Origin: Streptomyces sp. R33
GTDB taxonomy: Bacteria > Actinomycetota > Actinomycetes > Streptomycetales > Streptomycetaceae
Assembly: GCF_041200175.1 (NCBI RefSeq)
Contig: NZ_CP165727.1
Location: 682,001 to 746,000, forward strand
Reading direction: 5' to 3'
Length of the DNA stretch: 64,000 nt
Of this stretch, positions 1 to 64,000 are shown one piece after another. Within the stretch, counting starts at the first letter, position 1. Each line of letters opens with the position of its first letter. Made by a program: the position numbers and the translations under genes. The notes beneath the pieces are model-generated. The model ran no database searches, was not told where the DNA came from, and saw only the letters and a program-made list of their open reading frames with translations.

Positions 1-555
1 GCGCTCGAAGGGGCGGGGAGGCTTGGCCGTGGGCAGGGCCGGGCCGCCGTCGATCCTGCGGACGACCGCGGATTCCTCGCCGGCCACGTAGGTGTGATCG
101 GTCTCGACGACCTCGATGGGCAGGGGCGGCGGGTGCTCGGCCAGGGCCCGGCGTACTCGGGCCCCCGCTTCCGGGTCGGAGAGGTAGACGTAGCCGCGTG
201 CGGCCCCGGTCATCGCGGCGGCGCGGGCGAGGCCGTCGAGCACCAGGTGGGGCCGGGCCCGGAGCAGCCAGCGGTCCTTGACCGAGCCCGGTTCGCCCTC
301 CTCGCCGTTGGCGACCACGACCGGGACGGCGCCGCCCTCGCGGACGGCGCGCAGTTTGACGGCGACCGGGAATCCGGCCCCGCCGCGGCCGCGCAGGCCG
401 GAGGCTTCGAGGTGGTGCAGCAGTTCGTCGGGGTGGGTGGTGGCGCTCCGGTAACCGCCGGTGGCGCGGTACGCGCCGGCGCTTTCCGTCACGTCCGGTC
501 GCGCTCCGAGTACGGAGTCCGGCGGCTGCGCCGTCGGGAGTCGGATCGTGGTCAT
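1..555 (-). CDS. NuoF-like NADH:acceptor flavoprotein (51 kDa type), 3' part beyond window
   Basis: The leftward frame starts at the ATG at 555 and runs off the left edge, leaving about 185 N-terminal residues. The visible protein has the FMN-binding signature of complex I 51 kDa subunits (GLRGRGGAGFPVAVKL), then NGEEGEPGSVKDRWLL and YVAGEESAVVRRIDGGPALP. It therefore probably oxidises NADH through FMN and an Fe-S cluster. In actinomycetes such stand-alone NuoF-like proteins usually sit by a ferredoxin gene rather than in the nuo operon; that gene would lie left of the window. Its ATG overlaps the stop of the upstream small gene (ATGA), so the two are cotranscribed. The substitution of VAVKL for the usual G-x-K-W after the Gly-rich loop is slightly unusual. 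Partner and electron acceptor cannot be told from this fragment. Confidence 0.85.
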   Translation of the reverse strand, partial: MTTIRLPTAQPPDSVLGARPDVTESAGAYRATGGYRSATTHPDELLHHLEASGLRGRGGAGFPVAVKLRAVREGGAVPVVVANGEEGEPGSVKDRWLLRARPHLVLDGLARAAAMTGAARGYVYLSDPEAGARVRRALAEHPPPLPIEVVETDHTYVAGEESAVVRRIDGGPALPTAKPPRPFER

Positions 556-989
556 CGGCTGCCTCCTGTCCAGGTGGGGGTCCGCAGGGTGCGTACGGCG
601 CTCTCGAGCGCGGCACGGTCCGCGGCGGTGCGGCCGTATCCGGTGCCCGGGAGGCCGATGAGCATGCGGTGGTGGTCGAGGACCACCTCCGCGGCGAGCA
701 GGGCGGCCGCCCGGTCGCCCGGTCGTGAGCCCTCGGCCACGGAGGTCACCAGCTCGGTGACCTCGGCCAGGTAGCGGAGCCAGCCGTGCCGGCTGCCCCG
801 CAGGACCAGCCGCTCCACGCGCCGCCGCTCGGCGGCTGCCAGTTCCGCGGCCGGCGCCGGAGCCTGCGGTGGGGGCGACGGTGAAGACGAAGCCGGGGAC
901 GGGGCGCGCAGAGCGGCGACCGCCACGGGCAGTTCCCGCTCCGGTTCGGGGGTGAGGCCGAGCCAGTCCAGACGCCGACGACCGCTCAT
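552..989 (-). CDS. Small conserved hypothetical protein upstream of NuoF-like gene
   Basis: A 145-residue protein starting MSGRRRLDWLGL. The ATG at 989 is chosen because GGAGG lies a few bases upstream; a longer open frame to 1232 has no such site and is Pro/Ala-rich noise. Residues about 25-60 are a Pro/Ser/Ala-rich linker, and the C-terminal 90 residues look helical and charged (ELAAAERRRVERLVLRG, HHRMLIGLPGTGYG). No family was recognised. The stop overlaps the start of the NuoF-like gene by four bases, so it is probably a companion in the same redox operon. Confidence 0.7.
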   Translation of the reverse strand: MSGRRRLDWLGLTPEPERELPVAVAALRAPSPASSSPSPPPQAPAPAAELAAAERRRVERLVLRGSRHGWLRYLAEVTELVTSVAEGSRPGDRAAALLAAEVVLDHHRMLIGLPGTGYGRTAADRAALESAVRTLRTPTWTGGSR

Positions 990-1207
990 ACGTGCCTCCG
1001 GGAGGGGTGGGGTGCCGGGACGGGCCGGTGCGCCGGCGGCGGGCGGGGCGTGAGGGGAAGCCCGGGGCTCGCCGAGGGGGACGCCGAGTCGTGCGGCGGA
1101 ACGGGGGGTGCGGGCCCGGGCGGATGCCGGGGCGGGCAGGCTGCTTCCGGCGCGGGGAACAGGGCGGATGCACGGTGGCGCCGGACCAGCGACGGATGAC
1201 GCGTTGA

Positions 1208-1314
1208 CTGACCGATCGGTCAGCGATAGCAAATACGCTAGCTGACCGATCGGTCAGCCCACAAGTCTTGACCCGGCGGAAATCAGCCAGCAATCTGGCT
1301 GTCCAATCGGTCAG
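1208..1314. promoter_or_regulatory. Cluster of TetR-type operator palindromes in divergent promoter region
   Basis: The 438-base gap between the leftward gene start at 989 and the rightward Rieske gene at 1428 holds CTGACCGATCGGTCAG at 1208-1223, the same 16-mer (18 bp palindrome with flanks) at 1241-1258, and a degenerate copy CTGTCCAATCGGTCAG at 1299-1314. Spacing between the two perfect copies is 34 bp. A possible -35 TTGACT at 1204-1209 overlaps the first copy. The copies are typical of TetR-family operators and probably control the polyamine operon, and perhaps the leftward genes. The only TetR gene nearby (10076-10705) has a different palindrome in its own promoter, so the cognate regulator is probably elsewhere. 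GCGATC-rich repeats continue to about 1405. Confidence 0.75.
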
Positions 1315-1427
1315 CGAGGTCGCGGCGTCCGCCGTACCTCCCCCTGCCCGCAGCTGGGTCGCCTCGACACGATCGCTGACAGCGATCGCCGACACCGATC
1401 GCCGCACGTACGGCAAGGAGTCACCCG

Positions 1428-2588
1428 ATGCAGCACAGAGCACCCGAAACACGGATCGGCCCGCCCGGCCAGGACTCCCCCGGGCCCGCCCTGTCAGCCC
1501 GCTACTACACCGATCCCGGGACGGGCGCCGCGGAGATGCGGCACGTCTTCGGCAAGTCCTGGCAGGTCGTCTGCCACGAGTCCGACCTCCCGGGCCCGGG
1601 GGCCCGGCTCGCCGCCACGGTCGCGGACCGCGAGGTACTCGTCGTCCGCACCGAGGACGGCGGCCTGGCCGCCCACCTCAACGTGTGCCGCCACCGTGGA
1701 ACGCGCTTGGTGACCGCCCCGGAACCGGCCGGCAAGGCGATCCGCTGCCCGTACCACGGCTGGACCTACCGGCTCGACGGAAGCCTGGTCGGCGCCCCGG
1801 AGGCACGGCAGATCCCCTGCCTCGACAAGCCGAGCCTCGCCCTGTTCCCGGCCCGCGTCGAGTCCTTCCTCGGCTTCGTCTTCGCCAACCTCGACCTCGA
1901 CGCCGTACCGCTGGCGAAGAGTTGCGCGGGGCTCGCCGAGGCGGTCGGCCACTACGCCGGAGCCGATCTGGTCCCGGTCGGCCGCGCCCGTATCCACGAC
2001 CTGGCGGGCGCCGAGGTACAGGAAGCCAACTGGAAGGTGGCGGTCGACAACTACCTTGAGGGCTACCACGTCCCGGTGGCCCACCCCGGGCTGATGCGGC
2101 TGCTCGACTACCAGGGCTACACCTGCGACATCGAGGAGTCCTACGCCCTGTTCACCTCGCCGCTGCGGGACAAGCCCTCCTCCAACTGGCCCGAACGCCT
2201 CTACCAGCGCATCGCCGCCCCGATGCCGGGCCTCGCCGAGGCCGACCGCAGGGTCTGGCGGTACGCGGTGATCTACCCGAACACCCTCATCGACTTCTAC
2301 CCGGACCATGTGCTGGCCTGGACCGCGATCCCGACGGCGGTGGACCGGGTGGCGGTACCCGGCGCGTTCTACACCCGCCGCGGCACGAGCCTGCGCACCC
2401 GGCTGGCCCGGCGCCTGAACATCCACATCGGGTGGATCACCAATGACGAGGACGCCGAGCTGGTCGCCCGCGTCCAGAAGGGACTTTCCACCCCCGGGTT
2501 CGAGCCCGGACCCCTGTCGCGGCGCGAGTCGGCGGTCGGTTGGTTCGCCGGCCGCATCCGGGCCGACCTCGACGCCGCCGAACTGTGA
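1428..2588 (+). CDS. Rieske-type ring-hydroxylating/demethylating oxygenase, alpha subunit
   Basis: 386 residues. The N-terminal half carries a Rieske [2Fe-2S] site of the form C-R-H ... C-P-Y-H (CRHRGTRL and RCPYHGWTY, about residues 87-109). The C-terminal half has the mononuclear iron region NWKVAVDNYLEGYHVPVAHP with the conserved Asp/Asn, two His and Glu. That NWKV-DNYLEGYHVP pattern is shared with choline monooxygenase, glycine-betaine and carnitine Rieske oxygenases as well as true aromatic dioxygenases. Since the operon imports and oxidises amines, oxidation or N-demethylation of an amine substrate is a reasonable inference, but the substrate is unproven. No dedicated reductase is in the operon; the divergent NuoF-like protein is one candidate electron donor. 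A short open frame in the opposite strand is a shadow. Confidence 0.85.
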   Translation: MQHRAPETRIGPPGQDSPGPALSARYYTDPGTGAAEMRHVFGKSWQVVCHESDLPGPGARLAATVADREVLVVRTEDGGLAAHLNVCRHRGTRLVTAPEPAGKAIRCPYHGWTYRLDGSLVGAPEARQIPCLDKPSLALFPARVESFLGFVFANLDLDAVPLAKSCAGLAEAVGHYAGADLVPVGRARIHDLAGAEVQEANWKVAVDNYLEGYHVPVAHPGLMRLLDYQGYTCDIEESYALFTSPLRDKPSSNWPERLYQRIAAPMPGLAEADRRVWRYAVIYPNTLIDFYPDHVLAWTAIPTAVDRVAVPGAFYTRRGTSLRTRLARRLNIHIGWITNDEDAELVARVQKGLSTPGFEPGPLSRRESAVGWFAGRIRADLDAAEL

Positions 2589-2716
2589 GCCGCTCCCACT
2601 GAAGCGCGCCGTCCGCGCGGGCACCACGGCACGACCGCGCCCCCGCACGGCCGCCCCCGCCGCTGTTCCCTTCCCGCCGTCCCCCACGGCAGCGGGCCCC
2701 TACGGAGAGGACCCCG

Positions 2717-3847
2717 ATGTCCCCCGAGGCACTTCCCCTGACCAGACGCTCCTTCCTCCGCGCAGGCACCACCGCGGCCCTCGCCCTCACTGCGGCCGGC
2801 TGCGGGTTCGCGTCCGACGACGACCCGGCCGGAGCAGCGGCCGCGCACGCCCCGATCGACGTCAAGGTCGACGGCGACCTCGTCTACTTCAACTGGGCCG
2901 ACTTCGTCGATCCGGCCGTCTTCGAAGGCTTCCAGAAGGAGTACGGGGTCAAGGTCGTCCAGTCCAACTTCGACTCGATGGAGGGCATGGCCGCCAAACT
3001 CAACGCCGGCAACCGCTACGACATCATCTTCCCCACGGCGAAGTGGGCGCAGCGCCTCGCCGCGGGCGGCAGGCTGCGCACGATCGACCACAGCCGGCTG
3101 AAGAACGCCGAGGCGGTGTTCGGCGGTTACGGCTACTTCGCCGACCCCTGGTACGACCCCGGCTCCGCGCACACGGTCCCCTTCACCATGTACAAGACCG
3201 GCATCGGATGGCGCCGCGACCGTCTCGGGGACCTCACCGGCTCCTGGAGCGACCTGTGGAACGAGCAGGCCAAGGGCAAGGTCTTCGTACTCGACGACCG
3301 GGACGAGGTGCTCGGCATGGGCGCGCTCAAGCTCGGGCTCGGCCTGTCCACCGGCGACCCGGCCGAGCTCGACCGCGTCACCGACACCCTGCGCTCGCTC
3401 CGCCCCCGGCTGCGCGGCTTCTCCAGCGACAGCTACAACAACCTGCTCAACGGCAACGCCGACATGACGCAGGCCTGGAGCGGGGACATGGCCGCGATGC
3501 TCGCCCAGGCCGAGGACCCCTCGGTCTTCGGCTTCGAGGTCGCCCGGGAGGGCGCCCCCGTCAACTCCGACTGCTACGCCATACCCGCCACCGCCCAGCA
3601 CCCCGGCACGGCGATGCTCTTCATCGACTACATGCTCCGCCCGGAGAACGTGAAGAAGAACATCGAGTACATCGGCTACCCGATGCCGGTGCGCGGCACC
3701 GAGGACACCTACGCCGCGCTCGTGGAGCCGTTCCCCCAGTGCCTGGTGACCGCCGACGACCTGGGAGCCGACCTCTTCTTCCGCAACGGCACCGCGGCGG
3801 ACGAGCGGGCCCGTGACGCCGCCTGGACCGACGTGAAGGCCGGCTGA
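2717..3847 (+). CDS. Polyamine-type ABC transporter substrate-binding lipoprotein (PotD/PotF family)
   Basis: 376 residues. The N-terminus has a Tat signal (TRRSFLRAG) followed by a hydrophobic stretch and a lipobox ending at Cys in LTAAGCG, so it is a Tat-exported, lipid-anchored binding protein. The mature part has the PotD/PotF layout: YFNWADFVDPAVFEGFQKEY, NSDCYAIPATAQHPGTAMLF near the C-terminus, and an Asp/Trp-rich ligand region. The family binds spermidine, putrescine or related cations for import. The gene follows the Rieske gene by 128 bases and the first permease gene starts two bases past its stop, so it belongs to one operon. Exact ligand specificity cannot be read here. Confidence 0.9.
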   Translation: MSPEALPLTRRSFLRAGTTAALALTAAGCGFASDDDPAGAAAAHAPIDVKVDGDLVYFNWADFVDPAVFEGFQKEYGVKVVQSNFDSMEGMAAKLNAGNRYDIIFPTAKWAQRLAAGGRLRTIDHSRLKNAEAVFGGYGYFADPWYDPGSAHTVPFTMYKTGIGWRRDRLGDLTGSWSDLWNEQAKGKVFVLDDRDEVLGMGALKLGLGLSTGDPAELDRVTDTLRSLRPRLRGFSSDSYNNLLNGNADMTQAWSGDMAAMLAQAEDPSVFGFEVAREGAPVNSDCYAIPATAQHPGTAMLFIDYMLRPENVKKNIEYIGYPMPVRGTEDTYAALVEPFPQCLVTADDLGADLFFRNGTAADERARDAAWTDVKAG

Positions 3848-3848
3848 C

Positions 3849-4751
3849 ATGACACGACGCACACCATCCGGCGCGACCCGTCCGGACCGGGGGCCGTCCG
3901 CGTCGGGGGCGCGCTTGTGGACCTGGCTCATGCTCCCCGGCACCCTGTGGATGACCGGCTTCCTGCTCGCCTCCCTCGTCCTGGTGGCCACCCTCGCGTT
4001 CGGCACCACCGACCCGCTGGGAAACCCGCGCTTCGGGCTCAACTTCGACAACATCGCCACGTTGGCCGACCCGGCGTACAGCACCGTCCTGCTGCGCTCC
4101 CTCGGCTACGCGCTCGTCACCTGCGCGATCTGCCTGGCCGTCGCCTATCCGGTCGCGTACACCATCGCGCTGCACGGCGGGCGCTTCAAGAACGCGCTGA
4201 TCGCGGCCATCGTCGTCCCCTTCTTCGCCAACTACCTGGTACGGATGTACGGCTGGTCCGTCGTCCTCTCCGACGACGGACCGCTGCTGCGGGCCCTGCG
4301 GGCGGCCGGCATCGCCGGCGACGACACCAAGATCCTTCAGACCGGCGCGGGCGTCATCGCCGGCCTCGTCTACGGGTTCGTCGTATTCATGATCATCCCG
4401 CTGTACGCGGCCCTGGAACGCATGGACACCTCGCTCATCGAGGCCGGACGCGACCTCTACGGCGGCCCCTTGAGGACCTTCCTCTTCGTCACCGTGCCCG
4501 CCACCCGGCAGGGTGCCGCCGCCGGATGCGTCCTCGTCTTCCTGCCCGCCATGGGCGACTTCGTCAGCGCCCAGCTGATGGGAGGACCCGACCAGATCAT
4601 GATCGGCAACCTGATCCAGGACAAGTTCTTCCAGGGCCAGAACTGGCCGCTCGGCTCGGCCCTGACCATGCTGCTGATGGCGGTCCTGTTCCTCGGGATG
4701 CTCGGCTACCTGCGGCGCACCCGCAAGGACGAGGCGGAGGCCGCCCGATGA
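3849..4751 (+). CDS. Polyamine-type ABC transporter permease (PotB-like)
   Basis: 300 residues with about six membrane segments, beginning with one at residues 25-50. The binding-protein-dependent transport (EAA) loop is visible as EAGRDLYGGPLRTFLFVTVP, which contacts the ATPase. The family position (first permease after the binding protein, conserved VRMYGW and MIIPLYAALERMD) matches PotB/PotH. The start lies one base after the stop of the binding-protein gene, and the stop overlaps the ATG of the next permease, showing tight translational coupling. Confidence 0.9.
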   Translation: MTRRTPSGATRPDRGPSASGARLWTWLMLPGTLWMTGFLLASLVLVATLAFGTTDPLGNPRFGLNFDNIATLADPAYSTVLLRSLGYALVTCAICLAVAYPVAYTIALHGGRFKNALIAAIVVPFFANYLVRMYGWSVVLSDDGPLLRALRAAGIAGDDTKILQTGAGVIAGLVYGFVVFMIIPLYAALERMDTSLIEAGRDLYGGPLRTFLFVTVPATRQGAAAGCVLVFLPAMGDFVSAQLMGGPDQIMIGNLIQDKFFQGQNWPLGSALTMLLMAVLFLGMLGYLRRTRKDEAEAAR

Positions 4752-5566
4752 CACGACGCGCCGAGCGACGACCCCGCTTCGCGATCGCGGTCACCGTGGT
4801 CTTCTTCGCGCTCCTCTACCTTCCCGTGGGCGTCGTCGTCCTGTTCTCCTTCAACGCACAGAAGTCCCTGACCGTCTTCGAGGGGCTCAGCCTGCGCTGG
4901 TACGAGGCCTTCTTCCACGACGACGTACTGCTCGACTCGCTCGGCATGAGCCTGCAGGTCTCCCTGGTCGCCATGGCGGGCTCGCTGGTCCTGGGCGTGG
5001 CCCTCGCGCTCGGGCTGGTGCGCGCGCGCAGCCGGCTCGGCTCGTTCGCCGGCCTGGTCATGCTCGTCCCGCTGATCACCCCGGAGATCGTCACCGGCGT
5101 CGCGGCGATGCTCCTCTTCAAGGGCACGGGCGTCACGCTGTCCACCGGCACGGTGATGCTCGCCGAGATCACTTTCTCCATCTCGTACGTGACGGTCATC
5201 CTGCGCTCCCGCATCGCCGCCCTGAACCCCGAGGTGGAAGAGGCGGCGATGGACCTCGGCGCCACCCGCCGGCAGGCACTGCGCCTGGTGACCCTGCCCG
5301 CGCTGCTCCCCAGCATCCTGGCCTCGGCCGTCCTGATCTTCGCCCTCGTCTTCGACGACTTCGTCCTCGCCTACTTCACCACCGGCGTCGATCCGCAGCC
5401 GCTGTCCGTACGCATCTACTCGGCGATCAGGTTCGGCGTGCAGCCCACCATCAACGCCGTCGGCACCCTGATGCTCCTCGGCTCCGTGGCGCTCATCGTC
5501 CTCGCCCTCTCCATCCCGCGCCTGTTCGGCCGCCGTGGCGGCCTCGATCTGCTCTCCGGGAAGTGA
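4748..5566 (+). CDS. Polyamine-type ABC transporter permease (PotC-like)
   Basis: 272 residues, starting at the ATG that overlaps the previous stop (ATGA at 4748). It has six predicted membrane segments and the EAA loop EEAAMDLGATRRQALRLVTL. The N-terminal YLPVGVVVLFSFNAQKSL and the RWYEAFF motif are characteristic of PotC/PotI permeases. It should pair with the preceding permease to form the membrane channel of the importer. The open frame extends further upstream, but only the coupled ATG makes sense. Confidence 0.9.
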   Translation: MTRRAERRPRFAIAVTVVFFALLYLPVGVVVLFSFNAQKSLTVFEGLSLRWYEAFFHDDVLLDSLGMSLQVSLVAMAGSLVLGVALALGLVRARSRLGSFAGLVMLVPLITPEIVTGVAAMLLFKGTGVTLSTGTVMLAEITFSISYVTVILRSRIAALNPEVEEAAMDLGATRRQALRLVTLPALLPSILASAVLIFALVFDDFVLAYFTTGVDPQPLSVRIYSAIRFGVQPTINAVGTLMLLGSVALIVLALSIPRLFGRRGGLDLLSGK

Positions 5567-5570
5567 CCCC

Positions 5571-6677
5571 ATGCAGCACCCTCCCCGTCCCCCGCACCCG
5601 CGTCCGCACCCCGCAGTCCGGCTCGACCGGGTCGGCAAGCGGTACGCCGGCGCCGCCGACGCGTACGCCGTCCGCGACGTCACCCTCGACATCGCCCCGG
5701 GCGAGTTCTTCTCCCTCCTGGGCCCCTCCGGCTGTGGAAAGACCACCCTGCTGAGGATGATCGGCGGTTTCGCCGATCCCACGGAGGGCAGCGTCCTGCT
5801 CGACGGCGAGGACGTCACCGGGCTGCCGCCGGACAAGCGCAACGTCAACACCGTCTTCCAGAGCTACGCCCTCTTCGACCACCTCTCCCTCGCGGACAAC
5901 GTGGCCTTCGGCCTCAAACGCAAGGGCGTGGCCCGCGCCGAGATCCGCGAGCGCGTCGCCGGCATGCTCGACCTCGTACAGCTCGGGCACCTGGCCGCCC
6001 GCAAACCGCCCACGCTCTCCGGTGGCCAGCGCCAGCGCGTGGCCCTGGCCCGCGCCCTGGTCAACCGCCCCCAAGTGCTGCTGCTGGACGAGCCGCTGGC
6101 CGCCCTCGACCTGAGGCTGCGCCGCCAGATGCAGGTGGAACTCAAGCAGATCCAGCGCGAGGTCGGCATCACCTTCGTCTTCGTCACCCACGATCAGGAC
6201 GAGGCGCTGACCATGTCGGACCGCATCGCGGTCATGAACGAGGGCCGCATCGAGCAGTGCGGCACCCCGGAGGACGTGTACGAGCGCCCCACCAGCACCT
6301 TCACGGCCGCTTTCATGGGCACCTCCAACCTCGTCCCCGGGACCTACCGCTCCGGCGAGGTCGTCCTGGACCAGGGCCCCGCGCTGCCCGTCGGCCTCCG
6401 GTCCGCAGTCCCCGACGGCACCAGGGTCAGCCTCTCGATCCGGCCCGAGAAGATCTGGCTCTCCGACTTCGAACCGGGCATGGCCCGGGTGGGCGGCGTC
6501 GTGCGGGAGACCGTCTACTGCGGTGCCACCACCACCTACCTCATCGAACTGGCGTCGGGCGTGACGGTGTCCGTGCTGGAGCAGAACACCGTCCGCTCCC
6601 GCATGGAGGACCGCTGGAGCGGCGGCGAGCGCGTCGAGATCGGCTGGAAGCCCGAACACTGCCTGGTCCTCGACTGA
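5571..6677 (+). CDS. Polyamine-type ABC transporter ATP-binding protein (PotA-like)
   Basis: 368 residues. Walker A is GPSGCGKTTLLRMIGG (about residues 50-65), the ABC signature is LSGGQRQRVALARAL, Walker B is LLLDEPLAALD and the H-loop is VTHDQDEALTMSDR. A C-terminal TOBE domain (LSIRPEKIWL onwards) matches PotA. The ATG at 5571 is four bases after the permease stop; an upstream in-frame ATG at 5535 would lie inside the permease gene. It powers the importer of this operon. Confidence 0.93.
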   Translation: MQHPPRPPHPRPHPAVRLDRVGKRYAGAADAYAVRDVTLDIAPGEFFSLLGPSGCGKTTLLRMIGGFADPTEGSVLLDGEDVTGLPPDKRNVNTVFQSYALFDHLSLADNVAFGLKRKGVARAEIRERVAGMLDLVQLGHLAARKPPTLSGGQRQRVALARALVNRPQVLLLDEPLAALDLRLRRQMQVELKQIQREVGITFVFVTHDQDEALTMSDRIAVMNEGRIEQCGTPEDVYERPTSTFTAAFMGTSNLVPGTYRSGEVVLDQGPALPVGLRSAVPDGTRVSLSIRPEKIWLSDFEPGMARVGGVVRETVYCGATTTYLIELASGVTVSVLEQNTVRSRMEDRWSGGERVEIGWKPEHCLVLD

Positions 6678-6729
6678 CCCTCCGGGCCGGCGCCCCGGCC
6701 GCCTTCCCGCACCAGCGAAGGAACACCCC

Positions 6730-8043
6730 ATGAACCACGACGTCATCGTGCTCGGCGCGGGCCTCGCAGGCCTCGCCGCAGCACGCGACCTGGCCGAGGG
6801 CGGCGCCGACGTCCTCGTCGTCGAAGCCCGCGACCGGGTCGGCGGACGCGTCGAGCAGACCCGCCTCCCCGACGGCCGCCTCGTCCAGCTCGGCGGAGAA
6901 GTGGTCGGCCGGTCCCACACCGCCTACACCGACCTCGTCGCCGAACTGGGCCTCACCCTGGTCCCCAGCTACGTCGCCGAGCCCGGCGACCTCGTCCGCG
7001 CCACCCCCGAAGGAGTCTCCGCCGCCGAACCGCCCCACTGGTACGGGCCCGGCGACGACACCTGCCACCAGAAGGTCACCGCCGCCTTCGCCGCGCTCGC
7101 CCGCACCGTCGACCCGGACGACCCGTGGTCCCACCCCGACGCCATCGCCCTGGACCGGCAGTCCGTCGGCGACTGGCTGCGCGCCGAGGGCGCGACCCCG
7201 GCCGTCGTACGCCTCTGGGAGATCGGACAGCTCGCCCTCGCCGACGGCTCCTGCGAACGCACCTCCCTGCTGGCTTCCTTGCGCAAACACGCCGCCGTCC
7301 CCGGCGTCGGCCACTACGAGTACGAGGCGTGGGAGGGCCTGCGGGTGGCCGAGGGCTCGGCGACCGTGGCCCTGCGCATGGCCGACGCCCTCGACGGGCG
7401 GATACGCACCGGCTCCGCGGCCGAGGCGGTCACGGTGTCACCCCGCCGCTGCTCCGTACACCTGGCCGGCGGCGAGACCCTGACCGCGGCGGCCCTCGTC
7501 AGCGCCCTCCCCGTCGGCCCTCTCCGCTCGGTCGCCGTCACCGGGGTCAGCGAGGACCGTCTCGCCTCCTTGCACCGCCAACGCCACGCCCTCGCCGCCA
7601 AGTTCACCGCCGCGTACGACAGGCCCTTCTGGCGTGACCACAGCCTCAGCGGCCTCTCCGAATGCGAAGGCGTCCTCGGCAGCACCTGGCCGCAGAGCGA
7701 GGGCATCCTCTCCGCCCTCGTACCGCCCGAACGGTTCGGCATACTCCTGGGCACGCCCGCCCACCTGCGGGAACCCGAACTTCTCGGCGAGATCGCCCGC
7801 CTCTACGGCGACGAGGCGCACCGCCCGCTCGCCACCTACCTGCGCATGTGGGGCACCGACCCGTGGACCCGGGGGTACGTCACCCAGTGGACCCCCGGCG
7901 ACGTCATGGCCGTCGGCCCCGGGCACGGCACCCACGAACCGCCCTTCTACGTCTGCGGGTCCGACCAGTGGGTGGCCGGCTACATGGAGGGCGCCGTGCG
8001 CACCGGACGCGACACCGCCGAGGAGGTGCTGCGCCGTGGCTGA
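6730..8043 (+). CDS. Flavin-containing amine oxidase
   Basis: 437 residues. The N-terminus is a dinucleotide-binding fold (VIVLGAGLAGLAAARDL ... VVEARDRVGGRV), and the C-terminus has the FAD-closing segment FYVCGSDQWVAGYMEGAVRTG, where most amine oxidases have a similar E/D-x-W-x-GY-x-EGA pattern. The family (monoamine/putrescine oxidases) oxidises primary or secondary amines to aldehydes, ammonia and hydrogen peroxide in the cytosol. Here it would act on the imported amine and pass the aldehyde to the dehydrogenase encoded by the next, overlapping gene. No signal peptide is present. Confidence 0.88.
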   Translation: MNHDVIVLGAGLAGLAAARDLAEGGADVLVVEARDRVGGRVEQTRLPDGRLVQLGGEVVGRSHTAYTDLVAELGLTLVPSYVAEPGDLVRATPEGVSAAEPPHWYGPGDDTCHQKVTAAFAALARTVDPDDPWSHPDAIALDRQSVGDWLRAEGATPAVVRLWEIGQLALADGSCERTSLLASLRKHAAVPGVGHYEYEAWEGLRVAEGSATVALRMADALDGRIRTGSAAEAVTVSPRRCSVHLAGGETLTAAALVSALPVGPLRSVAVTGVSEDRLASLHRQRHALAAKFTAAYDRPFWRDHSLSGLSECEGVLGSTWPQSEGILSALVPPERFGILLGTPAHLREPELLGEIARLYGDEAHRPLATYLRMWGTDPWTRGYVTQWTPGDVMAVGPGHGTHEPPFYVCGSDQWVAGYMEGAVRTGRDTAEEVLRRG

Positions 8044-9460
8044 CCCCCTGCTCGCCCTCAACCACATCGGCGGCGTGGACCGGCCGGCCCTCTCCGGCGA
8101 GACGATGGAGCTGACCGACCCCGCCACCGGCCGGGTGCACGCCCGTGCCCCGCGCTCCGGCGGGGCCGACACCGACGCCGCCGTCTCGGCGGCGGCGGCC
8201 GCGTACGAGCACTGGTCCACGACCACCCCCGCCGTCCGGCAGCGCGCCCTGCTCTCCCTCGCCGACGCGATGGAGGCGCACGCCGACGCCCTGACGGCCG
8301 CGGAAACCGCGGACACCGGCAAATCGGCGCGGCAGTTCAGGGAGGAGGAGCTGCACGCGATCGTCGACACGGTGCGCTACTTCGCCGGGGCCGCCCGGAA
8401 CCTCCCGGGAGCGGCCGCGGCCGAGTACACACAGGGCCGTACCTCCCTGCTGCGCCGCGAGCCGGTCGGGGTCTGCGCCCAGATCACCCCGTGGAACTAC
8501 CCGCTGATGATGGCGGCGTGGAAGATCGCCCCGGCGATCGCCGCCGGAAACACGACCGTGCTCAAGCCCGCCGACACCACCCCGTCCTCGTCCGCGCTGC
8601 TCGCGCGGATCGCGTCCGCACACCTGCCACCGGGCGTGCTCAACGTCGTCTGCGGCGACCGCGACACCGGCCGGGCACTCACCGCCCACCGCGACGTGGC
8701 CCTGATCGCGGTCACGGGCAGTGTGCGGGCGGGCCAGGAGATCGCGGCGGCCGCGGCGGCCGGCCTCAAACGCGTCCACCTGGAGCTGGGCGGGAACTCC
8801 CCCGTCATCGTCCACGACGACGTGGACGTCGAGGCGACGGCCGCGGCCCTGGCCGCCGTCGCCTACTACAACGCAGGCCAGGACTGCACCGCGCCCACGC
8901 GGCTCCTGGTCCACCACCGGGTGCACGACGCGTTCCTCGCGGCCTTCGCGGCATCGGCGCGAAAGCTGCGCACGGGCCCGCCGGACGAACCGGACGCCGA
9001 CTTCGGGCCCCTCAACAACGCGGCCCAGCTCGCTTCGGTACGGGCCAAGCTCGACCGCCTCCCGGCCCACGCCGAGATCGTCACCGGCGGCGCGCGACTC
9101 GCCCGACCCGGCTTCTTCGTCGCACCCACCGTCGTGGCGGGCGTGCGCCAGGACGACGAGATCGTGCAGGAGGAGACCTTCGGCCCCGTCGTGACCGTCC
9201 AGCCGTTCACCGACGAGACGCAGGCCCTGCACCTGGCCAACGACGTCCGTTTCGGCCTCGCCGCCAGCGTCTGGACCTCGGACCACGACCGCGCCATGCG
9301 CGCGACCCGGATCCTGCACACGGGCATCGTCTGGGTGAACACCCACGGCACCACCGTCTCCGAGATGCCCCACGGCGGTGTCAAACACTCCGGCTACGGC
9401 AGCGACCTCTCCTTGTCCGGCCTCCTCGACTACACCCAGGCCAAGCACGTCATGCTGTGA
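8036..9460 (+). CDS. Aldehyde dehydrogenase, gamma-aminobutyraldehyde dehydrogenase-like
   Basis: 474 residues from the GTG at 8036, which overlaps the end of the amine oxidase gene by eight bases. Landmarks are the active-site Glu in LELGGNSPVIVHDDVD, the catalytic Cys in YNAGQDCTAPTR, NAD-binding PWNYPLMMAAWKIAPA and the C-terminal EETFGPVVTV and MPHGGVKHSGYG. The NAGQDCTA context is the one seen in aminobutyraldehyde (PatD-type) and betaine aldehyde dehydrogenases. It probably converts the aldehyde made by the amine oxidase, for example 4-aminobutanal, to the acid (GABA). The final steps (GABA transaminase, succinate semialdehyde dehydrogenase) are not in the window. Confidence 0.9.
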   Translation: MADPLLALNHIGGVDRPALSGETMELTDPATGRVHARAPRSGGADTDAAVSAAAAAYEHWSTTTPAVRQRALLSLADAMEAHADALTAAETADTGKSARQFREEELHAIVDTVRYFAGAARNLPGAAAAEYTQGRTSLLRREPVGVCAQITPWNYPLMMAAWKIAPAIAAGNTTVLKPADTTPSSSALLARIASAHLPPGVLNVVCGDRDTGRALTAHRDVALIAVTGSVRAGQEIAAAAAAGLKRVHLELGGNSPVIVHDDVDVEATAAALAAVAYYNAGQDCTAPTRLLVHHRVHDAFLAAFAASARKLRTGPPDEPDADFGPLNNAAQLASVRAKLDRLPAHAEIVTGGARLARPGFFVAPTVVAGVRQDDEIVQEETFGPVVTVQPFTDETQALHLANDVRFGLAASVWTSDHDRAMRATRILHTGIVWVNTHGTTVSEMPHGGVKHSGYGSDLSLSGLLDYTQAKHVML

Positions 9461-9626
9461 GCTCTGTCCGGGTGACTCCGGTGCTCTCCGGCACCGGCGC
9501 CGGGCCCTGTTCGGACCACCGGTGCGCTATCCGGGTCACTTCCGGACGTCCCCCGAGCGGGAGACGCTCGGTGGGGGTAGGTCGCTTCGCGCAACGTGAC
9601 CCTTGGGATGCATGAGGAGATCAGCC

Positions 9627-9911
9627 GTGTACGCAGTGATTCGGCGTTACGAAGGAGTGACCGACCCCGGCGAGGCAGGACGCCGCGTGGACGAGGGGTT
9701 CGTGACCCTCCTCCGCCGGGTCCCCGGTTTCGTGGCTTACTACTGGGTGGACGCCGGGGACGGAGTGATGGTGTCCACCAGCATCTTCGAAGACCGATCC
9801 GGGGCCGAGGAGTCGGTCAGGCAGGCGGCGGACTTCGTAAGGGACAACCTCGCGTCGCTGCTCCCCAACCGTCCACAGGTCACAGCCGGCCCGGTCGTGG
9901 CCGCCGGCTGA
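9627..9911 (+). CDS. Small ABM-like (ferredoxin-fold) conserved protein
   Basis: 94 residues. The GTG at 9627 is preferred over the ATG at 9603 because GAGGAGA lies six bases before it. The sequence YAVIRRYEGVTDPGEAGRRV ... LLRRVPGFVAYYWVDAGDGVMVSTSIFEDRSGAEES looks like the dimeric alpha/beta barrel fold of antibiotic-biosynthesis-monooxygenase-like proteins, though no catalytic residue is evident. It is 166 bases past the dehydrogenase gene and may or may not be in that operon. Function is unknown. Confidence 0.75.
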   Translation: MYAVIRRYEGVTDPGEAGRRVDEGFVTLLRRVPGFVAYYWVDAGDGVMVSTSIFEDRSGAEESVRQAADFVRDNLASLLPNRPQVTAGPVVAAG

Positions 9912-10075
9912 CGACCTGCGAAGTGGGCGGCGACTCCGCAGCCTGCGCGGGCGCCGGCTCGACCCGCCGTCGCAACACGATCTCCAGGTCCTCCCGCGCG
10001 GTCGCTCCCACGGCTCTTTCGGTGAGCGTCGGCTTCCCCGTGCAGGCGTTCGAGTCGACCCGGTGGCGGCAGGTG

Positions 10076-10705
10076 CTAGGCATTCGCGCCGGGTCGTCGT
10101 GGCGGCCAGTCGGGGGCCGGGTCCTCGGCGAGGAACGGCCGGAGGGCGCCGAGAACCGCTCCGATGCAGACATCGCGCAACTGGTTGCGGGTGCAGGTCT
10201 CGTGGGCGAGCCAGTCCACGCAGAGGATCTGCACGAAGACCAACCAGCTCTTCAGGACTCCGGACACGGCCTCTCGGGCGCTCTCGTCCACGACCGGGAG
10301 CGCGGCCAGCAACCGCGCTCGGAGCGCGTCGAGCTCGTTGGTCATGATCGTCTGGATCACCGGGTCGCCCGCGAGGGCCTGGTTCGCGGCGAGGACGGCG
10401 TTGCGGTTGGCCACGAAGTAGTCGAGATGGACGTCCATGCCCTGGATGAGCTGTTCCACGAGCGAGTCGGCCGGGGCGAGCCGTGTCTCGGCGAGCAGCT
10501 GGTCCGCGGCCTGCTGGTAGACGGCTGCGAAGAGGGCCTTCTTGCTGGGGAAGTGACGGTAGAGCAGGGCCCGTGAGACACCGGCCTCTTCGGCGACCTC
10601 CTCCATCAGCACGTCGGCGTACGGGTGGGCGGCGAAGAGCCGTGCGCCGACGGCGAGGAGTTGGGCGCGGCGGTCGGCCGGAGCGAGTCGCTGGCGAGGA
10701 GGCAT
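10076..10705 (-). CDS. TetR-family transcriptional regulator
   Basis: 209 residues with a classical N-terminal helix-turn-helix (MEEVAEEAGVSRALLYRHFP, about residues 33-52) and an all-helical C-terminal ligand domain. It is divergent from the small membrane protein gene at 10799, and a long perfect palindrome fills the gap between them, so autoregulation and control of the neighbour are likely. The ligand is unknown. It is not the obvious regulator of the polyamine operon, since its own operator sequence differs from that at 1208-1258. Confidence 0.9.
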   Translation of the reverse strand: MPPRQRLAPADRRAQLLAVGARLFAAHPYADVLMEEVAEEAGVSRALLYRHFPSKKALFAAVYQQAADQLLAETRLAPADSLVEQLIQGMDVHLDYFVANRNAVLAANQALAGDPVIQTIMTNELDALRARLLAALPVVDESAREAVSGVLKSWLVFVQILCVDWLAHETCTRNQLRDVCIGAVLGALRPFLAEDPAPDWPPRRPGANA

Positions 10706-10715
10706 GAACTCAGTC

Positions 10716-10770
10716 TAGTTGACATGTGTCTACTACTGCCCTCAAGGTAGTAGTAGACACATGTCAACTA
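10716..10770. promoter_or_regulatory. Long perfect inverted repeat, probable double TetR operator
   Basis: A 22-bp arm at 10716-10737 is repeated exactly in inverse orientation at 10749-10770, with an 11-base centre. Each arm contains the smaller near-palindrome GACATGTGTC preceded by TT, giving a -35-like TTGACA. The whole lies between divergent starts at 10705 (TetR) and 10799 (DUF4345 protein). The likely reading is two operator sites facing each other, one per promoter. As RNA it would also make a strong hairpin, but its location fits DNA binding better. Confidence 0.8.
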
Positions 10771-10798
10771 CGCTCCACCAAAACGGTTTGGAGGGACG

Positions 10799-11209
10799 AT
10801 GTCCAGGGCTCTGCGCGTACTCACCCAGCTGATGGGCTGGGCCTGCGTGGCGATCGGCCTGCTCCACGTGACACTCGGCAACGCCGCGATACCCGGCGCC
10901 GGTTCCGCCGGTGCGACGGTCGACAGCTGGGGCCGGTTCATGGGGGCAGTTTTCGTCGGCTACGGGCTGGCCTGGCTCTGGGCGGCACGGCAGCGTCCGA
11001 TCCCGGCACCGGCGGTACGGTGGCTGGCCGGCGTCTTCCTGCTGGGCGGCGTGGGCCGGGTGCTCTCGCTCGCCGTGCACGGCTGGCCGCAGTGGTTCCA
11101 GGTCGCCCTTGCAGCCCTCGAACTCGGCATGCCGCCCGTCTTCTTTTGGCTGGCCGACGCGGAGGAGCGGGAGCTGCGCAGCGACGCCGAGGCCGTGCCC
11201 GCCGGGTGA
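10799..11209 (+). CDS. DUF4345-like small integral membrane protein
   Basis: 136 residues with about four hydrophobic helices (VLTQLMGWACVAIGLLHVTL, FMGAVFVGYGLAWLW, WLAGVFLLGGVGRVLSL, VALAALELGMPPVFFWL). The pattern and length match DUF4345 proteins, whose role is unknown. It is the apparent target of the divergent TetR regulator. A GGAGGGACG ribosome site precedes the ATG. Confidence 0.8.
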   Translation: MSRALRVLTQLMGWACVAIGLLHVTLGNAAIPGAGSAGATVDSWGRFMGAVFVGYGLAWLWAARQRPIPAPAVRWLAGVFLLGGVGRVLSLAVHGWPQWFQVALAALELGMPPVFFWLADAEERELRSDAEAVPAG

Positions 11210-11218
11210 GGGAGAGCC

Positions 11219-11455
11219 GGCGGGCCGGGACGATCCCCGGGGACAGGCCCGGCAGGTCGGTTGCGTCCAGCAATCGGCGAAGCTGGACGCGCATCACTTC
11301 AGGCCCGCCGAGATGGGCGTACAGCGCCTGCTCGCCCAGCAGGATGTGGAAGGTACGGCCTTCCCGACCGATGAACTGCGCGCGAGCCGTACGGGCAGCC
11401 ACCCCTGCATCGATGTCGTCGGGGAGCTCGACCGTGAGGGTACCTTCGACGTCGC
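11219..11455 (-). pseudogene. Remnant of XRE-family regulator (DUF5753 ligand domain only)
   Basis: The leftward frame encodes a stretch like the DUF5753 domain of actinomycete XRE regulators: ARTARAQFIGREG, FHILLGEQALYAHLGGPEVM, RVQLRRLLDATDLPGLSPGI. No helix-turn-helix precedes it and the domain stops after GIVPA, so both ends are missing. It lies between the DUF4345 gene and the sigma factor gene. Some of the frame remains open by chance of high GC. This is a degraded fragment rather than a working gene. Confidence 0.55.
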
Positions 11456-11853
11456 CCCTCGAACGTCCGGGGTCGAGGTGCTGCTCACGCGCGCGGGAGA
11501 TGTCGCGACCGGCCGCCGTGAGCGGCCGGAACGGCATCCGTGCGCTGTTCCTGAGGCCGCCGGAGCCGGAGCGCTGACCCGGGACTCCGCCGCAGCTGCC
11601 CAGTCGACCCAAGCGGACCCCCTGGCCTGAACGTTGGCGCGTGGGAGACAGCGTGGCCGCAGCGCCGTCCCGCGGCTTTGCCAGGTGTTTACTGAAGTTG
11701 TGTCAGGCCGGACAGTGCTGGGGCGTCTGGTTGCTCACAGGCCCTGAAAGCGTGCACACTTGCGCGAATTCCGGCCGGGCGCAGCGTCACACCCCACTGC
11801 CCACCTGCATGGCATGCGCCGCGTCGGCCATCAGCAAGCCAACGGGAGCAAGG
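11456..11853. other. Gap upstream of sigma factor gene, no supported gene
   Basis: About 400 bases with GC-rich open frames but no protein I recognise. Weak clues are an in-frame extension of the sigma factor gene back to 11641 with alternative starts at 11641 and 11809. A promoter for the sigma factor gene probably lies here, but no convincing -35/-10 pair can be named. Confidence 0.4.
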
Positions 11854-13485
11854 TTGAGCACATCGGGAACTGCCCGCCAGCAGGACCTCCACGGCCTCAG
11901 CGACGCACAGCTCTGCGCGCTGCTCCGCGAGCGGGACTCGGCGCCAGGTGCCGATCTCAGCGACGTGATGGGCGAGGTGTTCGCCCGTCACCACGACGCC
12001 GTACTCGCCTACGCCCGTACCTGCTGCCGCGACCTGGCCACCGCCGGTGACCTCGCGGCCGAGGCCTTCGCCCGCACCTATCGGGCGGTCGCCTGGGGTG
12101 CCGGCCCCGAGTACGCCTGGCGGCCGTACCTGCTGACCTGCGTGCGCCGGGTGGCAGCCGAATGGGCACGCCGCGGTGCCCGCACACAGCTGTCGGACGA
12201 CTTCGACACGTGGGCGGCCGGCCTGTCCGACGATCAGGACGTCGAGGGCGCCGCGCTGTTGGCGGAGGAGGGCTCGCTGGTTCTGCGGGCGTTCCGGTCG
12301 CTGCCGGAGCGCTGGCAGGCCGTGCTGTGGCACGCGGTCGTCGAACACGAGCCCGCGGCCGAGACCGCCCGGCGCCTCGGGATTTCGGCGGGTGGCGTCG
12401 GTTCCCTGGCGGCGCGCGCCCGGGAGGGCCTGCGCGAGGCGTACCTGCGCGCCCACCTGGACCAGAGCGCGAGCGACGAGTGCCGGCACTACGGCGGCCA
12501 GCTCGCCGCCGCGCTCCGCCGACCGGGCAAGCGCGTCACACGGGACCTGGGACGGCACCTGCAGGCGTGCGAGGCCTGCGGACGGGCCGAGCGTGATCTG
12601 CGGGCGGTCAACAGCCGGCTGGGCGCGCTGCTGCCGGCCGGAATCCTGCTGTGGCATCCCGCCTCCTCCGCGCTGTCCACCGGTGCGCACGGCGCCCACC
12701 ACCTGGCAGCGGCCAAGCTGGCGGGGATCAAGGTGGCCGCAGCGCGGTTCGGCGCTGCGAAGTGGACCGCGGCGGCGGCCGTCGCGGGTACGACGGTGAC
12801 CGCGTTCGCCCTGCTGCCCGCCGAGGACCGGCCCGAGCGGGCCGCCCCGACGCCCACGGTCGCGAGCCCGAACCCGAGCTCGGAGCCGAACCCGTACCTG
12901 CTGCCGTCCCCGACGGACTCGACGCCACCGATCGTGTCCATCGGCGCCCCCATGTCGGCCGTCGCCGTCCCATCGGCCCCCGCGACTCCCACGCCGTCCT
13001 CCGCTTCGCCCTCGCCGGCCCCCTCCCCCACCGGTCTGCCGTTGGTCAACACCGGCTCGGGGCTGTGCGTCGGCTTCGCCGGCAGCGGTTCCGAAGGACC
13101 GTTGAAGCTCCAGCCGTGCACCGGCGACGCCTCCCAGGGCTGGCAGCGCCTGCCGGCCGGCCAGGGCACGTACCAGTTCCGGAACACGGGCACCGGTACC
13201 TGCCTCGACGGAACCGCCGCCGGCGGAAACGTCGTCGACGTCACCCTTCGCACCTGCCGCTCCGGCACCGGCCGTGAGACGCAGCTCTGGAGGTCCGAAC
13301 CGGCCGGACGATCCGGCGCCTTCCGGCTCTGGTTCGTGCCACCGGTCCCGAAGAGCGACTACGCCGATCACCTGCTGGGCCCGCGGAACTGGCCGAAGTC
13401 CGATCCTCCGCGCCAAGGTTCGGCCCTGGTACAGCTGCCCAACTACTACAACTCGGTCAATTTCCTCTTCACTCTCGGAAGCTGA
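11854..13485 (+). CDS. ECF sigma factor with zinc-finger, membrane segment and C-terminal ricin-type lectin domain
   Basis: 543 residues from the TTG at 11854, chosen because GGGAG ends five bases before it; upstream in-frame starts give extra residues without sigma similarity. Order of parts: sigma region 2 (about 37-105, GEVFARHHDAVLAYARTCC), sigma region 4 (about 148-205, LPERWQAVLWHAVVEHEP then a helix-turn-helix), a zinc-finger-like HLQACEACG (H-x3-C-x2-C as in ZAS anti-sigma factors, about 233-240), one membrane helix (KWTAAAAVAGTTVTAFALL, about 305), a Pro/Ser/Thr-rich linker, and a ricin B-like domain (NTGSGLCVGFAGS, GTGTCLDGTAAGG). The layout suggests a membrane-tethered sigma factor that senses an extracellular sugar or glycan. 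Release mechanism and regulon are unknown. Confidence 0.85.
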   Translation: MSTSGTARQQDLHGLSDAQLCALLRERDSAPGADLSDVMGEVFARHHDAVLAYARTCCRDLATAGDLAAEAFARTYRAVAWGAGPEYAWRPYLLTCVRRVAAEWARRGARTQLSDDFDTWAAGLSDDQDVEGAALLAEEGSLVLRAFRSLPERWQAVLWHAVVEHEPAAETARRLGISAGGVGSLAARAREGLREAYLRAHLDQSASDECRHYGGQLAAALRRPGKRVTRDLGRHLQACEACGRAERDLRAVNSRLGALLPAGILLWHPASSALSTGAHGAHHLAAAKLAGIKVAAARFGAAKWTAAAAVAGTTVTAFALLPAEDRPERAAPTPTVASPNPSSEPNPYLLPSPTDSTPPIVSIGAPMSAVAVPSAPATPTPSSASPSPAPSPTGLPLVNTGSGLCVGFAGSGSEGPLKLQPCTGDASQGWQRLPAGQGTYQFRNTGTGTCLDGTAAGGNVVDVTLRTCRSGTGRETQLWRSEPAGRSGAFRLWFVPPVPKSDYADHLLGPRNWPKSDPPRQGSALVQLPNYYNSVNFLFTLGS

Positions 13486-13539
13486 GGCGCCGTCCGTACA
13501 GTCGGCGCCCGCTCCGCGCCGCGATGCCGGCGGCCGCGG

Positions 13540-13692
13540 TTACGGGTCGTCCTTCGTCCCGAGGATGGCGGGGCCGCAGCATGCGGCGCGGACCATGGCG
13601 GGGTCGATCACGTCGCCCCCGAACCCCAGGAACTCCTTCCAGCGTTCCGTGACGATCTCTGCGGCCTTCAGGGAGTTCTCGCTGTCCGTCAT
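13540..13692 (-). CDS. Orphan 50-residue peptide with Cys-Cys motif (possible RiPP precursor)
   Basis: A short leftward gene, not obvious from length alone. Nearly every codon ends in G or C, and a GGAGG site lies 12 bases before the ATG (13705-13709). The peptide starts MTDSENSLKAAEIVTERWKE and ends AACCGPAILGTKDDP. The acidic, helical N-terminal half and short Cys/Pro/Gly-rich tail resemble a leader-core arrangement, but no modification enzyme is encoded nearby. It could equally be a small regulatory or structural protein. Family not recognised. Confidence 0.6.
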   Translation of the reverse strand: MTDSENSLKAAEIVTERWKEFLGFGGDVIDPAMVRAACCGPAILGTKDDP

Positions 13693-13935
13693 GCTGCGAG
13701 CTCACCTCCTCTTCGGATCGACTCGCCCTTGCCGGCTGACAGCAGGCGCTCGATGTGGTTGTTGGCGAGCGTGGCGGTTGCGAACGTCATCTTTGTGGCC
13801 GACCGCCCACTGTTTGACCGGTCGGAACTGACGTACAAGTGAAGGCCGTACAGCATCCGGCCGGCCCGTGCTCGGGGAAGGCACAGCGGTCTGCCGAATC
13901 GTGCTCGTTTCGACCGATCATTTCAGGGGGGCATC

Positions 13936-15129
13936 ATGCGCATGCGTTCACGTGCCTGGATTCTGGTGGGCGCGGGCCTGCTCGCCGTGGGCGCCGGGCC
14001 GGCCCACGGGGCTGACACGTCGTCGGCCGTGCCGGCGGCGGGGTCCGTGCAGTACACCGTCCAGGACCTCGGCACCTTGGGCGGTACCCGCAGCAAGGCG
14101 ACCGCCATCGACGGCAACACGGTCGTCGGGAGCTCACTGACGAGCGGCGACGCCGCCGAACACGCCTTCGCATACGACCTGCGCAGGCGCACCATGGCCG
14201 ATCTCGGCACGCTGGGGGGCTCCAGCCGGGCGACCGGCGTGGAGGGCGGCTACGTCGTCGGGGAGTCGGACCTCTCCGCCGACGGCCCGACTCACGGGTT
14301 CGCCTACCACCTCCGGACCCGCCGGCTCGTCGACATCGGCACACTCGGCGGCAGCACCACCAACATCACCGGCTTCGACGGTGACACCGTGGTGGGGACG
14401 TCGTCGCTGTCCGGCGACGTGGTCACCCACGCGTTCGCGTACAGCCTGCGCACCCGGACCATGACCGACCTCGGCAGCCTCGCCGGCCCGTCGGGCAACA
14501 GCACCGCGGCGGCCGTCAGCGGTGCGATCGTCGTGGGCAGCTCTTCCCTGCCGGACACGCCCGCCTCCACGAAGCACGGGTTCGCGTACGACCTGCGCAC
14601 CCGGACCATGACCGATCTCGGCACCCTCGGCGGAAGCTCCAGCACGGCCAACGACATCAGCGGTTCAACCGTGGTCGGTCAGTCCCGAACGGCCGGCAAC
14701 CGACTCACCGGATACGCCTACGATCTGCGCACCGGCATCCGCACGGACCTGGGGTCCCGCTTCCTGACCGCGCAGCTGGTCAGCGGGAACACTGTGGTCG
14801 GCGGCGACGGCTTGCTCGCCAGCTCGTTCGACCTCACGACGCACAAGAGTGCCGTGATCGGCTCCGGCCGTGGTGTCACCGAGGTCGAACAGGTCGCCGG
14901 GAACCTCATGGTCGGGAACAACTTCGCCCCCAACTCCTTCGCCTTCGTCTCCCGCGCCGACAACGGCGACTTCACCTACCTGGCCTCCCTCGGCGGCCTC
15001 AACTCCTCCGCGACGCAGGTCAACAGCCACGGCGTCGTCGCAGGCAGCGCAGCACTTCCGCCCGCCGACCCGTCCACCGCCAACGGCCCTTTCCACGCCA
15101 CCGTCTGGGTGCCGCACACGGTGGCGTAG
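13936..15129 (+). CDS. Secreted HAF-repeat beta-propeller-like protein
   Basis: 397 residues with a signal peptide (RSRAWILVGAGLLAVGAGPAHG) and repeats of about 45-50 residues with the signature HAFAYDLRTRTMTDLGTLGG. These are the extracellular HAF repeats (named for His-Ala-Phe) that probably form a propeller. At least six copies are visible, the last ones degenerate. No catalytic motif is present; the function of this family is unknown. It stands alone with a GGGGGG-type ribosome site before the ATG. Confidence 0.85.
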   Translation: MRMRSRAWILVGAGLLAVGAGPAHGADTSSAVPAAGSVQYTVQDLGTLGGTRSKATAIDGNTVVGSSLTSGDAAEHAFAYDLRRRTMADLGTLGGSSRATGVEGGYVVGESDLSADGPTHGFAYHLRTRRLVDIGTLGGSTTNITGFDGDTVVGTSSLSGDVVTHAFAYSLRTRTMTDLGSLAGPSGNSTAAAVSGAIVVGSSSLPDTPASTKHGFAYDLRTRTMTDLGTLGGSSSTANDISGSTVVGQSRTAGNRLTGYAYDLRTGIRTDLGSRFLTAQLVSGNTVVGGDGLLASSFDLTTHKSAVIGSGRGVTEVEQVAGNLMVGNNFAPNSFAFVSRADNGDFTYLASLGGLNSSATQVNSHGVVAGSAALPPADPSTANGPFHATVWVPHTVA

Positions 15130-15145
15130 GCGAGCGTGAACCCGG

Positions 15146-16030
15146 TCAGCCTTCCTCGCACAGGGCGCAGAGCGTGGCGACCAGTGTGTCGCAAGCCAGG
15201 CGGTCGCGTTCGGCCCAGCCGAACCGCTCCGCGCCCAGCCGCAGGCAGGCGGCGAGGTTGCGTGTGCTGAAGGGCCGGCCGCTGTGCGGATCGTTCGCGG
15301 TGTCCTTGCGCAGGCGCAGCTCGACCGGGTCGAGCGAACACGCGACGGCCAGCTCGTCCATGGCCGATTCCAGCGCGAACATCCCCGGGCACTCACCGGG
15401 TGCGCGCATCCAGGTCGGCGAGGGAACGTGCAGCCTCACCTGCCAGTGCCTGGTCTCGCGGTTCGGCGCCGCGTACATGGTGCGCGTGGGCGCGGCCGGG
15501 TACTCGCAGTGGTCACCCGTCAGGGACGCCTGCTCGAACGACACATGGGACACGGCCAGGAGGTGCCCGTCGGTCTCGGCCCCGAGACGGATCCGCTGGA
15601 TGGTCGGTGTCCGGTACCCGGCCACGACGCTGAGCTGCTCCCGGGTGAGGACGGTCTTGACCGGCCGGCCGACGGCGAGTGCCGCCATGGCGGCGATGAC
15701 CACCTGGGCTCTCGGCGCGGCCTTGGAACCGAACCCTCCCCCCCCACGTGCCGGGCGATGACGCGCACCTGGTCAGGGCGGATGCCGAAGAGGTGGGCGA
15801 GGATGTCACGCGTTCCGGACGGCCCTTGGGTGGTGTCGTGGACCGTCAGCGCGCCGTCGTGCCAATACGCGACGGTCCCGTGCGGTTCGAGGGCATGGTG
15901 GTGATAGGGGGGCGTGGTGTAGGTGGCCTCGATCCGCGCCGGAGCGTGCGACAGGGCCGACTCCACGTCGCCGTGCGAACAGTCGGTGGGAAAGAAGGGC
16001 CCGTGGTCCGGCGGGCCCGGCATCCGAAAA
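15146..16030 (-). pseudogene. Remnant of xanthine dehydrogenase-type molybdopterin-binding subunit, frameshifted
   Basis: Two leftward frames together match the middle of a xanthine dehydrogenase large subunit. The upstream part reads TYTTPPYHHHALEPHGTVA and HLFGIRPDQVRVIARHVGG; the downstream part reads VIAAMAALAVGRPVKTVLTR, YAAPNRETRHWQVR, MRAPGECPGMFALESAMDEL. The break is at a run of eight G at 15737-15744 (leftward strand); nine would restore HVGGGGFGSK. The N-terminal third and the C-terminal half of the enzyme are also missing, and no Fe-S or FAD subunit genes are near. It is a relic of a deletion, not a simple sequencing error. Confidence 0.85.
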
Positions 16031-16050
16031 GACGAGAGTGGGAGTCGGTT

Positions 16051-16542
16051 GTGGCGATGGTCGGACTTTTCTGGATCACTCCGGACGCGGCGTACGTCGG
16101 CTCCCCGCCGGCCGCCGACGGGAGCTGTGTCCGGCTGACCGCCCACGGGCTGGAGGCCGTGGGTCCCGACGGCTCCCGGTCGTGGGCGTGGGAAGGGCTG
16201 CGTTCCGCAGTCATCGAGGACGTACCGCGGCAGGGGCCTTCGGGCCGTCTGTCGGGGATCTTGGAGTCGTTGCTTTCGTCCGTCAGCGGCGGCGAGGAGC
16301 CACCGGGTATGACGCTGCGGCTGCAGACCGAGTACGGGGTGGAGGAGCTGCGGGTGTACTCGGCGGCGGCCGGAGGCTACGACGCCGAGGAGGACGCGCT
16401 CTCCCAGGAGCTGCTCGCCCGGTTCGTGACCGGGACCGCGAACCCGCGAACGCTGGAGGCATGGGGCTCCGACCACGGCTCGGAGGGCACGCCCAAGGCA
16501 CATGTGCGGCAGGATCTGCTGCGGGCCTGGGCGGAGATCTGA
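16051..16542 (+). CDS. Conserved hypothetical protein
   Basis: 163 residues from the GTG at 16051 (GGGAG seven bases upstream); an ATG at 16057 is also possible. The sequence MVGLFWITPDAAYVGSPP ... RLTAHGLEAVGPDGSRSWAWEGL ... MTLRLQTEYGVEELRVYSA looks like a soluble beta-rich PH-like or DUF protein. It ends TPKAHVRQDLLRAWAEI. No function is known to me. It faces away from the dehydrogenase remnant and may have been the insertion neighbour. Confidence 0.7.
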   Translation: MAMVGLFWITPDAAYVGSPPAADGSCVRLTAHGLEAVGPDGSRSWAWEGLRSAVIEDVPRQGPSGRLSGILESLLSSVSGGEEPPGMTLRLQTEYGVEELRVYSAAAGGYDAEEDALSQELLARFVTGTANPRTLEAWGSDHGSEGTPKAHVRQDLLRAWAEI

Positions 16543-16669
16543 GGAGTCTGCCCGCCGCCATGTCCACGCGGGCGGCGGAGCACGGGCAGACGCCGACGCG
16601 TCCCCGGCTCGCGGAGGGGCCGGCACCCCGCCGGGCCCGGCGCCTGGCGGGGCAACGGCCGTCCGGCCA

Positions 16670-17218
16670 TCACGCCCCGGCCCGCAGGCTCCGGTCGGCC
16701 GTGAGCGCCTCGGCGTACCAGCGGCGGTGTACGAAGGGTTCGACGCACAGGACGGCGAGGCCCGCGACCGCGCCGACCAGCAGGGAGGCGGGACCGCCGC
16801 CCGCGAACGCGCCGAGACAGGCGATGCCCACGACGACCGGCCGCAGGAGGGTCAGCGGGCCCAGGCCCACCACCATGGCGAGGGTGCTGGCCCGGAACGG
16901 CAGAACGAAGTAGGCCGCGAGCGAGAGCAGGACCGCGGCGGCGTAGAGCGCGAGCGGCACGAGGTAGCCGATCGCGCCGTCGGCCAGTACGGCGTACGTG
17001 CGGGAGCGGTCGTCGGCGGCCAGCAGCACGCAGCCGGCGGTGAGGGCGGGCGCGAGCAGCGTGACGGCGCCGGTGGCCAGGCCCCGCAGCGCCGCCCGGG
17101 CGACGGCACGGTGCTTGCGGATCCGGGCATCGCGCCCGGCGTAGGCCCGGAATCCGCTGAAGGCCGCGTCGACCAGGCCGAGTGCGCCCAGCGCCAGCGC
17201 CGGGACGGCCGGGTTCAC
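16670..17218 (-). CDS. Integral membrane protein of unknown function
   Basis: 182 residues, five or six hydrophobic helices (PALALGALGLVDAAF, GAVTLLAPALTAGCVLLA, YLVPLALYAAAVLLSLAAYF, LLVGAVAGLAVLCVEPFVHR). Its GTG start overlaps the stop of the methyltransferase gene (GTGA), so the two are cotranscribed. No family name can be given. Confidence 0.75.
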   Translation of the reverse strand: MNPAVPALALGALGLVDAAFSGFRAYAGRDARIRKHRAVARAALRGLATGAVTLLAPALTAGCVLLAADDRSRTYAVLADGAIGYLVPLALYAAAVLLSLAAYFVLPFRASTLAMVVGLGPLTLLRPVVVGIACLGAFAGGGPASLLVGAVAGLAVLCVEPFVHRRWYAEALTADRSLRAGA

Positions 17219-18159
17219 CGTACGGTCCCGGCGAGTTGCTCAGGACCCACCAGGCGCCGGGAGGCGCGGCCCATGGCCTGGCGCAGCGGCGCCTCGAGGT
17301 GGGGGCGGATGCCGAGGACGGGGCGCAGGGTGGTGCAGAAGGGGTTCGCCAGACCGCGGGGCTCGTACAGCAGGGGCCGGATGCCGGGGGCGGCCGCGGC
17401 GCTCAGCAGCGTCTCGTCGGTGTGGGCGCGCAGGGCGGAGGCGACTCCGTCGTGGCGGCCGAGGGGGTGGCGCATGCGGGCCCGGTGGAAGACCCAGGCG
17501 CCGATGGGGGCGAGCCGGGTGGCGGCGATGTCGAAATGGCAGAAGGCGAGGGCGGGCGAGGTGGCCTGGGCGCGGAAGAACTCCGCGAGGGCGGGGCCGC
17601 GGAAGTGGTGCAGGACGCCGGTGGAGACGTAGACGGTGGCGGCTTCCGGCAGGTCGAAGGCGTTGCCGTGGACGAATCGGCAGTCGAGCTCTTCGGCGCG
17701 GGCCAGCCGCTCGGCCTCGCCGACCAGCGCCGCGTCGAGGTCGACGCCGACGAGTTCGACGCCCGGGCCGAGGGCGCCGGTGGCTGCGAGCCAGCGGACG
17801 AGGTAGCCGAGGCCGGAGCCGATGTCGACCAGGCGCAGCGGCTCGGCGGGCCCGCGCTGCCCGGCGGTGGCGCGCAGGGCGGCGAAGAGGGGGCGGAGTA
17901 CGTGGACGAGGCGCTCGCCGATGCGCAGCTCCTCGCTGAGCCGCTGCAGTTCGGTGTGCACGCCGATCATCAGGCGGTCCACGGCGTGCGGGTCGAGTAC
18001 GTCGTCGCGGTCGGCCGGCAACGCGGCGACGATGCGGGCGGCGCGCGGATCACCCGCCTCGCGCAGCCGGCGGACCACCTCGGCCCGGCGGACGGGCAGG
18101 CGCGCTCCGCTTGCCGGGTCCGTGACGGTGATCAGGTCGGATATCTCGAGATGGGGCAC
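17215..18159 (-). CDS. Class I SAM-dependent methyltransferase
   Basis: 314 residues. The SAM-binding core is LRLVDIGSGLGYLVRWLAA (motif I, about 135), then VELVGVDLDAALVGEAERLA (motif II) and VYVSTGVLHHF (motif IV region). The N-terminal 100 residues form an extra helical domain. Substrate is unknown. It is the first gene of a two-gene leftward operon with the membrane protein, which hints at a membrane-related or lipid substrate, but this is only inference. Confidence 0.82.
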   Translation of the reverse strand: MPHLEISDLITVTDPASGARLPVRRAEVVRRLREAGDPRAARIVAALPADRDDVLDPHAVDRLMIGVHTELQRLSEELRIGERLVHVLRPLFAALRATAGQRGPAEPLRLVDIGSGLGYLVRWLAATGALGPGVELVGVDLDAALVGEAERLARAEELDCRFVHGNAFDLPEAATVYVSTGVLHHFRGPALAEFFRAQATSPALAFCHFDIAATRLAPIGAWVFHRARMRHPLGRHDGVASALRAHTDETLLSAAAAPGIRPLLYEPRGLANPFCTTLRPVLGIRPHLEAPLRQAMGRASRRLVGPEQLAGTVR

Positions 18160-18180
18160 GGTCGGAACCCTAACCGCACG

Positions 18181-18221
18181 CGGGCGGGCCGCCCTGCACT
18201 GCCGTGGGGGCGGCCCGCCCG
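18181..18221. promoter_or_regulatory. GC-rich hairpin in divergent intergenic region
   Basis: CGGGCGGGCCGCC at 18181-18193 is matched by its reverse complement at 18209-18221 with a 15-base loop. It lies between the divergent starts of the methyltransferase (18159) and heme A synthase (18365) genes, so it is more likely a protein-binding or insulating element than a normal gene-end terminator. Confidence 0.45.
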
Positions 18222-18364
18222 CCCGCGCCGGATCGCGCGTCGATTCCGCCCCTTCTTCCCGCTCCCTCTTGTGTGCGACGCCCCGTCAGGCCGGGGTAAA
18301 TGCGCGGCGTAGGCTGGGGGTTCCGTGCCACGGCACGTAAAAGCGGAATAAAGGAAGGCTGATC

Positions 18365-19432
18365 GTGCGAACTCCCCTTTCATGGCTTGCCGGCAGGTAC
18401 TCGCTCGGAGCGAGGAGCGTCAGACTGGCCGCACTGGGTTCGGTCGTGGCAAGTATCGCGATCATCGTGACCGGTGGAATCGTCCGCGTCACCGGCTCCG
18501 GTCTCGGCTGCACCGATTGGCCCATGTGCACGGGAGAGACACTGGCCCCCACTGCGGAAATGGGAGTGCACGGCGCCATCGAATTCGGGAACCGGCTCCT
18601 GACCGGGGCGCTGTGCGCGGTGGTGGGCTGGGTCATCATTACCGCGCGCCTCCAGGAAAGGCCGATGCCCGCGGTCCTGCGCGGAGGCTGGGCGCAGTTC
18701 TGGATCGTCGTGCTGAACGCGGTCGTCGGCGGAGTGACCGTGTGGATGCGGCTGAGCCCGTACATCGTCGCCGCGCACTTCCTCGCCGCCACGCTGCTGC
18801 TCACCGCCGCGGTGTACACCTGGCACGCGGCGTACGCCGGCGCCGACGGCGCTGCGGATGGCGCGGGTGACGTGGGTGGCGTGGGTAGCGGAAGTGATGA
18901 GAACAGCAAGGGCGGCGAGGTCGGCCGGCCCGGCGCACCGTCCCCGCTCGCGCCGCGGTCCGCCGCGCGGATCCGGTCGCTGTCGGCGTCCCTGGTCGCG
19001 GTGACGGCCGTGCTGGTCGTCGTGGGCACGCTCGCCACCGGTTCCGGACCGCACGCGGGTGACTCCTCCGACGTTCCGCGCATGCCCTTCAACTGGACGG
19101 CCGTGACGGTGGTCCACGGCGTGCTGGCCGTGGCGGTCCTGGTCCTGGCCGGAGTATTGCTGTCCGCGCTGCCCCGGGACGGCTTCGGTGCCGCGCGCCG
19201 CAAGGCCGCCGCCTTCCTCGCCGTGCTCCTGGGTCAGGGCGTCGTGGGGCTCGTGCAGTCACTGACGGCCCTGCCCTCGCTCGTCGTGATGCTCCACCTG
19301 CTGGGTTCGGCGCTCGTGTGGACGGGAGTACTTCAGGTGCACTTCACGGTCAAGAGGGCCTCTTTCGGTCATTCCGGCCCGCCGGACGGTGCACCGCTGC
19401 CGCGTGCGCGGGGCGCCGCTACGCACGCCTGA
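18365..19432 (+). CDS. ctaA: Heme A synthase, COX15/CtaA family
   Basis: 355 residues from the GTG at 18365. It has eight hydrophobic helices in two four-helix halves, with the conserved GGIVRVTGSGLGCTDWPMCTG in the first half, then EFGNRLLTG, AAHFLAATLLLTAAVYTWHA, and VVHGVLAVAVLVLAG and MLHLLGSALVW in the second. The two heme-ligand His pairs are visible. The family oxidises heme O to heme A for aa3 oxidase. A Gly/Asp/Ser-rich insert of about 35 residues separates the halves. The gene ends 176 bases before the lasso precursor; whether it is linked to that cluster is unclear, and no ctaB or oxidase genes are beside it. Confidence 0.88.
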   Translation: MRTPLSWLAGRYSLGARSVRLAALGSVVASIAIIVTGGIVRVTGSGLGCTDWPMCTGETLAPTAEMGVHGAIEFGNRLLTGALCAVVGWVIITARLQERPMPAVLRGGWAQFWIVVLNAVVGGVTVWMRLSPYIVAAHFLAATLLLTAAVYTWHAAYAGADGAADGAGDVGGVGSGSDENSKGGEVGRPGAPSPLAPRSAARIRSLSASLVAVTAVLVVVGTLATGSGPHAGDSSDVPRMPFNWTAVTVVHGVLAVAVLVLAGVLLSALPRDGFGAARRKAAAFLAVLLGQGVVGLVQSLTALPSLVVMLHLLGSALVWTGVLQVHFTVKRASFGHSGPPDGAPLPRARGAATHA

Positions 19433-19608
19433 TTCACCCGGAGACCAGTGTATCTGCCATGTACTCGACAATTGGAATTCAATATTCCGTTTCCACCCGC
19501 ACCTCGGCTTCCGGCCACCATGGGCGACGGCATCGAAAAAACGTTCTCGCAAATCCCCGCCACCGCTTGTTAGGTTAAAAATCAATCGAGCGGAAGGGGG
19601 TGACACAA
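19433..19608. promoter_or_regulatory. AT-richer leader/promoter region of lasso peptide cluster
   Basis: This gap is much less GC-rich than its surroundings. It contains an inverted repeat GGAAT (19474-19478)/ATTCC (19484-19488) and a run GTTAGGTTAAAAATC around 19568-19582 that could include a -10 element. A GGAAGGGGGTG ribosome site lies at 19591-19601, before the precursor ATG at 19609. It is probably the promoter of the lasso operon; the repeat may be an operator. Confidence 0.5.
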
Positions 19609-19731
19609 ATGAACGACCACGAGGTTGTCGAGTACGAGGCGCCCGAAATGCTGCCCATCGGCGAGTTCTCCGAGCTCACGATGTGGTACGGCTGGGCCAG
19701 CAACGACGGTGAGGGCACGGCGATCATCTGA
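19609..19731 (+). CDS. Lasso peptide precursor
   Basis: 40 residues, found by reading the gap before the cyclase. The leader carries the actinobacterial lasso signature YEAPEMLPIGEF (Y-x-x-P, residues 9-20) that the RRE protein recognises, and Thr24 at the -2 position of the cut site in ELTM. The predicted core is residues 26-40, WYGWASNDGEGTAII. Trp1 to Asp8 would form an eight-residue macrolactam ring, and the tail is seven residues. The x-x-G-x-A-x-N-D ring pattern recalls citrulassin (from memory). The core offers Trp1, Tyr2 and Trp4 to a prenyltransferase and Asp8 to a hydroxylase. Confidence 0.9.
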   Translation: MNDHEVVEYEAPEMLPIGEFSELTMWYGWASNDGEGTAII

Positions 19732-19767
19732 TCGCCGCGCGCAAATTCAGTTGGCTAGGGGGATTCC

Positions 19768-21651
19768 TTGGGTGCGTCATGGTTCATCGCTTTCCCGGAG
19801 AACGTCGATGACGCATTTCCGGTCTCCACCGGGCCGCCTGACAACACCGAAGTGCTGACGTACGCCTCGGGCCGGACATGGGTGGTCGCGAACCGCTCCC
19901 ATTCCCGCCTGATTGCCGCGGAAGCCGGCGCCAGACGCCTCGCGCTGTTCGGCGAGACGAGCATCGACGCGGGGCGTCTGGCCCGCCTGCTGGCGCAGCA
20001 CGACCGAGCCGCCGACCTGATGGCCGCCGCGCACGAGATCCCGGGCAGCTTCCACATCCTCCACACCGACGGCCGCTCCACCCACATCCAGGGCAGCGCC
20101 TCGGGCCTGCGCCAGGTGTTCTACACCCGTCGCCAGGACGGCTCGTACGCCGCATCCGACTCGGCCGAACCACTGGCCCGGCTGAGCGGTGCCACGCCGC
20201 GCATCGAGATGGTCGCCTGGGGGATGCTGCACCCGGGATTCGACTACGGGCTGACCCACGGCACCTACTGGCACGGGGTCCACCGGCTCCCCGCCGACCA
20301 GCGGCTGCGCATGACCGCCGACCGGGTCGAGGCCGGCACCTGGTGGCATCCCCCGGCGCCGGAGCTGTCGGTCGCCGACGGCGCACCGAGGTTACGGGCC
20401 GCGCTGGAGGAGGCGGTGGCCGTCCGGCTCGCCACGGCGCGCGGCCTCTCGGCGGACCTGTCGGGCGGCATGGACTCCACGTCCCTCTGCTTCCTCCTGG
20501 CCGGCCAGGGTGCCCGGTTCCGGTCCTTCGTCGAGCAGACCGTCGATCCCAACCACGACGACGCCCACTGGGCGCAGATCGCCGCCCGGGAGATCGACCG
20601 GCCCCTGACGGTCCTCGGCCCCGAGGACGTCCCGGGTCCGTACGACGGCATCTGGGAACCGGGCCGGGGACTCGTCCAGGACGTCCCCTACGGACTGGGC
20701 GAGCCGTACACCCTCATCCGGAACCGCGCGCGGAAGACCGCGATGTCCACGATCTTCGCCGCCACCGGCTCCGACGTGCACATCGGCGGATTCGGCGGGG
20801 ACGAACTGTTCACCATCGCGCCGTCGTACTTCGGCGACCTCTACGCTCGCGCACCCCTGCGGGCGGTCCGCGGCATCCGCGACCTGGCCCGGCTGAGGCG
20901 CTGGAGCCTGCCCTCCGTCCTGCGCGCGCTGGCCCGGCAACAGACGTACCAGGGCTGGTTCGAGGAACAGCTGGGCAGTCTGCACCTGCCCCGGCCGGAC
21001 GTCCTGGGCCCCGGCCTGAGCTGGGGTCCGCAGGTCCGCGTGACCCCGTGGTCGACACCCGCCAACGTCGAGGCCGTCCGCGCGGTCGCCGCCGCCGGCG
21101 ATGCCGGCCGGACACCGCAGGCGGACTCCCGCTCGGTGCACACCAGCATCGCGGGACACCGCATCGGCGGACAACGGCTCGGCCCGCTGCGCGCGCTGAT
21201 GGAGCACCAGGGGATCACCCTCTCGCTGCCGTACATGGACGACGCGGTACTGGAAGCCGCCCTGTCGGTCTCGCGGGCCGAGGCGCTGCCGGGCACCGGG
21301 TTCAAGCCGGTCCTGAAGGCCGCCATGCGGGTGGACGCGACGCCGGACTCCCGCGCGGGCGCGCTCTCCCGCTCCACCAAGGGCGAGTTCAGCATGTCGG
21401 TGCACCGCGGCCTGGCCCGCAACCGCCGCTCGCTCCTCGGCCTGTTCGAGGACTCGCTGCTCGCCGAGCACGGCCTGGTGGACATCGACCGGCTGCGCGC
21501 CACCCTGCGGGACACGATGCGCCCCGAGTACGAGACCAATGCGCTGGAGCTGACCGTCGCCGCCGAGGCCTGGATGCAGGCCGTCGCGGCGGCCCCGGCG
21601 CCGGCGCCCGAACTCCCCCTCCCGAACCGACGACTGGCCTCACCATGCTGA
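19768..21651 (+). CDS. Lasso peptide cyclase (asparagine synthetase-like, C protein)
   Basis: 627 residues from a TTG start at 19768 with AGGGGGA upstream. The C-terminal two thirds are a class B asparagine synthetase fold with the ATP pyrophosphatase loop LSADLSGGMDSTSLCFLLAG (about 225-244) and a second signature FGGDELFTIAPSYFGDLYAR. The N-terminal third is a degenerate glutaminase domain. In lasso biosynthesis this enzyme adenylates the acceptor Asp/Glu side chain and closes the ring onto the core N-terminus. A TTA leucine codon at 20392-20394 (codon 209) is rare in Streptomyces and implies need for the bldA tRNA. It overlaps the RRE gene by seven bases. Confidence 0.93.
   Translation: MGASWFIAFPENVDDAFPVSTGPPDNTEVLTYASGRTWVVANRSHSRLIAAEAGARRLALFGETSIDAGRLARLLAQHDRAADLMAAAHEIPGSFHILHTDGRSTHIQGSASGLRQVFYTRRQDGSYAASDSAEPLARLSGATPRIEMVAWGMLHPGFDYGLTHGTYWHGVHRLPADQRLRMTADRVEAGTWWHPPAPELSVADGAPRLRAALEEAVAVRLATARGLSADLSGGMDSTSLCFLLAGQGARFRSFVEQTVDPNHDDAHWAQIAAREIDRPLTVLGPEDVPGPYDGIWEPGRGLVQDVPYGLGEPYTLIRNRARKTAMSTIFAATGSDVHIGGFGGDELFTIAPSYFGDLYARAPLRAVRGIRDLARLRRWSLPSVLRALARQQTYQGWFEEQLGSLHLPRPDVLGPGLSWGPQVRVTPWSTPANVEAVRAVAAAGDAGRTPQADSRSVHTSIAGHRIGGQRLGPLRALMEHQGITLSLPYMDDAVLEAALSVSRAEALPGTGFKPVLKAAMRVDATPDSRAGALSRSTKGEFSMSVHRGLARNRRSLLGLFEDSLLAEHGLVDIDRLRATLRDTMRPEYETNALELTVAAEAWMQAVAAAPAPAPELPLPNRRLASPC
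20392..20394 (+). promoter_or_regulatory. TTA leucine codon in lasso cyclase (bldA-dependent control point)
   Basis: In frame with the cyclase (A-P-R-Leu-R context). In Streptomyces TTA codons are confined to genes read late in development because only the bldA tRNA decodes them. Production of the lasso peptide would then depend on bldA. This is inference from codon identity. Confidence 0.7.
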
Positions 21652-21896
21652 AGATCTCCCCTCACGTCGTACTCACCAGGACCGAGGACGCCGCGGTTCT
21701 CCTGGACAAGAAGTCCGGCACGTACTTCCGTATCAATCCCATGGGGACGGCGGTGTTCGAGATGCTCGCCGCCGGACGCACCCAGGACGAGGTCGTGAGC
21801 GAGCTGTCCGCACGCCACCCGGCGGCTGCCGACCGGATACCGGGCGACGTCGCGAAGCTGATCGACACCATGCGGCGCGCGAAGGTGCTGGTGTGA
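21645..21896 (+). CDS. Lasso peptide RRE protein (PqqD-like, B1)
   Basis: 83 residues, starting inside the last codons of the cyclase gene. The sequence VVLTRTEDAAVLLDKKSGTY, FRINPMGTAVFEMLAAG and EVVSELSARHP matches the PqqD-like RiPP recognition element fold. It binds the YxxP leader and presents the precursor to the B2 peptidase. The next gene starts two bases later, so B1 and B2 are separate proteins here as in other actinobacterial lasso clusters. Confidence 0.92.
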   Translation: MLKISPHVVLTRTEDAAVLLDKKSGTYFRINPMGTAVFEMLAAGRTQDEVVSELSARHPAAADRIPGDVAKLIDTMRRAKVLV

Positions 21897-21897
21897 C

Positions 21898-22359
21898 GTG
21901 ACGCTGCCCATGACCCTGGAGCCACGCGCCCGGCTGCCCCTGCGCCGGCGGCCCCTGCCGATGCTGGCCGTCGTCGCGAGCCGCCTCCTGACCCGGCTGA
22001 GCCCGCACGCGTTGGAGCGGGTGCTGTGGCGGGCCAGCGGCGGCGCCCGCCCCGCCACCCACGCCGAGGCACTGGCCGCGCGCAGCGACGTCGTCTCCGT
22101 CAGCCGTCGCGCCGCCGGACCGTACTGCCTGGAACGCTCGATCGCCGCGGCCCTGCTGGCCCGAATGCGCGGCAGCTGGCCCGACTGGGTCTCCGGCGTC
22201 AGCCTGATGCCGTTCGCCGCGCACGCGTGGATCGAGGTGGAGGGCCGGGCGGTCGGCGAGTCCATGCGGCTGGACGCCTTCCACAAGAACATCGTCGTCT
22301 CCCGCGCCCCCGGCACGGAGCGGAGCCGCCGGCGAGACGAGCACACCTCCGAGAGTTGA
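21898..22359 (+). CDS. Lasso leader peptidase (transglutaminase-like, B2)
   Basis: 153 residues from a GTG at 21898. The catalytic Cys is in GPYCLERSIAAALLARMRG, the His in PFAAHAWIEVEG, and the Asp in SMRLDAF, matching the Cys-His-Asp triad of B2 proteins. It removes the leader after Met25 to free Trp1 for ring closure. The C-terminus is Arg/Glu-rich. It ends 14 bases before the oxygenase gene. Confidence 0.9.
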   Translation: MTLPMTLEPRARLPLRRRPLPMLAVVASRLLTRLSPHALERVLWRASGGARPATHAEALAARSDVVSVSRRAAGPYCLERSIAAALLARMRGSWPDWVSGVSLMPFAAHAWIEVEGRAVGESMRLDAFHKNIVVSRAPGTERSRRRDEHTSES

Positions 22360-22373
22360 GACGGACGGACACC

Positions 22374-23318
22374 ATGGACACCAAGCGCACAGTGGAGCAA
22401 CTGGCGAGCCGGGGATACGCCCTGGTACCCGGCTTCGTGACGGGCGAGGCCCTCGCGCGGGCGCAGGCCGCGATCGACACCTACTTCCCCGACCCGGAGG
22501 CGAGCGGGAGCACCCCCGAGGAGGTCAACGCCCTCAAGCACGCGGTCCCGTTCCCCTTCACCAGCAACGACCTGAACCGGCACGCACTGGACACCCGGGT
22601 CATCGACGTCGTCGAGGAGCTGCTCGGCACCGACGACCTGCGGCTGACGAGCTCCTTCATCCAGGCCAAGTACGGCACGGCCTACGGAGAGAGCCGGGAC
22701 CAGACCCTGCACAACGACGCCTGGGCGGCCAGCAGCCTGGTGCACCCGCGGGCGGACGGCGTCTACCAGCGCGTGTACGGCATCCTCTACCTCACCGACG
22801 TGACCGTGGACACCGCGCCCACCTACGTCGTCGACCGCGCCGCACACCTCGGGCTTCCCCTGCTGACCGACGCGGGCAAGGGCTCGTACGACAAGGCGGA
22901 GTATCCCGGACTGTACGAGCAGGAGCGGCCCGTGGAGGCCGAGGCCGGCTCGCTCCTGCTGTTCGTCGGCGACATCGTCCACCGGGGGTCGGCCTACCAC
23001 GAACGGCTCGGACGGCGGCTCGCACTCTTCTTCAACATGCACGGTGCGCAGGCTCGTTGGACGGACAAGCACCTGTGGTCAATGCGGCCGGCCCACCCGA
23101 ACTGGAACACCCTGCACGAGCTCATGGTCGAACTGGACCCGCGCCAGCGCCACCTCCTGGGCTTCCCGCCCCCCGGGGACGACTACTGGACCGACGAGAC
23201 GATCGGGCACCTGGAGCGGATGTACCCCGGGATCGACTCCAAGCCCTACCTGCCGCCGACCCCGGCCCAGGTCCCGGCCCAGGTCCCGGCTCAGGTCCCG
23301 GCACCGGTCGTCCCGTGA
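22374..23318 (+). CDS. Phytanoyl-CoA dioxygenase-family Fe(II)/2-oxoglutarate oxygenase in lasso cluster
   Basis: 314 residues. The iron facial triad is visible as TLHNDAW (H-x-D, about 113-115) and the distal His in IVHRGSAYHE, followed by RLALFFN as the 2-oxoglutarate-binding Arg region. The PhyH family hydroxylates small molecules and peptidyl residues. Position in the lasso operon (14 bases after B2, overlapping the prenyltransferase) suggests it acts on the lasso peptide, for example beta-hydroxylation of Asp8 or Asn7, or on a pendant group. The C-terminus is a short Pro-Ala-Gln-Val repeat. Substrate is inference. Confidence 0.85.
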   Translation: MDTKRTVEQLASRGYALVPGFVTGEALARAQAAIDTYFPDPEASGSTPEEVNALKHAVPFPFTSNDLNRHALDTRVIDVVEELLGTDDLRLTSSFIQAKYGTAYGESRDQTLHNDAWAASSLVHPRADGVYQRVYGILYLTDVTVDTAPTYVVDRAAHLGLPLLTDAGKGSYDKAEYPGLYEQERPVEAEAGSLLLFVGDIVHRGSAYHERLGRRLALFFNMHGAQARWTDKHLWSMRPAHPNWNTLHELMVELDPRQRHLLGFPPPGDDYWTDETIGHLERMYPGIDSKPYLPPTPAQVPAQVPAQVPAPVVP

Positions 23319-24445
23319 CGACGGAGCGGTCCGGGTACGCGGGACTGGCCGTCGACGGGCTGCGCTACCTCGGAGAGGTACTGGAACTGGGGCGCGGCTT
23401 CGACGCGGCGGCCGAGGAGTCCGTCCGCACCCTCTTCGACGGCTGGGGCCACCGGGTCTCGCGGGACACCGACGGCGGCGGGACCAGGCAGGACGCCGTG
23501 TCGACCGCCCCGTTCGAGTACTCGCTGGTGCTGCGGGAGGACCGCGTCGACGTACGGCTGTTCTTCCGGCCGCTCCCCGAGCGGGGACCGGCCACGGCGG
23601 ACGGGAGCTGGGAACGCGGCGGGCGGACGCTGGCCGAGCTGGAACGCCGGGGCGTCGCGCGCCTGGAGCGGACACGGGAGGTCGCCGATCTGTTCCGGCC
23701 GCGCAGCGAGCGGGCGGCGTTCGGGATGTGTCTGGCGGCTTCGGTCCGCGCCTCGGGCATCGCCCGCCCCAAGGTGTACTTCGACACGCTGGCGGCGGGC
23801 ACCGAACAGAGCCGGCAGATGGTCGGGACCGCGCTCGACCGGCTCGGCCAGGGCGGGGCGTGGAGCTGGCTGCGGCGCCACGACCCACAGGGCATCGCGC
23901 ACCTGATGCCGGCCTTCTTCGCGCTCGACGTGGACGAGTCTCCGCACGCCCGGATCAAGTTCTACACCACGGTCGCGGAACGCTCGACGGCCGAACTCGA
24001 AGCACGGCTGGCCCCTTTGGGCCACGGTGCAGCGGCTGCCGCGGCCGGCCTGGTCGCGGACGCCGCCCCGCAGGGCGGGGCGGCGCTGGACACGCCGGGG
24101 GTGCGCCCGACCCTGTGCTGGAGCATGACCTCGCGCGACGGGACACGGCCGGACGACGCCACGCTGTACCTGCCGTTCAACCTGTACGCCCCGCAGCAGC
24201 AGGAGACCCACAGGCGGCTGCGCAGGAGGCTCAACCCCGTGCTCCTGGCCCGGGTGGGGCGGCTGGTGAGCGACCACGCCGCGGCCGTGGACGGGCGGGC
24301 GAACCCGTTCCACTGGGCGGCGGCCAAGCTGCTCCACGGCGGAGGGGCCCTCACCCTCTACACCTCGGCCGCGGCGGTGGAGGCGGCCCGGACGGCCCGG
24401 ACCCCGGCGCGCCCCCGCCCCGACACCCTTCCGGTCGCGACGTAG
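23315..24445 (+). CDS. Aromatic prenyltransferase, ABBA/DMATS-type, in lasso cluster
   Basis: 376 residues from a GTG overlapping the oxygenase stop (GTGA). Signature strands of indole prenyltransferases are readable: FEYSLVLREDRVDVRLFFRP, ARPKVYFDTLAAG, ARIKFYTTVAERS, YLPFNLYAPQQQ, together with repeated Arg/Lys/Tyr residues for binding the prenyl diphosphate. Family members transfer dimethylallyl or geranyl groups to Trp, Tyr or small aromatics. In this operon the obvious target is Trp1, Tyr2 or Trp4 of the core. It is the last gene of the operon; a GC-rich region follows. Confidence 0.88.
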   Translation: MTTERSGYAGLAVDGLRYLGEVLELGRGFDAAAEESVRTLFDGWGHRVSRDTDGGGTRQDAVSTAPFEYSLVLREDRVDVRLFFRPLPERGPATADGSWERGGRTLAELERRGVARLERTREVADLFRPRSERAAFGMCLAASVRASGIARPKVYFDTLAAGTEQSRQMVGTALDRLGQGGAWSWLRRHDPQGIAHLMPAFFALDVDESPHARIKFYTTVAERSTAELEARLAPLGHGAAAAAAGLVADAAPQGGAALDTPGVRPTLCWSMTSRDGTRPDDATLYLPFNLYAPQQQETHRRLRRRLNPVLLARVGRLVSDHAAAVDGRANPFHWAAAKLLHGGGALTLYTSAAAVEAARTARTPARPRPDTLPVAT

Positions 24446-24853
24446 CCCTGCTGGGCGAGGCCACCGGGTCCCTGTGGTCGACAGCGTCGTGGCGCGTTTC
24501 GCCACTCCCCCGGGAGGCCGCGGTGGGCGTGGGCCCCGCGCCCGGCAGCGCGCGGGCCCCGCCGTACGTGAGGCGGGTGCCGGGAGCTCTGGCCTGCATG
24601 GGGTGAATCGTCATTTAAGATTCAAGGCGGCCGCGGGGCTGCGGCTCGTCGCTGTGCGTGGCGACTGCGGAACGGCAGGCCGACCGGTCGAGGGGGGCGG
24701 CCCGTGCCAGAGCCCTGGTCCGGACGGGGACCACCACATGACGCTGATCATGAAGATCCCGGGAAGTCGCGTGACCACCGGCGTGCGTCTCAGTGGTGTG
24801 GGGCACCCAGCCCACCCGCCCACGAACAGAAGACCGCCAGGGAGAAGTGAGGT
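24446..24853. other. Intergenic region after lasso cluster, no supported gene
   Basis: The 408 bases contain a GC-rich imperfect inverted repeat (GGGCCCCGCGC near 24533, GCGCGCGGGCCCC near 24550) that could end the lasso transcript, and an AT-rich patch near 24612-24630 that may contain the promoter of the kinase gene. A short ATG frame from 24738 lacks a ribosome site and overlaps the kinase, so I do not call it. Confidence 0.45.
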
Positions 24854-25516
24854 ATGCCAGTGATCTGCGTCGGAGGCATGATCGGCATCGGCAAGACGAG
24901 TGTGGCCGAACTGCTCGCCAAGGAGCTGGGCAGCGAAGTCTTCTACGAGAGCGTGGAAGACAACCCGATCCTGCCGCTCTTCTACACGGCGAGCCCCGAG
25001 GAGATCCAGGCCAAGCGCTACCCCTTCCTGCTCCAGCTGTACTTCCTGCAGACGAGGTTCGCCTCGATCAAGGACGCGTACAAGCAGGGCGACAACGTCC
25101 TCGACCGGTCCATCTACGAGGACTGGTACTTCGCCAAGGTCAACCACGACCTGGGCCGGATCAGCTCCCTCGAGATGCAGGTGTACGAGGGGCTGCTCAA
25201 CGAGATGATGCGCGAAATAGACGGCCTGCCGTACCGCAAGGCACCCGACCTCATGGTCTACCTCAAGGCGGACTTCGAGACGGTGCTGCACCGCATCGGG
25301 CTGCGGGGTCGCAATTTCGAACAGGACGAGAGCCTCGTCGAGTACTACCGGACGCTGTGGTCCGGCTACGACGACTGGGTCCACAAGCACTACTCGGCCA
25401 GCGAAGTCCTCGTCGTCGACATGAACCACACAGACGTGGTGAACAACCCCGAGGACGCGGCCCGCGTGGCCCAGGAGGTCAAGGACGCCCTGGCGGCGGT
25501 CTCGCACCGAGTCTGA
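24854..25516 (+). CDS. Deoxynucleoside kinase (dAK/dGK type)
   Basis: 220 residues. The P-loop is CVGGMIGIGKTSVAELLAKE at the N-terminus, followed by the DRSIYEDWYFAK motif (substrate-binding ERS/DRS), and the LID-type RGRNFEQDES. This matches deoxyadenosine/deoxyguanosine kinases and related salvage kinases. It phosphorylates deoxynucleosides using ATP in the cytosol. GGAG lies nine bases before the ATG. Confidence 0.88.
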   Translation: MPVICVGGMIGIGKTSVAELLAKELGSEVFYESVEDNPILPLFYTASPEEIQAKRYPFLLQLYFLQTRFASIKDAYKQGDNVLDRSIYEDWYFAKVNHDLGRISSLEMQVYEGLLNEMMREIDGLPYRKAPDLMVYLKADFETVLHRIGLRGRNFEQDESLVEYYRTLWSGYDDWVHKHYSASEVLVVDMNHTDVVNNPEDAARVAQEVKDALAAVSHRV

Positions 25517-25550
25517 GCTCGCCCCCGCCGCCGGCGGATTCCTCGGCCTG

Positions 25551-25796
25551 GTGGCCGAGGGCCTGGGCGAACTTCCGTCCGACGCAGCGCACTTGGCGTC
25601 CTTCATTGCCCTGCGCGCGCCCGAAACGCCGTACGGGCGCGAGCCGGACGACCTGCGCAGGATCGTCCTCGCTCCGGACGTACGCGACCGGGCCCCGGCA
25701 GGCGGCGGAGGCGGGGCGGCGGGACTCGGAGGAGAATGGGGAGCAGCTCACGGAGGGTCATGCTTCCCCTTGCCCGATGGGCCGGCCGCTCGCTGA
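25551..25796 (+). other. Possible short coding fragment, unassigned
   Basis: A GTG-started frame reads VAEGLGELPSDAAHLASFIA then RAPETPYGREPDDLRRIVLA and ends in Gly-rich noise overlapping the next gene. Codon bias is good for the first 50 codons, so it may be a decayed gene tail or a small protein. No ribosome site is clear. I do not recognise it. Confidence 0.25.
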
Positions 25797-27130
25797 CCGC
25801 GGTGCTGTTGAGCACGGTGTTCGCGTGGGGCGTGCCCGTTGCCTCCCCTGCTGCCGCCCCGCCGGTCCAGGCCGCTGCAGCGCGGTCCATCACGCTCGAT
25901 CCGTCCCAGGGCGCGCCGGGGAGCAGGGTGGGGGTCCACGGCTACGGGTTCGACCACTGCACGACCGCCGGCCTCGCGCCCGAGCCGCGTCCTACCGAGA
26001 CCGCCGAGGCCGCCGAGATCCGCGTCTCCTGGGAGGGCGGCGAGAACCCGCGCTTCGTCACGGCCGACGCCCAGGGTGAGTTCGAGATCGGCGTCGCGGT
26101 TCCGTCCGATGCGACACCGGGCAGTTACGACGTCACCGCGCTCTGCACGGTCGACTCGAAGCTCAAGGCGACCGCCGACTTCCAGGTCACCCCCGAGCCC
26201 GTGCCGACGTCCCTGACGCTGGACCCGGCCGAGGGTGCCGTACGGACGCCGGTCGCCGTGACCGGCTCCGGGTTCGACGGCTGTACCGCGGACCGCGGCG
26301 CGGCCGGTACGGTCACACTGACGTGGGACGGCAGTCCGCTCCCGGATGTCACGCCGGCGGAGGTCACGGTGGACGGCGGCGCGTTCACGGCCGAGTTCGC
26401 CGTTCCGTCCGACGCAGACGCCACGGATCACACGGTCACCGCAGCCTGCGCCGGGTACGAGCAGGTTTCCGCCGAGCAGCGGTTCACGGTGACCGCTGCG
26501 CCCGGGCCGCAGCCGGAGGTGACGCTCGATCCCCCCTCGTTGCCGTTCGGTGGCGGGTCCGTGGCCGTATCCGGTTCGGGATTCAACTGCCCGGAAGTGG
26601 CGTTGTCGTGGGAGGGCGAGCAGCGGGGCACCGCGGCTCCCGCCGAGGACGGCACCTTCGACACCGGGTTCGACGTGACGCCCGATACGGGCGAGGCCTC
26701 GTACACCGTACGGGCCGAGTGCACGGATGACTCCGGTGTGGGCGCCGAGGCGGTGTTCGCGGTGACCGGCGCCGGTCCGGTCCCACCCACCCCGACGCCT
26801 CCGACCCCGACTCCGTCCACGCCGACCCCGAACCCGAACCCGAACCCGAACCCGAACCCCGAACCCGCCCCCGTCACGGTCCCCGTCGGCCTGCTCGTCG
26901 GTTCGGTCCTGCTCGGCGCGGCCCTGCTGGCCCTCGCGGGATCCGCGTACCTCAGCCAGCGCCACCGCGGGCCGCGCTGGGTCCACGACCACGTCAGCTC
27001 CCGGCTGCGACCCGCCCCCGCGGCGACGGACACGGCCGAGCCCTCCGAGACCGGCCCGCCGACCCGCTCCGTACGGCTGGAACCACACCCGGACCCGGGT
27101 GACCAGACGCTGAAGGAGGAGGACTCATGA
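25736..27130 (+). CDS. Secreted Ig-like repeat protein with C-terminal membrane anchor
   Basis: 464 residues. A signal peptide (RWAGRSLTAVLLSTVFAWG) precedes three Ig/IPT-like repeats of about 100 residues, each starting with TLDP-x-EGAV or LDPPSLPFGG and containing VSGSGFNC or VTGSGFDGC. A Pro/Thr then Asn-Pro repeat stalk (about 360-380) leads to one membrane helix (VPVGLLVGSVLLGAALLALAGSAYL) and a basic cytoplasmic tail. This is a typical actinomycete surface protein. Two starts are equally supported by ribosome sites three bases away: ATG 25736 or ATG 25760. It is translationally coupled to the next gene. Confidence 0.8.
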   Translation: MGSSSRRVMLPLARWAGRSLTAVLLSTVFAWGVPVASPAAAPPVQAAAARSITLDPSQGAPGSRVGVHGYGFDHCTTAGLAPEPRPTETAEAAEIRVSWEGGENPRFVTADAQGEFEIGVAVPSDATPGSYDVTALCTVDSKLKATADFQVTPEPVPTSLTLDPAEGAVRTPVAVTGSGFDGCTADRGAAGTVTLTWDGSPLPDVTPAEVTVDGGAFTAEFAVPSDADATDHTVTAACAGYEQVSAEQRFTVTAAPGPQPEVTLDPPSLPFGGGSVAVSGSGFNCPEVALSWEGEQRGTAAPAEDGTFDTGFDVTPDTGEASYTVRAECTDDSGVGAEAVFAVTGAGPVPPTPTPPTPTPSTPTPNPNPNPNPNPEPAPVTVPVGLLVGSVLLGAALLALAGSAYLSQRHRGPRWVHDHVSSRLRPAPAATDTAEPSETGPPTRSVRLEPHPDPGDQTLKEEDS

Positions 27131-27804
27131 CCACGGCCCCCGTCGTCGAGCCCCTCACCGTCCGGGACCTGCTGCTCGGCCCCCAGGACCAGGCCCCCGG
27201 AGCACTCGCCGACTCCCTCCAGGCCCACGGTGCGGTGACGGGCCTCCTCCCGGGCGTGCACCGCCTGAGCACCGCGGCCGACCGGGCCGTGGGCCGCGAG
27301 CTGGCCACCGTCGTCAACGGCTTCCTCGACCTCGACCTCGTCTCCCTGGTGGCTTCGGGCTGGTCCAAGCACAAAGCCCTCAAGGAGGCGGCGCGGCGCA
27401 CGCACCGGCATCCGGGCAGCGAGGAGGTCGTCGCCCTGGCCACCCACACCATCAGCTCCGCGCACCACCCGTCGGTGGACCTCCTCGTGGACGGCGCGCC
27501 GGCCGCCACCGTCCCCGTGAACCTCAACATCCTGTTCCGGATCAGCGGACTCGTCGGGGTCGTCCGCGACGGCCTGCTCGTCGCCGTCCGCAGCGGGCAG
27601 TGCGGGGTGGAGGGCAAGCTCGCGGTACGAGACGTCGTGGTCGCCTCGCGCGAGGGGCGGCTGGACCTCCCCGCCGCGCTGCGCCTGCGCGAGCCGATCG
27701 ATCTGCTGCGGGACCGGCCGCCGGTCCCGCCCACGGCACCGCCCCCGCCGCCACTCGGTCCACCCCCTCCACCACATCCTCCGGTTGATTGGGGGCGCGG
27801 GTAG
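27127..27804 (+). CDS. Conserved hypothetical protein coupled to Ig-like surface protein
   Basis: 225 residues; its ATG overlaps the stop of the surface protein gene. The middle reads VVNGFLDLDLVSLVASGWSKHK ... HHPSVDLLVDGAPAATVPVNL ... RISGLVGVVRDGLLVAVRSG, resembling soluble scaffold-like proteins encoded with secreted Ig-like proteins in Streptomyces. The C-terminal 30 residues are Pro-rich. No catalytic motif is seen; function unknown. Confidence 0.7.
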   Translation: MTTAPVVEPLTVRDLLLGPQDQAPGALADSLQAHGAVTGLLPGVHRLSTAADRAVGRELATVVNGFLDLDLVSLVASGWSKHKALKEAARRTHRHPGSEEVVALATHTISSAHHPSVDLLVDGAPAATVPVNLNILFRISGLVGVVRDGLLVAVRSGQCGVEGKLAVRDVVVASREGRLDLPAALRLREPIDLLRDRPPVPPTAPPPPPLGPPPPPHPPVDWGRG

Positions 27805-27881
27805 GCCCTGTGGCCATGCCAGTGGGTACGCGGTGTACACGCGCTCCTCAACCCTCAGTGCCAAGAGCTCGGCGGCCGCGT

Positions 27882-27927
27882 ACGCGAAGACGCCCGGCCG
27901 GGAGGTCCCGGCCGGGCGTCTTCGCGT
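27882..27927. terminator. Strong bidirectional terminator hairpin
   Basis: A perfect 22-bp stem (27882-27903 with 27906-27927) and a two-base centre lies between the convergent ends of the gene at 27804 and the transglycosylase-like gene ending at 27948. It is the strongest hairpin in this part of the window and will end transcripts from both sides. Confidence 0.85.
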
Positions 27928-27947
27928 GTCTGCTGCCTGCTGGTGGC

Positions 27948-28352
27948 TCAGTACCAGTGGTGGGTCTGCCAGAAGTTCCAGGCACCGACGGGGCTGCCGT
28001 AGCGGGAGTTCATGTAGTCCAGGCCCCACTTGATCTGGGTGGCCGGGTTGGTCTTCCAGTCGGCACCCGCGGAGGCCATCTTCGAGGCCGGCAGGGCCTG
28101 GACCAGGCCGTAGGCGCCCGAGGAGGCGTTGGTGGCGGTGTGGTCCCAGCCGCTCTCACGGGAAACGATGTTGTTGAACGCCGCGAACTGCGCCGGGTCC
28201 TTGATCATCTGCTGGGCGATCGCCTTGGCGCTCGTCGGGGCCGCCTGGGCGGGAACCGTGGCGAGCATCGAGCCGGCGACGCCCAGGGCGACGATGGAGC
28301 CGGCGAGGGTCTTCTTGGAAGCGGCGATGCGGCGGATGACAGCGTGGGACAC
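27948..28352 (-). CDS. Small secreted transglycosylase-like (SLT/Rpf-type) protein
   Basis: 134 residues from the GTG at 28352 with GGAAGG seven bases upstream; a longer frame upstream has no signal. A signal peptide (TLAGSIVALGVAGSMLATVP, AQA cut) is followed by a lysozyme-like domain: FNNIVSRESGWDHTATNASS with the catalytic Glu, GAYGLVQALPASKM, and MNSRYGSPVGAWNFWQ. Such small proteins are abundant in Streptomyces cell walls and cleave or bind peptidoglycan. Its long 5' leader may carry a riboswitch. Confidence 0.85.
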   Translation of the reverse strand: MSHAVIRRIAASKKTLAGSIVALGVAGSMLATVPAQAAPTSAKAIAQQMIKDPAQFAAFNNIVSRESGWDHTATNASSGAYGLVQALPASKMASAGADWKTNPATQIKWGLDYMNSRYGSPVGAWNFWQTHHWY

Positions 28353-28857
28353 GGATGAACCTTCCGAAGGCGACAGGGACGGTCGCGGGCATGCCGAAGA
28401 CATGCGTGAGCCACTCACACGGAGGAGAGGGATTCACCGGCAGCGGGTGAAGCACCCGTGCCGCCCGGCGACACATCCAGTTCTACGCACGTCCCGACCC
28501 CCTGGCAACGACCCCTCCTACTAGCCGCCCTCGCAGCAGGCGACCCGTGACCCCCCGGCGGCCCGGGAGAGATCCGAGCAGGTGGGAGCGGGAGCGAGGA
28601 CGAGACACCGGGCCCTCGGGGAGCTACTACCCCGGGTCGTATGTGACGTGGGCCCTATGGGGCGGCTCACCCCCAGAGCACCTGAATCTCACTGAATGTC
28701 ATCCCTTGTACCCCTTTGAGAGGCCTGGCCGGACGCCGGAACCACCTCGGGATCGAAGGAAAGGGGCCCGAGGCGCTTCGGCTTACCCCGGTGTCGGCGG
28801 GGGCCCGTCGGACCGGGCCGTGCCGCCGCCCGGCTCCCGGCCGCCACCGCCCCGGGC
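28353..28857 (-). promoter_or_regulatory. Long 5' leader of transglycosylase-like gene, possible c-di-AMP (ydaO-type) riboswitch
   Basis: Leftward from about 28550, a 200-base leader contains GC-rich inverted repeats and the element GCCGGTGAATCCCTC near 28440-28455. Genes for Rpf/SLT wall hydrolases in Streptomyces often carry ydaO riboswitches here, and G-G-T-G-A-A-T-C-C is a recurring part of that class. The match is partial, so the assignment is tentative. The rest, 28560-28857, shows nothing I recognise. Confidence 0.3.
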
Positions 28858-29913
28858 TCAGCGGCCCCGGAGGTGGTCGGCGAGGGCCACGTGGGTCAGG
28901 TGGAGCCCGGCCCGCAGCACGGCGTCGTGCCGACTGGGGTGGGCCGTGCGGTGGGCGAGGTCGAGTGCGCGCGCCCGGTCGAGGGGCTCGGCGAAGTCCT
29001 CGCCGAGCAGCGCGGCGTCCAGGGCGCCGGCGGTGACCCGGACCAGTGGTGCGAGGGCGCGCAGGGCGGGGTCGGACGTACCGTCCATACCGGGTTCCAC
29101 GGGCGCGCCAGGGCTGCCGCCGCGCGTCCGTTCGCAGAGCTCCTGGGTGAAGTACTGGAGCGTCAGCGCGGTCCGGGCAGCGAGCACCACGCGTCCGTCG
29201 AGACCTTCGGGCGGCAGGCCGGCACGGCGGCGCAACAGGGGCCGTCCGGCCGCCGCCCGGTCGAGCGCGTCCCGGCAGGCCTGCGGGCCGAGCCACAGCC
29301 TCGCCCGTTCCGGCAGTGCAGCCGGCCCCACGGCCCCCACACCCCGCTCCAGCCCGCCGGTGATCCCGCTCAGCAGCTCCCCCACCCCGGTCCGGTAGCC
29401 GTCGAGTCCCGCAGCGGCCGACCGGTACGGGTCGGGCGGCCAGAGCAGCGGCGCGAGCAACACGACCACGGCGACGCCGACGAGGCTCTCCTCCAGCCGC
29501 ACCAGCGGATACCCGGGAACCGCGGTTGCGTAGACCATGAGCGCCGTGATCAGCACTTGCTGGTTGGGGGAACCCGGCCGCCCCAGAAGGTACATTCCGG
29601 CGCAGCCCGAGACGAGGAGGAGCGGGAAGGACCACGACGGGTCCGGCACCCAGTGCAGCACCACCGTACTCAGCACCACCCCCACGACCACCCCGGTGAG
29701 GCGCTCCCACCCCAGCCGCGGCCAGGCGTACATGTCCTCGCGCAGGATCAGCACCGCCGGGAGGGCGGCGGGTACCGGCGCCGTGCTCGTGCCCCACCAC
29801 AGGCAGAGGTACCAGGACACGGCCGCGCAGAGGACCAGCCGTGCGGCGGGCCGCAGCCACCTGCCGGAGGAGGACACGTACGAAGCGGCAACCAGACCGG
29901 ACATAGCGGACAT
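28858..29913 (-). CDS. FUSC/aromatic acid exporter-type membrane protein
   Basis: 351 residues. The N-terminal half has about five membrane helices (LVLCAAVSWYLCLWW, TGVVVGVVLSTVVLHWV, FPLLLVSGCAGMYLLG, VLITALMVYATAVPG, LVGVAVVVLLAPLLWP), and the C-terminal half is a cytosolic helical domain. This is the half-size layout of FUSC-like proteins, which in some bacteria export aromatic acids. It lies 57 bases downstream of the MMPL gene on the same strand and is probably cotranscribed. Confidence 0.78.
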   Translation of the reverse strand: MSAMSGLVAASYVSSSGRWLRPAARLVLCAAVSWYLCLWWGTSTAPVPAALPAVLILREDMYAWPRLGWERLTGVVVGVVLSTVVLHWVPDPSWSFPLLLVSGCAGMYLLGRPGSPNQQVLITALMVYATAVPGYPLVRLEESLVGVAVVVLLAPLLWPPDPYRSAAAGLDGYRTGVGELLSGITGGLERGVGAVGPAALPERARLWLGPQACRDALDRAAAGRPLLRRRAGLPPEGLDGRVVLAARTALTLQYFTQELCERTRGGSPGAPVEPGMDGTSDPALRALAPLVRVTAGALDAALLGEDFAEPLDRARALDLAHRTAHPSRHDAVLRAGLHLTHVALADHLRGR

Positions 29914-29970
29914 CGTAGGTCCCGGCGAAACCGCGACCGCCGGCAGACCCGCCCGAGCGCCGGCGCGCGG

Positions 29971-32199
29971 TCAGCCCACCGGTACGGGCCGCTCCGTGTC
30001 GTCGGCATGCCCCGTGTACGCGTGTTCGCCGGTGTGCCGGGCGGTGTGGCCCGTGTGCCGCGGCCGTACCGGCCACCAGATCGACCGGCCCAGCAGCGCG
30101 GCCAGCGCCGGAACCAGCACGACCGACAGGACGAACGCCGACAGCACGATCCCCAGCGCCGTCGCGAAGCCGATCTCCTGGGTGCCCGGATTCGGGTTGA
30201 CGGCCAGGCTGCCGAACGAGGCCGCCAGGACCAGGCCCGCCGTTGCGATGGCCGGAGCGGTGTGCCGTACCGCCCGGGCCACCGCCGCCCGGGCCGGGCC
30301 GGGCTTCTCCATCTCCTCCCGAATCCGGTCACTGATCAGGATGTTGTAGTCGGTGCCCAGCGCGACCACGAACAGGAACAGGACCAGAGGCAGCATGAAG
30401 TTCACCCCCGGCCGGTCCAGGAGGTTCTGGGAGACCAGCGCCGAGGCACCGAGGGTCGCCGCGAAGCCCAGGCCGACGGAGATCATCAGCACCAGCGGCG
30501 CGAGCAGGCTGCGCAGGAGCAGGATGAGGATCAGCGCGATCAGGCCCGCGGCGACCGGGAAGACCACCTGCAGGTCGCCCGAGACGGCGGACGAGATGTC
30601 GGCGAAGAGCGCGGCCGTGCCGCCTACGTGCGCCTCGGTTCCGTCGGGCCGGTGCGCGGCCACCGTGTCCCGGACGGGTCCGGACACCAGGTCGCGGGCC
30701 TGCTGCCCCTGCGGATCGGCGGTCAGGAACAGATCGATGCGCGCCGCCGTGCCGTCCTCGCTGGGTACGGCAGGCGCGACCTGGCCGACGCCGTCGACCG
30801 CCGCGAGCGCCTTCGACAGTCCGCCCAGCGTGCGGGGGTCGAGCCTGCCGCCGTCGGAAGCGGTGACGAAAACGGTGGTGGGGTCCGACACCCCGGCCGG
30901 CAGGGCGCGCGAGATCTCGGCCGCCGTCTGCGCCGCCGCCGTGCCCTTGTCGCCCGACCCGCCCGGTCCGTAGTCCGTACGCATCCCGGCCAGGCCCGCC
31001 GCCAGTGCGCCGAGCAGTGCCAGCGAGGCGAGCACCATGGTCACCGGACGCGTCGCCACCCGGCGGCCCATCCGCCCGGCCGGCCCCTCCGGGGGTTCGC
31101 GGCGCAGGCGGCGCGAGGGCCAGAACATCTTCCGCCCGGTGACGGCCAGCAGCGCGGGCATCAAGGTGAGGCTGCCCAGCAGCATCACCAGTACGGACAC
31201 GGCGATCGCCGGGCCGAGCACCCGGAACTGGCCGAAGGACGCGACCCCGAGGGTGGAGAACGCGGCGACGATCGTCAGCGCCGCGGAGGTGACCGCCGTA
31301 CCCACCCGTCCGGCGACCTCGGCCGCCGCGGCCCGCCCGGTCTGCTCGGGCCTGCTGCGCAGCTGCTCACGGAAGCGGAACAGCAGGAAGAGGAAGTAGT
31401 CGATGCCGATCCCGATCAGCACCACGTTGATCAACTGCGGCGTGGAGGCGTCGAGTTGGACACCGGTGAGCAGCGAGGCGCCGACCACCACTCCGGCGGC
31501 AGCGCCGCCGACCACCGACACCACGAGCAGCGGCAGCAGCGCCGCGAGAACGCTGCGGAAGACCAGCACGTGCAGCAGCACGATCACCGCGAGCATGGCG
31601 ATGCCGACGACCGTCGAGCGGGTCTTCTCGGCATCGGCGGTGTCCACGCTGTCCGCGAGCCCTGCCGTGAACCCGGTCCGCAGCCCCGCCTCGGCGAACT
31701 CGGCCCGGGCGTGGTCGCGGAAGGCCCGGTAGAGGTCCTGCATCCCGGGATCCATGGGGTTGCCGGTCAGTTCGACCGACAGCAGCCGGAAGGTGCGGTC
31801 GGGCGCCGTCATCGCCGGGCTGACCCGGGGAACCTGCGAGTGGTCCTGCGTGAAGGGCGGCGTTTCCTCCGTCTTCGGCATCGTCACCTTGCGCCGGGCG
31901 AGTTTCGCGGCCTCGTCGTCGATCCGCCGTTCGTCGGACTCGGACAGCTTCGCGCCGTCCGCCCGTGCCACCAGCATGGTGAGCGGGTTGGCGTCGGGCT
32001 CGACCCCGAAGTGCTCTTCGGCGACCTTCAGCGCGGCCGCCGAATCGTAGGTGGCGGGCAGGAACTCGCCCGTCCTGGGCTGTGTGGCGCGGAAGAGGAA
32101 CGCCTGGCCGAGGATGGTGGCGGCGATGCCCAGCACCGCCCATAGGGCGATGACCTTCCAGGGACTTCGGGTGGCGAAGCCGGTCAGGGCGCGGATCAC
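29971..32199 (-). CDS. MMPL-family (RND-type) membrane transporter
   Basis: 742 residues from the GTG at 32199, preceded by GGAGGACCCT. It has 11-12 membrane helices in two halves, with large outer loops after the first helix of each half. MMPL signatures include VVLIGIGIDYFLFLLFRFRE in the first half and FVVALGTDYNILISDRIREE in the second; the paired Asp-Tyr residues in helices 4 and 10 (GIDYFLF, GTDYNIL) couple proton flow to export. In actinomycetes such proteins export lipids, siderophores or drugs. Controlled probably by the divergent two-component system. Confidence 0.9.
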   Translation of the reverse strand: MIRALTGFATRSPWKVIALWAVLGIAATILGQAFLFRATQPRTGEFLPATYDSAAALKVAEEHFGVEPDANPLTMLVARADGAKLSESDERRIDDEAAKLARRKVTMPKTEETPPFTQDHSQVPRVSPAMTAPDRTFRLLSVELTGNPMDPGMQDLYRAFRDHARAEFAEAGLRTGFTAGLADSVDTADAEKTRSTVVGIAMLAVIVLLHVLVFRSVLAALLPLLVVSVVGGAAAGVVVGASLLTGVQLDASTPQLINVVLIGIGIDYFLFLLFRFREQLRSRPEQTGRAAAAEVAGRVGTAVTSAALTIVAAFSTLGVASFGQFRVLGPAIAVSVLVMLLGSLTLMPALLAVTGRKMFWPSRRLRREPPEGPAGRMGRRVATRPVTMVLASLALLGALAAGLAGMRTDYGPGGSGDKGTAAAQTAAEISRALPAGVSDPTTVFVTASDGGRLDPRTLGGLSKALAAVDGVGQVAPAVPSEDGTAARIDLFLTADPQGQQARDLVSGPVRDTVAAHRPDGTEAHVGGTAALFADISSAVSGDLQVVFPVAAGLIALILILLLRSLLAPLVLMISVGLGFAATLGASALVSQNLLDRPGVNFMLPLVLFLFVVALGTDYNILISDRIREEMEKPGPARAAVARAVRHTAPAIATAGLVLAASFGSLAVNPNPGTQEIGFATALGIVLSAFVLSVVLVPALAALLGRSIWWPVRPRHTGHTARHTGEHAYTGHADDTERPVPVG

Positions 32200-32465
32200 A
32201 GGGTCCTCCGTAACTCGATCGACCGGGGGTTCCCGGACGTCGTCCAGCTCATCAGCGGCCGCGCCGCGAAACGTCGTTGCCCGGGAGGAACCCGGGCCCG
32301 GGACCGGGGTCCGGCACACCCCCCGGACCAGGACCGGAGTCCTGGTCCGGCCTCCCCCTGCGGGGCCAGGGCCGCCTCCTTCTCCGCTGCGAGAATGGAT
32401 CCCGTACGCGAACCGCGGCGCTCCGGTCCCATCCGGCGGGCCGGTGACAGGGGGGACCGGCGGAC
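32200..32465. promoter_or_regulatory. Divergent promoter region of MMPL and histidine kinase genes, with hairpin
   Basis: The gap contains a perfect inverted repeat CCGGACCAGGAC (32323-32334)/GTCCTGGTCCGG (32339-32350) with a four-base loop, plus further GGACC/GGTCC copies around 32300-32360. Repeats like these between divergent genes are candidate response regulator sites. Not proven. Confidence 0.45.
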
Positions 32466-33716
32466 ATGCCGATACGCAGTGAGGGCCGGACCGGGGAAGC
32501 GGACGAGGGCGCGGCGGGGACCGCGGGCGATTTCGGCGGGACCGGCCGGGGCAAGGCGTCCCGGCCGGTCTTCGACTGGACCCGCAATGACGCGCTCGTG
32601 GCCATCGGGGCCGCCGTGAACGACCTGATCGGCTATTCGCTCGGCGCCGCTGACGACGGCCGGCCCGTCACCGTGCCGGCACTCGTCCTCGTGGTCCTGG
32701 CCGCGCCCTGTCTGCTGGCCCGCCGGGCCAGGCCGGTGACCGTGCTCTGCGCCGTTCTCGCCCTCGGCGCGGCGCTGAACCTGACCACGCCGCAGGGCCC
32801 GCACTTCTCCGCCGCCTACATGGTCGCGCTGTACACCGTCACCCGCTTGCGCAGCCCGGCGGTCACAGCGGCGGCCGCCGTCGCGACCGTGCCGGTCACG
32901 ATGATCAGCGGGGGCTACGGCGACTCGTCCGTCCTGACGGGCCTGCTCGGCAACACGGTCGCGGTGGTGCTCGTCGTCGGCGCCGGGCTGGTGGTGCGGC
33001 GCTGGCAGGAGGAAGCCGACGCCAAGCGCACCCTGCTGGCCGACCGGGCGGTGGCCGAGGAACGCCGGCGGATCGCACGCGAGTTGCACGACATCGTCGC
33101 GCACCACATCACCACCATGCAGCTGATGGCCGGAGGCGCTCGGGCCAACCTGGCGCACGACCCGGGTGCGGCCCGCGAGGCTCTGGTCACCCTGGAGGAG
33201 TCCGGGCGGATGGCGCTGCGGGAGATGCGGCAACTCCTCGACGTCCTGCGGGCCGGGGAGGAACCGGAGCAGGTACCGCCGGCGCCACAGCCCGGGACCG
33301 GGGACCTCGGCCGGATCATCTCCGAGTCCCGGCTGGCCGGCACGCCCACCGAGTTCACCGTGCGGGGGACGGCCCGCCCGCTGCCGCCGACCGTCGGCCT
33401 GACGGTCTTCCGGATCGTCCAGGAGGCCCTGACCAACGCCCGTAAGCATGCCGTCGGCGCGCGGGCCCACGTACGGCTGACCTACGGTCCGGACGGAGTC
33501 GACGTGGAGGTACGGGACGACGGTGCGCGCACCGGCCGGCCGGCGGCTTCGCGGCCGGGCGCCGGCAACGGGTACGGTCTGATCGGAATGCGGGAACGCG
33601 TCGCGCTGCAAGGCGGCACCCTGGAGACCGGCTCGTGCGACGGCGGCGGATTCAGGGTGGCGGCCAGGCTCCCGGCAGGCGACCTGGGGGGACAGCGAGA
33701 GGACCGACGCGGATGA
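32466..33716 (+). CDS. Two-component sensor histidine kinase (NarL/HisKA_3 type)
   Basis: 416 residues. Four to five membrane helices (about 45-165) precede a cytosolic kinase with the HisKA_3 phosphorylation site EERRRIARELHDIVAHH (His about 214) and the ATPase N-box IVQEALTNARKHA and G-box GNGYGLIGMRERV. It phosphorylates the response regulator encoded by the overlapping downstream gene. Its ligand is unknown. It is divergent from the MMPL transporter gene. Confidence 0.93.
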   Translation: MPIRSEGRTGEADEGAAGTAGDFGGTGRGKASRPVFDWTRNDALVAIGAAVNDLIGYSLGAADDGRPVTVPALVLVVLAAPCLLARRARPVTVLCAVLALGAALNLTTPQGPHFSAAYMVALYTVTRLRSPAVTAAAAVATVPVTMISGGYGDSSVLTGLLGNTVAVVLVVGAGLVVRRWQEEADAKRTLLADRAVAEERRRIARELHDIVAHHITTMQLMAGGARANLAHDPGAAREALVTLEESGRMALREMRQLLDVLRAGEEPEQVPPAPQPGTGDLGRIISESRLAGTPTEFTVRGTARPLPPTVGLTVFRIVQEALTNARKHAVGARAHVRLTYGPDGVDVEVRDDGARTGRPAASRPGAGNGYGLIGMRERVALQGGTLETGSCDGGGFRVAARLPAGDLGGQREDRRG

Positions 33717-34378
33717 TCCGTGTGCTCATAGCCGACGACCAGCCGCTGGTACGGCGGGGCCTGGCCCTGATCCTGGCGCCCGACCCGGCGTTCGAGGTGG
33801 TGGGCGAGGCCGAGGACGGCGCCCGGGCCGTCGCCCTGGCCCACGAGCTGCGGCCCGACGTGGTCGTCATGGACATCCGGATGCCGGTACTCGACGGAGT
33901 CCAGGCCACCGAGGAGCTGGCGCGCACATTGCCGGAATCCCGCGTTCTGGCCCTGAGCACCTTCGACATGGACGAGTACGTGGTCGCCGCCCTGCGCGCC
34001 GGCGCGTACGGCTTCCTCCCCAAGGACATCTCCCCCGAGGAGCTCATCGCCGCGGTCCACACGGTGCACACCGGCGAAGCCGCCGTCGCGCCCCGGCTGC
34101 TCACCCGGCTGATCTCCACGTACGTACGGGCCTCCGCCCGGCCGCGCCCTGCGGCGACGGCCCCGGCCGGCCTCACACCGCGCGAGCTGGAGATCTGGCA
34201 GCTGCTGGCGACCGGGTTCGACAACGCGGAGATCGCCGGGGACCTGGAGATCAGCGTCTCCACGGTCAAGAACCACATCACCGGCATCTTCACCAAACTG
34301 GGCGTCCGCGACCGCGCCCAGGCAGTCATCGCGGCGTACGAATCGGGCCTGGTGGCCGCGGGTCACGCGAGCGGTTGA
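33713..34378 (+). CDS. NarL/FixJ-family response regulator
   Basis: 221 residues; ATG overlaps the kinase stop (ATGA). The receiver domain has IADDQPLVRRGL, the phosphorylated Asp in VVVMDIRMPVLDG (Asp54), ALSTFDMDEYV and the Lys in GAYGFLPKDISPEEL. The C-terminal LuxR helix-turn-helix is LTPRELEIWQLLATGFDN ... EISVSTVKNHITGIFTKLGV. Probable target: the divergent MMPL/FUSC operon, inferred from gene position. Confidence 0.94.
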   Translation: MIRVLIADDQPLVRRGLALILAPDPAFEVVGEAEDGARAVALAHELRPDVVVMDIRMPVLDGVQATEELARTLPESRVLALSTFDMDEYVVAALRAGAYGFLPKDISPEELIAAVHTVHTGEAAVAPRLLTRLISTYVRASARPRPAATAPAGLTPRELEIWQLLATGFDNAEIAGDLEISVSTVKNHITGIFTKLGVRDRAQAVIAAYESGLVAAGHASG

Positions 34379-34459
34379 CCGGCCAAGTCCCCGCAGAGGA
34401 CGGCGCCGGGCGTCAGCAGTTCAAAATTCCTCGGAGAGTACGGTCCACGGGGCCCGGAC

Positions 34460-34494
34460 TCACCCCGACACAGAAGGGGTCTGCGTCGGGGTGA
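34460..34494. terminator. Bidirectional terminator hairpin overlapping TetR gene end
   Basis: TCACCCCGACACAGA (34460-34474) pairs with its near-perfect complement at 34480-34494 around AGGGG, one mismatch. It lies between the convergent ends of the response regulator and TetR genes and includes the last TetR codons. Confidence 0.65.
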
Positions 34495-35044
34495 ACCTCG
34501 TGAGGATCAGCAGGGTGTCGACGAGGTCTTCGGCGGGGGCGCCGGTGGCCAGGCGGCGCAGCTGCTGCCCGAAGACCAGGGCGACGGCCACACCGGCCAG
34601 GCGCTCGGGGTCCGGCACGCCGAGTTGGGTCAGGATCCGGGTGGCCAGCAGGTCATAGGCGGCGAAGCACTCGGCCGCCGCGGCGCGCAGCCGTTCGTCG
34701 CGGCCGGCCTGGACGTACAGCTCGAAGGGCGCGATGTGACGGCTGTCGAAGGCGTTGCCGCCCGCGACCCGGGCCACCACCTCGGCCGCCTGCCCGATGT
34801 CGAAGCACTCGTCGGTGCACTCGTCCGCGAGTGTCGTGAAGTGCCGGGTCTCCTCGGCCACGAAGTGCAGCAGGCTCTCGCGCAGAAGTTCGTGCTGAGT
34901 GGCGAAGTGGTAGGTGATCGAGCCGAGCGAGACCTCCGCCTCCTTCGCGATCCGCCGGTTGGTGACGGCGGCGATGCCGTCCTGCCCGATGATCCGCAGT
35001 ACGGCGTCGATGATGCTCTGGCGGGTTTCGGAAGCATGGGGCAT
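34460..35044 (-). CDS. TetR-family transcriptional regulator
   Basis: 194 residues from the ATG at 35044 (MPHASETRQS); MGQNAA extends it by six residues if ATG 35062 is used. The helix-turn-helix is TNRRIAKEAEVSLGSITYHF (about 29-47), with the C-terminal domain of the TetR_C type (FELYVQAGRDERLRAAAAEC). It is divergent from an SDR gene across a perfect 18-bp palindrome, which is its likely operator. Confidence 0.9.
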   Translation of the reverse strand: MPHASETRQSIIDAVLRIIGQDGIAAVTNRRIAKEAEVSLGSITYHFATQHELLRESLLHFVAEETRHFTTLADECTDECFDIGQAAEVVARVAGGNAFDSRHIAPFELYVQAGRDERLRAAAAECFAAYDLLATRILTQLGVPDPERLAGVAVALVFGQQLRRLATGAPAEDLVDTLLILTRFTPTQTPSVSG

Positions 35045-35139
35045 GGCTGCATTCTGCCCCATCGGCCGAAGCCAGTACCCGGGCAGGGTTGGGGAGTTGG
35101 GGCGTCCGAGGTGTGGACAGCCGACGGGACAGTCCCTAC

Positions 35140-35157
35140 TGTTCGTTCGAACGAACA
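35140..35157. promoter_or_regulatory. Perfect 18-bp palindromic operator for TetR/SDR pair
   Basis: TGTTCGTTCGAACGAACA is a perfect palindrome 95 bases before the TetR start and 28 bases before the SDR start. GTTCG repeats of this kind are common TetR operators. It probably represses both genes in the absence of a ligand. Confidence 0.8.
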
Positions 35158-35184
35158 ACAGAGGGCCGCTGCACGGGAGTGATC

Positions 35185-35976
35185 GTGGACATATCCGGAT
35201 CGAACGTTCTGCTCACCGGGGCCACCGGAGGCATCGGCTCCGCACTGGCCGCGCGCCTGACGGCGCAAGGAGCCCGACTCACGGTCAGCGGGCGCAGGAA
35301 GGAAGCCCTCGAGGCCGTCGCAGATGCCTGGGGCGCCCGCACCGCGGTCGCCGATCTGGCCGTCCGCTCCGACATCGTCCGCCTCGCCGAGACCTGCGCC
35401 GAGACGGACGTCCTCGTCGCGAACGCCGCCCTGCCCGCCAGCGGCGACCTCAGGGACTACACCGAGGAGCAGCTCGACCGCGCACTCGACGTCAACCTGC
35501 GCGCGCCCGTCCTGCTGTCCCGGCTGTTCTCGGAGCAGATGGTGGCACGCGGGCGCGGCCACATCGTGCTGGTCGGTTCCCTCTCGGGCAAGGCGGCGAC
35601 CAAGTCGACGTCCCTGTACAACGCGACGAAATTCGGTCTGCGCGGATTCGCCCTCGCCCTGCGCCAGGAACTCAGGGGCACGGGCGTGGGCGTGTCCCTG
35701 GTGCAGCCCGGGTTCGTCCGCGACGCCGGGATGTTCGCGGCCACCGGAGCCACCCCGCCGAAGGGCGTCAGGACCGTGACGCCCGGCCAGGTCGCCGACG
35801 GCGTCGTACGGGCCGTCCACCGCGACCGGTGCGAGGTGAACGTGGCACCGCTCGAGCTGCGGCTGCTGAGCGCCATCGCCGGGCAGTTCCCCGGCTTCGC
35901 CGAGCGGGTCCAGTCCCGCGCGGACCTCGACGGCTCCGTGCGACAGATCGTCGAGGCCCAGCGCTCACACCGCTAG
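35185..35976 (+). CDS. Short-chain dehydrogenase/reductase (SDR)
   Basis: 263 residues from the GTG at 35185 (GGGAG five bases before it). NAD(P)-binding TGATGGIGSALAARL, then VLVANAALPASGD, and the catalytic Ser, Tyr and Lys in VGSLSGKAATKSTSLYNATKFGLRGF (Y-x-x-x-K; written here only as LYNATKF). This is the classical SDR family. The substrate is unknown; control by the divergent TetR is likely. Confidence 0.9.
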   Translation: MDISGSNVLLTGATGGIGSALAARLTAQGARLTVSGRRKEALEAVADAWGARTAVADLAVRSDIVRLAETCAETDVLVANAALPASGDLRDYTEEQLDRALDVNLRAPVLLSRLFSEQMVARGRGHIVLVGSLSGKAATKSTSLYNATKFGLRGFALALRQELRGTGVGVSLVQPGFVRDAGMFAATGATPPKGVRTVTPGQVADGVVRAVHRDRCEVNVAPLELRLLSAIAGQFPGFAERVQSRADLDGSVRQIVEAQRSHR

Positions 35977-36116
35977 GGGGTGTCGGTCCCGCTCCGCCCG
36001 GCGGGACCGCCGGCTCCCCCTCCCCCACCCTTGCGCGGCTCCGTCGGAGCCCGCACCCGCACGCCCTCGCACCCGCACGCCTTCCCTGCCACCTCACGTG
36101 AACGGAGAGCACCGCC

Positions 36117-38576
36117 GTGTCGAGTGAACACCTCCCGAATGCCGTGGCCGACCCCGGCCCGGGTGTCGAGCGCAGGTCCCTGCTCCGATTAGGCGCCCTG
36201 CTGGCCGCAGGCGGGGCCTCCGCACTGCTTCCCGCACCGATCGCGCACGCCGCGACGCGGGGCCAGGGGACCGACACCGTGACCACCACCTACCAGGGCC
36301 GCGCCCCGAAGGGCAACGACCAGTGGGCGTACGTCGCCTTCGACGTCCCCACGGGGGTGCAGCGGATCTCCGTCGAGACCTCACACGACGCAGCCGCCGG
36401 CATCCTGGACCTCGGTGTCTTCGGCCCGTCCGGCTTCCGCGGCTGGTCGGGCGGCGAGCGGGCCGGCTTCACCCTCTCCGCGGCGGACGCCACCCCCGGC
36501 TACATACCGGCGCCGGTCGAGCCCGGGAGCTGGTCCGTCATCCTCGGGCCGATGGTCGGCGCCGACGGCGGCATGGCCTGGCAGGTCGACGTCACCCTGC
36601 ACTTCGGAGACCCGCTGCCCCGGGCCCCGTACGACCTCCTGCCCGGCTCGCTGGCGGGCCACGGGCCCGGCTGGTACCGGGGCGACCTGCACCTGCACAG
36701 CGTGCACTCCGACGGGAAGCGCACGGTGGACGAGATCGTCGCCGCCGCCCGCCAGGAGGGGCTGCACTTCATCGCCACGTCCGACCACAACACCAGCTCC
36801 ACCGGCCTGACATGGCGCGGCAACGTCCCGACGGACCTGCTGGTCATCAACGCCGAGGAGGTCACCACCCGCCACGGTCACTGGCTGGCCGTCGGCCTGC
36901 CCCAGGGCGAATGGGTGGACTGGCGCTACGGCCCTGCGGACCAGGGGGCGTTCGAGAGCCACGCCCGGCGCGTGCACAGCCTGGGCGGCCTCACGATCGC
37001 TGCCCATCCGCTCACTCCGGCAGCGGGCTCCTTCTGGGAGTTCGGGCTCGACCGCGTGGACGCGCTGGAGGTGTGGAACGGGCCGTGGACGCTGGACGAT
37101 GCGGCCAACATCGCCGCCTGGCACGTCATGCTGTGCCTGGGCAAGCGCGTCGCCGCCGTGGGCAACAGCGACGCCCACAGCCCCGCGGACGCCGTCGGCC
37201 GGCCGCACAACGTGGTGCACGCGACCAGCCTGTCCACGACGGCCGTACTGGACGCACTGCGCCTGGGCCGGTCGTACGCCGTCGAATCCGCGGCCGTGAC
37301 CGTGGACTTCACCGCCCGCACCGGCAGGGCGGTCGCCGGACCCGGCGAGGAACTGCCCCTGTCGCTCTTCGACGCCGTCGACGTGACCTTGGACGTGACG
37401 GGCGCCCCGGATAGCATCGCCACGCTGTACACCGAGTGGGGCATCATGGCCGCCACCTGCATCGACGGCAGCGGGAGGGGACGGTTGCACTGGCGCGGCT
37501 GGGGCAAGGCCTCCCTGTTCGCCCGCGCCGAGGTGCGGCGGCCCAAGCCCGCCTCCACCACGCTGGACCAACTGGTGGCCATCACCAACCCGGTGTGGTT
37601 CTACTCCGCGCAACTGCCCCCGTACGACGTCGAGCGGCGTGCGCTCTTCCACACCGAGCGCCGCCCCGACGGATCGTGGAGCAGTATGCGTCCGCTGCCG
37701 GGGGCCGGAGCCGGTGCCGCGTCCTTCGCGGGGGTGCAGAGCGCGGCGGCCGGCATGGCCGACGGCTCGGTCGTGGTGCTCGGCATCGCGCTCGACAACA
37801 GCCTGTGGCTGACGGCCGTACGGGGTTCGGCCACGCTCCAGCCCTGGCAGCGCGTCGCGGGACCGGACGGCGCAACGGGGTTCACCATCCGGGAGGCGGA
37901 CATCGCCGCGTTCCCCGACGGGACCTGCCAGCTCGTGGTGACGGCCTTGGACGGGACCACGTACCACCAGCAGCGGCGCGCCGACGGAACCCTGCCCGGG
38001 TTCCGGGCCGTGTCCGGGTTCAGCGCGAAGAGCCGCTGGGGTGCGACGAAGGTGTCGGTCACCGCCATGCCCGACGGGTCCGCCCAGCTGCTCAGTTACG
38101 GCACCGACGGCGCCATGTACCACTGCGTTCGCGGGCGGGACGGTACGTGGACGGCCTGGGGCCGCCTGGCCGGGTACAACGGTGCCGCGACGTTCTCGGG
38201 TCCCGCCCTGGCCATCGCCGGCATGCCCGACGGTTCCTCCCAGGTCCTCGCGATCGGGCTGGACGGGATGGTGTACCACCAGCAGCGGCGGCCCGACGGC
38301 TCCTGGACCGGATTCCGGCCGCCGCGGGGCGTCACCACCCCCACCATGGGCGCCAGCGCCATCGGAATCGCCGGAACTCCGGACGGCTCCGCCCAGGTCG
38401 TGGCGGTCGGGCTCGACGGCCGGATCTGGCACAACGTGAGGAGGCCGGACGGCTCCTGGACGCCGTTCGCCCAGATTCCCGGTCCGAACGGGAGGGACCC
38501 CTTCCCCGCAGGGCAGGTTCGCATCACCGCCCTGCGTGACGGCACGACGCACGTGACGGCCGTCAGCGCAGGCTGA
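36117..38576 (+). CDS. Secreted CehA/McbA-like PHP metallohydrolase with C-terminal beta-propeller/tectonin-like domain
   Basis: 819 residues from a GTG at 36117. The N-terminus is a Tat signal (ERRSLLRLGALLAAGGAS). Residues about 180-410 form a PHP domain with metal ligands YRGDLHLHSVHSDG, FIATSDHNTSS, GGLTIAAHPL and VGNSDAHSP. The C-terminal 300 residues are a series of about 50-residue repeats such as AIAGMPDGSSQVLAIGLDGM and VYHQQRRPDGSWTGF, like tectonin/fucolectin-type propellers. It likely hydrolyses an extracellular phospho- or carbamate ester while binding a surface. Codon 25 is TTA (36189-36191), suggesting bldA control. Confidence 0.85.
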   Translation: MSSEHLPNAVADPGPGVERRSLLRLGALLAAGGASALLPAPIAHAATRGQGTDTVTTTYQGRAPKGNDQWAYVAFDVPTGVQRISVETSHDAAAGILDLGVFGPSGFRGWSGGERAGFTLSAADATPGYIPAPVEPGSWSVILGPMVGADGGMAWQVDVTLHFGDPLPRAPYDLLPGSLAGHGPGWYRGDLHLHSVHSDGKRTVDEIVAAARQEGLHFIATSDHNTSSTGLTWRGNVPTDLLVINAEEVTTRHGHWLAVGLPQGEWVDWRYGPADQGAFESHARRVHSLGGLTIAAHPLTPAAGSFWEFGLDRVDALEVWNGPWTLDDAANIAAWHVMLCLGKRVAAVGNSDAHSPADAVGRPHNVVHATSLSTTAVLDALRLGRSYAVESAAVTVDFTARTGRAVAGPGEELPLSLFDAVDVTLDVTGAPDSIATLYTEWGIMAATCIDGSGRGRLHWRGWGKASLFARAEVRRPKPASTTLDQLVAITNPVWFYSAQLPPYDVERRALFHTERRPDGSWSSMRPLPGAGAGAASFAGVQSAAAGMADGSVVVLGIALDNSLWLTAVRGSATLQPWQRVAGPDGATGFTIREADIAAFPDGTCQLVVTALDGTTYHQQRRADGTLPGFRAVSGFSAKSRWGATKVSVTAMPDGSAQLLSYGTDGAMYHCVRGRDGTWTAWGRLAGYNGAATFSGPALAIAGMPDGSSQVLAIGLDGMVYHQQRRPDGSWTGFRPPRGVTTPTMGASAIGIAGTPDGSAQVVAVGLDGRIWHNVRRPDGSWTPFAQIPGPNGRDPFPAGQVRITALRDGTTHVTAVSAG
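36189..36191 (+). promoter_or_regulatory. TTA codon in secreted PHP hydrolase gene
   Basis: In-frame leucine codon 25, in the Tat signal. As for the lasso cyclase this is a rare codon in Streptomyces and points to bldA-dependent translation during development. Confidence 0.65.
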
Positions 38577-38705
38577 AACCCGTTCGTCAGAGTGTCCACA
38601 CGAACCGAGTCAGCTCATCTTGTTACGGTTGTGCCCTTCTCGAAGCAGGCCGAACTCCCGTCAGGCTCTGGTCTCCGTCGCTCGGAATCTACCGGAAGGG
38701 AATTC

Positions 38706-39588
38706 GTGAAGCGGCGACAGCAATTCATGGGCGCGCGTCACCGTTGGTGGGTCCTGGGCGGGATGACCTGCGCTTCGGCGATGATCGCCATCGATGCCCT
38801 GGTGGTGTTGGTCGCCCTTCCCACCATCCAGCGGAATCTGGACGCTTCGGCTACCGGAGCGCAGTGGGTCATCAATGCGTATCTGCTCAGTTTCGCCTGT
38901 ATGAGCCCGCTCGGCGGACGCGTCGGCGACGTCTTCGGGCACGCACGCGCCTTCCGCTACGGAACCGTGCTGTTCGTCGTGGCCTCGATCGCGGCGGGTC
39001 TGGCCCGGTCCGAGGCCTGGCTCATCGCCGCGCGCGCGGCCCAGGGGGCCGGTGCAGCGGTCCTCCGGCCCGCCTCCCAGGTGATCATCGTCAAGGAATT
39101 CGGACGCGGGGAGCGGGGCCAGGCCATGGGCATCTCGTCCAGCGTCTCTTTGCATCAGCCCGGCCTGGAGCACCGCGCTCAACGGCACCGCCACGCGGAT
39201 GCGCGGCAGCGCGGCGGGGTTGTTGCAGACCGCCCGGGAGATCAGCGCAGCGCTGGGTCTGGCGGTCATGGGCGCGATCGTTGCGAATGTACAGGGCGCG
39301 CGGCTGAGCCAGATCCTCCGACGGGACGGCCGTATGCCTGCCGACCGCTTCGACCAGGTCGAGCGCTCCATCGGGAAGACGGTCGCGGCGACACAGCAGG
39401 GGTCGCCCCTGCCCGCCGGGATCCCCGCCGACCTGGTCCCGGCTCTCAAGGCTGCGGTCACCACCGCCGTCTCGGCCGCGTTCTACGCGGGCGCGGCAGT
39501 GCTGGTCACGGCGGCCGCGGCAGTTGCCCTTCTCCCCGGGAAAGCGGAATTCTCCGGGTCCGGCCGTGGCCAGGACGATCCCGCGTGA
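38706..39588 (+). pseudogene. DHA2-type MFS transporter with internal deletion
   Basis: From the GTG at 38706 the frame encodes the first four helices of a drug:H+ antiporter (VLVALPTIQRNLDASATGAQ, FACMSPLGGRVGDVFGHARA, GAAVLRPASQVIIVKEFG), then runs out near SSSVSLHQ (about 39155). A second frame from about 39190 encodes the last segment (LLQTAREISAALGLAVMGAI, AAFYAGAAVLVTAAAAVALL). Around eight helices between them are missing and the two parts are in different frames. This is a deletion relic; no product can work as a transporter. Confidence 0.85.
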
Positions 39589-39777
39589 CCGCTGCCGATC
39601 GCGCAGCTCCTGGAGAAGGAACTCGCGGTCTCCCGCCCGTACGGGCGGCGCGCGCAGGCACCATCGCACCGCGGCTGATTGTGGTGCTCCTCGCCATGGG
39701 TACGCGGAGCCGGCCGGGCGTACGGTCACCTTCCGGCCATCAGGGTCGGGTGAGCCGCTCGCTTCCCGGAGGTGTCC

Positions 39778-41388
39778 GTGAACTCGTTCCTTGGCAGGCC
39801 GGGCGTGCGCGGCAGGGCCGCTGCCGTCCTTGCTGCGGCCCTCTTGGGGGCTCTCGTCGCTGTACCGGCACCGCGGGCGACCGCGGTGCCGCCCGTGCCG
39901 GGCGAGCTGAAGTCCTATGCCGTCGACGGGGTCTACAGCGCCGGCATCTCGTCCGGGGGTTATATGGCGACCCAGTTGCACGTGGCCTATTCCGGTACGT
40001 TCGACGGCTCGGCCGTCTTCGCGTCCGGCCCGTACCACTGTGCGCGGAACAACCTCGACACCGCGTTGAACGCCTGTATGAACACCACCCAGGACCCGCA
40101 GCTCGCCCAGCTCGAGCAGACCACGGTCGACCGGGCGGCACAGGGCGCGATCGACGATGTCGCGGGGCTGTCCGGTGATCCGGTCTACCTGTTCAGCGGA
40201 ACGGGCGACGCGACGGTCAAGCAGCCGGTCGTCAGCGCGCTGGCCGACTACTACGCCCACTTCGGAGCGAACGTCCTCTACGACAAGGGCACCGCCGCGG
40301 GCCACGCCTGGATCAGTCCTCTGGGGCCGAATGCCTGCACGGCCACGGCCACCCCGTTCATCAACAACTGCGGGATCGACGCCGAGCGGACCTTCCTGGG
40401 CCATCTGCTCGGCTCCGTCAAGGCGCCCGCGGCCGCACCGGGCGGCTCGCTCATCCGGTTCGACCAGAACCGGTACGTACCCGGCGGGCGGGCCAAGGCG
40501 GTCTCCATGGACGAGACGGGCTTCGTCTACGTGCCGCAGAGTTGTGCGAACAACGCCACCTGCAAGGTGGTCGTCGCCTTGCACGGCTGCAAGCAGGGGT
40601 ACTCGTACCAGGGCTTCGGAACCACCTTCCTCGACAAGGCCCACCTGAACGAGCACGCCGACACGAACGACCTCATCGTGCTCTACCCGCAGGCCATCCC
40701 CACGACGACGCTGGACAACCCCAACGGCTGCTGGAACTGGTGGGGCTACCTCGGCGATTCCGCCTACTCCCGGCACGGCGGCAAGCAGATCGAGGCGATC
40801 ATGTCCATGGTCCGCGCCCTCGGCGGCGGGGGCGGAGAGACACCGCCCGGGGGCGGCAGCGTGACACTGTCCAGCATCGACGCGGAGGACGGCTACACCA
40901 AGGCGGCGGCCGACGGCTCCGGCGCCGCCGTGGGCACCCTGGAGGGTACGTTTGGCCTGGCCCTCGGGCGTGGCACCGACGCCAAGTTCAACCGGACGGT
41001 GCTGTCCTTCGACACGTCCGCCATCCCGGCGGACAAGACCATCACCCGGGCCTACGTGACGCTGACCAGGAGCAGCGGCTCGGGCGACCCCTGGGCGAGC
41101 CCGGTCGGCAACCGCCTCCTCGTGGACGTCCAGAACGGCTGCCTGGGCGGCTGCTCCGTCGCCCCCTCGGACTGGGCGGCCCCGGCGACGGCCCAAGGGG
41201 CGGCCGAGGTCGCCTCGTTCACCACGGGCAGCAAGGCGTCGACGAACCTGAGCCCGGCGGGGCTCGGCGCGGTCAACCGGTCCGGCCGGACCCAGATCCG
41301 GCTGCGGTTCGAGCGGAACCAGACCGCCTTCGCCCATCTGTTCGTGAACAGGAACACGCGGGCAACGCTGACCGTCGAATACCGGTAG
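39778..41388 (+). CDS. Secreted poly(3-hydroxybutyrate) depolymerase with C-terminal DNRLRE/CBM-like domain
   Basis: 536 residues from the GTG at 39778, GGAGG five bases upstream. A signal peptide (AAVLAAALLGALVAVPAP) precedes an esterase domain with lipase box GISSGGYMATQL (catalytic Ser), a second PHB depolymerase signature VVVALHGCKQGY and a His in TAAGHAWISPLG. After a Gly-rich linker (about 358-366) a beta-rich domain of about 170 residues resembles DNRLRE-type modules (VTLSSIDAEDGYTKAA, TVLSFDTSAIPADKTITRAY, TLTVEYR at the end) and probably binds polymer. It should degrade extracellular polyhydroxyalkanoate. Confidence 0.87.
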   Translation: MNSFLGRPGVRGRAAAVLAAALLGALVAVPAPRATAVPPVPGELKSYAVDGVYSAGISSGGYMATQLHVAYSGTFDGSAVFASGPYHCARNNLDTALNACMNTTQDPQLAQLEQTTVDRAAQGAIDDVAGLSGDPVYLFSGTGDATVKQPVVSALADYYAHFGANVLYDKGTAAGHAWISPLGPNACTATATPFINNCGIDAERTFLGHLLGSVKAPAAAPGGSLIRFDQNRYVPGGRAKAVSMDETGFVYVPQSCANNATCKVVVALHGCKQGYSYQGFGTTFLDKAHLNEHADTNDLIVLYPQAIPTTTLDNPNGCWNWWGYLGDSAYSRHGGKQIEAIMSMVRALGGGGGETPPGGGSVTLSSIDAEDGYTKAAADGSGAAVGTLEGTFGLALGRGTDAKFNRTVLSFDTSAIPADKTITRAYVTLTRSSGSGDPWASPVGNRLLVDVQNGCLGGCSVAPSDWAAPATAQGAAEVASFTTGSKASTNLSPAGLGAVNRSGRTQIRLRFERNQTAFAHLFVNRNTRATLTVEYR

Positions 41389-41429
41389 CCGTCCGCCCCG
41401 GCCCGCCGTGGGGGGGCCGACGGCGTTCG

Positions 41430-41717
41430 TCAGCCGCCCGCCAGCGCCAGCTTCAGGAAGGTGACCTCGGTGCCCGGTCTGAGGTCGATCTCCTCGTCCA
41501 AGTCCCGCACCCGGCGGTTGTCGACCATGACGAGGAAACCGCTGCGCCGGAACGCGGTGAGCGCCAGGGCCGTGCACGCCTTCGGATCGACGGCGTCCCT
41601 GGAGACCCGCAGCCGGATCAGCTCACGCAGTGCGAGCCGGTCCTCGGCGATCTCCACACCCCGGCCGCGGGCGCCGCGCGCGGCGGTGGTCTCATCGGTG
41701 AACGTCACCATACTCAT
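41430..41717 (-). CDS. MoaD/ThiS-like beta-grasp (ubiquitin-fold) protein ending in Gly-Gly
   Basis: 95 residues from the ATG at 41717. The C-terminal half (FRRSGFLVMVDNRRVRDLDE, EIDLRPGTEVTFLKLALAGG) has the beta-grasp pattern of sulfur carriers: V-N/D-x-R-R-V, L-R-P-G-x-E-V-T-F and a terminal Gly-Gly. In MoaD and ThiS the terminal Gly-Gly is adenylated and thiocarboxylated by an E1-like enzyme; none is encoded beside it. It lies 95 bases past the stop of the baeRF gene on the same strand. Function is unknown. Confidence 0.7.
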   Translation of the reverse strand: MSMVTFTDETTAARGARGRGVEIAEDRLALRELIRLRVSRDAVDPKACTALALTAFRRSGFLVMVDNRRVRDLDEEIDLRPGTEVTFLKLALAGG

Positions 41718-41812
41718 GCACCGCACCGTACGAGCCGCCACTGACAACGGCCGGACTGCCCGGCCCGCCGGCGCTCGGCCGCGGACCGGGGTGGGGAACA
41801 CGAAGTCCGCTG

Positions 41813-42961
41813 TCAGATGGTCCAGCGCAGCACCGCCCCCAGACCCCCCGACGGCCCGGGCACACCCGCCGGTACGAGGAGCACCTCGCTGCCGGCCGCT
41901 GCCGCGGACCGCAGGAGCGCGTCGTCGGCCCGGGCCCGTACGGGCTTGTGCACGCCCATCGCCTCCGCCTGCCCGCGCTGCACCGCGACCTCGTCGACGC
42001 CGGGACCGATCCACACCTCGCGCGCCGCGTCGGAGCCGTCGGGGCTGAGCAGCAGCGTGGCCACCTGGTGGGTGCGTACGGCGTCCACGACGGCCGGCAT
42101 GCCCTCGGCCGCCTCACCCGGACCGGTGTCCACCGTGGACTCGCGGTGCTCGCCGGGCCGGCCCCGGCCCATGCGGAAGCGCTCCAGGGCGCTCTCGAGC
42201 CGCTCGCGGGCGAACTTCTCGCGCACCTGCGCGATCTCGCGGTCGAGGGCGGCCTTCGAGGCGCCGGGCGACCTGCCGCCGCTGTCGACTTCGACGGTCA
42301 TCGCCCGCATCTGCTCGGGCAGCTGGTTGCGGACGGCCCGGCGCTCGCGGGGATCGCCGGTCAGCACCACCAGATCGGCGCCGCTCTCCGGCCACTGCCG
42401 GGCGAGTTCCGTCGCGATGATGCCTGCCGTCTCGTTCCAGGCGTTCTCGACCTTGTTCCGGTAGTGCCACTCGTACCGGTCCGCCGGGATGCTGCGGTGC
42501 CCGCGGCCCTGCCACTCCCGGCCCTGGGCCTGGCCCACGGCCTCCCGGTGATGGGCGTCGCGCAGCTCCAGATCGGCGCCCGTGTGGTCGATGTACGCCA
42601 CCAGGCAGCTCGGCTCGTCGCCGCGCAGGCCGGCCAGCGGGGCGACGTGCGGCAGGAACGACCAGGTCGCCCCGGTGGCGGCCGGGGACGCGCCGAGCGG
42701 GATGTCGAGTACGACCTCGGCGCCCGCGGCGAACAGCGCGCGGCCGGGCGGTGCCCCGCTGACGGGTTCCCCGGCGAGCCGGTTCACCACGGCCCGGACG
42801 GTGTATGCGTCGGCGCCCGCGTCGATCAACTGGGACGCGACCTCGCGCTCACGGAGCTTCTGTATCCGCTGCGCGTCCTCGGTCGCCCGGGTGGTCTCGA
42901 TGTATACCGAGGCCCAGGGCCCTTGGCGGGCGAAGAGAGGTTTGAGAAAGCCGAGTTCCAT
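41813..42961 (-). CDS. Bacterial eRF1-like (baeRF, Vms1/Ankzf1-type) protein
   Basis: 382 residues from the ATG at 42961 with GGGGGACATC upstream; the longer frame adds unrelated residues. The sequence MELGFLKPLFARQGPWASVYIE, then the central VGQAQGREWQGRG, ADLVVLTGDPRERRAVR and the C-terminal TLLLSPDGSDAAREVWIGPG matches the Rv2629-like bacterial eRF1/Pelota-related family, annotated as Vms1/Ankzf1-type peptidyl-tRNA hydrolase. Such proteins may rescue stalled ribosomes or act as release factors. A possible GGQ-like loop is not obvious. Confidence 0.78.
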   Translation of the reverse strand: MELGFLKPLFARQGPWASVYIETTRATEDAQRIQKLREREVASQLIDAGADAYTVRAVVNRLAGEPVSGAPPGRALFAAGAEVVLDIPLGASPAATGATWSFLPHVAPLAGLRGDEPSCLVAYIDHTGADLELRDAHHREAVGQAQGREWQGRGHRSIPADRYEWHYRNKVENAWNETAGIIATELARQWPESGADLVVLTGDPRERRAVRNQLPEQMRAMTVEVDSGGRSPGASKAALDREIAQVREKFARERLESALERFRMGRGRPGEHRESTVDTGPGEAAEGMPAVVDAVRTHQVATLLLSPDGSDAAREVWIGPGVDEVAVQRGQAEAMGVHKPVRARADDALLRSAAAAGSEVLLVPAGVPGPSGGLGAVLRWTI

Positions 42962-43187
42962 GATGTCCCCCAGGGGGTTCAGGAAGGCTTTTCGGGACGG
43001 CGTGACGATGGCGGCGCAGAACGGCACACCACTTCCAGGATGCCCTGCCCACCCGTCGCGTGCCCGCCGACCGGCCGGTCAGCCGCAGCAGCACGCTCGC
43101 CCGTACGGGACGGACCTTGGGGCCGGTCGGCTGGAATCCGGGTCCGGAGCGGTACGGGGAGGGCCGCGGGCGGGGAAGACGGCGGCC

Positions 43188-43643
43188 GTGACCGGAATTC
43201 AGCTGACCAGCTCCGTTTTCGCAGACCACACGGAGATCCCCCGCCGCTACAGCGGCGAGGGGGAAGACGTTTCGCCACCCCTGACCTGGACGGCCGCCCC
43301 CGATGGCACGGCGGAGCTGCTGCTCCTGTGCGAGGACCCGGACGCGCCGGGGCCCAGTTTCCTGCACTGGCTGGTGACGGGCATCGATCCGTGGACCGGC
43401 GGGGTGGAGGAGGGGCAGGAGCCGCACGGCGGGACGTCCTGGCCCAACGGGTTCGGACGGCCGGGCTGGGGCGGACCGATGCCGCCGCCCGGGCACGGGC
43501 CGCACCGCTACTTCTTCCGCCTGTACGCGCTGTCGCAGCCGGTCCGCCTGCACGACCGGCCCAGCGTGGACGCCGTGCACGGCGCCGTGCACGGCAAGGA
43601 CCTCGCGAGCGGCACCCTGGTGGGCACCTATCAGCGGCGCTAG
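43188..43643 (+). CDS. YbhB/YbcL family Raf kinase inhibitor-like (PEBP) protein
   Basis: 151 residues from the GTG at 43188. The PEBP fold is shown by IPRRYSGEGEDVSPPLTW, CEDPDAPGPSFLHWLVTGID and GPHRYFFRLYAL. The family binds phosphate-containing ligands; its bacterial role is unclear. It is divergent from one baeRF gene and convergent with the other. The open frame extends far upstream, but this part is noise. Confidence 0.85.
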   Translation: MTGIQLTSSVFADHTEIPRRYSGEGEDVSPPLTWTAAPDGTAELLLLCEDPDAPGPSFLHWLVTGIDPWTGGVEEGQEPHGGTSWPNGFGRPGWGGPMPPPGHGPHRYFFRLYALSQPVRLHDRPSVDAVHGAVHGKDLASGTLVGTYQRR

Positions 43644-43665
43644 GGACTCCCCTCGGGGTGCACCG

Positions 43666-44775
43666 TCAGGCCGGGCGGTCGGCGTTGGCGTCGGCGTCGG
43701 CGTACCGCAGCAGCGCCCCGACCCCCTCGTCCAGATCCAGGTCGTCCGCCGGTACGACGACCAGTTCCGCGGCGGTGCCGACGAGGGCCCGCACCAGCGC
43801 CTCGGCGGCGGGTTCCTCGTGGGGCGCCCGTACTCCGAAAGTGATCAGCTCCTCCTCGGTCAGGGCGAGCTGGCTGGGCTGCGGACCGGTCCACAGCCGC
43901 AGTGACGCGGCGGGCAGGTGGTTCAGCAGCAGCGCCGCGACCTGGCCGCGCTGGAGGGCGGCCAAAGTGGCCTCCATCCCTTCCGTCGCGGGTCCGCCCA
44001 GGGCCCGGCGGCCGATGAAGATGTTCACTAGGTCGCGGTCGTGCGCGGCCATCCGGCCGCGGAAGACGCTCTCGAGCTGTGGCTCCAGCAGGGCCCGTCC
44101 GGTGTCCGTCGGGGTGGGGCCCCCGACCCGTACGACCTTGCCGCTCAGGGCGTGCGGCAGTCGGCGGACCAGGACGTTGCCCGCCCACGCGTCCCCGCCG
44201 ACGACGACGGCGTCGGCGTGGGTGCGCCGTGCCCAGGCGTCCAGCCGGTGGCCCAGCCGGACGGCGCTGTGGTGCCAGGAGGCCACCGCCACCTCGTGGT
44301 GCAGCCGCTCACCCGGGGTCACCGTGGAGGCGGGCCAGGTGCCGGACTCCGCCTCCACTCTCACCCAGCCGTGCGTCTCGGCCGTCGGCAGCCCGCCGTA
44401 GTGCACGACCACCGCCAGGTAGGGGATCTCCGGCAGATGCTGGGTGACCAGCGGCATCGCATCCGGCAGGGTGCTGTAGCGGGCCGAGTCGCGGGCGGGC
44501 GGCCTGGGCAGTTCCCCGTCCATGACGAGCGAGCCGCTGGCCGCGAAGATCGCCTGCCCGTGCGTTCCGGGCAGCTCCGCGTCCGCGCCGACCGCCTCCT
44601 CCAGTGCGCCGAGCAGCGCCCGGTCCGCGCCCTGCCGGGTCAGGTCCGCGCGGAGCCGGCCCCAGCGCAGGGCGACGGACCGGTCGGGCTGCGCGATGTC
44701 CCGCGAGGTGTCCAGGTACACCGAGGCGAACGGGCCGGACGCCGTGTACAGGGGTTCCAGGAACGACAGCCTCAT
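43666..44775 (-). CDS. Second bacterial eRF1-like (baeRF) protein
   Basis: 369 residues. The N-terminus MRLSFLEPLYTASGPFASVY and central DAVVVGGDAWAGNVLVRRLP, VRVGGPTPTDTGR, and the C-terminal AALLLNHLPAASLRLWTGP parallel the baeRF protein at 41813-42961, although the two differ widely. It is another Vms1/Ankzf1-type protein. Having two in one neighbourhood is unusual. A GAGGA site is very close to the ATG. Confidence 0.75.
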   Translation of the reverse strand: MRLSFLEPLYTASGPFASVYLDTSRDIAQPDRSVALRWGRLRADLTRQGADRALLGALEEAVGADAELPGTHGQAIFAASGSLVMDGELPRPPARDSARYSTLPDAMPLVTQHLPEIPYLAVVVHYGGLPTAETHGWVRVEAESGTWPASTVTPGERLHHEVAVASWHHSAVRLGHRLDAWARRTHADAVVVGGDAWAGNVLVRRLPHALSGKVVRVGGPTPTDTGRALLEPQLESVFRGRMAAHDRDLVNIFIGRRALGGPATEGMEATLAALQRGQVAALLLNHLPAASLRLWTGPQPSQLALTEEELITFGVRAPHEEPAAEALVRALVGTAAELVVVPADDLDLDEGVGALLRYADADANADRPA

Positions 44776-45074
44776 TCCTCATCACCATCCCCAGGCGACT
44801 CCCAGGCGTCCCCCCTTCCGATGATGCGCGCACCGGAGGCTCGGAAGGCAAGCCGGACACGGATCACCCCGGCGGGCGCGCAGCGGCGGGCGTGGGCCTG
44901 TGGCCCGCGGTGCTCCGCGCTCGCCGGAAGGAGGGCCCCGCGCCACCCGCCAACCTCGTGGAATCGCCGCGCCGACGGACGTATCAGGCGGGGGTGCGAC
45001 GCGCGGCGGTGTTTGCTGGCGGCAGGAAGGACCCCGTCCGCGGGGGCCGCGATCCGCCAGGAGGAACCGGAAGC
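44776..45074. other. Intergenic region, no supported gene
   Basis: About 300 bases between divergent genes (baeRF leftward, 45075 rightward). I see a GGAGGAACCGG ribosome site for the next gene but no clear promoter or coding pattern. Confidence 0.4.
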
Positions 45075-45383
45075 ATGCAGTTCGCACAGATCATCGACTT
45101 CGAGACCGAACGCATCGACGAGGTCCGAGACCTCCTGCGCGGCTACGAGGAGCGGGCCCGATCGACGGGCCGGACCGGTACCCCGGTGTCCCGCACCCTG
45201 CTCAAGGACCGGGCCAATCCCAACCGCTACCTCGCCGTGGTCCAGTTCGAGTCCCACGAGGCCGCGATGGCCAACAGCAACGCGCCGGAGACGAACGAGC
45301 TGGCCCAGCAGCTCTCGGCCTTGATGACCAGGCCGCCGGTCTACACCGACTGCGACATCGCGGACCACCAGACCATGGGCTGA
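45075..45383 (+). CDS. Conserved small hypothetical protein (ABM-like)
   Basis: 102 residues: MQFAQIIDFETERIDEVRDL, PNRYLAVVQFESHEAAMANS, ETNELAQQLSAL. The beta-alpha-beta pattern with YLAVVQFES resembles dimeric alpha/beta barrel proteins but has no recognised active site. Stands alone. A GGAGGAACC site precedes the ATG. Confidence 0.75.
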   Translation: MQFAQIIDFETERIDEVRDLLRGYEERARSTGRTGTPVSRTLLKDRANPNRYLAVVQFESHEAAMANSNAPETNELAQQLSALMTRPPVYTDCDIADHQTMG

Positions 45384-45617
45384 CCCGGCTGCGTCAGCCG
45401 GGGGTGGGGGCGGGTGAGGAGGGTCACCACTTGTGGCGGTCCCGGCGGGCCCGCTCCCGTTGCTAGATTGTCCGGCGGCCCGGTACCCGAGGCCCCGGAC
45501 GAGATGCGCCGTACCCGGTCATGCACGACGACGCGCCAGGCGCCGTCCCACCGGCAGGCGCCGACGCGCTGTCCGGCCCCGGGCGGCGTTCCCTCGTCGC
45601 ACAGATGGGCTGACCAC

Positions 45618-46067
45618 ATGACCGTGCCGCTGACCCGCACCCTCTACCGGACGACCGCACACGCCAGCGGGGGACGTACCGGATCGGTGGTCACCGACGA
45701 CGGGCGCCTCGACGTCCGTCTGGCCCCGCCGCGCAAGAAGGTGCCCGGTACGACCAACCCCGAGCAGTTGTTCGCGGCCGGGTTCGCCGCCTGTTTCACC
45801 TCTGCGCTGGCCGAGGTCGCCGCCGAGTTCGGGGCGGATGCCTCGGCCGCGCGCGTCGCGTGCGAGGTACAGCTCGGTACCACCGACACGCCCGCGGGCT
45901 ACGGTCTCGCGGTCGGCCTCACGGTCGGCCTGCCGGGGTGGAAGGCGGCCGATCTGCTTCCCCTGCTCCACCGGGCGGACGCGGTCTGTCCCTACTCCCA
46001 GGCGGTCCGCGGGAACATCGAGGTCTCGCTGCAGGCCGTGGACGACACCGCCGCCGTCGATGCCTGA
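45618..46067 (+). CDS. OsmC/Ohr-family organic hydroperoxide reductase
   Basis: 149 residues. LYRTTAHASGGRTGSVVTDD at the N-terminus, then NPEQLFAAGFAACFTSAL with the first redox Cys and DAVCPYSQAVRGN with the second. These are the Ohr/OsmC residues (Arg near position 20, Glu in NPEQLF). It reduces organic peroxides via lipoyl or mycothiol-type thiols. No OhrR regulator is beside it. It overlaps the next gene by eight bases. Confidence 0.92.
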   Translation: MTVPLTRTLYRTTAHASGGRTGSVVTDDGRLDVRLAPPRKKVPGTTNPEQLFAAGFAACFTSALAEVAAEFGADASAARVACEVQLGTTDTPAGYGLAVGLTVGLPGWKAADLLPLLHRADAVCPYSQAVRGNIEVSLQAVDDTAAVDA

Positions 46068-46488
46068 GCCGGCGGCGGGCGGGCCGGGCATCCCGGTGCC
46101 CGAGCGGGGTGCGTGGCTGCGGCGCGGCATCAGCCGCAACGGCGGGCCCCTGGTGGAAGACCGCGAGGTGGTGTGGCTGCAGGCCGGTCCGTACTTCGCC
46201 GACAGCCGGGGCTTCGCCGGCGTCACGTCCTTCGACGGTTCGCGCGTGCGCTTCCACCACCTGCAGGGCGAGCCCGGCGAGGACACGGGCACCTTCCGGC
46301 GGGAGGGTGCGAACCTCATCGAGTGGGGCACCAACACGGACGGCAGTACGTTCCTGGAGGTCTGGACCCCACTGCCCGCCGCCCACGGCGACACCGGCTC
46401 CTGGGCCGGTACCGGCTACCACGTGGTGCGCGTCGGCCGGCATCTCGTACACGTCGATTCCCGTGCGGGCACGTACTGGCGGACATGA
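46060..46488 (+). CDS. Conserved hypothetical protein downstream of ohr-like gene
   Basis: 142 residues from an ATG eight bases inside the OsmC gene. Sequence features such as EVVWLQAGPYFADSRGFAGV, TSFDGSRVRFHHLQGEPGED and VWTPLPAAHGDTGSWAGTGY suggest a beta-barrel (lipocalin-like) fold. No function can be assigned. The overlap shows coupling to the peroxide reductase. Confidence 0.7.
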   Translation: MPEPAAGGPGIPVPERGAWLRRGISRNGGPLVEDREVVWLQAGPYFADSRGFAGVTSFDGSRVRFHHLQGEPGEDTGTFRREGANLIEWGTNTDGSTFLEVWTPLPAAHGDTGSWAGTGYHVVRVGRHLVHVDSRAGTYWRT

Positions 46489-46494
46489 ACGGAC

Positions 46495-46528
46495 GTGCCG
46501 GAAGGCGTCCTTGAACGCTTTCCGGCAC
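46495..46528. terminator. Terminator hairpin between convergent genes
   Basis: GTGCCGGAAGGCGT (46495-46508) pairs with ACGCTTTCCGGCAC (46515-46528), one wobble pair, six-base loop. It separates the hypothetical gene ending at 46488 from the aquaporin gene ending at 46595 and may serve both. Confidence 0.75.
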
Positions 46529-46594
46529 GCTGCCGTCACGCCGTCACGTGCCGTAGTACGCGGTGTGGATCGTCAGGTTTTGAGTTGCGTGACT

Positions 46595-47374
46595 TCAAGC
46601 CATGCGGTGGGCGGAGCCCCGCCGGAACAGGTGGTGGACGGCAGCGCCCAGGGCGGCGCCGAGAGCGGGTGCCACGAGGTAGATCCACAAGGCTGCGGTG
46701 CTTCCCGACATCAGCGCGGGTCCGAACTGCCGGGCGGGGTTGGCGGCGCCGCCGCTGAGGGGGCCCAGGACGGCCACGATCGCGCAGATGAGAACCGCCA
46801 GGGCCCAGGGGAACCATCGTTCGCGGGCCGGGCGGGTGAGGAAAAAGCCGATCATCAGGGTGATCACGACCAGGCAGCCGCCCTCGGCCGCAAAGACGGC
46901 CCAGCCGTTCCACGACGGCGCCGCAGCCGCCGCGCCGTAGCCGACCCGGGCGACCGCCGGCCCCCAGGCCAGGCGGGCCAGAGCCGTCCCGGCGACCGAC
47001 CCGCCCAGCTGCGCGACGACGTACACCGCCACGCCCCGGCCGGGGAAAGCCCCCAACAGCCACAGCGCGAGCGTGATCGCGGGATTCATGTGACCACCCG
47101 AACGCCGACCCCACGGGGAGCGGATCAGCCCGAAGACGGCTGCCCCGGCCAGCGCACCCACCACGAGGAGGGCCGACCGGACGTGTGCCAGGGCGAGGGG
47201 GGAAGCCGGATCGAGTACCCAGCGGATGGCCGTGACCACGGCGAACATCAGCACCGCGGTCAGGGCGAACTCGTACAGGGGGTAACCGCGGCGCTCGGGC
47301 TCCGTTGGCCCGGGCGCCGGGCCGGAACCCGTGTGTGTTCCGGGTGGAGCGGCCGGGGAACCGGAACCAGACAT
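46595..47374 (-). CDS. Aquaporin/MIP-family channel
   Basis: 259 residues from the ATG at 47374 (GGAGGCGAG before it). Six membrane helices and the two pore loops HMNPAIT and GGAANPARQFGPAL, each with the NPA motif. It transports water or small neutral solutes (glycerol facilitator or aquaporin; the pore residues cannot be assigned without alignment). The N-terminal 30 residues are Pro/Gly-rich. It is followed upstream by an ion channel gene. Confidence 0.9.
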   Translation of the reverse strand: MSGSGSPAAPPGTHTGSGPAPGPTEPERRGYPLYEFALTAVLMFAVVTAIRWVLDPASPLALAHVRSALLVVGALAGAAVFGLIRSPWGRRSGGHMNPAITLALWLLGAFPGRGVAVYVVAQLGGSVAGTALARLAWGPAVARVGYGAAAAAPSWNGWAVFAAEGGCLVVITLMIGFFLTRPARERWFPWALAVLICAIVAVLGPLSGGAANPARQFGPALMSGSTAALWIYLVAPALGAALGAAVHHLFRRGSAHRMA

Positions 47375-47552
47375 CTCGCCTCCGCTCATGGTTCTCCCGT
47401 CGATCGGGCGCCCTCGGCGCTCGGGTGCGCGCGCCCGTGGGCGCCTCCAGGAAGCGTGCGGCACTCCACGGCTGCAAGGTGCGCGTACACGCCGACGGGC
47501 GGGGTGGGATGCCCCGCGTTGGCCGGTGGCACTCCGCCTTCCGGCGTTCGCC

Positions 47553-48503
47553 CTACCGGGCGCCGACCGATGCCCGGGCCGGGGAGGGGGACGCGGTCAT
47601 GACGGGTGCGGCTCCGCTCGTGGGGTCGAGCTGGGCCTCCATGTCGTCGAGGGCGCTGCGGACCGCTGCAATCCGCAGGCGGAGTTCGTCGGCGGCCTCC
47701 GGGAGCGGCTGTGCTGCGTGCCCCGCGGGCGGCTGCCAGGCGGTGACCTGTTCGGTCCGGTTCGCCGCCGCTTCCATCTCGCGCGCCTCTTCCAGGGCGT
47801 TGAGTACGACCCCGATCAGCACGTTGACCAGGACGAAGGAGGCAAGGAGCACGTACGAGGCGTAGAAGAGGATGCTGAACGGGGAGACCGCCAGTCCGGC
47901 GTGAACGGCATCGCCCAGGCCCTCCAGCGTCATCAGCAGGAACAGCGTCAGTCCGGCCCGGCCGAGGGAACCGTAGTGCTCCGGGTCGTGCCCGGCGAAG
48001 CAGATCCAGCCGATCATGGCGTAGACGTACAGGATCAGGGCGCCCACGAACAGGAAGCTGACCGTTCCCGGCAGACTGCGGCCGACGGCGACGAGCAGGA
48101 CCCGTAGCTGCGGCATGAACTGCGCGGTGCGCAGTACCCGCGCCAGCCGCAAGAGGCGCAAGAGGGTGGTGTTTTCCCGCAGGAAGGGGACGAAGGCCGA
48201 AGAGACCACCAGCAGGTCGAACACGTTCCACGGGTCCCGGAAGAAAGCTTTCGGCCGGTCGATGTGCGCGCCCAGGCGGATCAGGATCTCGAGGCTGAAC
48301 GCGGCGACGCAGAACCGTTCGGCCGAATCGAGGAGGTCGCCGTACTCCACCGACAATCCGCTGTAGGTCTCGATGCCCAGCAGTACGGCGTTCAACAGGA
48401 TCACCGAGATGACGCCGAGCGAGAACACCGGCTTCTCGCATACGTGACGGCAGCGCGCGGCAAGCCTTCGGCGGCCGCTGTACGCCTCGATGAGGTCTGG
48501 CAT
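47553..48503 (-). CDS. Voltage-gated ion channel, NaChBac-like (bacterial sodium channel type)
   Basis: 316 residues from the second ATG at 48503 (GGGGAGC six bases upstream). The voltage-sensor S4 is readable as TTLLRLLRLARVLRTAQF (Arg every third residue), the pore loop as TLFLLMTLEGLGDAV, with TLEGL in place of the TLESW selectivity filter of NaChBac. S1-S3 and S5-S6 (FSILFYASYVLLASFVLVNVL) fit a single-domain, tetramer-forming channel. The C-terminal 70 residues are an acidic coiled-coil-like tail. Sodium or calcium selectivity cannot be settled from the filter alone. Confidence 0.85.
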   Translation of the reverse strand: MPDLIEAYSGRRRLAARCRHVCEKPVFSLGVISVILLNAVLLGIETYSGLSVEYGDLLDSAERFCVAAFSLEILIRLGAHIDRPKAFFRDPWNVFDLLVVSSAFVPFLRENTTLLRLLRLARVLRTAQFMPQLRVLLVAVGRSLPGTVSFLFVGALILYVYAMIGWICFAGHDPEHYGSLGRAGLTLFLLMTLEGLGDAVHAGLAVSPFSILFYASYVLLASFVLVNVLIGVVLNALEEAREMEAAANRTEQVTAWQPPAGHAAQPLPEAADELRLRIAAVRSALDDMEAQLDPTSGAAPVMTASPSPARASVGAR

Positions 48504-48713
48504 CATGCTCCCCTGCCCGGCCACCGGCGCCCCGGTCGCACGTCGTATCGCGCCCCGGTGGACGCCGAGGCTTTGATCAAGCTCCGCGTCGTGTAACGCC
48601 GTACGGCCGGATTCGAGACGCCCCGGCCCGACACATCCCCCGATCGGGGACCGCAGGAGGAGCCGAGGGCCCGGCCCGTCGCGTGCCGAGCGCGCCGGGC
48701 GGGTGGGCAGGGG

Positions 48714-49268
48714 TCAGGCGGCGAGGGCTTCGATCACTTCAGCGCCCGGGAGCTGCGCGAACAGCTTCCCGGGAACGATGAGCTTGCCGCGGCGGCGGCC
48801 GCTGCCGACCAGTACGTACGGCAGCCCGACCACGACGGAGTCCACCAGCAACGGCCAGTCCGACGGCAGGCCGATGGGGGTGATGCCGCCGTACTCCATG
48901 CCACTGAGCTGCACCGCGGTGTCCATCGGCGCGAAGGACACTTTGCGGGCGGCGAGATGACGGCGCACCACGCCGTTGACATCGGCACGGGCTCCGGAGG
49001 GGACCAGGCACGCGGCCAGCGTGGACTCGCCACCGCGCTTGGCGGAGACGATCACGCAGTTCGCCGACTGCGCGAGGAGCTCTTGCCCGTAGTGCTCGAC
49101 GAAGGCGGCGGTGTCCGCGATGGCCGGATCGGTGTCGACGTACACGATGTCCTCGGCCGGGACAGTGCCGTGCCAGGTGCGGACCGCCTCGGCCACCGGC
49201 CCGGTGAGTTCGGCGAGGCAGTCCGGCGCCGGGCGGGCGTTGTCGAAGGAACCGATGGGTGCGCGCAT
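48714..49268 (-). CDS. YbaK/EbsC-family aminoacyl-tRNA deacylase
   Basis: 184 residues from the ATG at 49268. The YbaK fold is shown by CVIVSAKRGGESTLAACLVP, VNGVVRRHLAARKVSFAPMD, and GGITPIGLPSDWPLLVD. The Lys (SAKRG) equals the catalytic Lys of YbaK/ProX proteins that hydrolyse misacylated Cys- or Ala-tRNA. It is monocistronic with no neighbour of known link. Confidence 0.85.
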   Translation of the reverse strand: MRAPIGSFDNARPAPDCLAELTGPVAEAVRTWHGTVPAEDIVYVDTDPAIADTAAFVEHYGQELLAQSANCVIVSAKRGGESTLAACLVPSGARADVNGVVRRHLAARKVSFAPMDTAVQLSGMEYGGITPIGLPSDWPLLVDSVVVGLPYVLVGSGRRRGKLIVPGKLFAQLPGAEVIEALAA

Positions 49269-49522
49269 GCCTGCCATTGTGCACGGCCGTCCGTCGGATG
49301 GAGACGTGACTTACCACGACGGGACAACAGGCCGACATGACATGTGCAGTTGCCGACGGTCCGTGACGGCGCAGACACTCGTGCTGCACCACGACTCATT
49401 CGGATGCTCCCGACCACGAACCGTCTGTTCCCCGGGGGCACTCCGCCCGTCGGCCGCGGGCGCCGGCCAGCCGACGCCGTCTTCGCGGTTCCGCAACCCC
49501 TCATGAACGAGAGGAAATCCGC
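49269..49522. promoter_or_regulatory. Promoter region of thiopeptide cluster
   Basis: The 254 bases separate the YbaK gene and the thiopeptide precursor and should carry both promoters. A GAGAGGAAATCCGC ribosome site precedes the ATG at 49523. No cluster-specific regulator or clear operator could be found. Confidence 0.4.
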
Positions 49523-49714
49523 ATGTCCGAAGCCTCTGCCACCACCGGGTACAACCACCTCGATCTGGACCTGGACCTGGACCTCAGCGAGCTGACCGTC
49601 ACCGCGCTGAGCGACACCGCCGCACTGCCCGAGAACGGCGCCTCATGGGGCTCCTGCTCCTGCCAGGGCTCGTCCTCCTGCGCCCAGCCGCAGGTGGAGA
49701 CGCCCGTCGTCTGA
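49523..49714 (+). CDS. lazA: Lactazole-type thiopeptide precursor peptide
   Basis: 63 residues. The leader (about 1-40) contains a run of Asp-Leu pairs (HLDLDLDLDLSELTVTAL) and ends ALPENGA, a known cut region of lactazole. The core starts at residue 41, SWGSCSCQGSSSCAQPQ, with a six-residue tail. By comparison with lactazole A (SWGSCSCQASSSCAQPQDM, recalled from memory), Ser1 and Ser10 should form the central pyridine, Cys5, Cys7 and Cys13 thiazoles and Ser11 an oxazole. Ala9 is Gly here and the tail is longer. First gene of the cluster, with a strong hairpin behind it. Confidence 0.95.
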   Translation: MSEASATTGYNHLDLDLDLDLSELTVTALSDTAALPENGASWGSCSCQGSSSCAQPQVETPVV

Positions 49715-49733
49715 CGGCTGTGAAGCGGCCGCT

Positions 49734-49769
49734 CCCGTGCGGCCGGCCCACCCGGGCCGGCCGCACGGG
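49734..49769 (+). terminator. Attenuator hairpin between thiopeptide precursor and enzymes
   Basis: A perfect 16-bp stem (49734-49749 with 49754-49769) and ACCC loop lies 20 bases after the precursor stop. It probably ends most transcripts after the precursor, giving more precursor than enzyme, as in other RiPP operons. The GTG at 49737, a possible start of the next gene, sits inside the stem. Confidence 0.75.
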
Positions 49770-49826
49770 CTGCGGCCCGAGCCGCAGGACAGCTCACAGG
49801 CCCACACCGCACCACGGGAGCCCGCC

Positions 49827-52580
49827 TTGCCGCACCCCGCCCAGCCAGCCGCACCGCAACACGCCGCGCCCGCGTCGGGGACCGCTCTCCCTCCGGCGGG
49901 TCCGCCCGCCGGGGCCGCCCCGTACGCGCTGGTCCGCACCACGGTGGCGGCGCATCCTGCGCAACCGGAGAAGGCCGCGCGGGTACGACTCCTGCTCGAC
50001 CGGCTCACCGCCCTCGCGGCACAGGAGGACGTACTGCGTCCGGCGCTGTGCGACGACCTGTTCGCCTCCCGGCCAGGACACACCGAGGAGTTCCACCGCC
50101 ACGTGGTGCTCCCGCTGCGCCGGGCGCTGCACAACGGCCGCACCCCCCGCCCCGTCCTGCTGGCCCGCCTCGACGACCTGCCGACACGGGTGCCCCGGCT
50201 CGGCACCTGGCTGAACCTGCGCGAGCTCCGCGACGCACTCCTCGCAGATCTGGCCACGGCCGTCCCCGACGCCCTGACCGCCGAGCGCTCCGCCCTCGCG
50301 GAAGTGTGCCGCTCCCCCGGCTTCACCCGGGCCGCCGCGCTCACCAGTGGCGACCTGCTGCGCGCAGTGTCCCGGGCCGCCCGGGACGAAGGCGGGCGCA
50401 GGGCCCGCAAGGAGGAACCTTCGGTACTGCGGCACGCCCTGCGTGCCACTACGAAGACCAGTCCGCTGTCGTGGTTCACCGCTGTGGGGTGGTCCGGTGG
50501 TCCGGATCCGTCGGCCGAGCCGGTACCGGGGCTGCCGCCGCTGCGGTCCGTGGTGCGGGAGCACCGGACGCTCGTCGAGGCGCTCGTCGCCGCGCTGCTG
50601 GACGAACCGCGCCGCCGGCGCGCGCTCGCCCACCGCATGACCAGCGGGGCGCGGCACACCTCCGACGGGCGGGCCCTGTACGTGCGGGACCGCACGGTCT
50701 TCGCGGGCGGCCGCTACCTCGTCACCCACGAGGAGACGATCGAGCTCGCCGCGCGCCCGGCCCTGACCGCGCTCGACGCGCTCGCAGCCCCGCCCGCGAC
50801 CCTGGACGAGCTGGCGGTCCGGCTCGGCGCGGCCCTCGGTCGCCCCCGCACGGACCCCGCCGTCGGCCGCTTCCTCGGTCAACTCACGGACGGTGGCCTG
50901 CTGGTGCCCGTGGAGCCCGTCGACCCTCAGCACCCGCACCCGTTGCGTGCGCTGGCCGTCTGGTTGAGCCGATGGCCCGAGGACGCGGCGCTGGGCGATC
51001 GGATCGACCGGATGGCCGCCGACACCGCCGGGTTCGCGAACGCCCGGGCCGAGGAGCGGCCCGCCCTGCTCGCCGACCTGGCGGACCGCTGGCGCCGCCT
51101 GCTGGCCGACGCCGGCCGGCCCGTGCCGGCCGATGCCGCCCCGCTGAGCGTGCTCTCCGAGGACGTGCTCGCCGATCACGTGCTCGCCACCGCACAGGCG
51201 GCCACCGCCGCCGTGGGGTCCGGCGAACCGGTCCCCACGGGCACGCTGACCGGCGCGGACCGGGCCGTGCTCGGTGAACTCAACGCTCTCGCGGAGCTGT
51301 TCGACCTCGGGCACCTGATGCGGCGGGCCGCACTGGAGCGCTTCGTCTCGCGCTACGGGCGCGGTGGGACCTGCCCGGCCCCCTGGGAGTTCGGCGCCGA
51401 CACCGCCGCCGCCTGGGAGGAGGCCGCGCGCCTCTCCGTACGGCCGTCCGGCGACCCGGGGCTCTCCCGTGAGCTGGCCGAACTGGGCGGGCTGCGGGAG
51501 GAGTTCGTGCAGCACGTACGGACCGCCTCGGCGGCCGCACCCGGCGGCTGGGCCGAGGAGGTCGTCCTGCCCGCCGAGGAGGTCCGCGGACTCGCCGCCC
51601 GGCTGCCGGACTGGACCGCCGCCCGCCCGCTGAGTTACGCGTGGTTCGTGCAACGCGCGGCCCCGGCCGCAATCGCCCCGGACGGCGCCGCCCCCGGCGG
51701 CCTGCTCTGCGTCAACCACGTCTACGGTGGCTGGGGCCGTTTCACCAGCCGCTTCCTGGACCACCTGCCCCACGGCGCCGCCGCGCAGGTGGCAGGCGCG
51801 ATCCGCCACGGCCTCGGCGACGGCGCCCGGGCCGCCCAGATCCGCCCGGTGGGCGGCTTCAACGCCAATCTCCATCCGCTGCTGGCCGGCGAGGAGATCG
51901 GCCCCGACCGGTACCGCAGCGCGCTCGCCGAGGCGGATGTGGAGTTGGTCCACGACCCGGTGTCCGACCAGCTCCGGCTTCGGCTGCGGGCCACCGGCGA
52001 GCCCCTCGACGTCCTCTACCTCGGCTTCCTCGCCCCGGTCATGCTGCCGCGGCGCCTCGCGCCGTTCCTCTGCGACCATCCGGCCGGCGTCGTGGACTTC
52101 CGGCGGCTCCTGCCCCGCCGCACCCTGACCGCCCCCGGCGGCGAGGTGCGGCGCACACCCCGGCTGCGCCACGCCCACGCGGTGCTCTCCCGGCAGCGCT
52201 GGCACCTGCCCGAAGGGGTACTGGCCGCACTCCGCGCCGACCTCGCGGCCGACCCCGGCGCGGTCCCCGCCGCCGCGGCGGCCCGTTGGCGGGCCCTGCT
52301 GGGGCTGCCCGAGCAGTTGTTCCTGCACCCGGTGCCGGAGCCTGCTGCCGGCCGGCCCGCCGAGGACTTCGTACGGAGTCTGCGCGCGCCGAAGCCGCAG
52401 GCCGTCGACCTGGGCAGCGCCCTGCACCTGCGCTGCCTCTCCGGCTGGCTGGCCCGCCATCCGCGCGGCGTGGTGCTGGAGGAGGCGCTGCCCGTCTTCG
52501 GCGGCCGGAGCCGCCCCGCGCACGCCGTGGAACTCATCGCCGAGACCTACCGGCCTGCCCGCACGGCCCGGTCGGGCTGA
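49827..52580 (+). CDS. lazB: Thiopeptide dehydratase, glutamylation subunit (LazB/TbtB-like)
   Basis: 917 residues from the TTG at 49827 (GGGAG six bases before); a GTG at 49737 would add 30 residues but lies in the hairpin. It matches the LanB N-terminal glutamylation domain: KTSPLSWFTAVGW, RALAHRMTSG, CVNHVYGGWGRFTSRF, PVGGFNANLHPLL. The enzyme transfers Glu from tRNA-Glu to Ser/Thr hydroxyls of the core. The elimination step is done by the N-terminal domain of the last enzyme of the cluster. Confidence 0.9.
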   Translation: MPHPAQPAAPQHAAPASGTALPPAGPPAGAAPYALVRTTVAAHPAQPEKAARVRLLLDRLTALAAQEDVLRPALCDDLFASRPGHTEEFHRHVVLPLRRALHNGRTPRPVLLARLDDLPTRVPRLGTWLNLRELRDALLADLATAVPDALTAERSALAEVCRSPGFTRAAALTSGDLLRAVSRAARDEGGRRARKEEPSVLRHALRATTKTSPLSWFTAVGWSGGPDPSAEPVPGLPPLRSVVREHRTLVEALVAALLDEPRRRRALAHRMTSGARHTSDGRALYVRDRTVFAGGRYLVTHEETIELAARPALTALDALAAPPATLDELAVRLGAALGRPRTDPAVGRFLGQLTDGGLLVPVEPVDPQHPHPLRALAVWLSRWPEDAALGDRIDRMAADTAGFANARAEERPALLADLADRWRRLLADAGRPVPADAAPLSVLSEDVLADHVLATAQAATAAVGSGEPVPTGTLTGADRAVLGELNALAELFDLGHLMRRAALERFVSRYGRGGTCPAPWEFGADTAAAWEEAARLSVRPSGDPGLSRELAELGGLREEFVQHVRTASAAAPGGWAEEVVLPAEEVRGLAARLPDWTAARPLSYAWFVQRAAPAAIAPDGAAPGGLLCVNHVYGGWGRFTSRFLDHLPHGAAAQVAGAIRHGLGDGARAAQIRPVGGFNANLHPLLAGEEIGPDRYRSALAEADVELVHDPVSDQLRLRLRATGEPLDVLYLGFLAPVMLPRRLAPFLCDHPAGVVDFRRLLPRRTLTAPGGEVRRTPRLRHAHAVLSRQRWHLPEGVLAALRADLAADPGAVPAAAAARWRALLGLPEQLFLHPVPEPAAGRPAEDFVRSLRAPKPQAVDLGSALHLRCLSGWLARHPRGVVLEEALPVFGGRSRPAHAVELIAETYRPARTARSG

Positions 52581-52687
52581 GCGCACTCCGTGCCGCCCGA
52601 ACCACGCGTACTGACCGCGCCGTTCCTGCCGCCCGTCCCGGCGGGCCCCGCCGCCACCCCGCCCGTCATCCGCCGAGGAGGCACCCC

Positions 52688-53869
52688 ATGAACGCCCCGG
52701 CCACCGGCCCGGACACCGCCCGGCCCGTCTCGAGTGCTGCCACGGCCACGGCCCTCGACGTGGTCGCCTACCACTACGAGCCGGTCAAGGCGCCTCTCTT
52801 GCACGAAGCCGTGCTGCCCCTCGCCCGACGGGCCGCCGAGGCCGGGCTGACCGCCCACGTCGAACGCCACTGGCTGCACGGACCGCACCTGCGGCTGCGA
52901 CTGCGCGGCCTCCCCGGGGCGGTGGCCGCCACGGCCGAGCGCACCGCCGCCGAGCTGCGCGCCCGCGCGGCCTCGCACCCGTCGCGGGCCGCCGCCGACG
53001 CTCGGCACTTGCTGGCGCAGGCCGCGGCGGCAGGGCGGGCGGAGCTGATCCCGCCCCCGTACGGTCCGCTCGTACCCGACAACACCGTGCGGGTGGAGCC
53101 GGTGGACCTGTCCTCCCTGACGGCGTTGATCGGCCCGGACGGGGTGCGGCTGCGCGAGGACTTGCTGGCCCTGGGCCTGCCCGCCCTCGCGGCGGGCACC
53201 GCATTCCTCGGCGAGCGTGCGAACACGTCCGCCGCCCGGGTCGAACTCGTGGTGGCGGCCCTCGCGGCCCATGCGGCCGCGCACCCCGAAGGACTGGTGG
53301 GCGGGCACTACTCGTACGTCTCCCACCTGGAGGACTTCCTCGTCCAGGAGGACCCCGACGGGCAGCTGCGGGCGGCCTTCGACCGCCGCTGGGACGCCGC
53401 GGGCGAGCGGATCACCGCACTGGTGGGCCGGATCGCGGGCGGCGGTGCGGCCGGCTGGGAGCGGGCCTGGGCCGACTGGTCCGCCCGGGCCCGGGGGATC
53501 ACGGAGGAACGGTTCAGGGCGGGCGCGGACTTCACGGGGGTGCAGGCCGAGTACCTGGACCGGGCCGCGGCGCTGGGCGACCGGGCCACCGCCGAGCGCT
53601 GGGACCGGAGGGAACGGACCCGGTACAGCGAATTCCACCGGCAGCTGCACCGCTCGGACCCGCAGGGCACGATGTGGTCCCGCCCCGACTACCTCGTCTA
53701 CCGCGCCTGTACGAACGGGCTGTACCGGCTCCTCACCGTGTGCGACGTCCGGCCCGTGGAGCGCTACCTCGCCGCCCACCTCGTCGTACGCAGCGTGCCG
53801 GAACTCACCGGGCACCGGTGGCAGGAGCGCATCGACGAGGTCATCGCCGCCGTGGAGGCGACGCCGTGA
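52688..53869 (+). CDS. lazC: Thiopeptide-type pyridine synthase (LazC/TbtD-like)
   Basis: 393 residues, GGAGG before the ATG. It has the SpaB C-terminal-like 'thiopeptide-type bacteriocin biosynthesis' fold: VVAYHYEPVKAPLLHEAVLP, VERHWLHGPHLRLRLRG, GGHYSYVSHLEDFL and MWSRPDYLVYRACTNGLYRL. In lactazole the equivalent joins two dehydroalanines by a formal [4+2] cycloaddition, forming the pyridine and releasing the leader. Its stop overlaps the next start (GTGA). Confidence 0.87.
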   Translation: MNAPATGPDTARPVSSAATATALDVVAYHYEPVKAPLLHEAVLPLARRAAEAGLTAHVERHWLHGPHLRLRLRGLPGAVAATAERTAAELRARAASHPSRAAADARHLLAQAAAAGRAELIPPPYGPLVPDNTVRVEPVDLSSLTALIGPDGVRLREDLLALGLPALAAGTAFLGERANTSAARVELVVAALAAHAAAHPEGLVGGHYSYVSHLEDFLVQEDPDGQLRAAFDRRWDAAGERITALVGRIAGGGAAGWERAWADWSARARGITEERFRAGADFTGVQAEYLDRAAALGDRATAERWDRRERTRYSEFHRQLHRSDPQGTMWSRPDYLVYRACTNGLYRLLTVCDVRPVERYLAAHLVVRSVPELTGHRWQERIDEVIAAVEATP

Positions 53870-55710
53870 CCGCCGCCGAACCGCCGCGTCTGCGGCTGCG
53901 GCCCGGGGTGGCGGTCACCCCGTTGCGCAACGGCCTGCACCTGCGCGGCCGGGACGGGAGCGTGACGCTCGAAGGGAGCAAGGCGCTGCCGGCCCTGTGG
54001 AAGCTGCTGTCCGAGCAGTTCGGCCGGGGGCCCGAAGACCTCCTGGGTGAGGAGGAGTACGTCGACCCGGAGAGCGGGGGGCTCCGCCTCGATCCGGCCG
54101 ATCCCCGGGTCGTGGCCGCGCTGACCGCGCTGACCGCGCAGCTGCAGGCGCACGATCTGCTCGCCGAGTACCCGCCAGGAGCGGCCGAACCGGCCGCCTG
54201 GCTCGGAGCCTGCGCGCCCCGGCCCGCACGCGCGGCCGCGGCCCTGGCCGCCACACGGCCAGTGGTCGCGGCAGCCGATCCCGACGGGCCACTCGCCACC
54301 GCGCTGATCAGCGCCCTCCACCGCGCGGGGAGTCCGCCGCAGGTGTACCGCGACACCGGCCTGCCGGCCGATCGCGTGGTGGCGGTCGCGGGCACTCCGG
54401 CGGTGGCCGTGGCCGTGACCCGTACCTCCGACGGCGGCTTCGTCACAGCCCCGGCCGAGCCCGAACGGGTGCGTACGGACGCCGAGTCGATCGCGGTACG
54501 CCTGGGCGCCGACACCGGCTCGGCGCCTGCGGATGCGGCGGCCGCGACACCGGCGGCGCTGACCGCCCTGACGGCCCTGCTCGCCGGCGCCGCGGCGCAG
54601 CGGCTGCTGTGCGCCGCCGCCGGTCTGCCCGATCCGGCCGGACGGGAGAAGGACCTGCAGCTGCTCCCGGACCGGCCCGCCGTACTGGTGGCCGTGGCCC
54701 GGCCGCCGCACGCGTCCTACCGTCCCTGGGTCAGCGGGCCGGCCGACCCCGCGTCCCCCTCCCCCGCCCCCGTCGGTAGCCTGGCCGAGGCGCTGCGTCG
54801 TGTCGGGGCGCTGGGCGATCCGTACCTGGGGGTGCTCGACGCACCGCGGCCCGGGGGTCTGCCCCAGTTGCCCGCCGCGCTCGCCGCCTGCACCTCGGTG
54901 GCCGGGCCGCTGGTGGCCGGGGCTCCCCGGACGGACCTGGCCCGGCTCTCCGCGGCGTGCCGTGCGGCAGAACTGCACCTGGACGAAGTGATGCCGGGCC
55001 CGGTGACGGTCGGCGCGGGACCCGGGCACGCCCTGGGACGCGCCCTGCGCCGGGCCGCCCTCGCCGCCGCGGGTCCCCCCGACCTCGCCCTGCGCGAGGA
55101 GGAATGGCGCGAGCAGCCGCAGGCCCGCCACTGGTGGACCGTGCTGACCCGGCATCTGGGGCTTGCGATGCAGATGACCGTCCACCAGTTCTCGGTGGGT
55201 GGGGCTTACTTGGCGGTCGTACGAAACCTTGCCGCCCGGGGCGGGACCGCAGGAGTGGCCGCCCGTGCGGTGGAGGCAACGCCCGCCGACGCGGCGGCCC
55301 TGGCCGCGCTCGGCGCGGTGACCCGGGCCATGGCCGCCGAGCACGGTCCGGCCGGGGCCGTGCACACCGCGTTCACCGGCGCCGAGGCACCGCTCGCCGT
55401 TGCGGGAGTCGAGCCGGCGGCCTGGACGGACGACGGATGGACCGACCGCTGGCTGGCCGGCATCGCACACCGGGAGCCGGAGCTGTGTGCGGCGCTGGCC
55501 CGGCTGACCGGGCTGACCGGGCTGACCGGGCTGCGCCCCGACCCCTGGCAGCCGGGTGAGGCGGACCTCGCGGACCTCGCGGACCTCGCGGACCTCGCGG
55601 ACCTCGCGGACCCGGCTGCCGGTGGACCGGCCGGATCCGCCGGGCCGGTCCTGGCTGCCCTGCGCGCGTGCGGATTCACGGTTCTGGCCGAATGGGGAGG
55701 AGCGCGATGA
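53866..55710 (+). CDS. lazD: Ocin-ThiF-like cyclodehydratase partner with RRE (LazD-like)
   Basis: 614 residues from a GTG overlapping the previous stop. The N-terminal 90 residues (RLRPGVAVTPLRNGLHLRGR) are a leader-binding RRE-type domain; the middle is an E1/ThiF-like scaffold without obvious catalytic residues. It brings the precursor leader to the YcaO enzyme. It carries tandem repeats near its 3' end: LTG repeats at 55504-55533 and five exact 9-base copies (LAD) at 55561-55605, which probably vary between strains. ATGA-coupled to the next gene. Confidence 0.85.
   Translation: MTAAEPPRLRLRPGVAVTPLRNGLHLRGRDGSVTLEGSKALPALWKLLSEQFGRGPEDLLGEEEYVDPESGGLRLDPADPRVVAALTALTAQLQAHDLLAEYPPGAAEPAAWLGACAPRPARAAAALAATRPVVAAADPDGPLATALISALHRAGSPPQVYRDTGLPADRVVAVAGTPAVAVAVTRTSDGGFVTAPAEPERVRTDAESIAVRLGADTGSAPADAAAATPAALTALTALLAGAAAQRLLCAAAGLPDPAGREKDLQLLPDRPAVLVAVARPPHASYRPWVSGPADPASPSPAPVGSLAEALRRVGALGDPYLGVLDAPRPGGLPQLPAALAACTSVAGPLVAGAPRTDLARLSAACRAAELHLDEVMPGPVTVGAGPGHALGRALRRAALAAAGPPDLALREEEWREQPQARHWWTVLTRHLGLAMQMTVHQFSVGGAYLAVVRNLAARGGTAGVAARAVEATPADAAALAALGAVTRAMAAEHGPAGAVHTAFTGAEAPLAVAGVEPAAWTDDGWTDRWLAGIAHREPELCAALARLTGLTGLTGLRPDPWQPGEADLADLADLADLADLADPAAGGPAGSAGPVLAALRACGFTVLAEWGGAR
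55561..55605 (+). repeat. Five-copy 9-bp tandem repeat in lazD-like gene
   Basis: Exact copies of GCGGACCTC encode Ala-Asp-Leu repeats. A second set, ACCGGGCTG three times, lies at 55507-55533. Both keep the frame, so slippage would change protein length without loss of function. Confidence 0.85.
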
Positions 55711-57662
55711 GCGGGATGACGATGAAGGGGCACGGGAAGGCTGCTGACGCGAAGGTGGTGGCCACCGCCGCCGGCTCCGTACCCGTACTGGATCCGGCTG
55801 CGGCGCTGGAGACCACCGACGGCGCCGCGATCGTCCATCTCACCTCCTGGACACTGGAGTTGGCGGAGCGGCTCAGCCGCCACGCGATGGCCCGTCCCGT
55901 ACGCCTGGTGCCGGTGCGCGAGGACGGTGCGCTGACCGTGATCGGCCCCGTTCTGGAGCCCGCGGCGCGGGCGTGCCTGTCGTGCACCGAGTACCAGCGA
56001 CTGGCCACCGCAGGCGGCAGGGTGCCCTGGCAGAGCCCCCGGCTGGCGCTCGGCGGCACCGGCACCCCGGCCCTGGCGGAGGCAGCCCTGCTGCTCGCCG
56101 CCGCCCTTCTGGAGCCCCGGCCCGCCGCGGAGGGGGAGGCGGAGGCGGGGACGCAGCCGGCCACCGTCCACATCGTCCAAGGCCACCGGGCCACCTGGTC
56201 CACCCATCGCGTCCGCCCGGTCGGCGGCTGCCCGGTGTGCCGCCCGCTGCCGGCCGACTCCCCCACAGCGGCCGCAATTCCCGACACGCCACAGCCACTG
56301 CCCGACCCGGCGGTGCTGCGCGGCTCCAACGAGCGTACGGAAGCGGACCGGTTGCGGGCCGAGCTGCACGACGAGCGGTTCGGCCCGGTGCGCCGCCTGT
56401 TCCGCACCGAGGACTCCGCCTTCGCCCTCACCACCGCCTGGGTGACGGACGGCCGTCTGCTCGACGACGGGGGATACGGGCGCTCCGCCGATTTCCGCAC
56501 CAGCGAGCGGGTGGCACTGTTCGAGGGCGTGGAGCGGCTGGCCGGCATGCGCCCGCTGGGCCGCCGTACCGCCCTGCGTGCATCCTTCGCCGAGCTGGGC
56601 CCGGAGGCTGCCGTGGACCCCGCCCGGCTCGGCCTGCCCGACCCTGCCCACCGGGGGCACCCTGCCGCCCGGACCGTCCCGTACCACGCGGAGCTGGAGC
56701 TGGACTGGGTGTACGGCTGGTCGCTCACCGAGGGCCGGGCCCGGGCGGTGCCCGAGCACGTGGCGTACTGGGACCTTCCGCAGGGCCCCGGCCGGGCACG
56801 GGTGGTCTACGAGTCCTCGAATGGCTGCGGGCTCGGAAACAGTCGCCAGGAGGCTGCGCTCTACGGGTTGTTCGAGGTGGCGGAGCGGGACGCCTTCCTG
56901 ATGGCGTGGTACGCGCGCACGCCGCTGGCCGGCATTGCGCTGCCCGCCGACGACCGGCTGGTGACCGCCCTGGCCTCGCGCGCCGCGCTGATGGGATACC
57001 GGTTGAGCCTGCTGGACGCCACCAACGACCTCGGTATCCCGGCGGTGGTCGCGCTCTGCCGCTACGAGGGGAGCCACCCCGATGCTCCCCGCGCGTTCCT
57101 GGCCGCCGGAGCCCACCACGATCCGCGCGCCGCGATCCGCTCGGCGGTGGCGGAGGTCGTCACGAACGTCCAGGACGCCGTGCACCGGCCGGCCGGGCCG
57201 GGCGGGCCGCGCGATCCGGAGCGGCTTCGCCCCATGCTCCGGCGGCCCGAGCTGGTGGTCGACCTCGACGACCACGTGGGCCTGAACACCCTGCCGGAGG
57301 CGCAGCCCCGGCTGGAGTTCCTGTTCGCCGGCTTCCGGGAGGTCCCCTGGCAGGAACGGTGGCCGGGCGCTCCCACGCCGGTGGCCGACCTCACCCGGCT
57401 GCTGACGGAGACGGTCGCGCGACTGGCCGCCGAGGGGCTGGAAGTGGTCGTCGTGACGCAGGACGAGCCCGGGATCCGGGACCGGCTCGGGCTGCACTGC
57501 GCCAAGGTGATCGTGCCCGGCACCCTCCCGATGACGTTCGGCCATGTCAACCGCCGCACGCTCGGGCTGCCCCGGCTGCTGGAGGTGCCACACCGGCTGG
57601 GGCGCACCGCCCGTCCACTGCGCCACGACGAACTCCCCCTGTACCCGCACCCGTTCCCGTGA
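55707..57662 (+). CDS. lazE: YcaO cyclodehydratase (LazE-like)
   Basis: 651 residues from an ATG coupled to the previous stop. The C-terminal YcaO domain shows SSNGCGLGNSRQEAALYGLF, EVAERDAFLMAWY, DATNDLGIPAVVALCRYEGS and the Pro-rich C-terminus ELPLYPHPFP (YcaO enzymes end in a PxPxP-like tail). It uses ATP to close Cys/Ser residues to azolines. It forms the pair with the LazD-like protein. Confidence 0.93.
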   Translation: MSGMTMKGHGKAADAKVVATAAGSVPVLDPAAALETTDGAAIVHLTSWTLELAERLSRHAMARPVRLVPVREDGALTVIGPVLEPAARACLSCTEYQRLATAGGRVPWQSPRLALGGTGTPALAEAALLLAAALLEPRPAAEGEAEAGTQPATVHIVQGHRATWSTHRVRPVGGCPVCRPLPADSPTAAAIPDTPQPLPDPAVLRGSNERTEADRLRAELHDERFGPVRRLFRTEDSAFALTTAWVTDGRLLDDGGYGRSADFRTSERVALFEGVERLAGMRPLGRRTALRASFAELGPEAAVDPARLGLPDPAHRGHPAARTVPYHAELELDWVYGWSLTEGRARAVPEHVAYWDLPQGPGRARVVYESSNGCGLGNSRQEAALYGLFEVAERDAFLMAWYARTPLAGIALPADDRLVTALASRAALMGYRLSLLDATNDLGIPAVVALCRYEGSHPDAPRAFLAAGAHHDPRAAIRSAVAEVVTNVQDAVHRPAGPGGPRDPERLRPMLRRPELVVDLDDHVGLNTLPEAQPRLEFLFAGFREVPWQERWPGAPTPVADLTRLLTETVARLAAEGLEVVVVTQDEPGIRDRLGLHCAKVIVPGTLPMTFGHVNRRTLGLPRLLEVPHRLGRTARPLRHDELPLYPHPFP

Positions 57663-57672
57663 GGACGATCCG

Positions 57673-59481
57673 ATGACCGAAGACCCGTACGCGTCCGCGT
57701 CCCCCGTGGGGGCGGGAGCGCCCGCCGCTGGGACAGCAGCCCTCGCACCGGCTCCGGCGGGAGGCTGGCAGAGCCTGCACCTGACCTTGCACACCGACGG
57801 CGCGGACACCGATGCCTTCGTCACGGGGGCGCTCGCCCCGCTGATGGACGGCCGGTACGGGCCGAACGGCGGCGCCTGGTTCTTCATCCGCTACCACGAG
57901 GGCGGACCCCATCTGCGGATCAGGTTCCGCGGCGCAGGATCCACCGGAGACGCGGCTGAGGACGCGGCCGAACTCGCCGCGGAACTCGCTCTCTTGGCCG
58001 CCGGGACCACTCCCGTGACCGGCTCCTGGCCCGGCCGGCACGGGGAGGTGCGCGCGGTGCCGTACGAACCGGAGACCGAGCGCTACGGCGGGCCGGCCGC
58101 GCTCCCGGTGACAGAGGAAGTGTTCGTGCACTCGACACGCGCGGCCGTGGCCGCCCTGCGCGCCGTACCCGGACGGGCCGACCGGCTGCGGCTCGCCCTG
58201 GACCTCGCCCACGGCACGGCGTACGCCCTGGGTCTGGACGAACTGGCCTCGGCGGGCTGGCTGCGCCGGCACGCCGCCTCCTGGCGCTGGGCCGCCGAAG
58301 TGCGGCCGCTACCCGGAGCCGCTGTCCACACCCGCGTCAACACGGTGTTCGCTGCCCAACGTACGAACCTGGGGCTGCGCGCCCGGGCGGTCCGGGCGGG
58401 GCTGGACGACGGCTCCGCCGCGCCCTGGCTCGCGGAGTGGACCCGGCAAGTACGAGCGGCCGACGCCCGGTTGCGTACGGCCGTGCTCCCCGCGGACCGG
58501 CCGGGCGCGCCGGTGCGGACGCACCGCCGGCTGTGGGTGTGGGCCTCACAACTCCACATGCTGTTCAACCGGTTGGGAGTCACTCCTGACGAGGAACGTG
58601 CCGTCTGCCGGCTCGCGGGCCGCGCTCTGCTGGAGACGGGGGACGAGGACGGCTTCTTCGGCGCCGGCCCGCGCGCGGCCGACTACCAGTACCTGGAGCA
58701 GAGCAAGTTCCAGATCGGTCGTGCACAGGACACCGCGGTACGGAGCATCGCGCGGCCCGGACTCCCGTCCGAGTACCGGCCGGAGGCCGTACGCCCCCTC
58801 CCCGCGGCCTCGTTGCCGGAGCTGTCCCTCGCCGAGGCGCTGCGCCGCCGCAGCTCGGCGCGCGGGGCGCTGCGGGGGCCGCTCACCGAGCAGGAGCTGG
58901 GCGGGGTGCTGTGGCACGCCCACGCGCCGAGCCATGTTTCCCGGCAGTCCCTGGCCGACGGCACCGAGCGCACCGTGCACCACCGCCCGTACCCGAGCGC
59001 AGGCGCCCTGTACAGCGTCCGGGTACGGCTCCTGGCGCTCGCCGTGGCGGGACTGGCTCCCGGCACCTACCACTGCATGCCGGAGCGGCGGTCACTGGTC
59101 GCCCTCGGACCCGCACCGGACCTGGCCGACCTCAAGGCGTTGTCTTCGTACCTCTCCCGCCCGGCCGACGACCCGGACTCCGTCGGGATCGACGAGGCAC
59201 CGGCCGTGCTGGCGGTCCACCTGGACCTCGGGCTGCTCCGCCGCCGCTACGGGCTGCGGGCGCTGCGGCTGGGCCTGCTGGAGGCCGGACACCTGGCCCA
59301 GACCCTGCAGCTCACGGCCGGGACGTTCGGGCTGGCCACGATTCCGCTCGGTGGCCTGCACGACGACCTGGCGCATGAGCTGCTGGGCCTTGACGATCTC
59401 GACGAGCCGATCCAGTACCTACTGCCGCTCGGGCGGCTGGACCCGCCGGCCGGCATTTCCGACGCCGGTCGGCGGGCGTAA
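57673..59481 (+). CDS. lazF: Fusion of thiopeptide elimination domain and SagB-type azoline dehydrogenase (LazF-like)
   Basis: 602 residues. The first 330 residues have the SpaB_C-like fold (WQSLHLTLHTDGADTDAFVT, WFFIRYHEGGPHLRIRFRG) that removes glutamate from glutamylated Ser. The C-terminal 240 residues are a nitroreductase-like FMN oxidoreductase (ARGALRGPLTEQELGGVLWH, YPSAGALYSVRVRLLAL, GTYHCMPERRSL) that oxidises azolines to azoles. This two-domain fusion is a hallmark of the lactazole cluster. It is the last gene of the operon. Confidence 0.92.
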   Translation: MTEDPYASASPVGAGAPAAGTAALAPAPAGGWQSLHLTLHTDGADTDAFVTGALAPLMDGRYGPNGGAWFFIRYHEGGPHLRIRFRGAGSTGDAAEDAAELAAELALLAAGTTPVTGSWPGRHGEVRAVPYEPETERYGGPAALPVTEEVFVHSTRAAVAALRAVPGRADRLRLALDLAHGTAYALGLDELASAGWLRRHAASWRWAAEVRPLPGAAVHTRVNTVFAAQRTNLGLRARAVRAGLDDGSAAPWLAEWTRQVRAADARLRTAVLPADRPGAPVRTHRRLWVWASQLHMLFNRLGVTPDEERAVCRLAGRALLETGDEDGFFGAGPRAADYQYLEQSKFQIGRAQDTAVRSIARPGLPSEYRPEAVRPLPAASLPELSLAEALRRRSSARGALRGPLTEQELGGVLWHAHAPSHVSRQSLADGTERTVHHRPYPSAGALYSVRVRLLALAVAGLAPGTYHCMPERRSLVALGPAPDLADLKALSSYLSRPADDPDSVGIDEAPAVLAVHLDLGLLRRRYGLRALRLGLLEAGHLAQTLQLTAGTFGLATIPLGGLHDDLAHELLGLDDLDEPIQYLLPLGRLDPPAGISDAGRRA

Positions 59482-59492
59482 GCGGGGCACCT

Positions 59493-60770
59493 TCACCTCC
59501 CCGGCCCGGGCGACCGGGGCACGGCCGTCCGGCGATGCCTGATGTTGACGGCCGAAGCCTTGGCCAGCGTCAACGGGTTCAGGAAACGCACCGGACCGAT
59601 CAGGCGCTGCCCGAACAGGTGCATGTGCCGCGCCAGCGCCTCATCGCGTGCTGCCGCCGAGAACACCAGCCGCTCCACGGGATTGAACGGGCGGGCCTTG
59701 GCGAAGTCGGCGGCCAGGGACTGGTGACCGCGCAGCCGGCGCTGGTGTCTGCGTGCGTACACCACGAGTGACCGGTCGAGGTCGCCCCGACCGGTTGCGG
59801 CCGGGGCGACCGCGTCTGCCAGCCAGCGCGCGGACTCCAGGGCCCACCCGCATCCCACTCCCCACAGGGGATCGCCGGTCAGGGCGGCGTCGCCGATGAG
59901 CGCGACGCCCGGTGCAGTCGGCTTGCGGCTGTGGAGCGGGTAGTCGACCGTGCCGATGATCTTCGAGACGCGCTCCGCGGAGTCGATGGGCGGTGCCTCG
60001 GGGAGGGCGCGTACGAACGCGAAGAAGCTGCCTTCCAGGTCTTCTCGGAAGGCCGGCAGCCGCTGCTTGTCCGGGAGCACCGCGAGGACCGTCACCCCGT
60101 CGTCGTTGGGAAACGCGTACGCCATGTCGGGCTCGAGGAACCAGGTCTGACCGATCCCGCCGTGCAGCGGAAGGTTGCGGAAGTGCGCGAGATAGCCGAA
60201 CCGCGTGTTCTCGTACTGCCGGGCGGGCACCCCGGCGAACTTCGCCACGGCCGAGTCCTTGCCGTCGGCGCCGACCACGAGGCGGGCCCGGATCTCACGC
60301 TCGCCCTGCGGTGTCGAGACGCGCACCCCGACCGTTCGCCCGGCTTCCCCGACCAGCCCGGTCACCTGGTGGCCGAGGAGCAGATCGACGCCAGGGGTCC
60401 GTGCCGCTCGGGACCTGATCAACGGGTCGAGGGTGCTGCGGCGGATGTTGTACGCGTGGGGCAGCTCGGGGCCCGCCGGTGCGGCCCTCGGCTCGATCCA
60501 TCCCCAGCGGGTGTACCAGCGGGCCTCGTTGCGGACGGCTCCCGCCTTCTCCAGAGCGGGGACGAGGCCGAGTTCGTCGAGTACCGGGTAGGCGTTGGCC
60601 GTGATGGAGTGGGTGCACAGCACCTTGTACGCCTCAGGATCCGAGCGGCGTTCCAGCAGTGCGACGCGGACACCGCGTCGGGCCAGCAGGATCGCCGCGG
60701 CGCTCCCGGCGAGGCTGGCTCCGCTGATGACGACGTCGTAGTCGTACCCCGCGCTCTCAGGCTTGGTCAT
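59493..60770 (-). CDS. FAD-dependent oxidoreductase/monooxygenase (geranylgeranyl reductase-like fold)
   Basis: 425 residues from the ATG at 60770. The FAD-binding sequence YDVVISGASLAGSAAAILLA (loop with S-G-A-S-L-A-G) and the second motif GVALIGDAALTGDPLWGVGC match group A flavin monooxygenases/geranylgeranyl reductase-type proteins. RLVVGADGKDSAVAKFAG is the DG motif. It converges on the thiopeptide cluster with 11 bases between stops; whether it tailors the thiopeptide or is independent cannot be decided. The hairpin CCCCGAAGGGG is near its start. Confidence 0.82.
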   Translation of the reverse strand: MTKPESAGYDYDVVISGASLAGSAAAILLARRGVRVALLERRSDPEAYKVLCTHSITANAYPVLDELGLVPALEKAGAVRNEARWYTRWGWIEPRAAPAGPELPHAYNIRRSTLDPLIRSRAARTPGVDLLLGHQVTGLVGEAGRTVGVRVSTPQGEREIRARLVVGADGKDSAVAKFAGVPARQYENTRFGYLAHFRNLPLHGGIGQTWFLEPDMAYAFPNDDGVTVLAVLPDKQRLPAFREDLEGSFFAFVRALPEAPPIDSAERVSKIIGTVDYPLHSRKPTAPGVALIGDAALTGDPLWGVGCGWALESARWLADAVAPAATGRGDLDRSLVVYARRHQRRLRGHQSLAADFAKARPFNPVERLVFSAAARDEALARHMHLFGQRLIGPVRFLNPLTLAKASAVNIRHRRTAVPRSPGPGR

Positions 60771-60970
60771 GCGCTGATCGCCCCCCTTCGGGGTGTGATG
60801 CCGTTCGTGGCCATGGTGCTGTGCCACTGCAGTCGGGCGCATGACCGATTGTCAAGAGTTCTTGGGGCGAGCCAAGTTGTGAACCTGGGAACCGATGCCA
60901 CGGCGGGGCGGCACACTCACACTCCCGTGCCCCGCCATGGCTTCGGTGGCCCCGAATCGGCTCTGGCCGC

Positions 60971-61633
60971 TCAGCTCACGCGTTCGATGCGTGCGCGGCG
61001 GATCAGGTTCTTGCCCGGCTCCCGGACCTTGTCGAAGGCCGCATTGTTCAGCAGGACACAACTGCCCGACGGACCGTTCACCGTCACCGTCGTCGACTGA
61101 CCGTTGTCCAGATTGGTCACCTTCAGCTTCGTCCCCACCGGGAACGTCCCACTGCTCGCCGCCGGCACACCCCCCTCACCCGACAGCGTCACCGTCGACC
61201 CCGGACACACCACCTGCCCGGTGGCCGGCGGCACCTTCACACCCGCCGCACCGGACGCACCCGTCGCAGGGGCCGGTGCGCCGGCGCCACCAGCCACTCG
61301 CTCGATGCGTGCGCGGCGGATCAGGTTCTTGCCCGGCTCCCGGACCTTGTCGAAGGCCGCATTGTTCAGCAGGACACAACTGCCCGACGGACCGTTCACC
61401 GTCACCGTCGTCGACTGACCGTTGTCCAGATTGGTCACCTTCAGCTTCGTCCCCACCGGGAACGTCCCACTGCTCGCCGCCGGCGCACCCGCCTCACCCG
61501 ACAGCGTCACCGTGGACCCCGGGCACACGACGTCGGGGACGGCGGCATTGCCGGTCGCCATCGTGGCGACGACCCCTCCGGTCGCAAGGGCTCCCGCGAC
61601 GACAGAGAGCACGAGCTTCTTCTTGAGACTCAT
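60971..61633 (-). CDS. Secreted protein with two tandem RlpA/double-psi beta-barrel-like domains
   Basis: 220 residues from the ATG at 61633 (AGGAAAC seven bases before). A signal peptide (KKKLVLSVVAGALATGGVVA, NAA cut) is followed by two near-identical 85-residue domains, each with VCPGSTVTLSGEGG, GTFPVGTKLKVTNLDNGQST, TVTVNGPSGSCVLLNNAAFD and NLIRRARIERV. The central V-G-T-K-L-K-V-T-N-L-D-N-G-x-S pattern is that of RlpA/expansin-like double-psi beta-barrels. A short Ala/Pro linker separates them. It probably acts at the cell wall; catalytic Asp is not evident. Confidence 0.78.
   Translation of the reverse strand: MSLKKKLVLSVVAGALATGGVVATMATGNAAVPDVVCPGSTVTLSGEAGAPAASSGTFPVGTKLKVTNLDNGQSTTVTVNGPSGSCVLLNNAAFDKVREPGKNLIRRARIERVAGGAGAPAPATGASGAAGVKVPPATGQVVCPGSTVTLSGEGGVPAASSGTFPVGTKLKVTNLDNGQSTTVTVNGPSGSCVLLNNAAFDKVREPGKNLIRRARIERVS
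60985..61528. repeat. Tandem duplication, 318 bp period, within secreted protein gene
   Basis: 182 bases at 60985-61166 are identical to 61303-61484, and the match continues with few differences to about 61210 and 61528. Identity extends to silent positions, so the copies arose recently or are kept alike by gene conversion. The period is 106 codons. Confidence 0.9.
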
Positions 61634-62209
61634 AGTCCGTTTCCTGGACACTGGCACTCCTCGATCCGATGGACGCTTTTCCCACCCCACGTCCTGCATA
61701 CGGGTCGACGTCACGGGCCAGTTCAGTCTTGTCGCCTCCTCACAAATCGGCCGTGCGGAGGTTTGGTGCGCTGCATGAGGGTCATGCGCCGGGCTCGTGG
61801 ATCATGGTCTGCGTACAAAGAAGCAGGTCAACACCCCAACGCCGATGGGTTCGACGTGTGTGCCGCATTCACCTCGACCGTCCGGGTCAAGCGGGGGGCG
61901 ACGCGGCCACAGGCACCCTTAAGGTTCAGTTGATCTGCCCTTAACCAACCCTGGGGGCTGGTCACCGGCGCCAGAACAGGTGGTGCGTCACGCCGATCGG
62001 GCTGGGCACGACCTCCAGGTGGAACCGGTCGAGCAGCTCATCGGGGGACTCCCAGCGTCGTACCGGGCTCCGGTCGGCATCCGGCAGCCCAACGGGCGCA
62101 GGCCCCCGGGCACGCCTACCCTGATACGGCAACCCGCCGGCACCCGCCAGATCCTGCGGTCAGCGCGGGGCACGTCCGGCTCAGCCCAGCTGCGAAAGGC
62201 GGTTCCGAC
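61634..62209. other. Long intergenic region with a possible gene remnant
   Basis: Holds the leftward promoter of the secreted protein gene (near 61640-61740), an AT-rich stretch at about 61915-61945 and the remnant described separately at 61962-62132. No intact gene is supported. Confidence 0.4.
61962..62132 (-). pseudogene. Possible 3' remnant of a protein gene
   Basis: A leftward frame ends RWESPDELLDRFHLEVVPSP, IGVTHHLFWRR, stop. The last 30 codons have strong G/C third-position bias, whereas the part before is poor and begins only at a TTG after an in-frame stop. This looks like the tail of a lost gene, or a very short gene. Family not recognised. Confidence 0.35.
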
Positions 62210-62566
62210 ATGGCCACCAGGTCTGACGCTCCCGTTCTCGACACGCTCGCCGCGATGACCGTCGACTCCATCGAGCACTGCAACATGGACGAGAAGACAC
62301 TCATCATCACGCGCATCGCCGCCCTCGTGGCCATGGACGCACCGGCCATCTCCTACCTGGCCCACATCAACCCCGCGGTCAAGGCCGAGTTCACCGTCGA
62401 GCAGCTGCAGGACGTGCTCGTCGCGATCGCCCCTGTCGTGGGCACAGCACGTGTCATGTCGGCCGCGGGCCACATCGCCCAGGCATTCGGCGTCGCCATT
62501 GCACTGGCCGAGACAGAAGCGGAAGCCATAGCCAACGCCGAGGCCGAGAGCCGCAGCAAGTCCTGA
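62210..62566 (+). CDS. Carboxymuconolactone decarboxylase-family (AhpD-like fold) protein
   Basis: 118 residues. EHCNMDEKTLIITRIAALVA, DAPAISYLAHIN and EQLQDVLVAIAPVVGTARVM match the CMD/AhpD all-helical fold. The C-x-x-C pair of active AhpD enzymes is absent; only one Cys remains (HCNMD). It is therefore probably a non-redox member. The Ala/Glu-rich C-terminus is helical. It stands alone. Confidence 0.8.
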   Translation: MATRSDAPVLDTLAAMTVDSIEHCNMDEKTLIITRIAALVAMDAPAISYLAHINPAVKAEFTVEQLQDVLVAIAPVVGTARVMSAAGHIAQAFGVAIALAETEAEAIANAEAESRSKS

Positions 62567-62617
62567 TCCATCTGTTCCCGACGGGCATGCGCGCCGGCCC
62601 GCGCACTGGAAGATCGG

Positions 62618-63622
62618 TCATCGTGCGGTGCGCAGCGTGAGGATGTACGCCGCGGTGAGCGCCACGGCAGGATCTTCGTCACGTGACAGATCCGTCAGGG
62701 CACGTGAGGCCGTGGTTCCCGGGATGTCCGCGAACGCCTGCGCCAGTCGTCGGCGTGCGGCCGATTCGTCGGGGCCGTGCGGGAGGCGCTCGACGAGCAG
62801 CGTGGCGATCCGATCGGCCGACTCGGGACTGCTCGCCAACGCGCTCAGTGCATCGGCCGCGTCGACGTCGTTCGTCCCCTCGACGATCATTTCGATGAGC
62901 GTCGGGACCGCGTCGGCCACTCCACGTGCTCCGAGGGCCAGCGCTGCATGCCTGCGGACCGTGGTGTCCGAGCTCGTGAGAGCGCCCTCCAGCAGGGCGA
63001 CCGCCGAGTCGTCCGGAATCTCGGCGATGGACCGGACGGCCCGTTCCCGTACCTCGGCTGCCGGTGAGGTCAAGCCCTGCGCCAACAGTTCCAACGCGCC
63101 ATCGCCTGATTGCGCCACCGCCCATCGAAGGGCTCCGGCGACGTTGGGATCCGTCTCGCTCAGCGCTGCCTCGACAAGGGCTTCCACGGGCACCGGCACC
63201 TGTTCGGCCGAGGACAACGCGGCGCGCTGGCGTCTCCCGGCGCTCTCCGAGCCCAGCGCATGCAGGAGTGCAACGGTCTGGAGAACGTCCTCCCAGTCGG
63301 CGGGCTCCGCGGCTCCGATCCGGCGGAGTCGCGTGAGCAGTGCCGTCTCGACGGCGATGCGTTCCTGCGTCTGGCGGATGAGGTCGTCGACGAGTTCCGA
63401 GGGCCTGAAGCCGGGGTCGTCCAAGGCGCGCGCGACATCACGCAGCGACAATCCCAACGACCTCAGGCTCTCGACGTGGAAGATCCGCCGGATGTCCTCG
63501 CCGGAGTACTCCCGATACCCGGACACGGTACGTCCGGTCGGCCGCACCAGGCCGAGCGAGTCGTAGTGTCTGAGCATGCGGGCGCTGACCCCGGACCGCC
63601 TGGCCACATCACCGATCAACAC
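62618..63622 (-). CDS. MerR-family regulator with C-terminal HEAT repeats
   Basis: 334 residues from the GTG at 63622. The N-terminal MerR helix-turn-helix (LIGDVARRSGVSARMLRHYD, SLGLVRPTGRTVSGYREY) is followed by a coiled linker (QTQERIAVETALLTRLRRIG) and about five HEAT-like repeats (VRERAVRSIAEIPDDSAVAL, LEGALTSSDTTVRRHAALAL) to the end. The HEAT part may bind a partner or ligand. Next upstream gene (63626) is also HEAT-like, three bases away, so they form an operon. Confidence 0.88.
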   Translation of the reverse strand: MLIGDVARRSGVSARMLRHYDSLGLVRPTGRTVSGYREYSGEDIRRIFHVESLRSLGLSLRDVARALDDPGFRPSELVDDLIRQTQERIAVETALLTRLRRIGAAEPADWEDVLQTVALLHALGSESAGRRQRAALSSAEQVPVPVEALVEAALSETDPNVAGALRWAVAQSGDGALELLAQGLTSPAAEVRERAVRSIAEIPDDSAVALLEGALTSSDTTVRRHAALALGARGVADAVPTLIEMIVEGTNDVDAADALSALASSPESADRIATLLVERLPHGPDESAARRRLAQAFADIPGTTASRALTDLSRDEDPAVALTAAYILTLRTAR

Positions 63623-63625
63623 TGC

Positions 63626-64000
63626 CTACGCTCCTCCTGGCCGGTCCTGCAGGGCTGCCACGCGCTTCGCCTCCTCGATCGCCGACTCGAATCCGGCATC
63701 CGGGTCGCGCAGCAGCCGTTCCGTGGCTACCGCATGGTGACGCACGCGAGGGTCGAGATCCGTCATCGCAGCACGCAGGGTCGGCAGGACGGCCTCGCCG
63801 AGGGCGATCAGGGCCCGGCTGAGGCTCAACTGCGTCTCACGCCCGCCTCGCCCCAGCTGCGTCGCCAGCGCTCCGGCCAGCTCGGCCTCCTCGCCTTCGG
63901 GCACGAGCACAGCAGCGGCCCGCCAGGCGCTCCGCGCCACCTCTTCGTCACCGTCGGACAGGAGCGCCCTGGTGATCGCCGGCCACGCCTGCCGTTCCCC
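63626..64000 (-). CDS. HEAT-repeat protein, 5' part beyond window
   Basis: A leftward frame enters from the right edge and ends at 63626, giving 124 C-terminal residues. The repeats RALLSDGDEEVARSAWRAAA, TQLSLSRALIALGEAVLPTL and RAAMTDLDPRVRHHAVATER are HEAT-like. The stop lies three bases before the MerR-HEAT gene start, implying cotranscription. No other domain is visible in the fragment. Confidence 0.75.
   Translation of the reverse strand, partial: GERQAWPAITRALLSDGDEEVARSAWRAAAVLVPEGEEAELAGALATQLGRGGRETQLSLSRALIALGEAVLPTLRAAMTDLDPRVRHHAVATERLLRDPDAGFESAIEEAKRVAALQDRPGGA

What the first reader, a model, noticed from the sequence alone, without database searches (positions are those of the whole stretch)
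19609..24445. Lasso peptide cluster with both a prenyltransferase and a PhyH-type oxygenase
The core set (precursor, C, B1, B2) is followed without a break by a phytanoyl-CoA-type Fe/2OG oxygenase and an ABBA/DMATS-type aromatic prenyltransferase (overlaps and gaps of at most 36 bases). The core WYGWASNDGEGTAII has two Trp and a Tyr within four residues, natural targets for prenylation, and Asp8 as ring acceptor and possible hydroxylation site. A hydroxylated, prenylated lasso peptide would be a new combination as far as I know, although I cannot rule out that a lasso peptide with a WYGWA-type core has already been published. Seen: gene order, motifs, precursor. Inferred: that both enzymes act on this peptide.
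Basis: partly seen in the sequence, partly recalled or inferred. Interest (0 to 1): 0.95.

Follow-up and report, generated by a model that had tools for sequence, protein, structure and literature searches.

The report
Prenylated lasso peptide gene cluster
This Streptomyces gene set is a close relative of the published collinodin genes and is predicted to make a small lasso-knotted peptide that likely carries an isoprene group and an oxidised tyrosine; that combination is already known, but a second heme-A-synthase-like gene that sits beside the set in six of seven related loci is a new lead that would point to self-protection.

Summary
In detail: precursor, C, B1, B2, a PhyH-type oxygenase and a DMATS-type prenyltransferase form one tight operon at 19609-24445. 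The claimed novelty is not. [quoted passage not shown] 2025) stands in three reference lists. A Streptomyces iakyrus cluster with the same gene order has an oxygenase 295/299 identical to ColD and a core one residue different from this one. I also recall wygwalassin (Harris et al. 2024, text not held) as a dimethylallyl-Trp, didehydro-Tyr lasso peptide. So: a new member of a known kind; the oxygenase more likely oxidises Tyr2 than hydroxylates Asp8. New here: a second COX15/CtaA (heme A synthase) gene, 18365-19432, adjoins the cluster or its remnant in 6 of 7 related loci, in two arrangements, though their flanks otherwise share almost nothing. It forms its own clade and keeps the conserved histidines. 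It may be a self-protection copy; six lasso-free copies among 296 genomes show the link is not exclusive.

The parts
18365..19432 (+). ctaA2: second COX15/CtaA (heme A synthase) homologue, linked to the cluster; role untested
   Evidence: PF02628 1.1e-23; second copy in the genome; beside the cluster or its remnant in 6 of 7 related loci; own clade, conserved His kept
19609..19731 (+). lasso precursor A, core WYGWASNDGEGTAII
   Evidence: translation; NF033521 lasso leader; same core in L002, near-same in L003, L005, L006
19768..21651 (+). lasso cyclase C (asparagine-synthase type)
   Evidence: PF00733; NF033561 230 bits, below its cut-off of 300
21645..21896 (+). B1, PqqD-type leader-binding protein
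   Evidence: PF05402; NF033530 82 bits, cut-off 70
21898..22359 (+). B2, transglutaminase-type leader peptidase
   Evidence: PF13471; NF033537 93 bits, cut-off 33
22374..23318 (+). ColD-type Fe/2OG oxygenase (PhyH superfamily); likely oxidises Tyr2
23315..24445 (+). DMATS-type prenyltransferase; likely adds a C5 unit to a Trp of the core

Best explanation
The window holds a complete lasso peptide gene set with a ColD-type oxygenase and a DMATS-type prenyltransferase, a close relative of the collinodin pathway, and it is predicted to make a lasso peptide that is likely prenylated on a Trp and likely oxidised at Tyr2. Inferred steps: B1 and B2 cut the precursor after Met(-1); C joins the amino group of Trp1 to Asp8 with the tail GEGTAII threaded; the prenyltransferase adds a C5 unit to Trp1 or Trp4, probably on the folded lasso; the oxygenase takes two hydrogens from Tyr2 (didehydro-Tyr), perhaps by way of a hydroxylated stage. 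The product would weigh 1686.77 Da (core minus water, plus C5H8, minus 2 H). The neighbouring ctaA2 travels with the cluster; that it protects the producer is a guess.
For: Gene order and families. Oxygenase 79-81% identical to ColD, which is deposited in complex with collinodins. L003 (S. iakyrus): same gene order, oxygenase 295/299 identical to ColD, core one residue different. Same six genes in 4 of 7 related loci. Core Trp1, Tyr2, Gly3, Trp4 and Asp8 the same in 7 of 7 precursors seen. Collinodin title in three reference lists. PMC13352647 passage: prenylation is among the few changes confirmed to come after the interlocked fold. Masses.
Against: No product was measured. The collinodin and Harris papers were not held: their chemistry is known here from titles and, for wygwalassin, from recall. 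The prenyltransferase is below both curated cut-offs and 22% identical to solved relatives, so donor size and site are open. Tyr2 and both Trp never vary, so sequence cannot say which residue is changed. L004, L007 and L008 are reduced or broken clusters.
Confidence: 0.8

Rival explanations
1. The oxygenase leaves a stable hydroxyl group on Asp8, Tyr2 or a Trp, so the product is a hydroxylated and prenylated lasso peptide.
For: PhyH-superfamily enzymes commonly hydroxylate (established knowledge); iron site intact; the collinodin title says 'iterative oxidative', which could include hydroxylation.
Against: The recalled wygwalassin product carries 2,3-didehydro-Tyr, not a hydroxyl; nothing found here points to Asp8.
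Confidence: 0.2
2. One or both tailoring enzymes act on something other than this peptide, and the product is a plain or singly modified lasso peptide.
For: No product data; L004 keeps the prenyltransferase with no oxygenase, B1 or B2 match, and L007 and L008 keep only prenyltransferase remnants.
Against: Tight operon with overlapping genes; same order in 4 of 7 loci; ColD solved with collinodins.
Confidence: 0.06
3. ctaA2 is only a neighbour: the lasso cluster and an accessory heme A synthase gene share mobile regions and do not work together.
For: ctaA2-like copies occur without lasso genes in 6 of the 8 genomes that carry one in a sample of 296; four of those copies nest inside the lasso-linked clade; L007 has a prenyltransferase remnant and no second copy.
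Against: It adjoins the cluster or its remnant in 6 of 7 loci, upstream in one direction or downstream convergent, while the flanks are otherwise hardly shared apart from the window and L002; two distinct COX15 places occur in 10 of 296 genomes.
Confidence: 0.5

Closest known systems
Collinodin pathway (Shi et al., ACS Catal. 2025; PDB 8xp6 and 8xpf, ColD)
   Same: Oxygenase 79-81% identical to ColD; L003, whose oxygenase is 295/299 identical to ColD, has the same six genes in the same order and a core differing by one residue.
   Different: Core Thr12 instead of Val12 against L003; oxygenase 79.6% and prenyltransferase about 59% identical to L003's. The collinodin core itself was not seen; that it equals L003's is inferred.
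Wygwalassin (Harris et al., Biochemistry 2024; product recalled, paper not held)
   Same: The name suggests a WYGWA core; prenylated Trp and an oxidised Tyr (recalled).
   Different: Its sequence was not compared: the text is not held and the name has 0 hits in the library.
Bacterial Trp prenyltransferases: 5-DMATS of S. coelicolor, PriB, IptA, CymD, MpnD
   Different: About 22% identical; predicted to act on a lasso peptide.
Heme A synthase CtaA (PDB 6a2j) and heme O oxygenase (8aw5)
   Same: ctaA2 passes PF02628 and matches both (2.5e-8, 8.3e-8).
   Different: Own clade on a long branch, about 47-57% identical to the housekeeping-type copies over the N-terminal half; linked to a lasso cluster.

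Membership tests
Lasso peptide gene cluster (A, C, B1, B2) | Precursor with Thr at -2 and Asp or Glu at core position 7-9, next to cyclase, PqqD and transglutaminase-type genes | tested here: met
Lasso peptide gene cluster (A, C, B1, B2) | Threaded macrolactam product | not testable with these tools
   needs MS/NMR
Collinodin/wygwalassin-type oxidised, prenylated lasso cluster | ColD-type oxygenase | tested here: met
Collinodin/wygwalassin-type oxidised, prenylated lasso cluster | DMATS-type prenyltransferase in the operon | tested here: met
Collinodin/wygwalassin-type oxidised, prenylated lasso cluster | WYGWA core and A-C-B1-B2-oxygenase-prenyltransferase order | tested here: met
   met against L003, whose oxygenase is 295/299 ColD; the collinodin record itself was not compared
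Collinodin/wygwalassin-type oxidised, prenylated lasso cluster | Prenyl-Trp and oxidised Tyr in the product | not testable with these tools
   needs LC-MS/MS
COX15/CtaA heme A synthase | PF02628 above cut-off and conserved His (ligands by recall) | tested here: met
   84.2 bits, cut-off 29.9; window H138, H251, H311 and E73 invariant in 46 of 46, H69 in 42 of 46
COX15/CtaA heme A synthase | Heme A formation | not testable with these tools
   needs expression and heme analysis

The most novel reading that the evidence does not exclude
The prenylated, oxidised lasso peptide attacks heme A synthase (CtaA), and so the aa3-type cytochrome oxidase of competitors, and the cluster carries its own resistant CtaA copy (ctaA2). 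That would be a new kind of target for lasso peptides, with the immunity gene next to an operon that holds no transporter gene of its own.
Probability: 0.15. Interest if true: 0.8.

Novelty: new member of a known kind. Interest (0 to 1): 0.36.

Why it matters
The linked ctaA2 gives a concrete, testable guess at what these prenylated lasso peptides do. I did not find it stated: one search for 'lasso peptide' with 'COX15' gave 0 papers, in an open-access library that lacks the two main papers.

Tried and rejected
Novel combination: rejected on ColD/collinodin. ctaA2 as the ordinary housekeeping gene: rejected, since the genome has another copy at 6400306-6401115 and the linked copies form a separate clade. 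ctaA2 as a gene found only with lasso clusters: rejected, since G051, G071, G074, G167, G181 and G227 hold a copy 78-98% identical to it over much of the N-terminal half with no match to the six lasso-cluster proteins at E 1e-3 in stretches of 14-19.5 kb (G071's match is incomplete; clade membership was checked by tree for G051, G074, G167 and G227 only). G175's extra copy (61%) is ambiguous, and G196's two (45% and 55%) are another type.

Limits of the counts: only the best few first-look candidates per genome were scored (for example 7), so single-copy or no-match genomes could hide a weaker one; the 21 multi-match genomes were rescored in full. In one search, 23 of 296 genomes list more than one match: 10 have two distinct places, 12 have one gene reported in pieces, and G254 has one full gene plus two 35-residue fragments (my reading). 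The gene calls were simple and missed some known genes (for example the precursor and the prenyltransferase), so shared flank genes could have been missed.

Other dead ends: plasmid records hold no match to the prenyltransferase; the precursor found nothing convincing among PDB chains (chains under 20 residues are not held); no promoter- or terminator-like sites. Rarity: prenyltransferase in 2 of 392 genus genomes, our own included, and 2 of 199 relatives, our own included (overlapping draw); oxygenase in 2 of 394 family genomes, our own included, the other with a stop inside. Literature: 10 searches; 'wygwalassin', 'WYGWASND', 'prenylated lasso' and 'lasso peptide prenyl' gave 0 papers.

Rows dropped: the tree left out ten repeat fetches of COX15 genes (L011, L015-L021, L029, L030) and holds 46 proteins, not all those found; alignment A1 is the window plus 23 of 25 hits (short P0023 and P0029 left out); alignment A2 is the window plus 21 of 32 hits.

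Full report
What is there. Six genes on the + strand, 19609-24445, in the order precursor A, cyclase C, B1, B2, PhyH-type oxygenase, prenyltransferase, with gaps of at most 36 bases and overlaps of 7 and 4 bases. The precursor has 40 residues; the predicted core after Thr(-2)-Met(-1) is WYGWASNDGEGTAII.

Relatives. A scan of one genome per species (genome contigs) found 7 other loci. Four hold all six genes: L002 (S. katrae), L003 (S. iakyrus), L005 (S. phaeofaciens), L006 (Streptomyces sp. yr375). L004 (Streptantibioticus rubrisoli) is reduced: the leader start, part of C and the prenyltransferase remain, without a convincing B1, B2 or oxygenase match. L007 and L008 hold prenyltransferase remnants. 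Cores: the window's own in L002; WYGWASNDGEGVAII in L003 and L006 and in database protein P0062; WYGWASADGEGDAII in L005; P0063 reads WYGWATNDDEG and on. Trp1, Tyr2, Gly3, Trp4 and Asp8 are the same in all 7 precursors seen. The oxygenase of L003 matches ColD at 295 of 299 residues (four differences, counted on the alignment), so the S. iakyrus cluster is very probably a collinodin-type cluster; this window differs from it by one core residue and has an oxygenase 79.6% identical to it (238 of 299). The family is rare: 2 of 392 genomes of the genus, this one included. The genus is taken as Streptomyces because G062, marked 'same genus', has the contig length (143556) and cluster of L006, and because S. 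katrae DNA is 96.6% identical over 6254 bases.

Literature. The collinodin paper is known to me only by its title in the reference lists of PMC13352647, PMC12971885 and PMC12715784. The Harris et al. 2024 paper is seen only as a reference; that it reports wygwalassin with 5-dimethylallyl-Trp and 2,3-didehydro-Tyr is recalled from its abstract. PMC13352647 (passages, and part 1 of 5 of section 15) says that lasso peptides with Trp prenylation have been found and that prenylation is among the few changes confirmed to come after the interlocked fold has formed. [quoted passage not shown]

Mechanism, marked. Shown: gene order, families, ColD kinship, predicted fold of the prenyltransferase. Inferred from the families: leader removal by B1/B2 and ring closure Trp1-Asp8 by C. 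Inferred from kinship and recall: C5 prenylation of a Trp and loss of two H at Tyr2. Predicted mass 1686.7678 Da. Which Trp is prenylated, and whether the donor is dimethylallyl or longer, cannot be told from the sequence.

The neighbour ctaA2. The gene just upstream (18365-19432) is a COX15/CtaA heme A synthase homologue; it ends 176 bases before the precursor and runs the same way. The genome has two: this one and one at 6400306-6401115. Of the 7 genomes behind L002-L008, 6 have two copies, one of them beside the cluster or its remnant; the seventh (L007) has one copy, not beside the remnant. In L002, L003, L004 and L006 it lies upstream in the same direction; in L005 and L008 it lies downstream and convergent. 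A gene-by-gene comparison of the loci (window 10-34 kb, each locus at most about 17 kb, simple gene calls) shows that the window and L002 share flanks, that L005 and L007 share one gene pair (51-52%), and that one window gene resembles one of L007 (39%); otherwise only the lasso genes and ctaA2 are shared. In a tree of 46 COX15 proteins the linked copies, with four lasso-free ones, form one clade (support 1.000) on a long branch; window E73, H138, H251 and H311 are invariant in 46 of 46 and H69 in 42 of 46.

How exclusive is it. All 296 sampled genomes of the genus have COX15. Ten have two distinct places (my reading of the coordinates). Eight carry a ctaA2-like copy: two (this genome and G062) beside the lasso cluster, six without lasso genes nearby. 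So ctaA2 is strongly tied to this cluster but not exclusive to it; related genomes are not independent, and I give no probability for the association. Lasso-free copies nest inside the linked clade, which would fit loss of the cluster with the gene kept, or repeated association; I cannot tell which. In L058 two FAD-dependent hydroxylase-type genes lie near it, so it may also accompany other metabolite clusters.

Reading. As a claim of a new lasso combination this is by now ordinary: a new member of the collinodin/wygwalassin kind. The ctaA2 link is the part worth following. Self-protection by a second, resistant heme A synthase is my boldest reading (0.15); a respiratory helper, an unusual tailoring role, or a mere neighbour remain open.

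Noticed in passing
window 18365-19432; L002-L006, L008: A second COX15/CtaA gene adjoins the prenylated-lasso cluster or its remnant in 6 of 7 related loci, in two arrangements, and forms its own clade.
   Followed up: yes
L004 6469-9047: Reduced cluster: leader start runs into the cyclase, and the cyclase into the prenyltransferase, with no core and no convincing B1, B2 or oxygenase match.
   Followed up: partly
L007 8001-8579; L008 8001-8497: Prenyltransferase remnants without the lasso genes; L008 keeps a ctaA2 next to it, L007 does not.
   Followed up: partly
L058 7685-12541: A lasso-free ctaA2-clade gene lies between two FAD-binding hydroxylase-type genes, one with an aromatic-ring hydroxylase C-terminal domain.
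   Followed up: no
window 11641-13485: One open frame joins sigma-70 regions 2 and 4 to a ricin-type lectin domain.
   Followed up: no
window 24854-25516: Deoxynucleoside kinase (PF01712) downstream of the operon, 100% identical in protein to S. katrae (L002) and not matched in L003-L008, so probably only a neighbour.
   Followed up: partly
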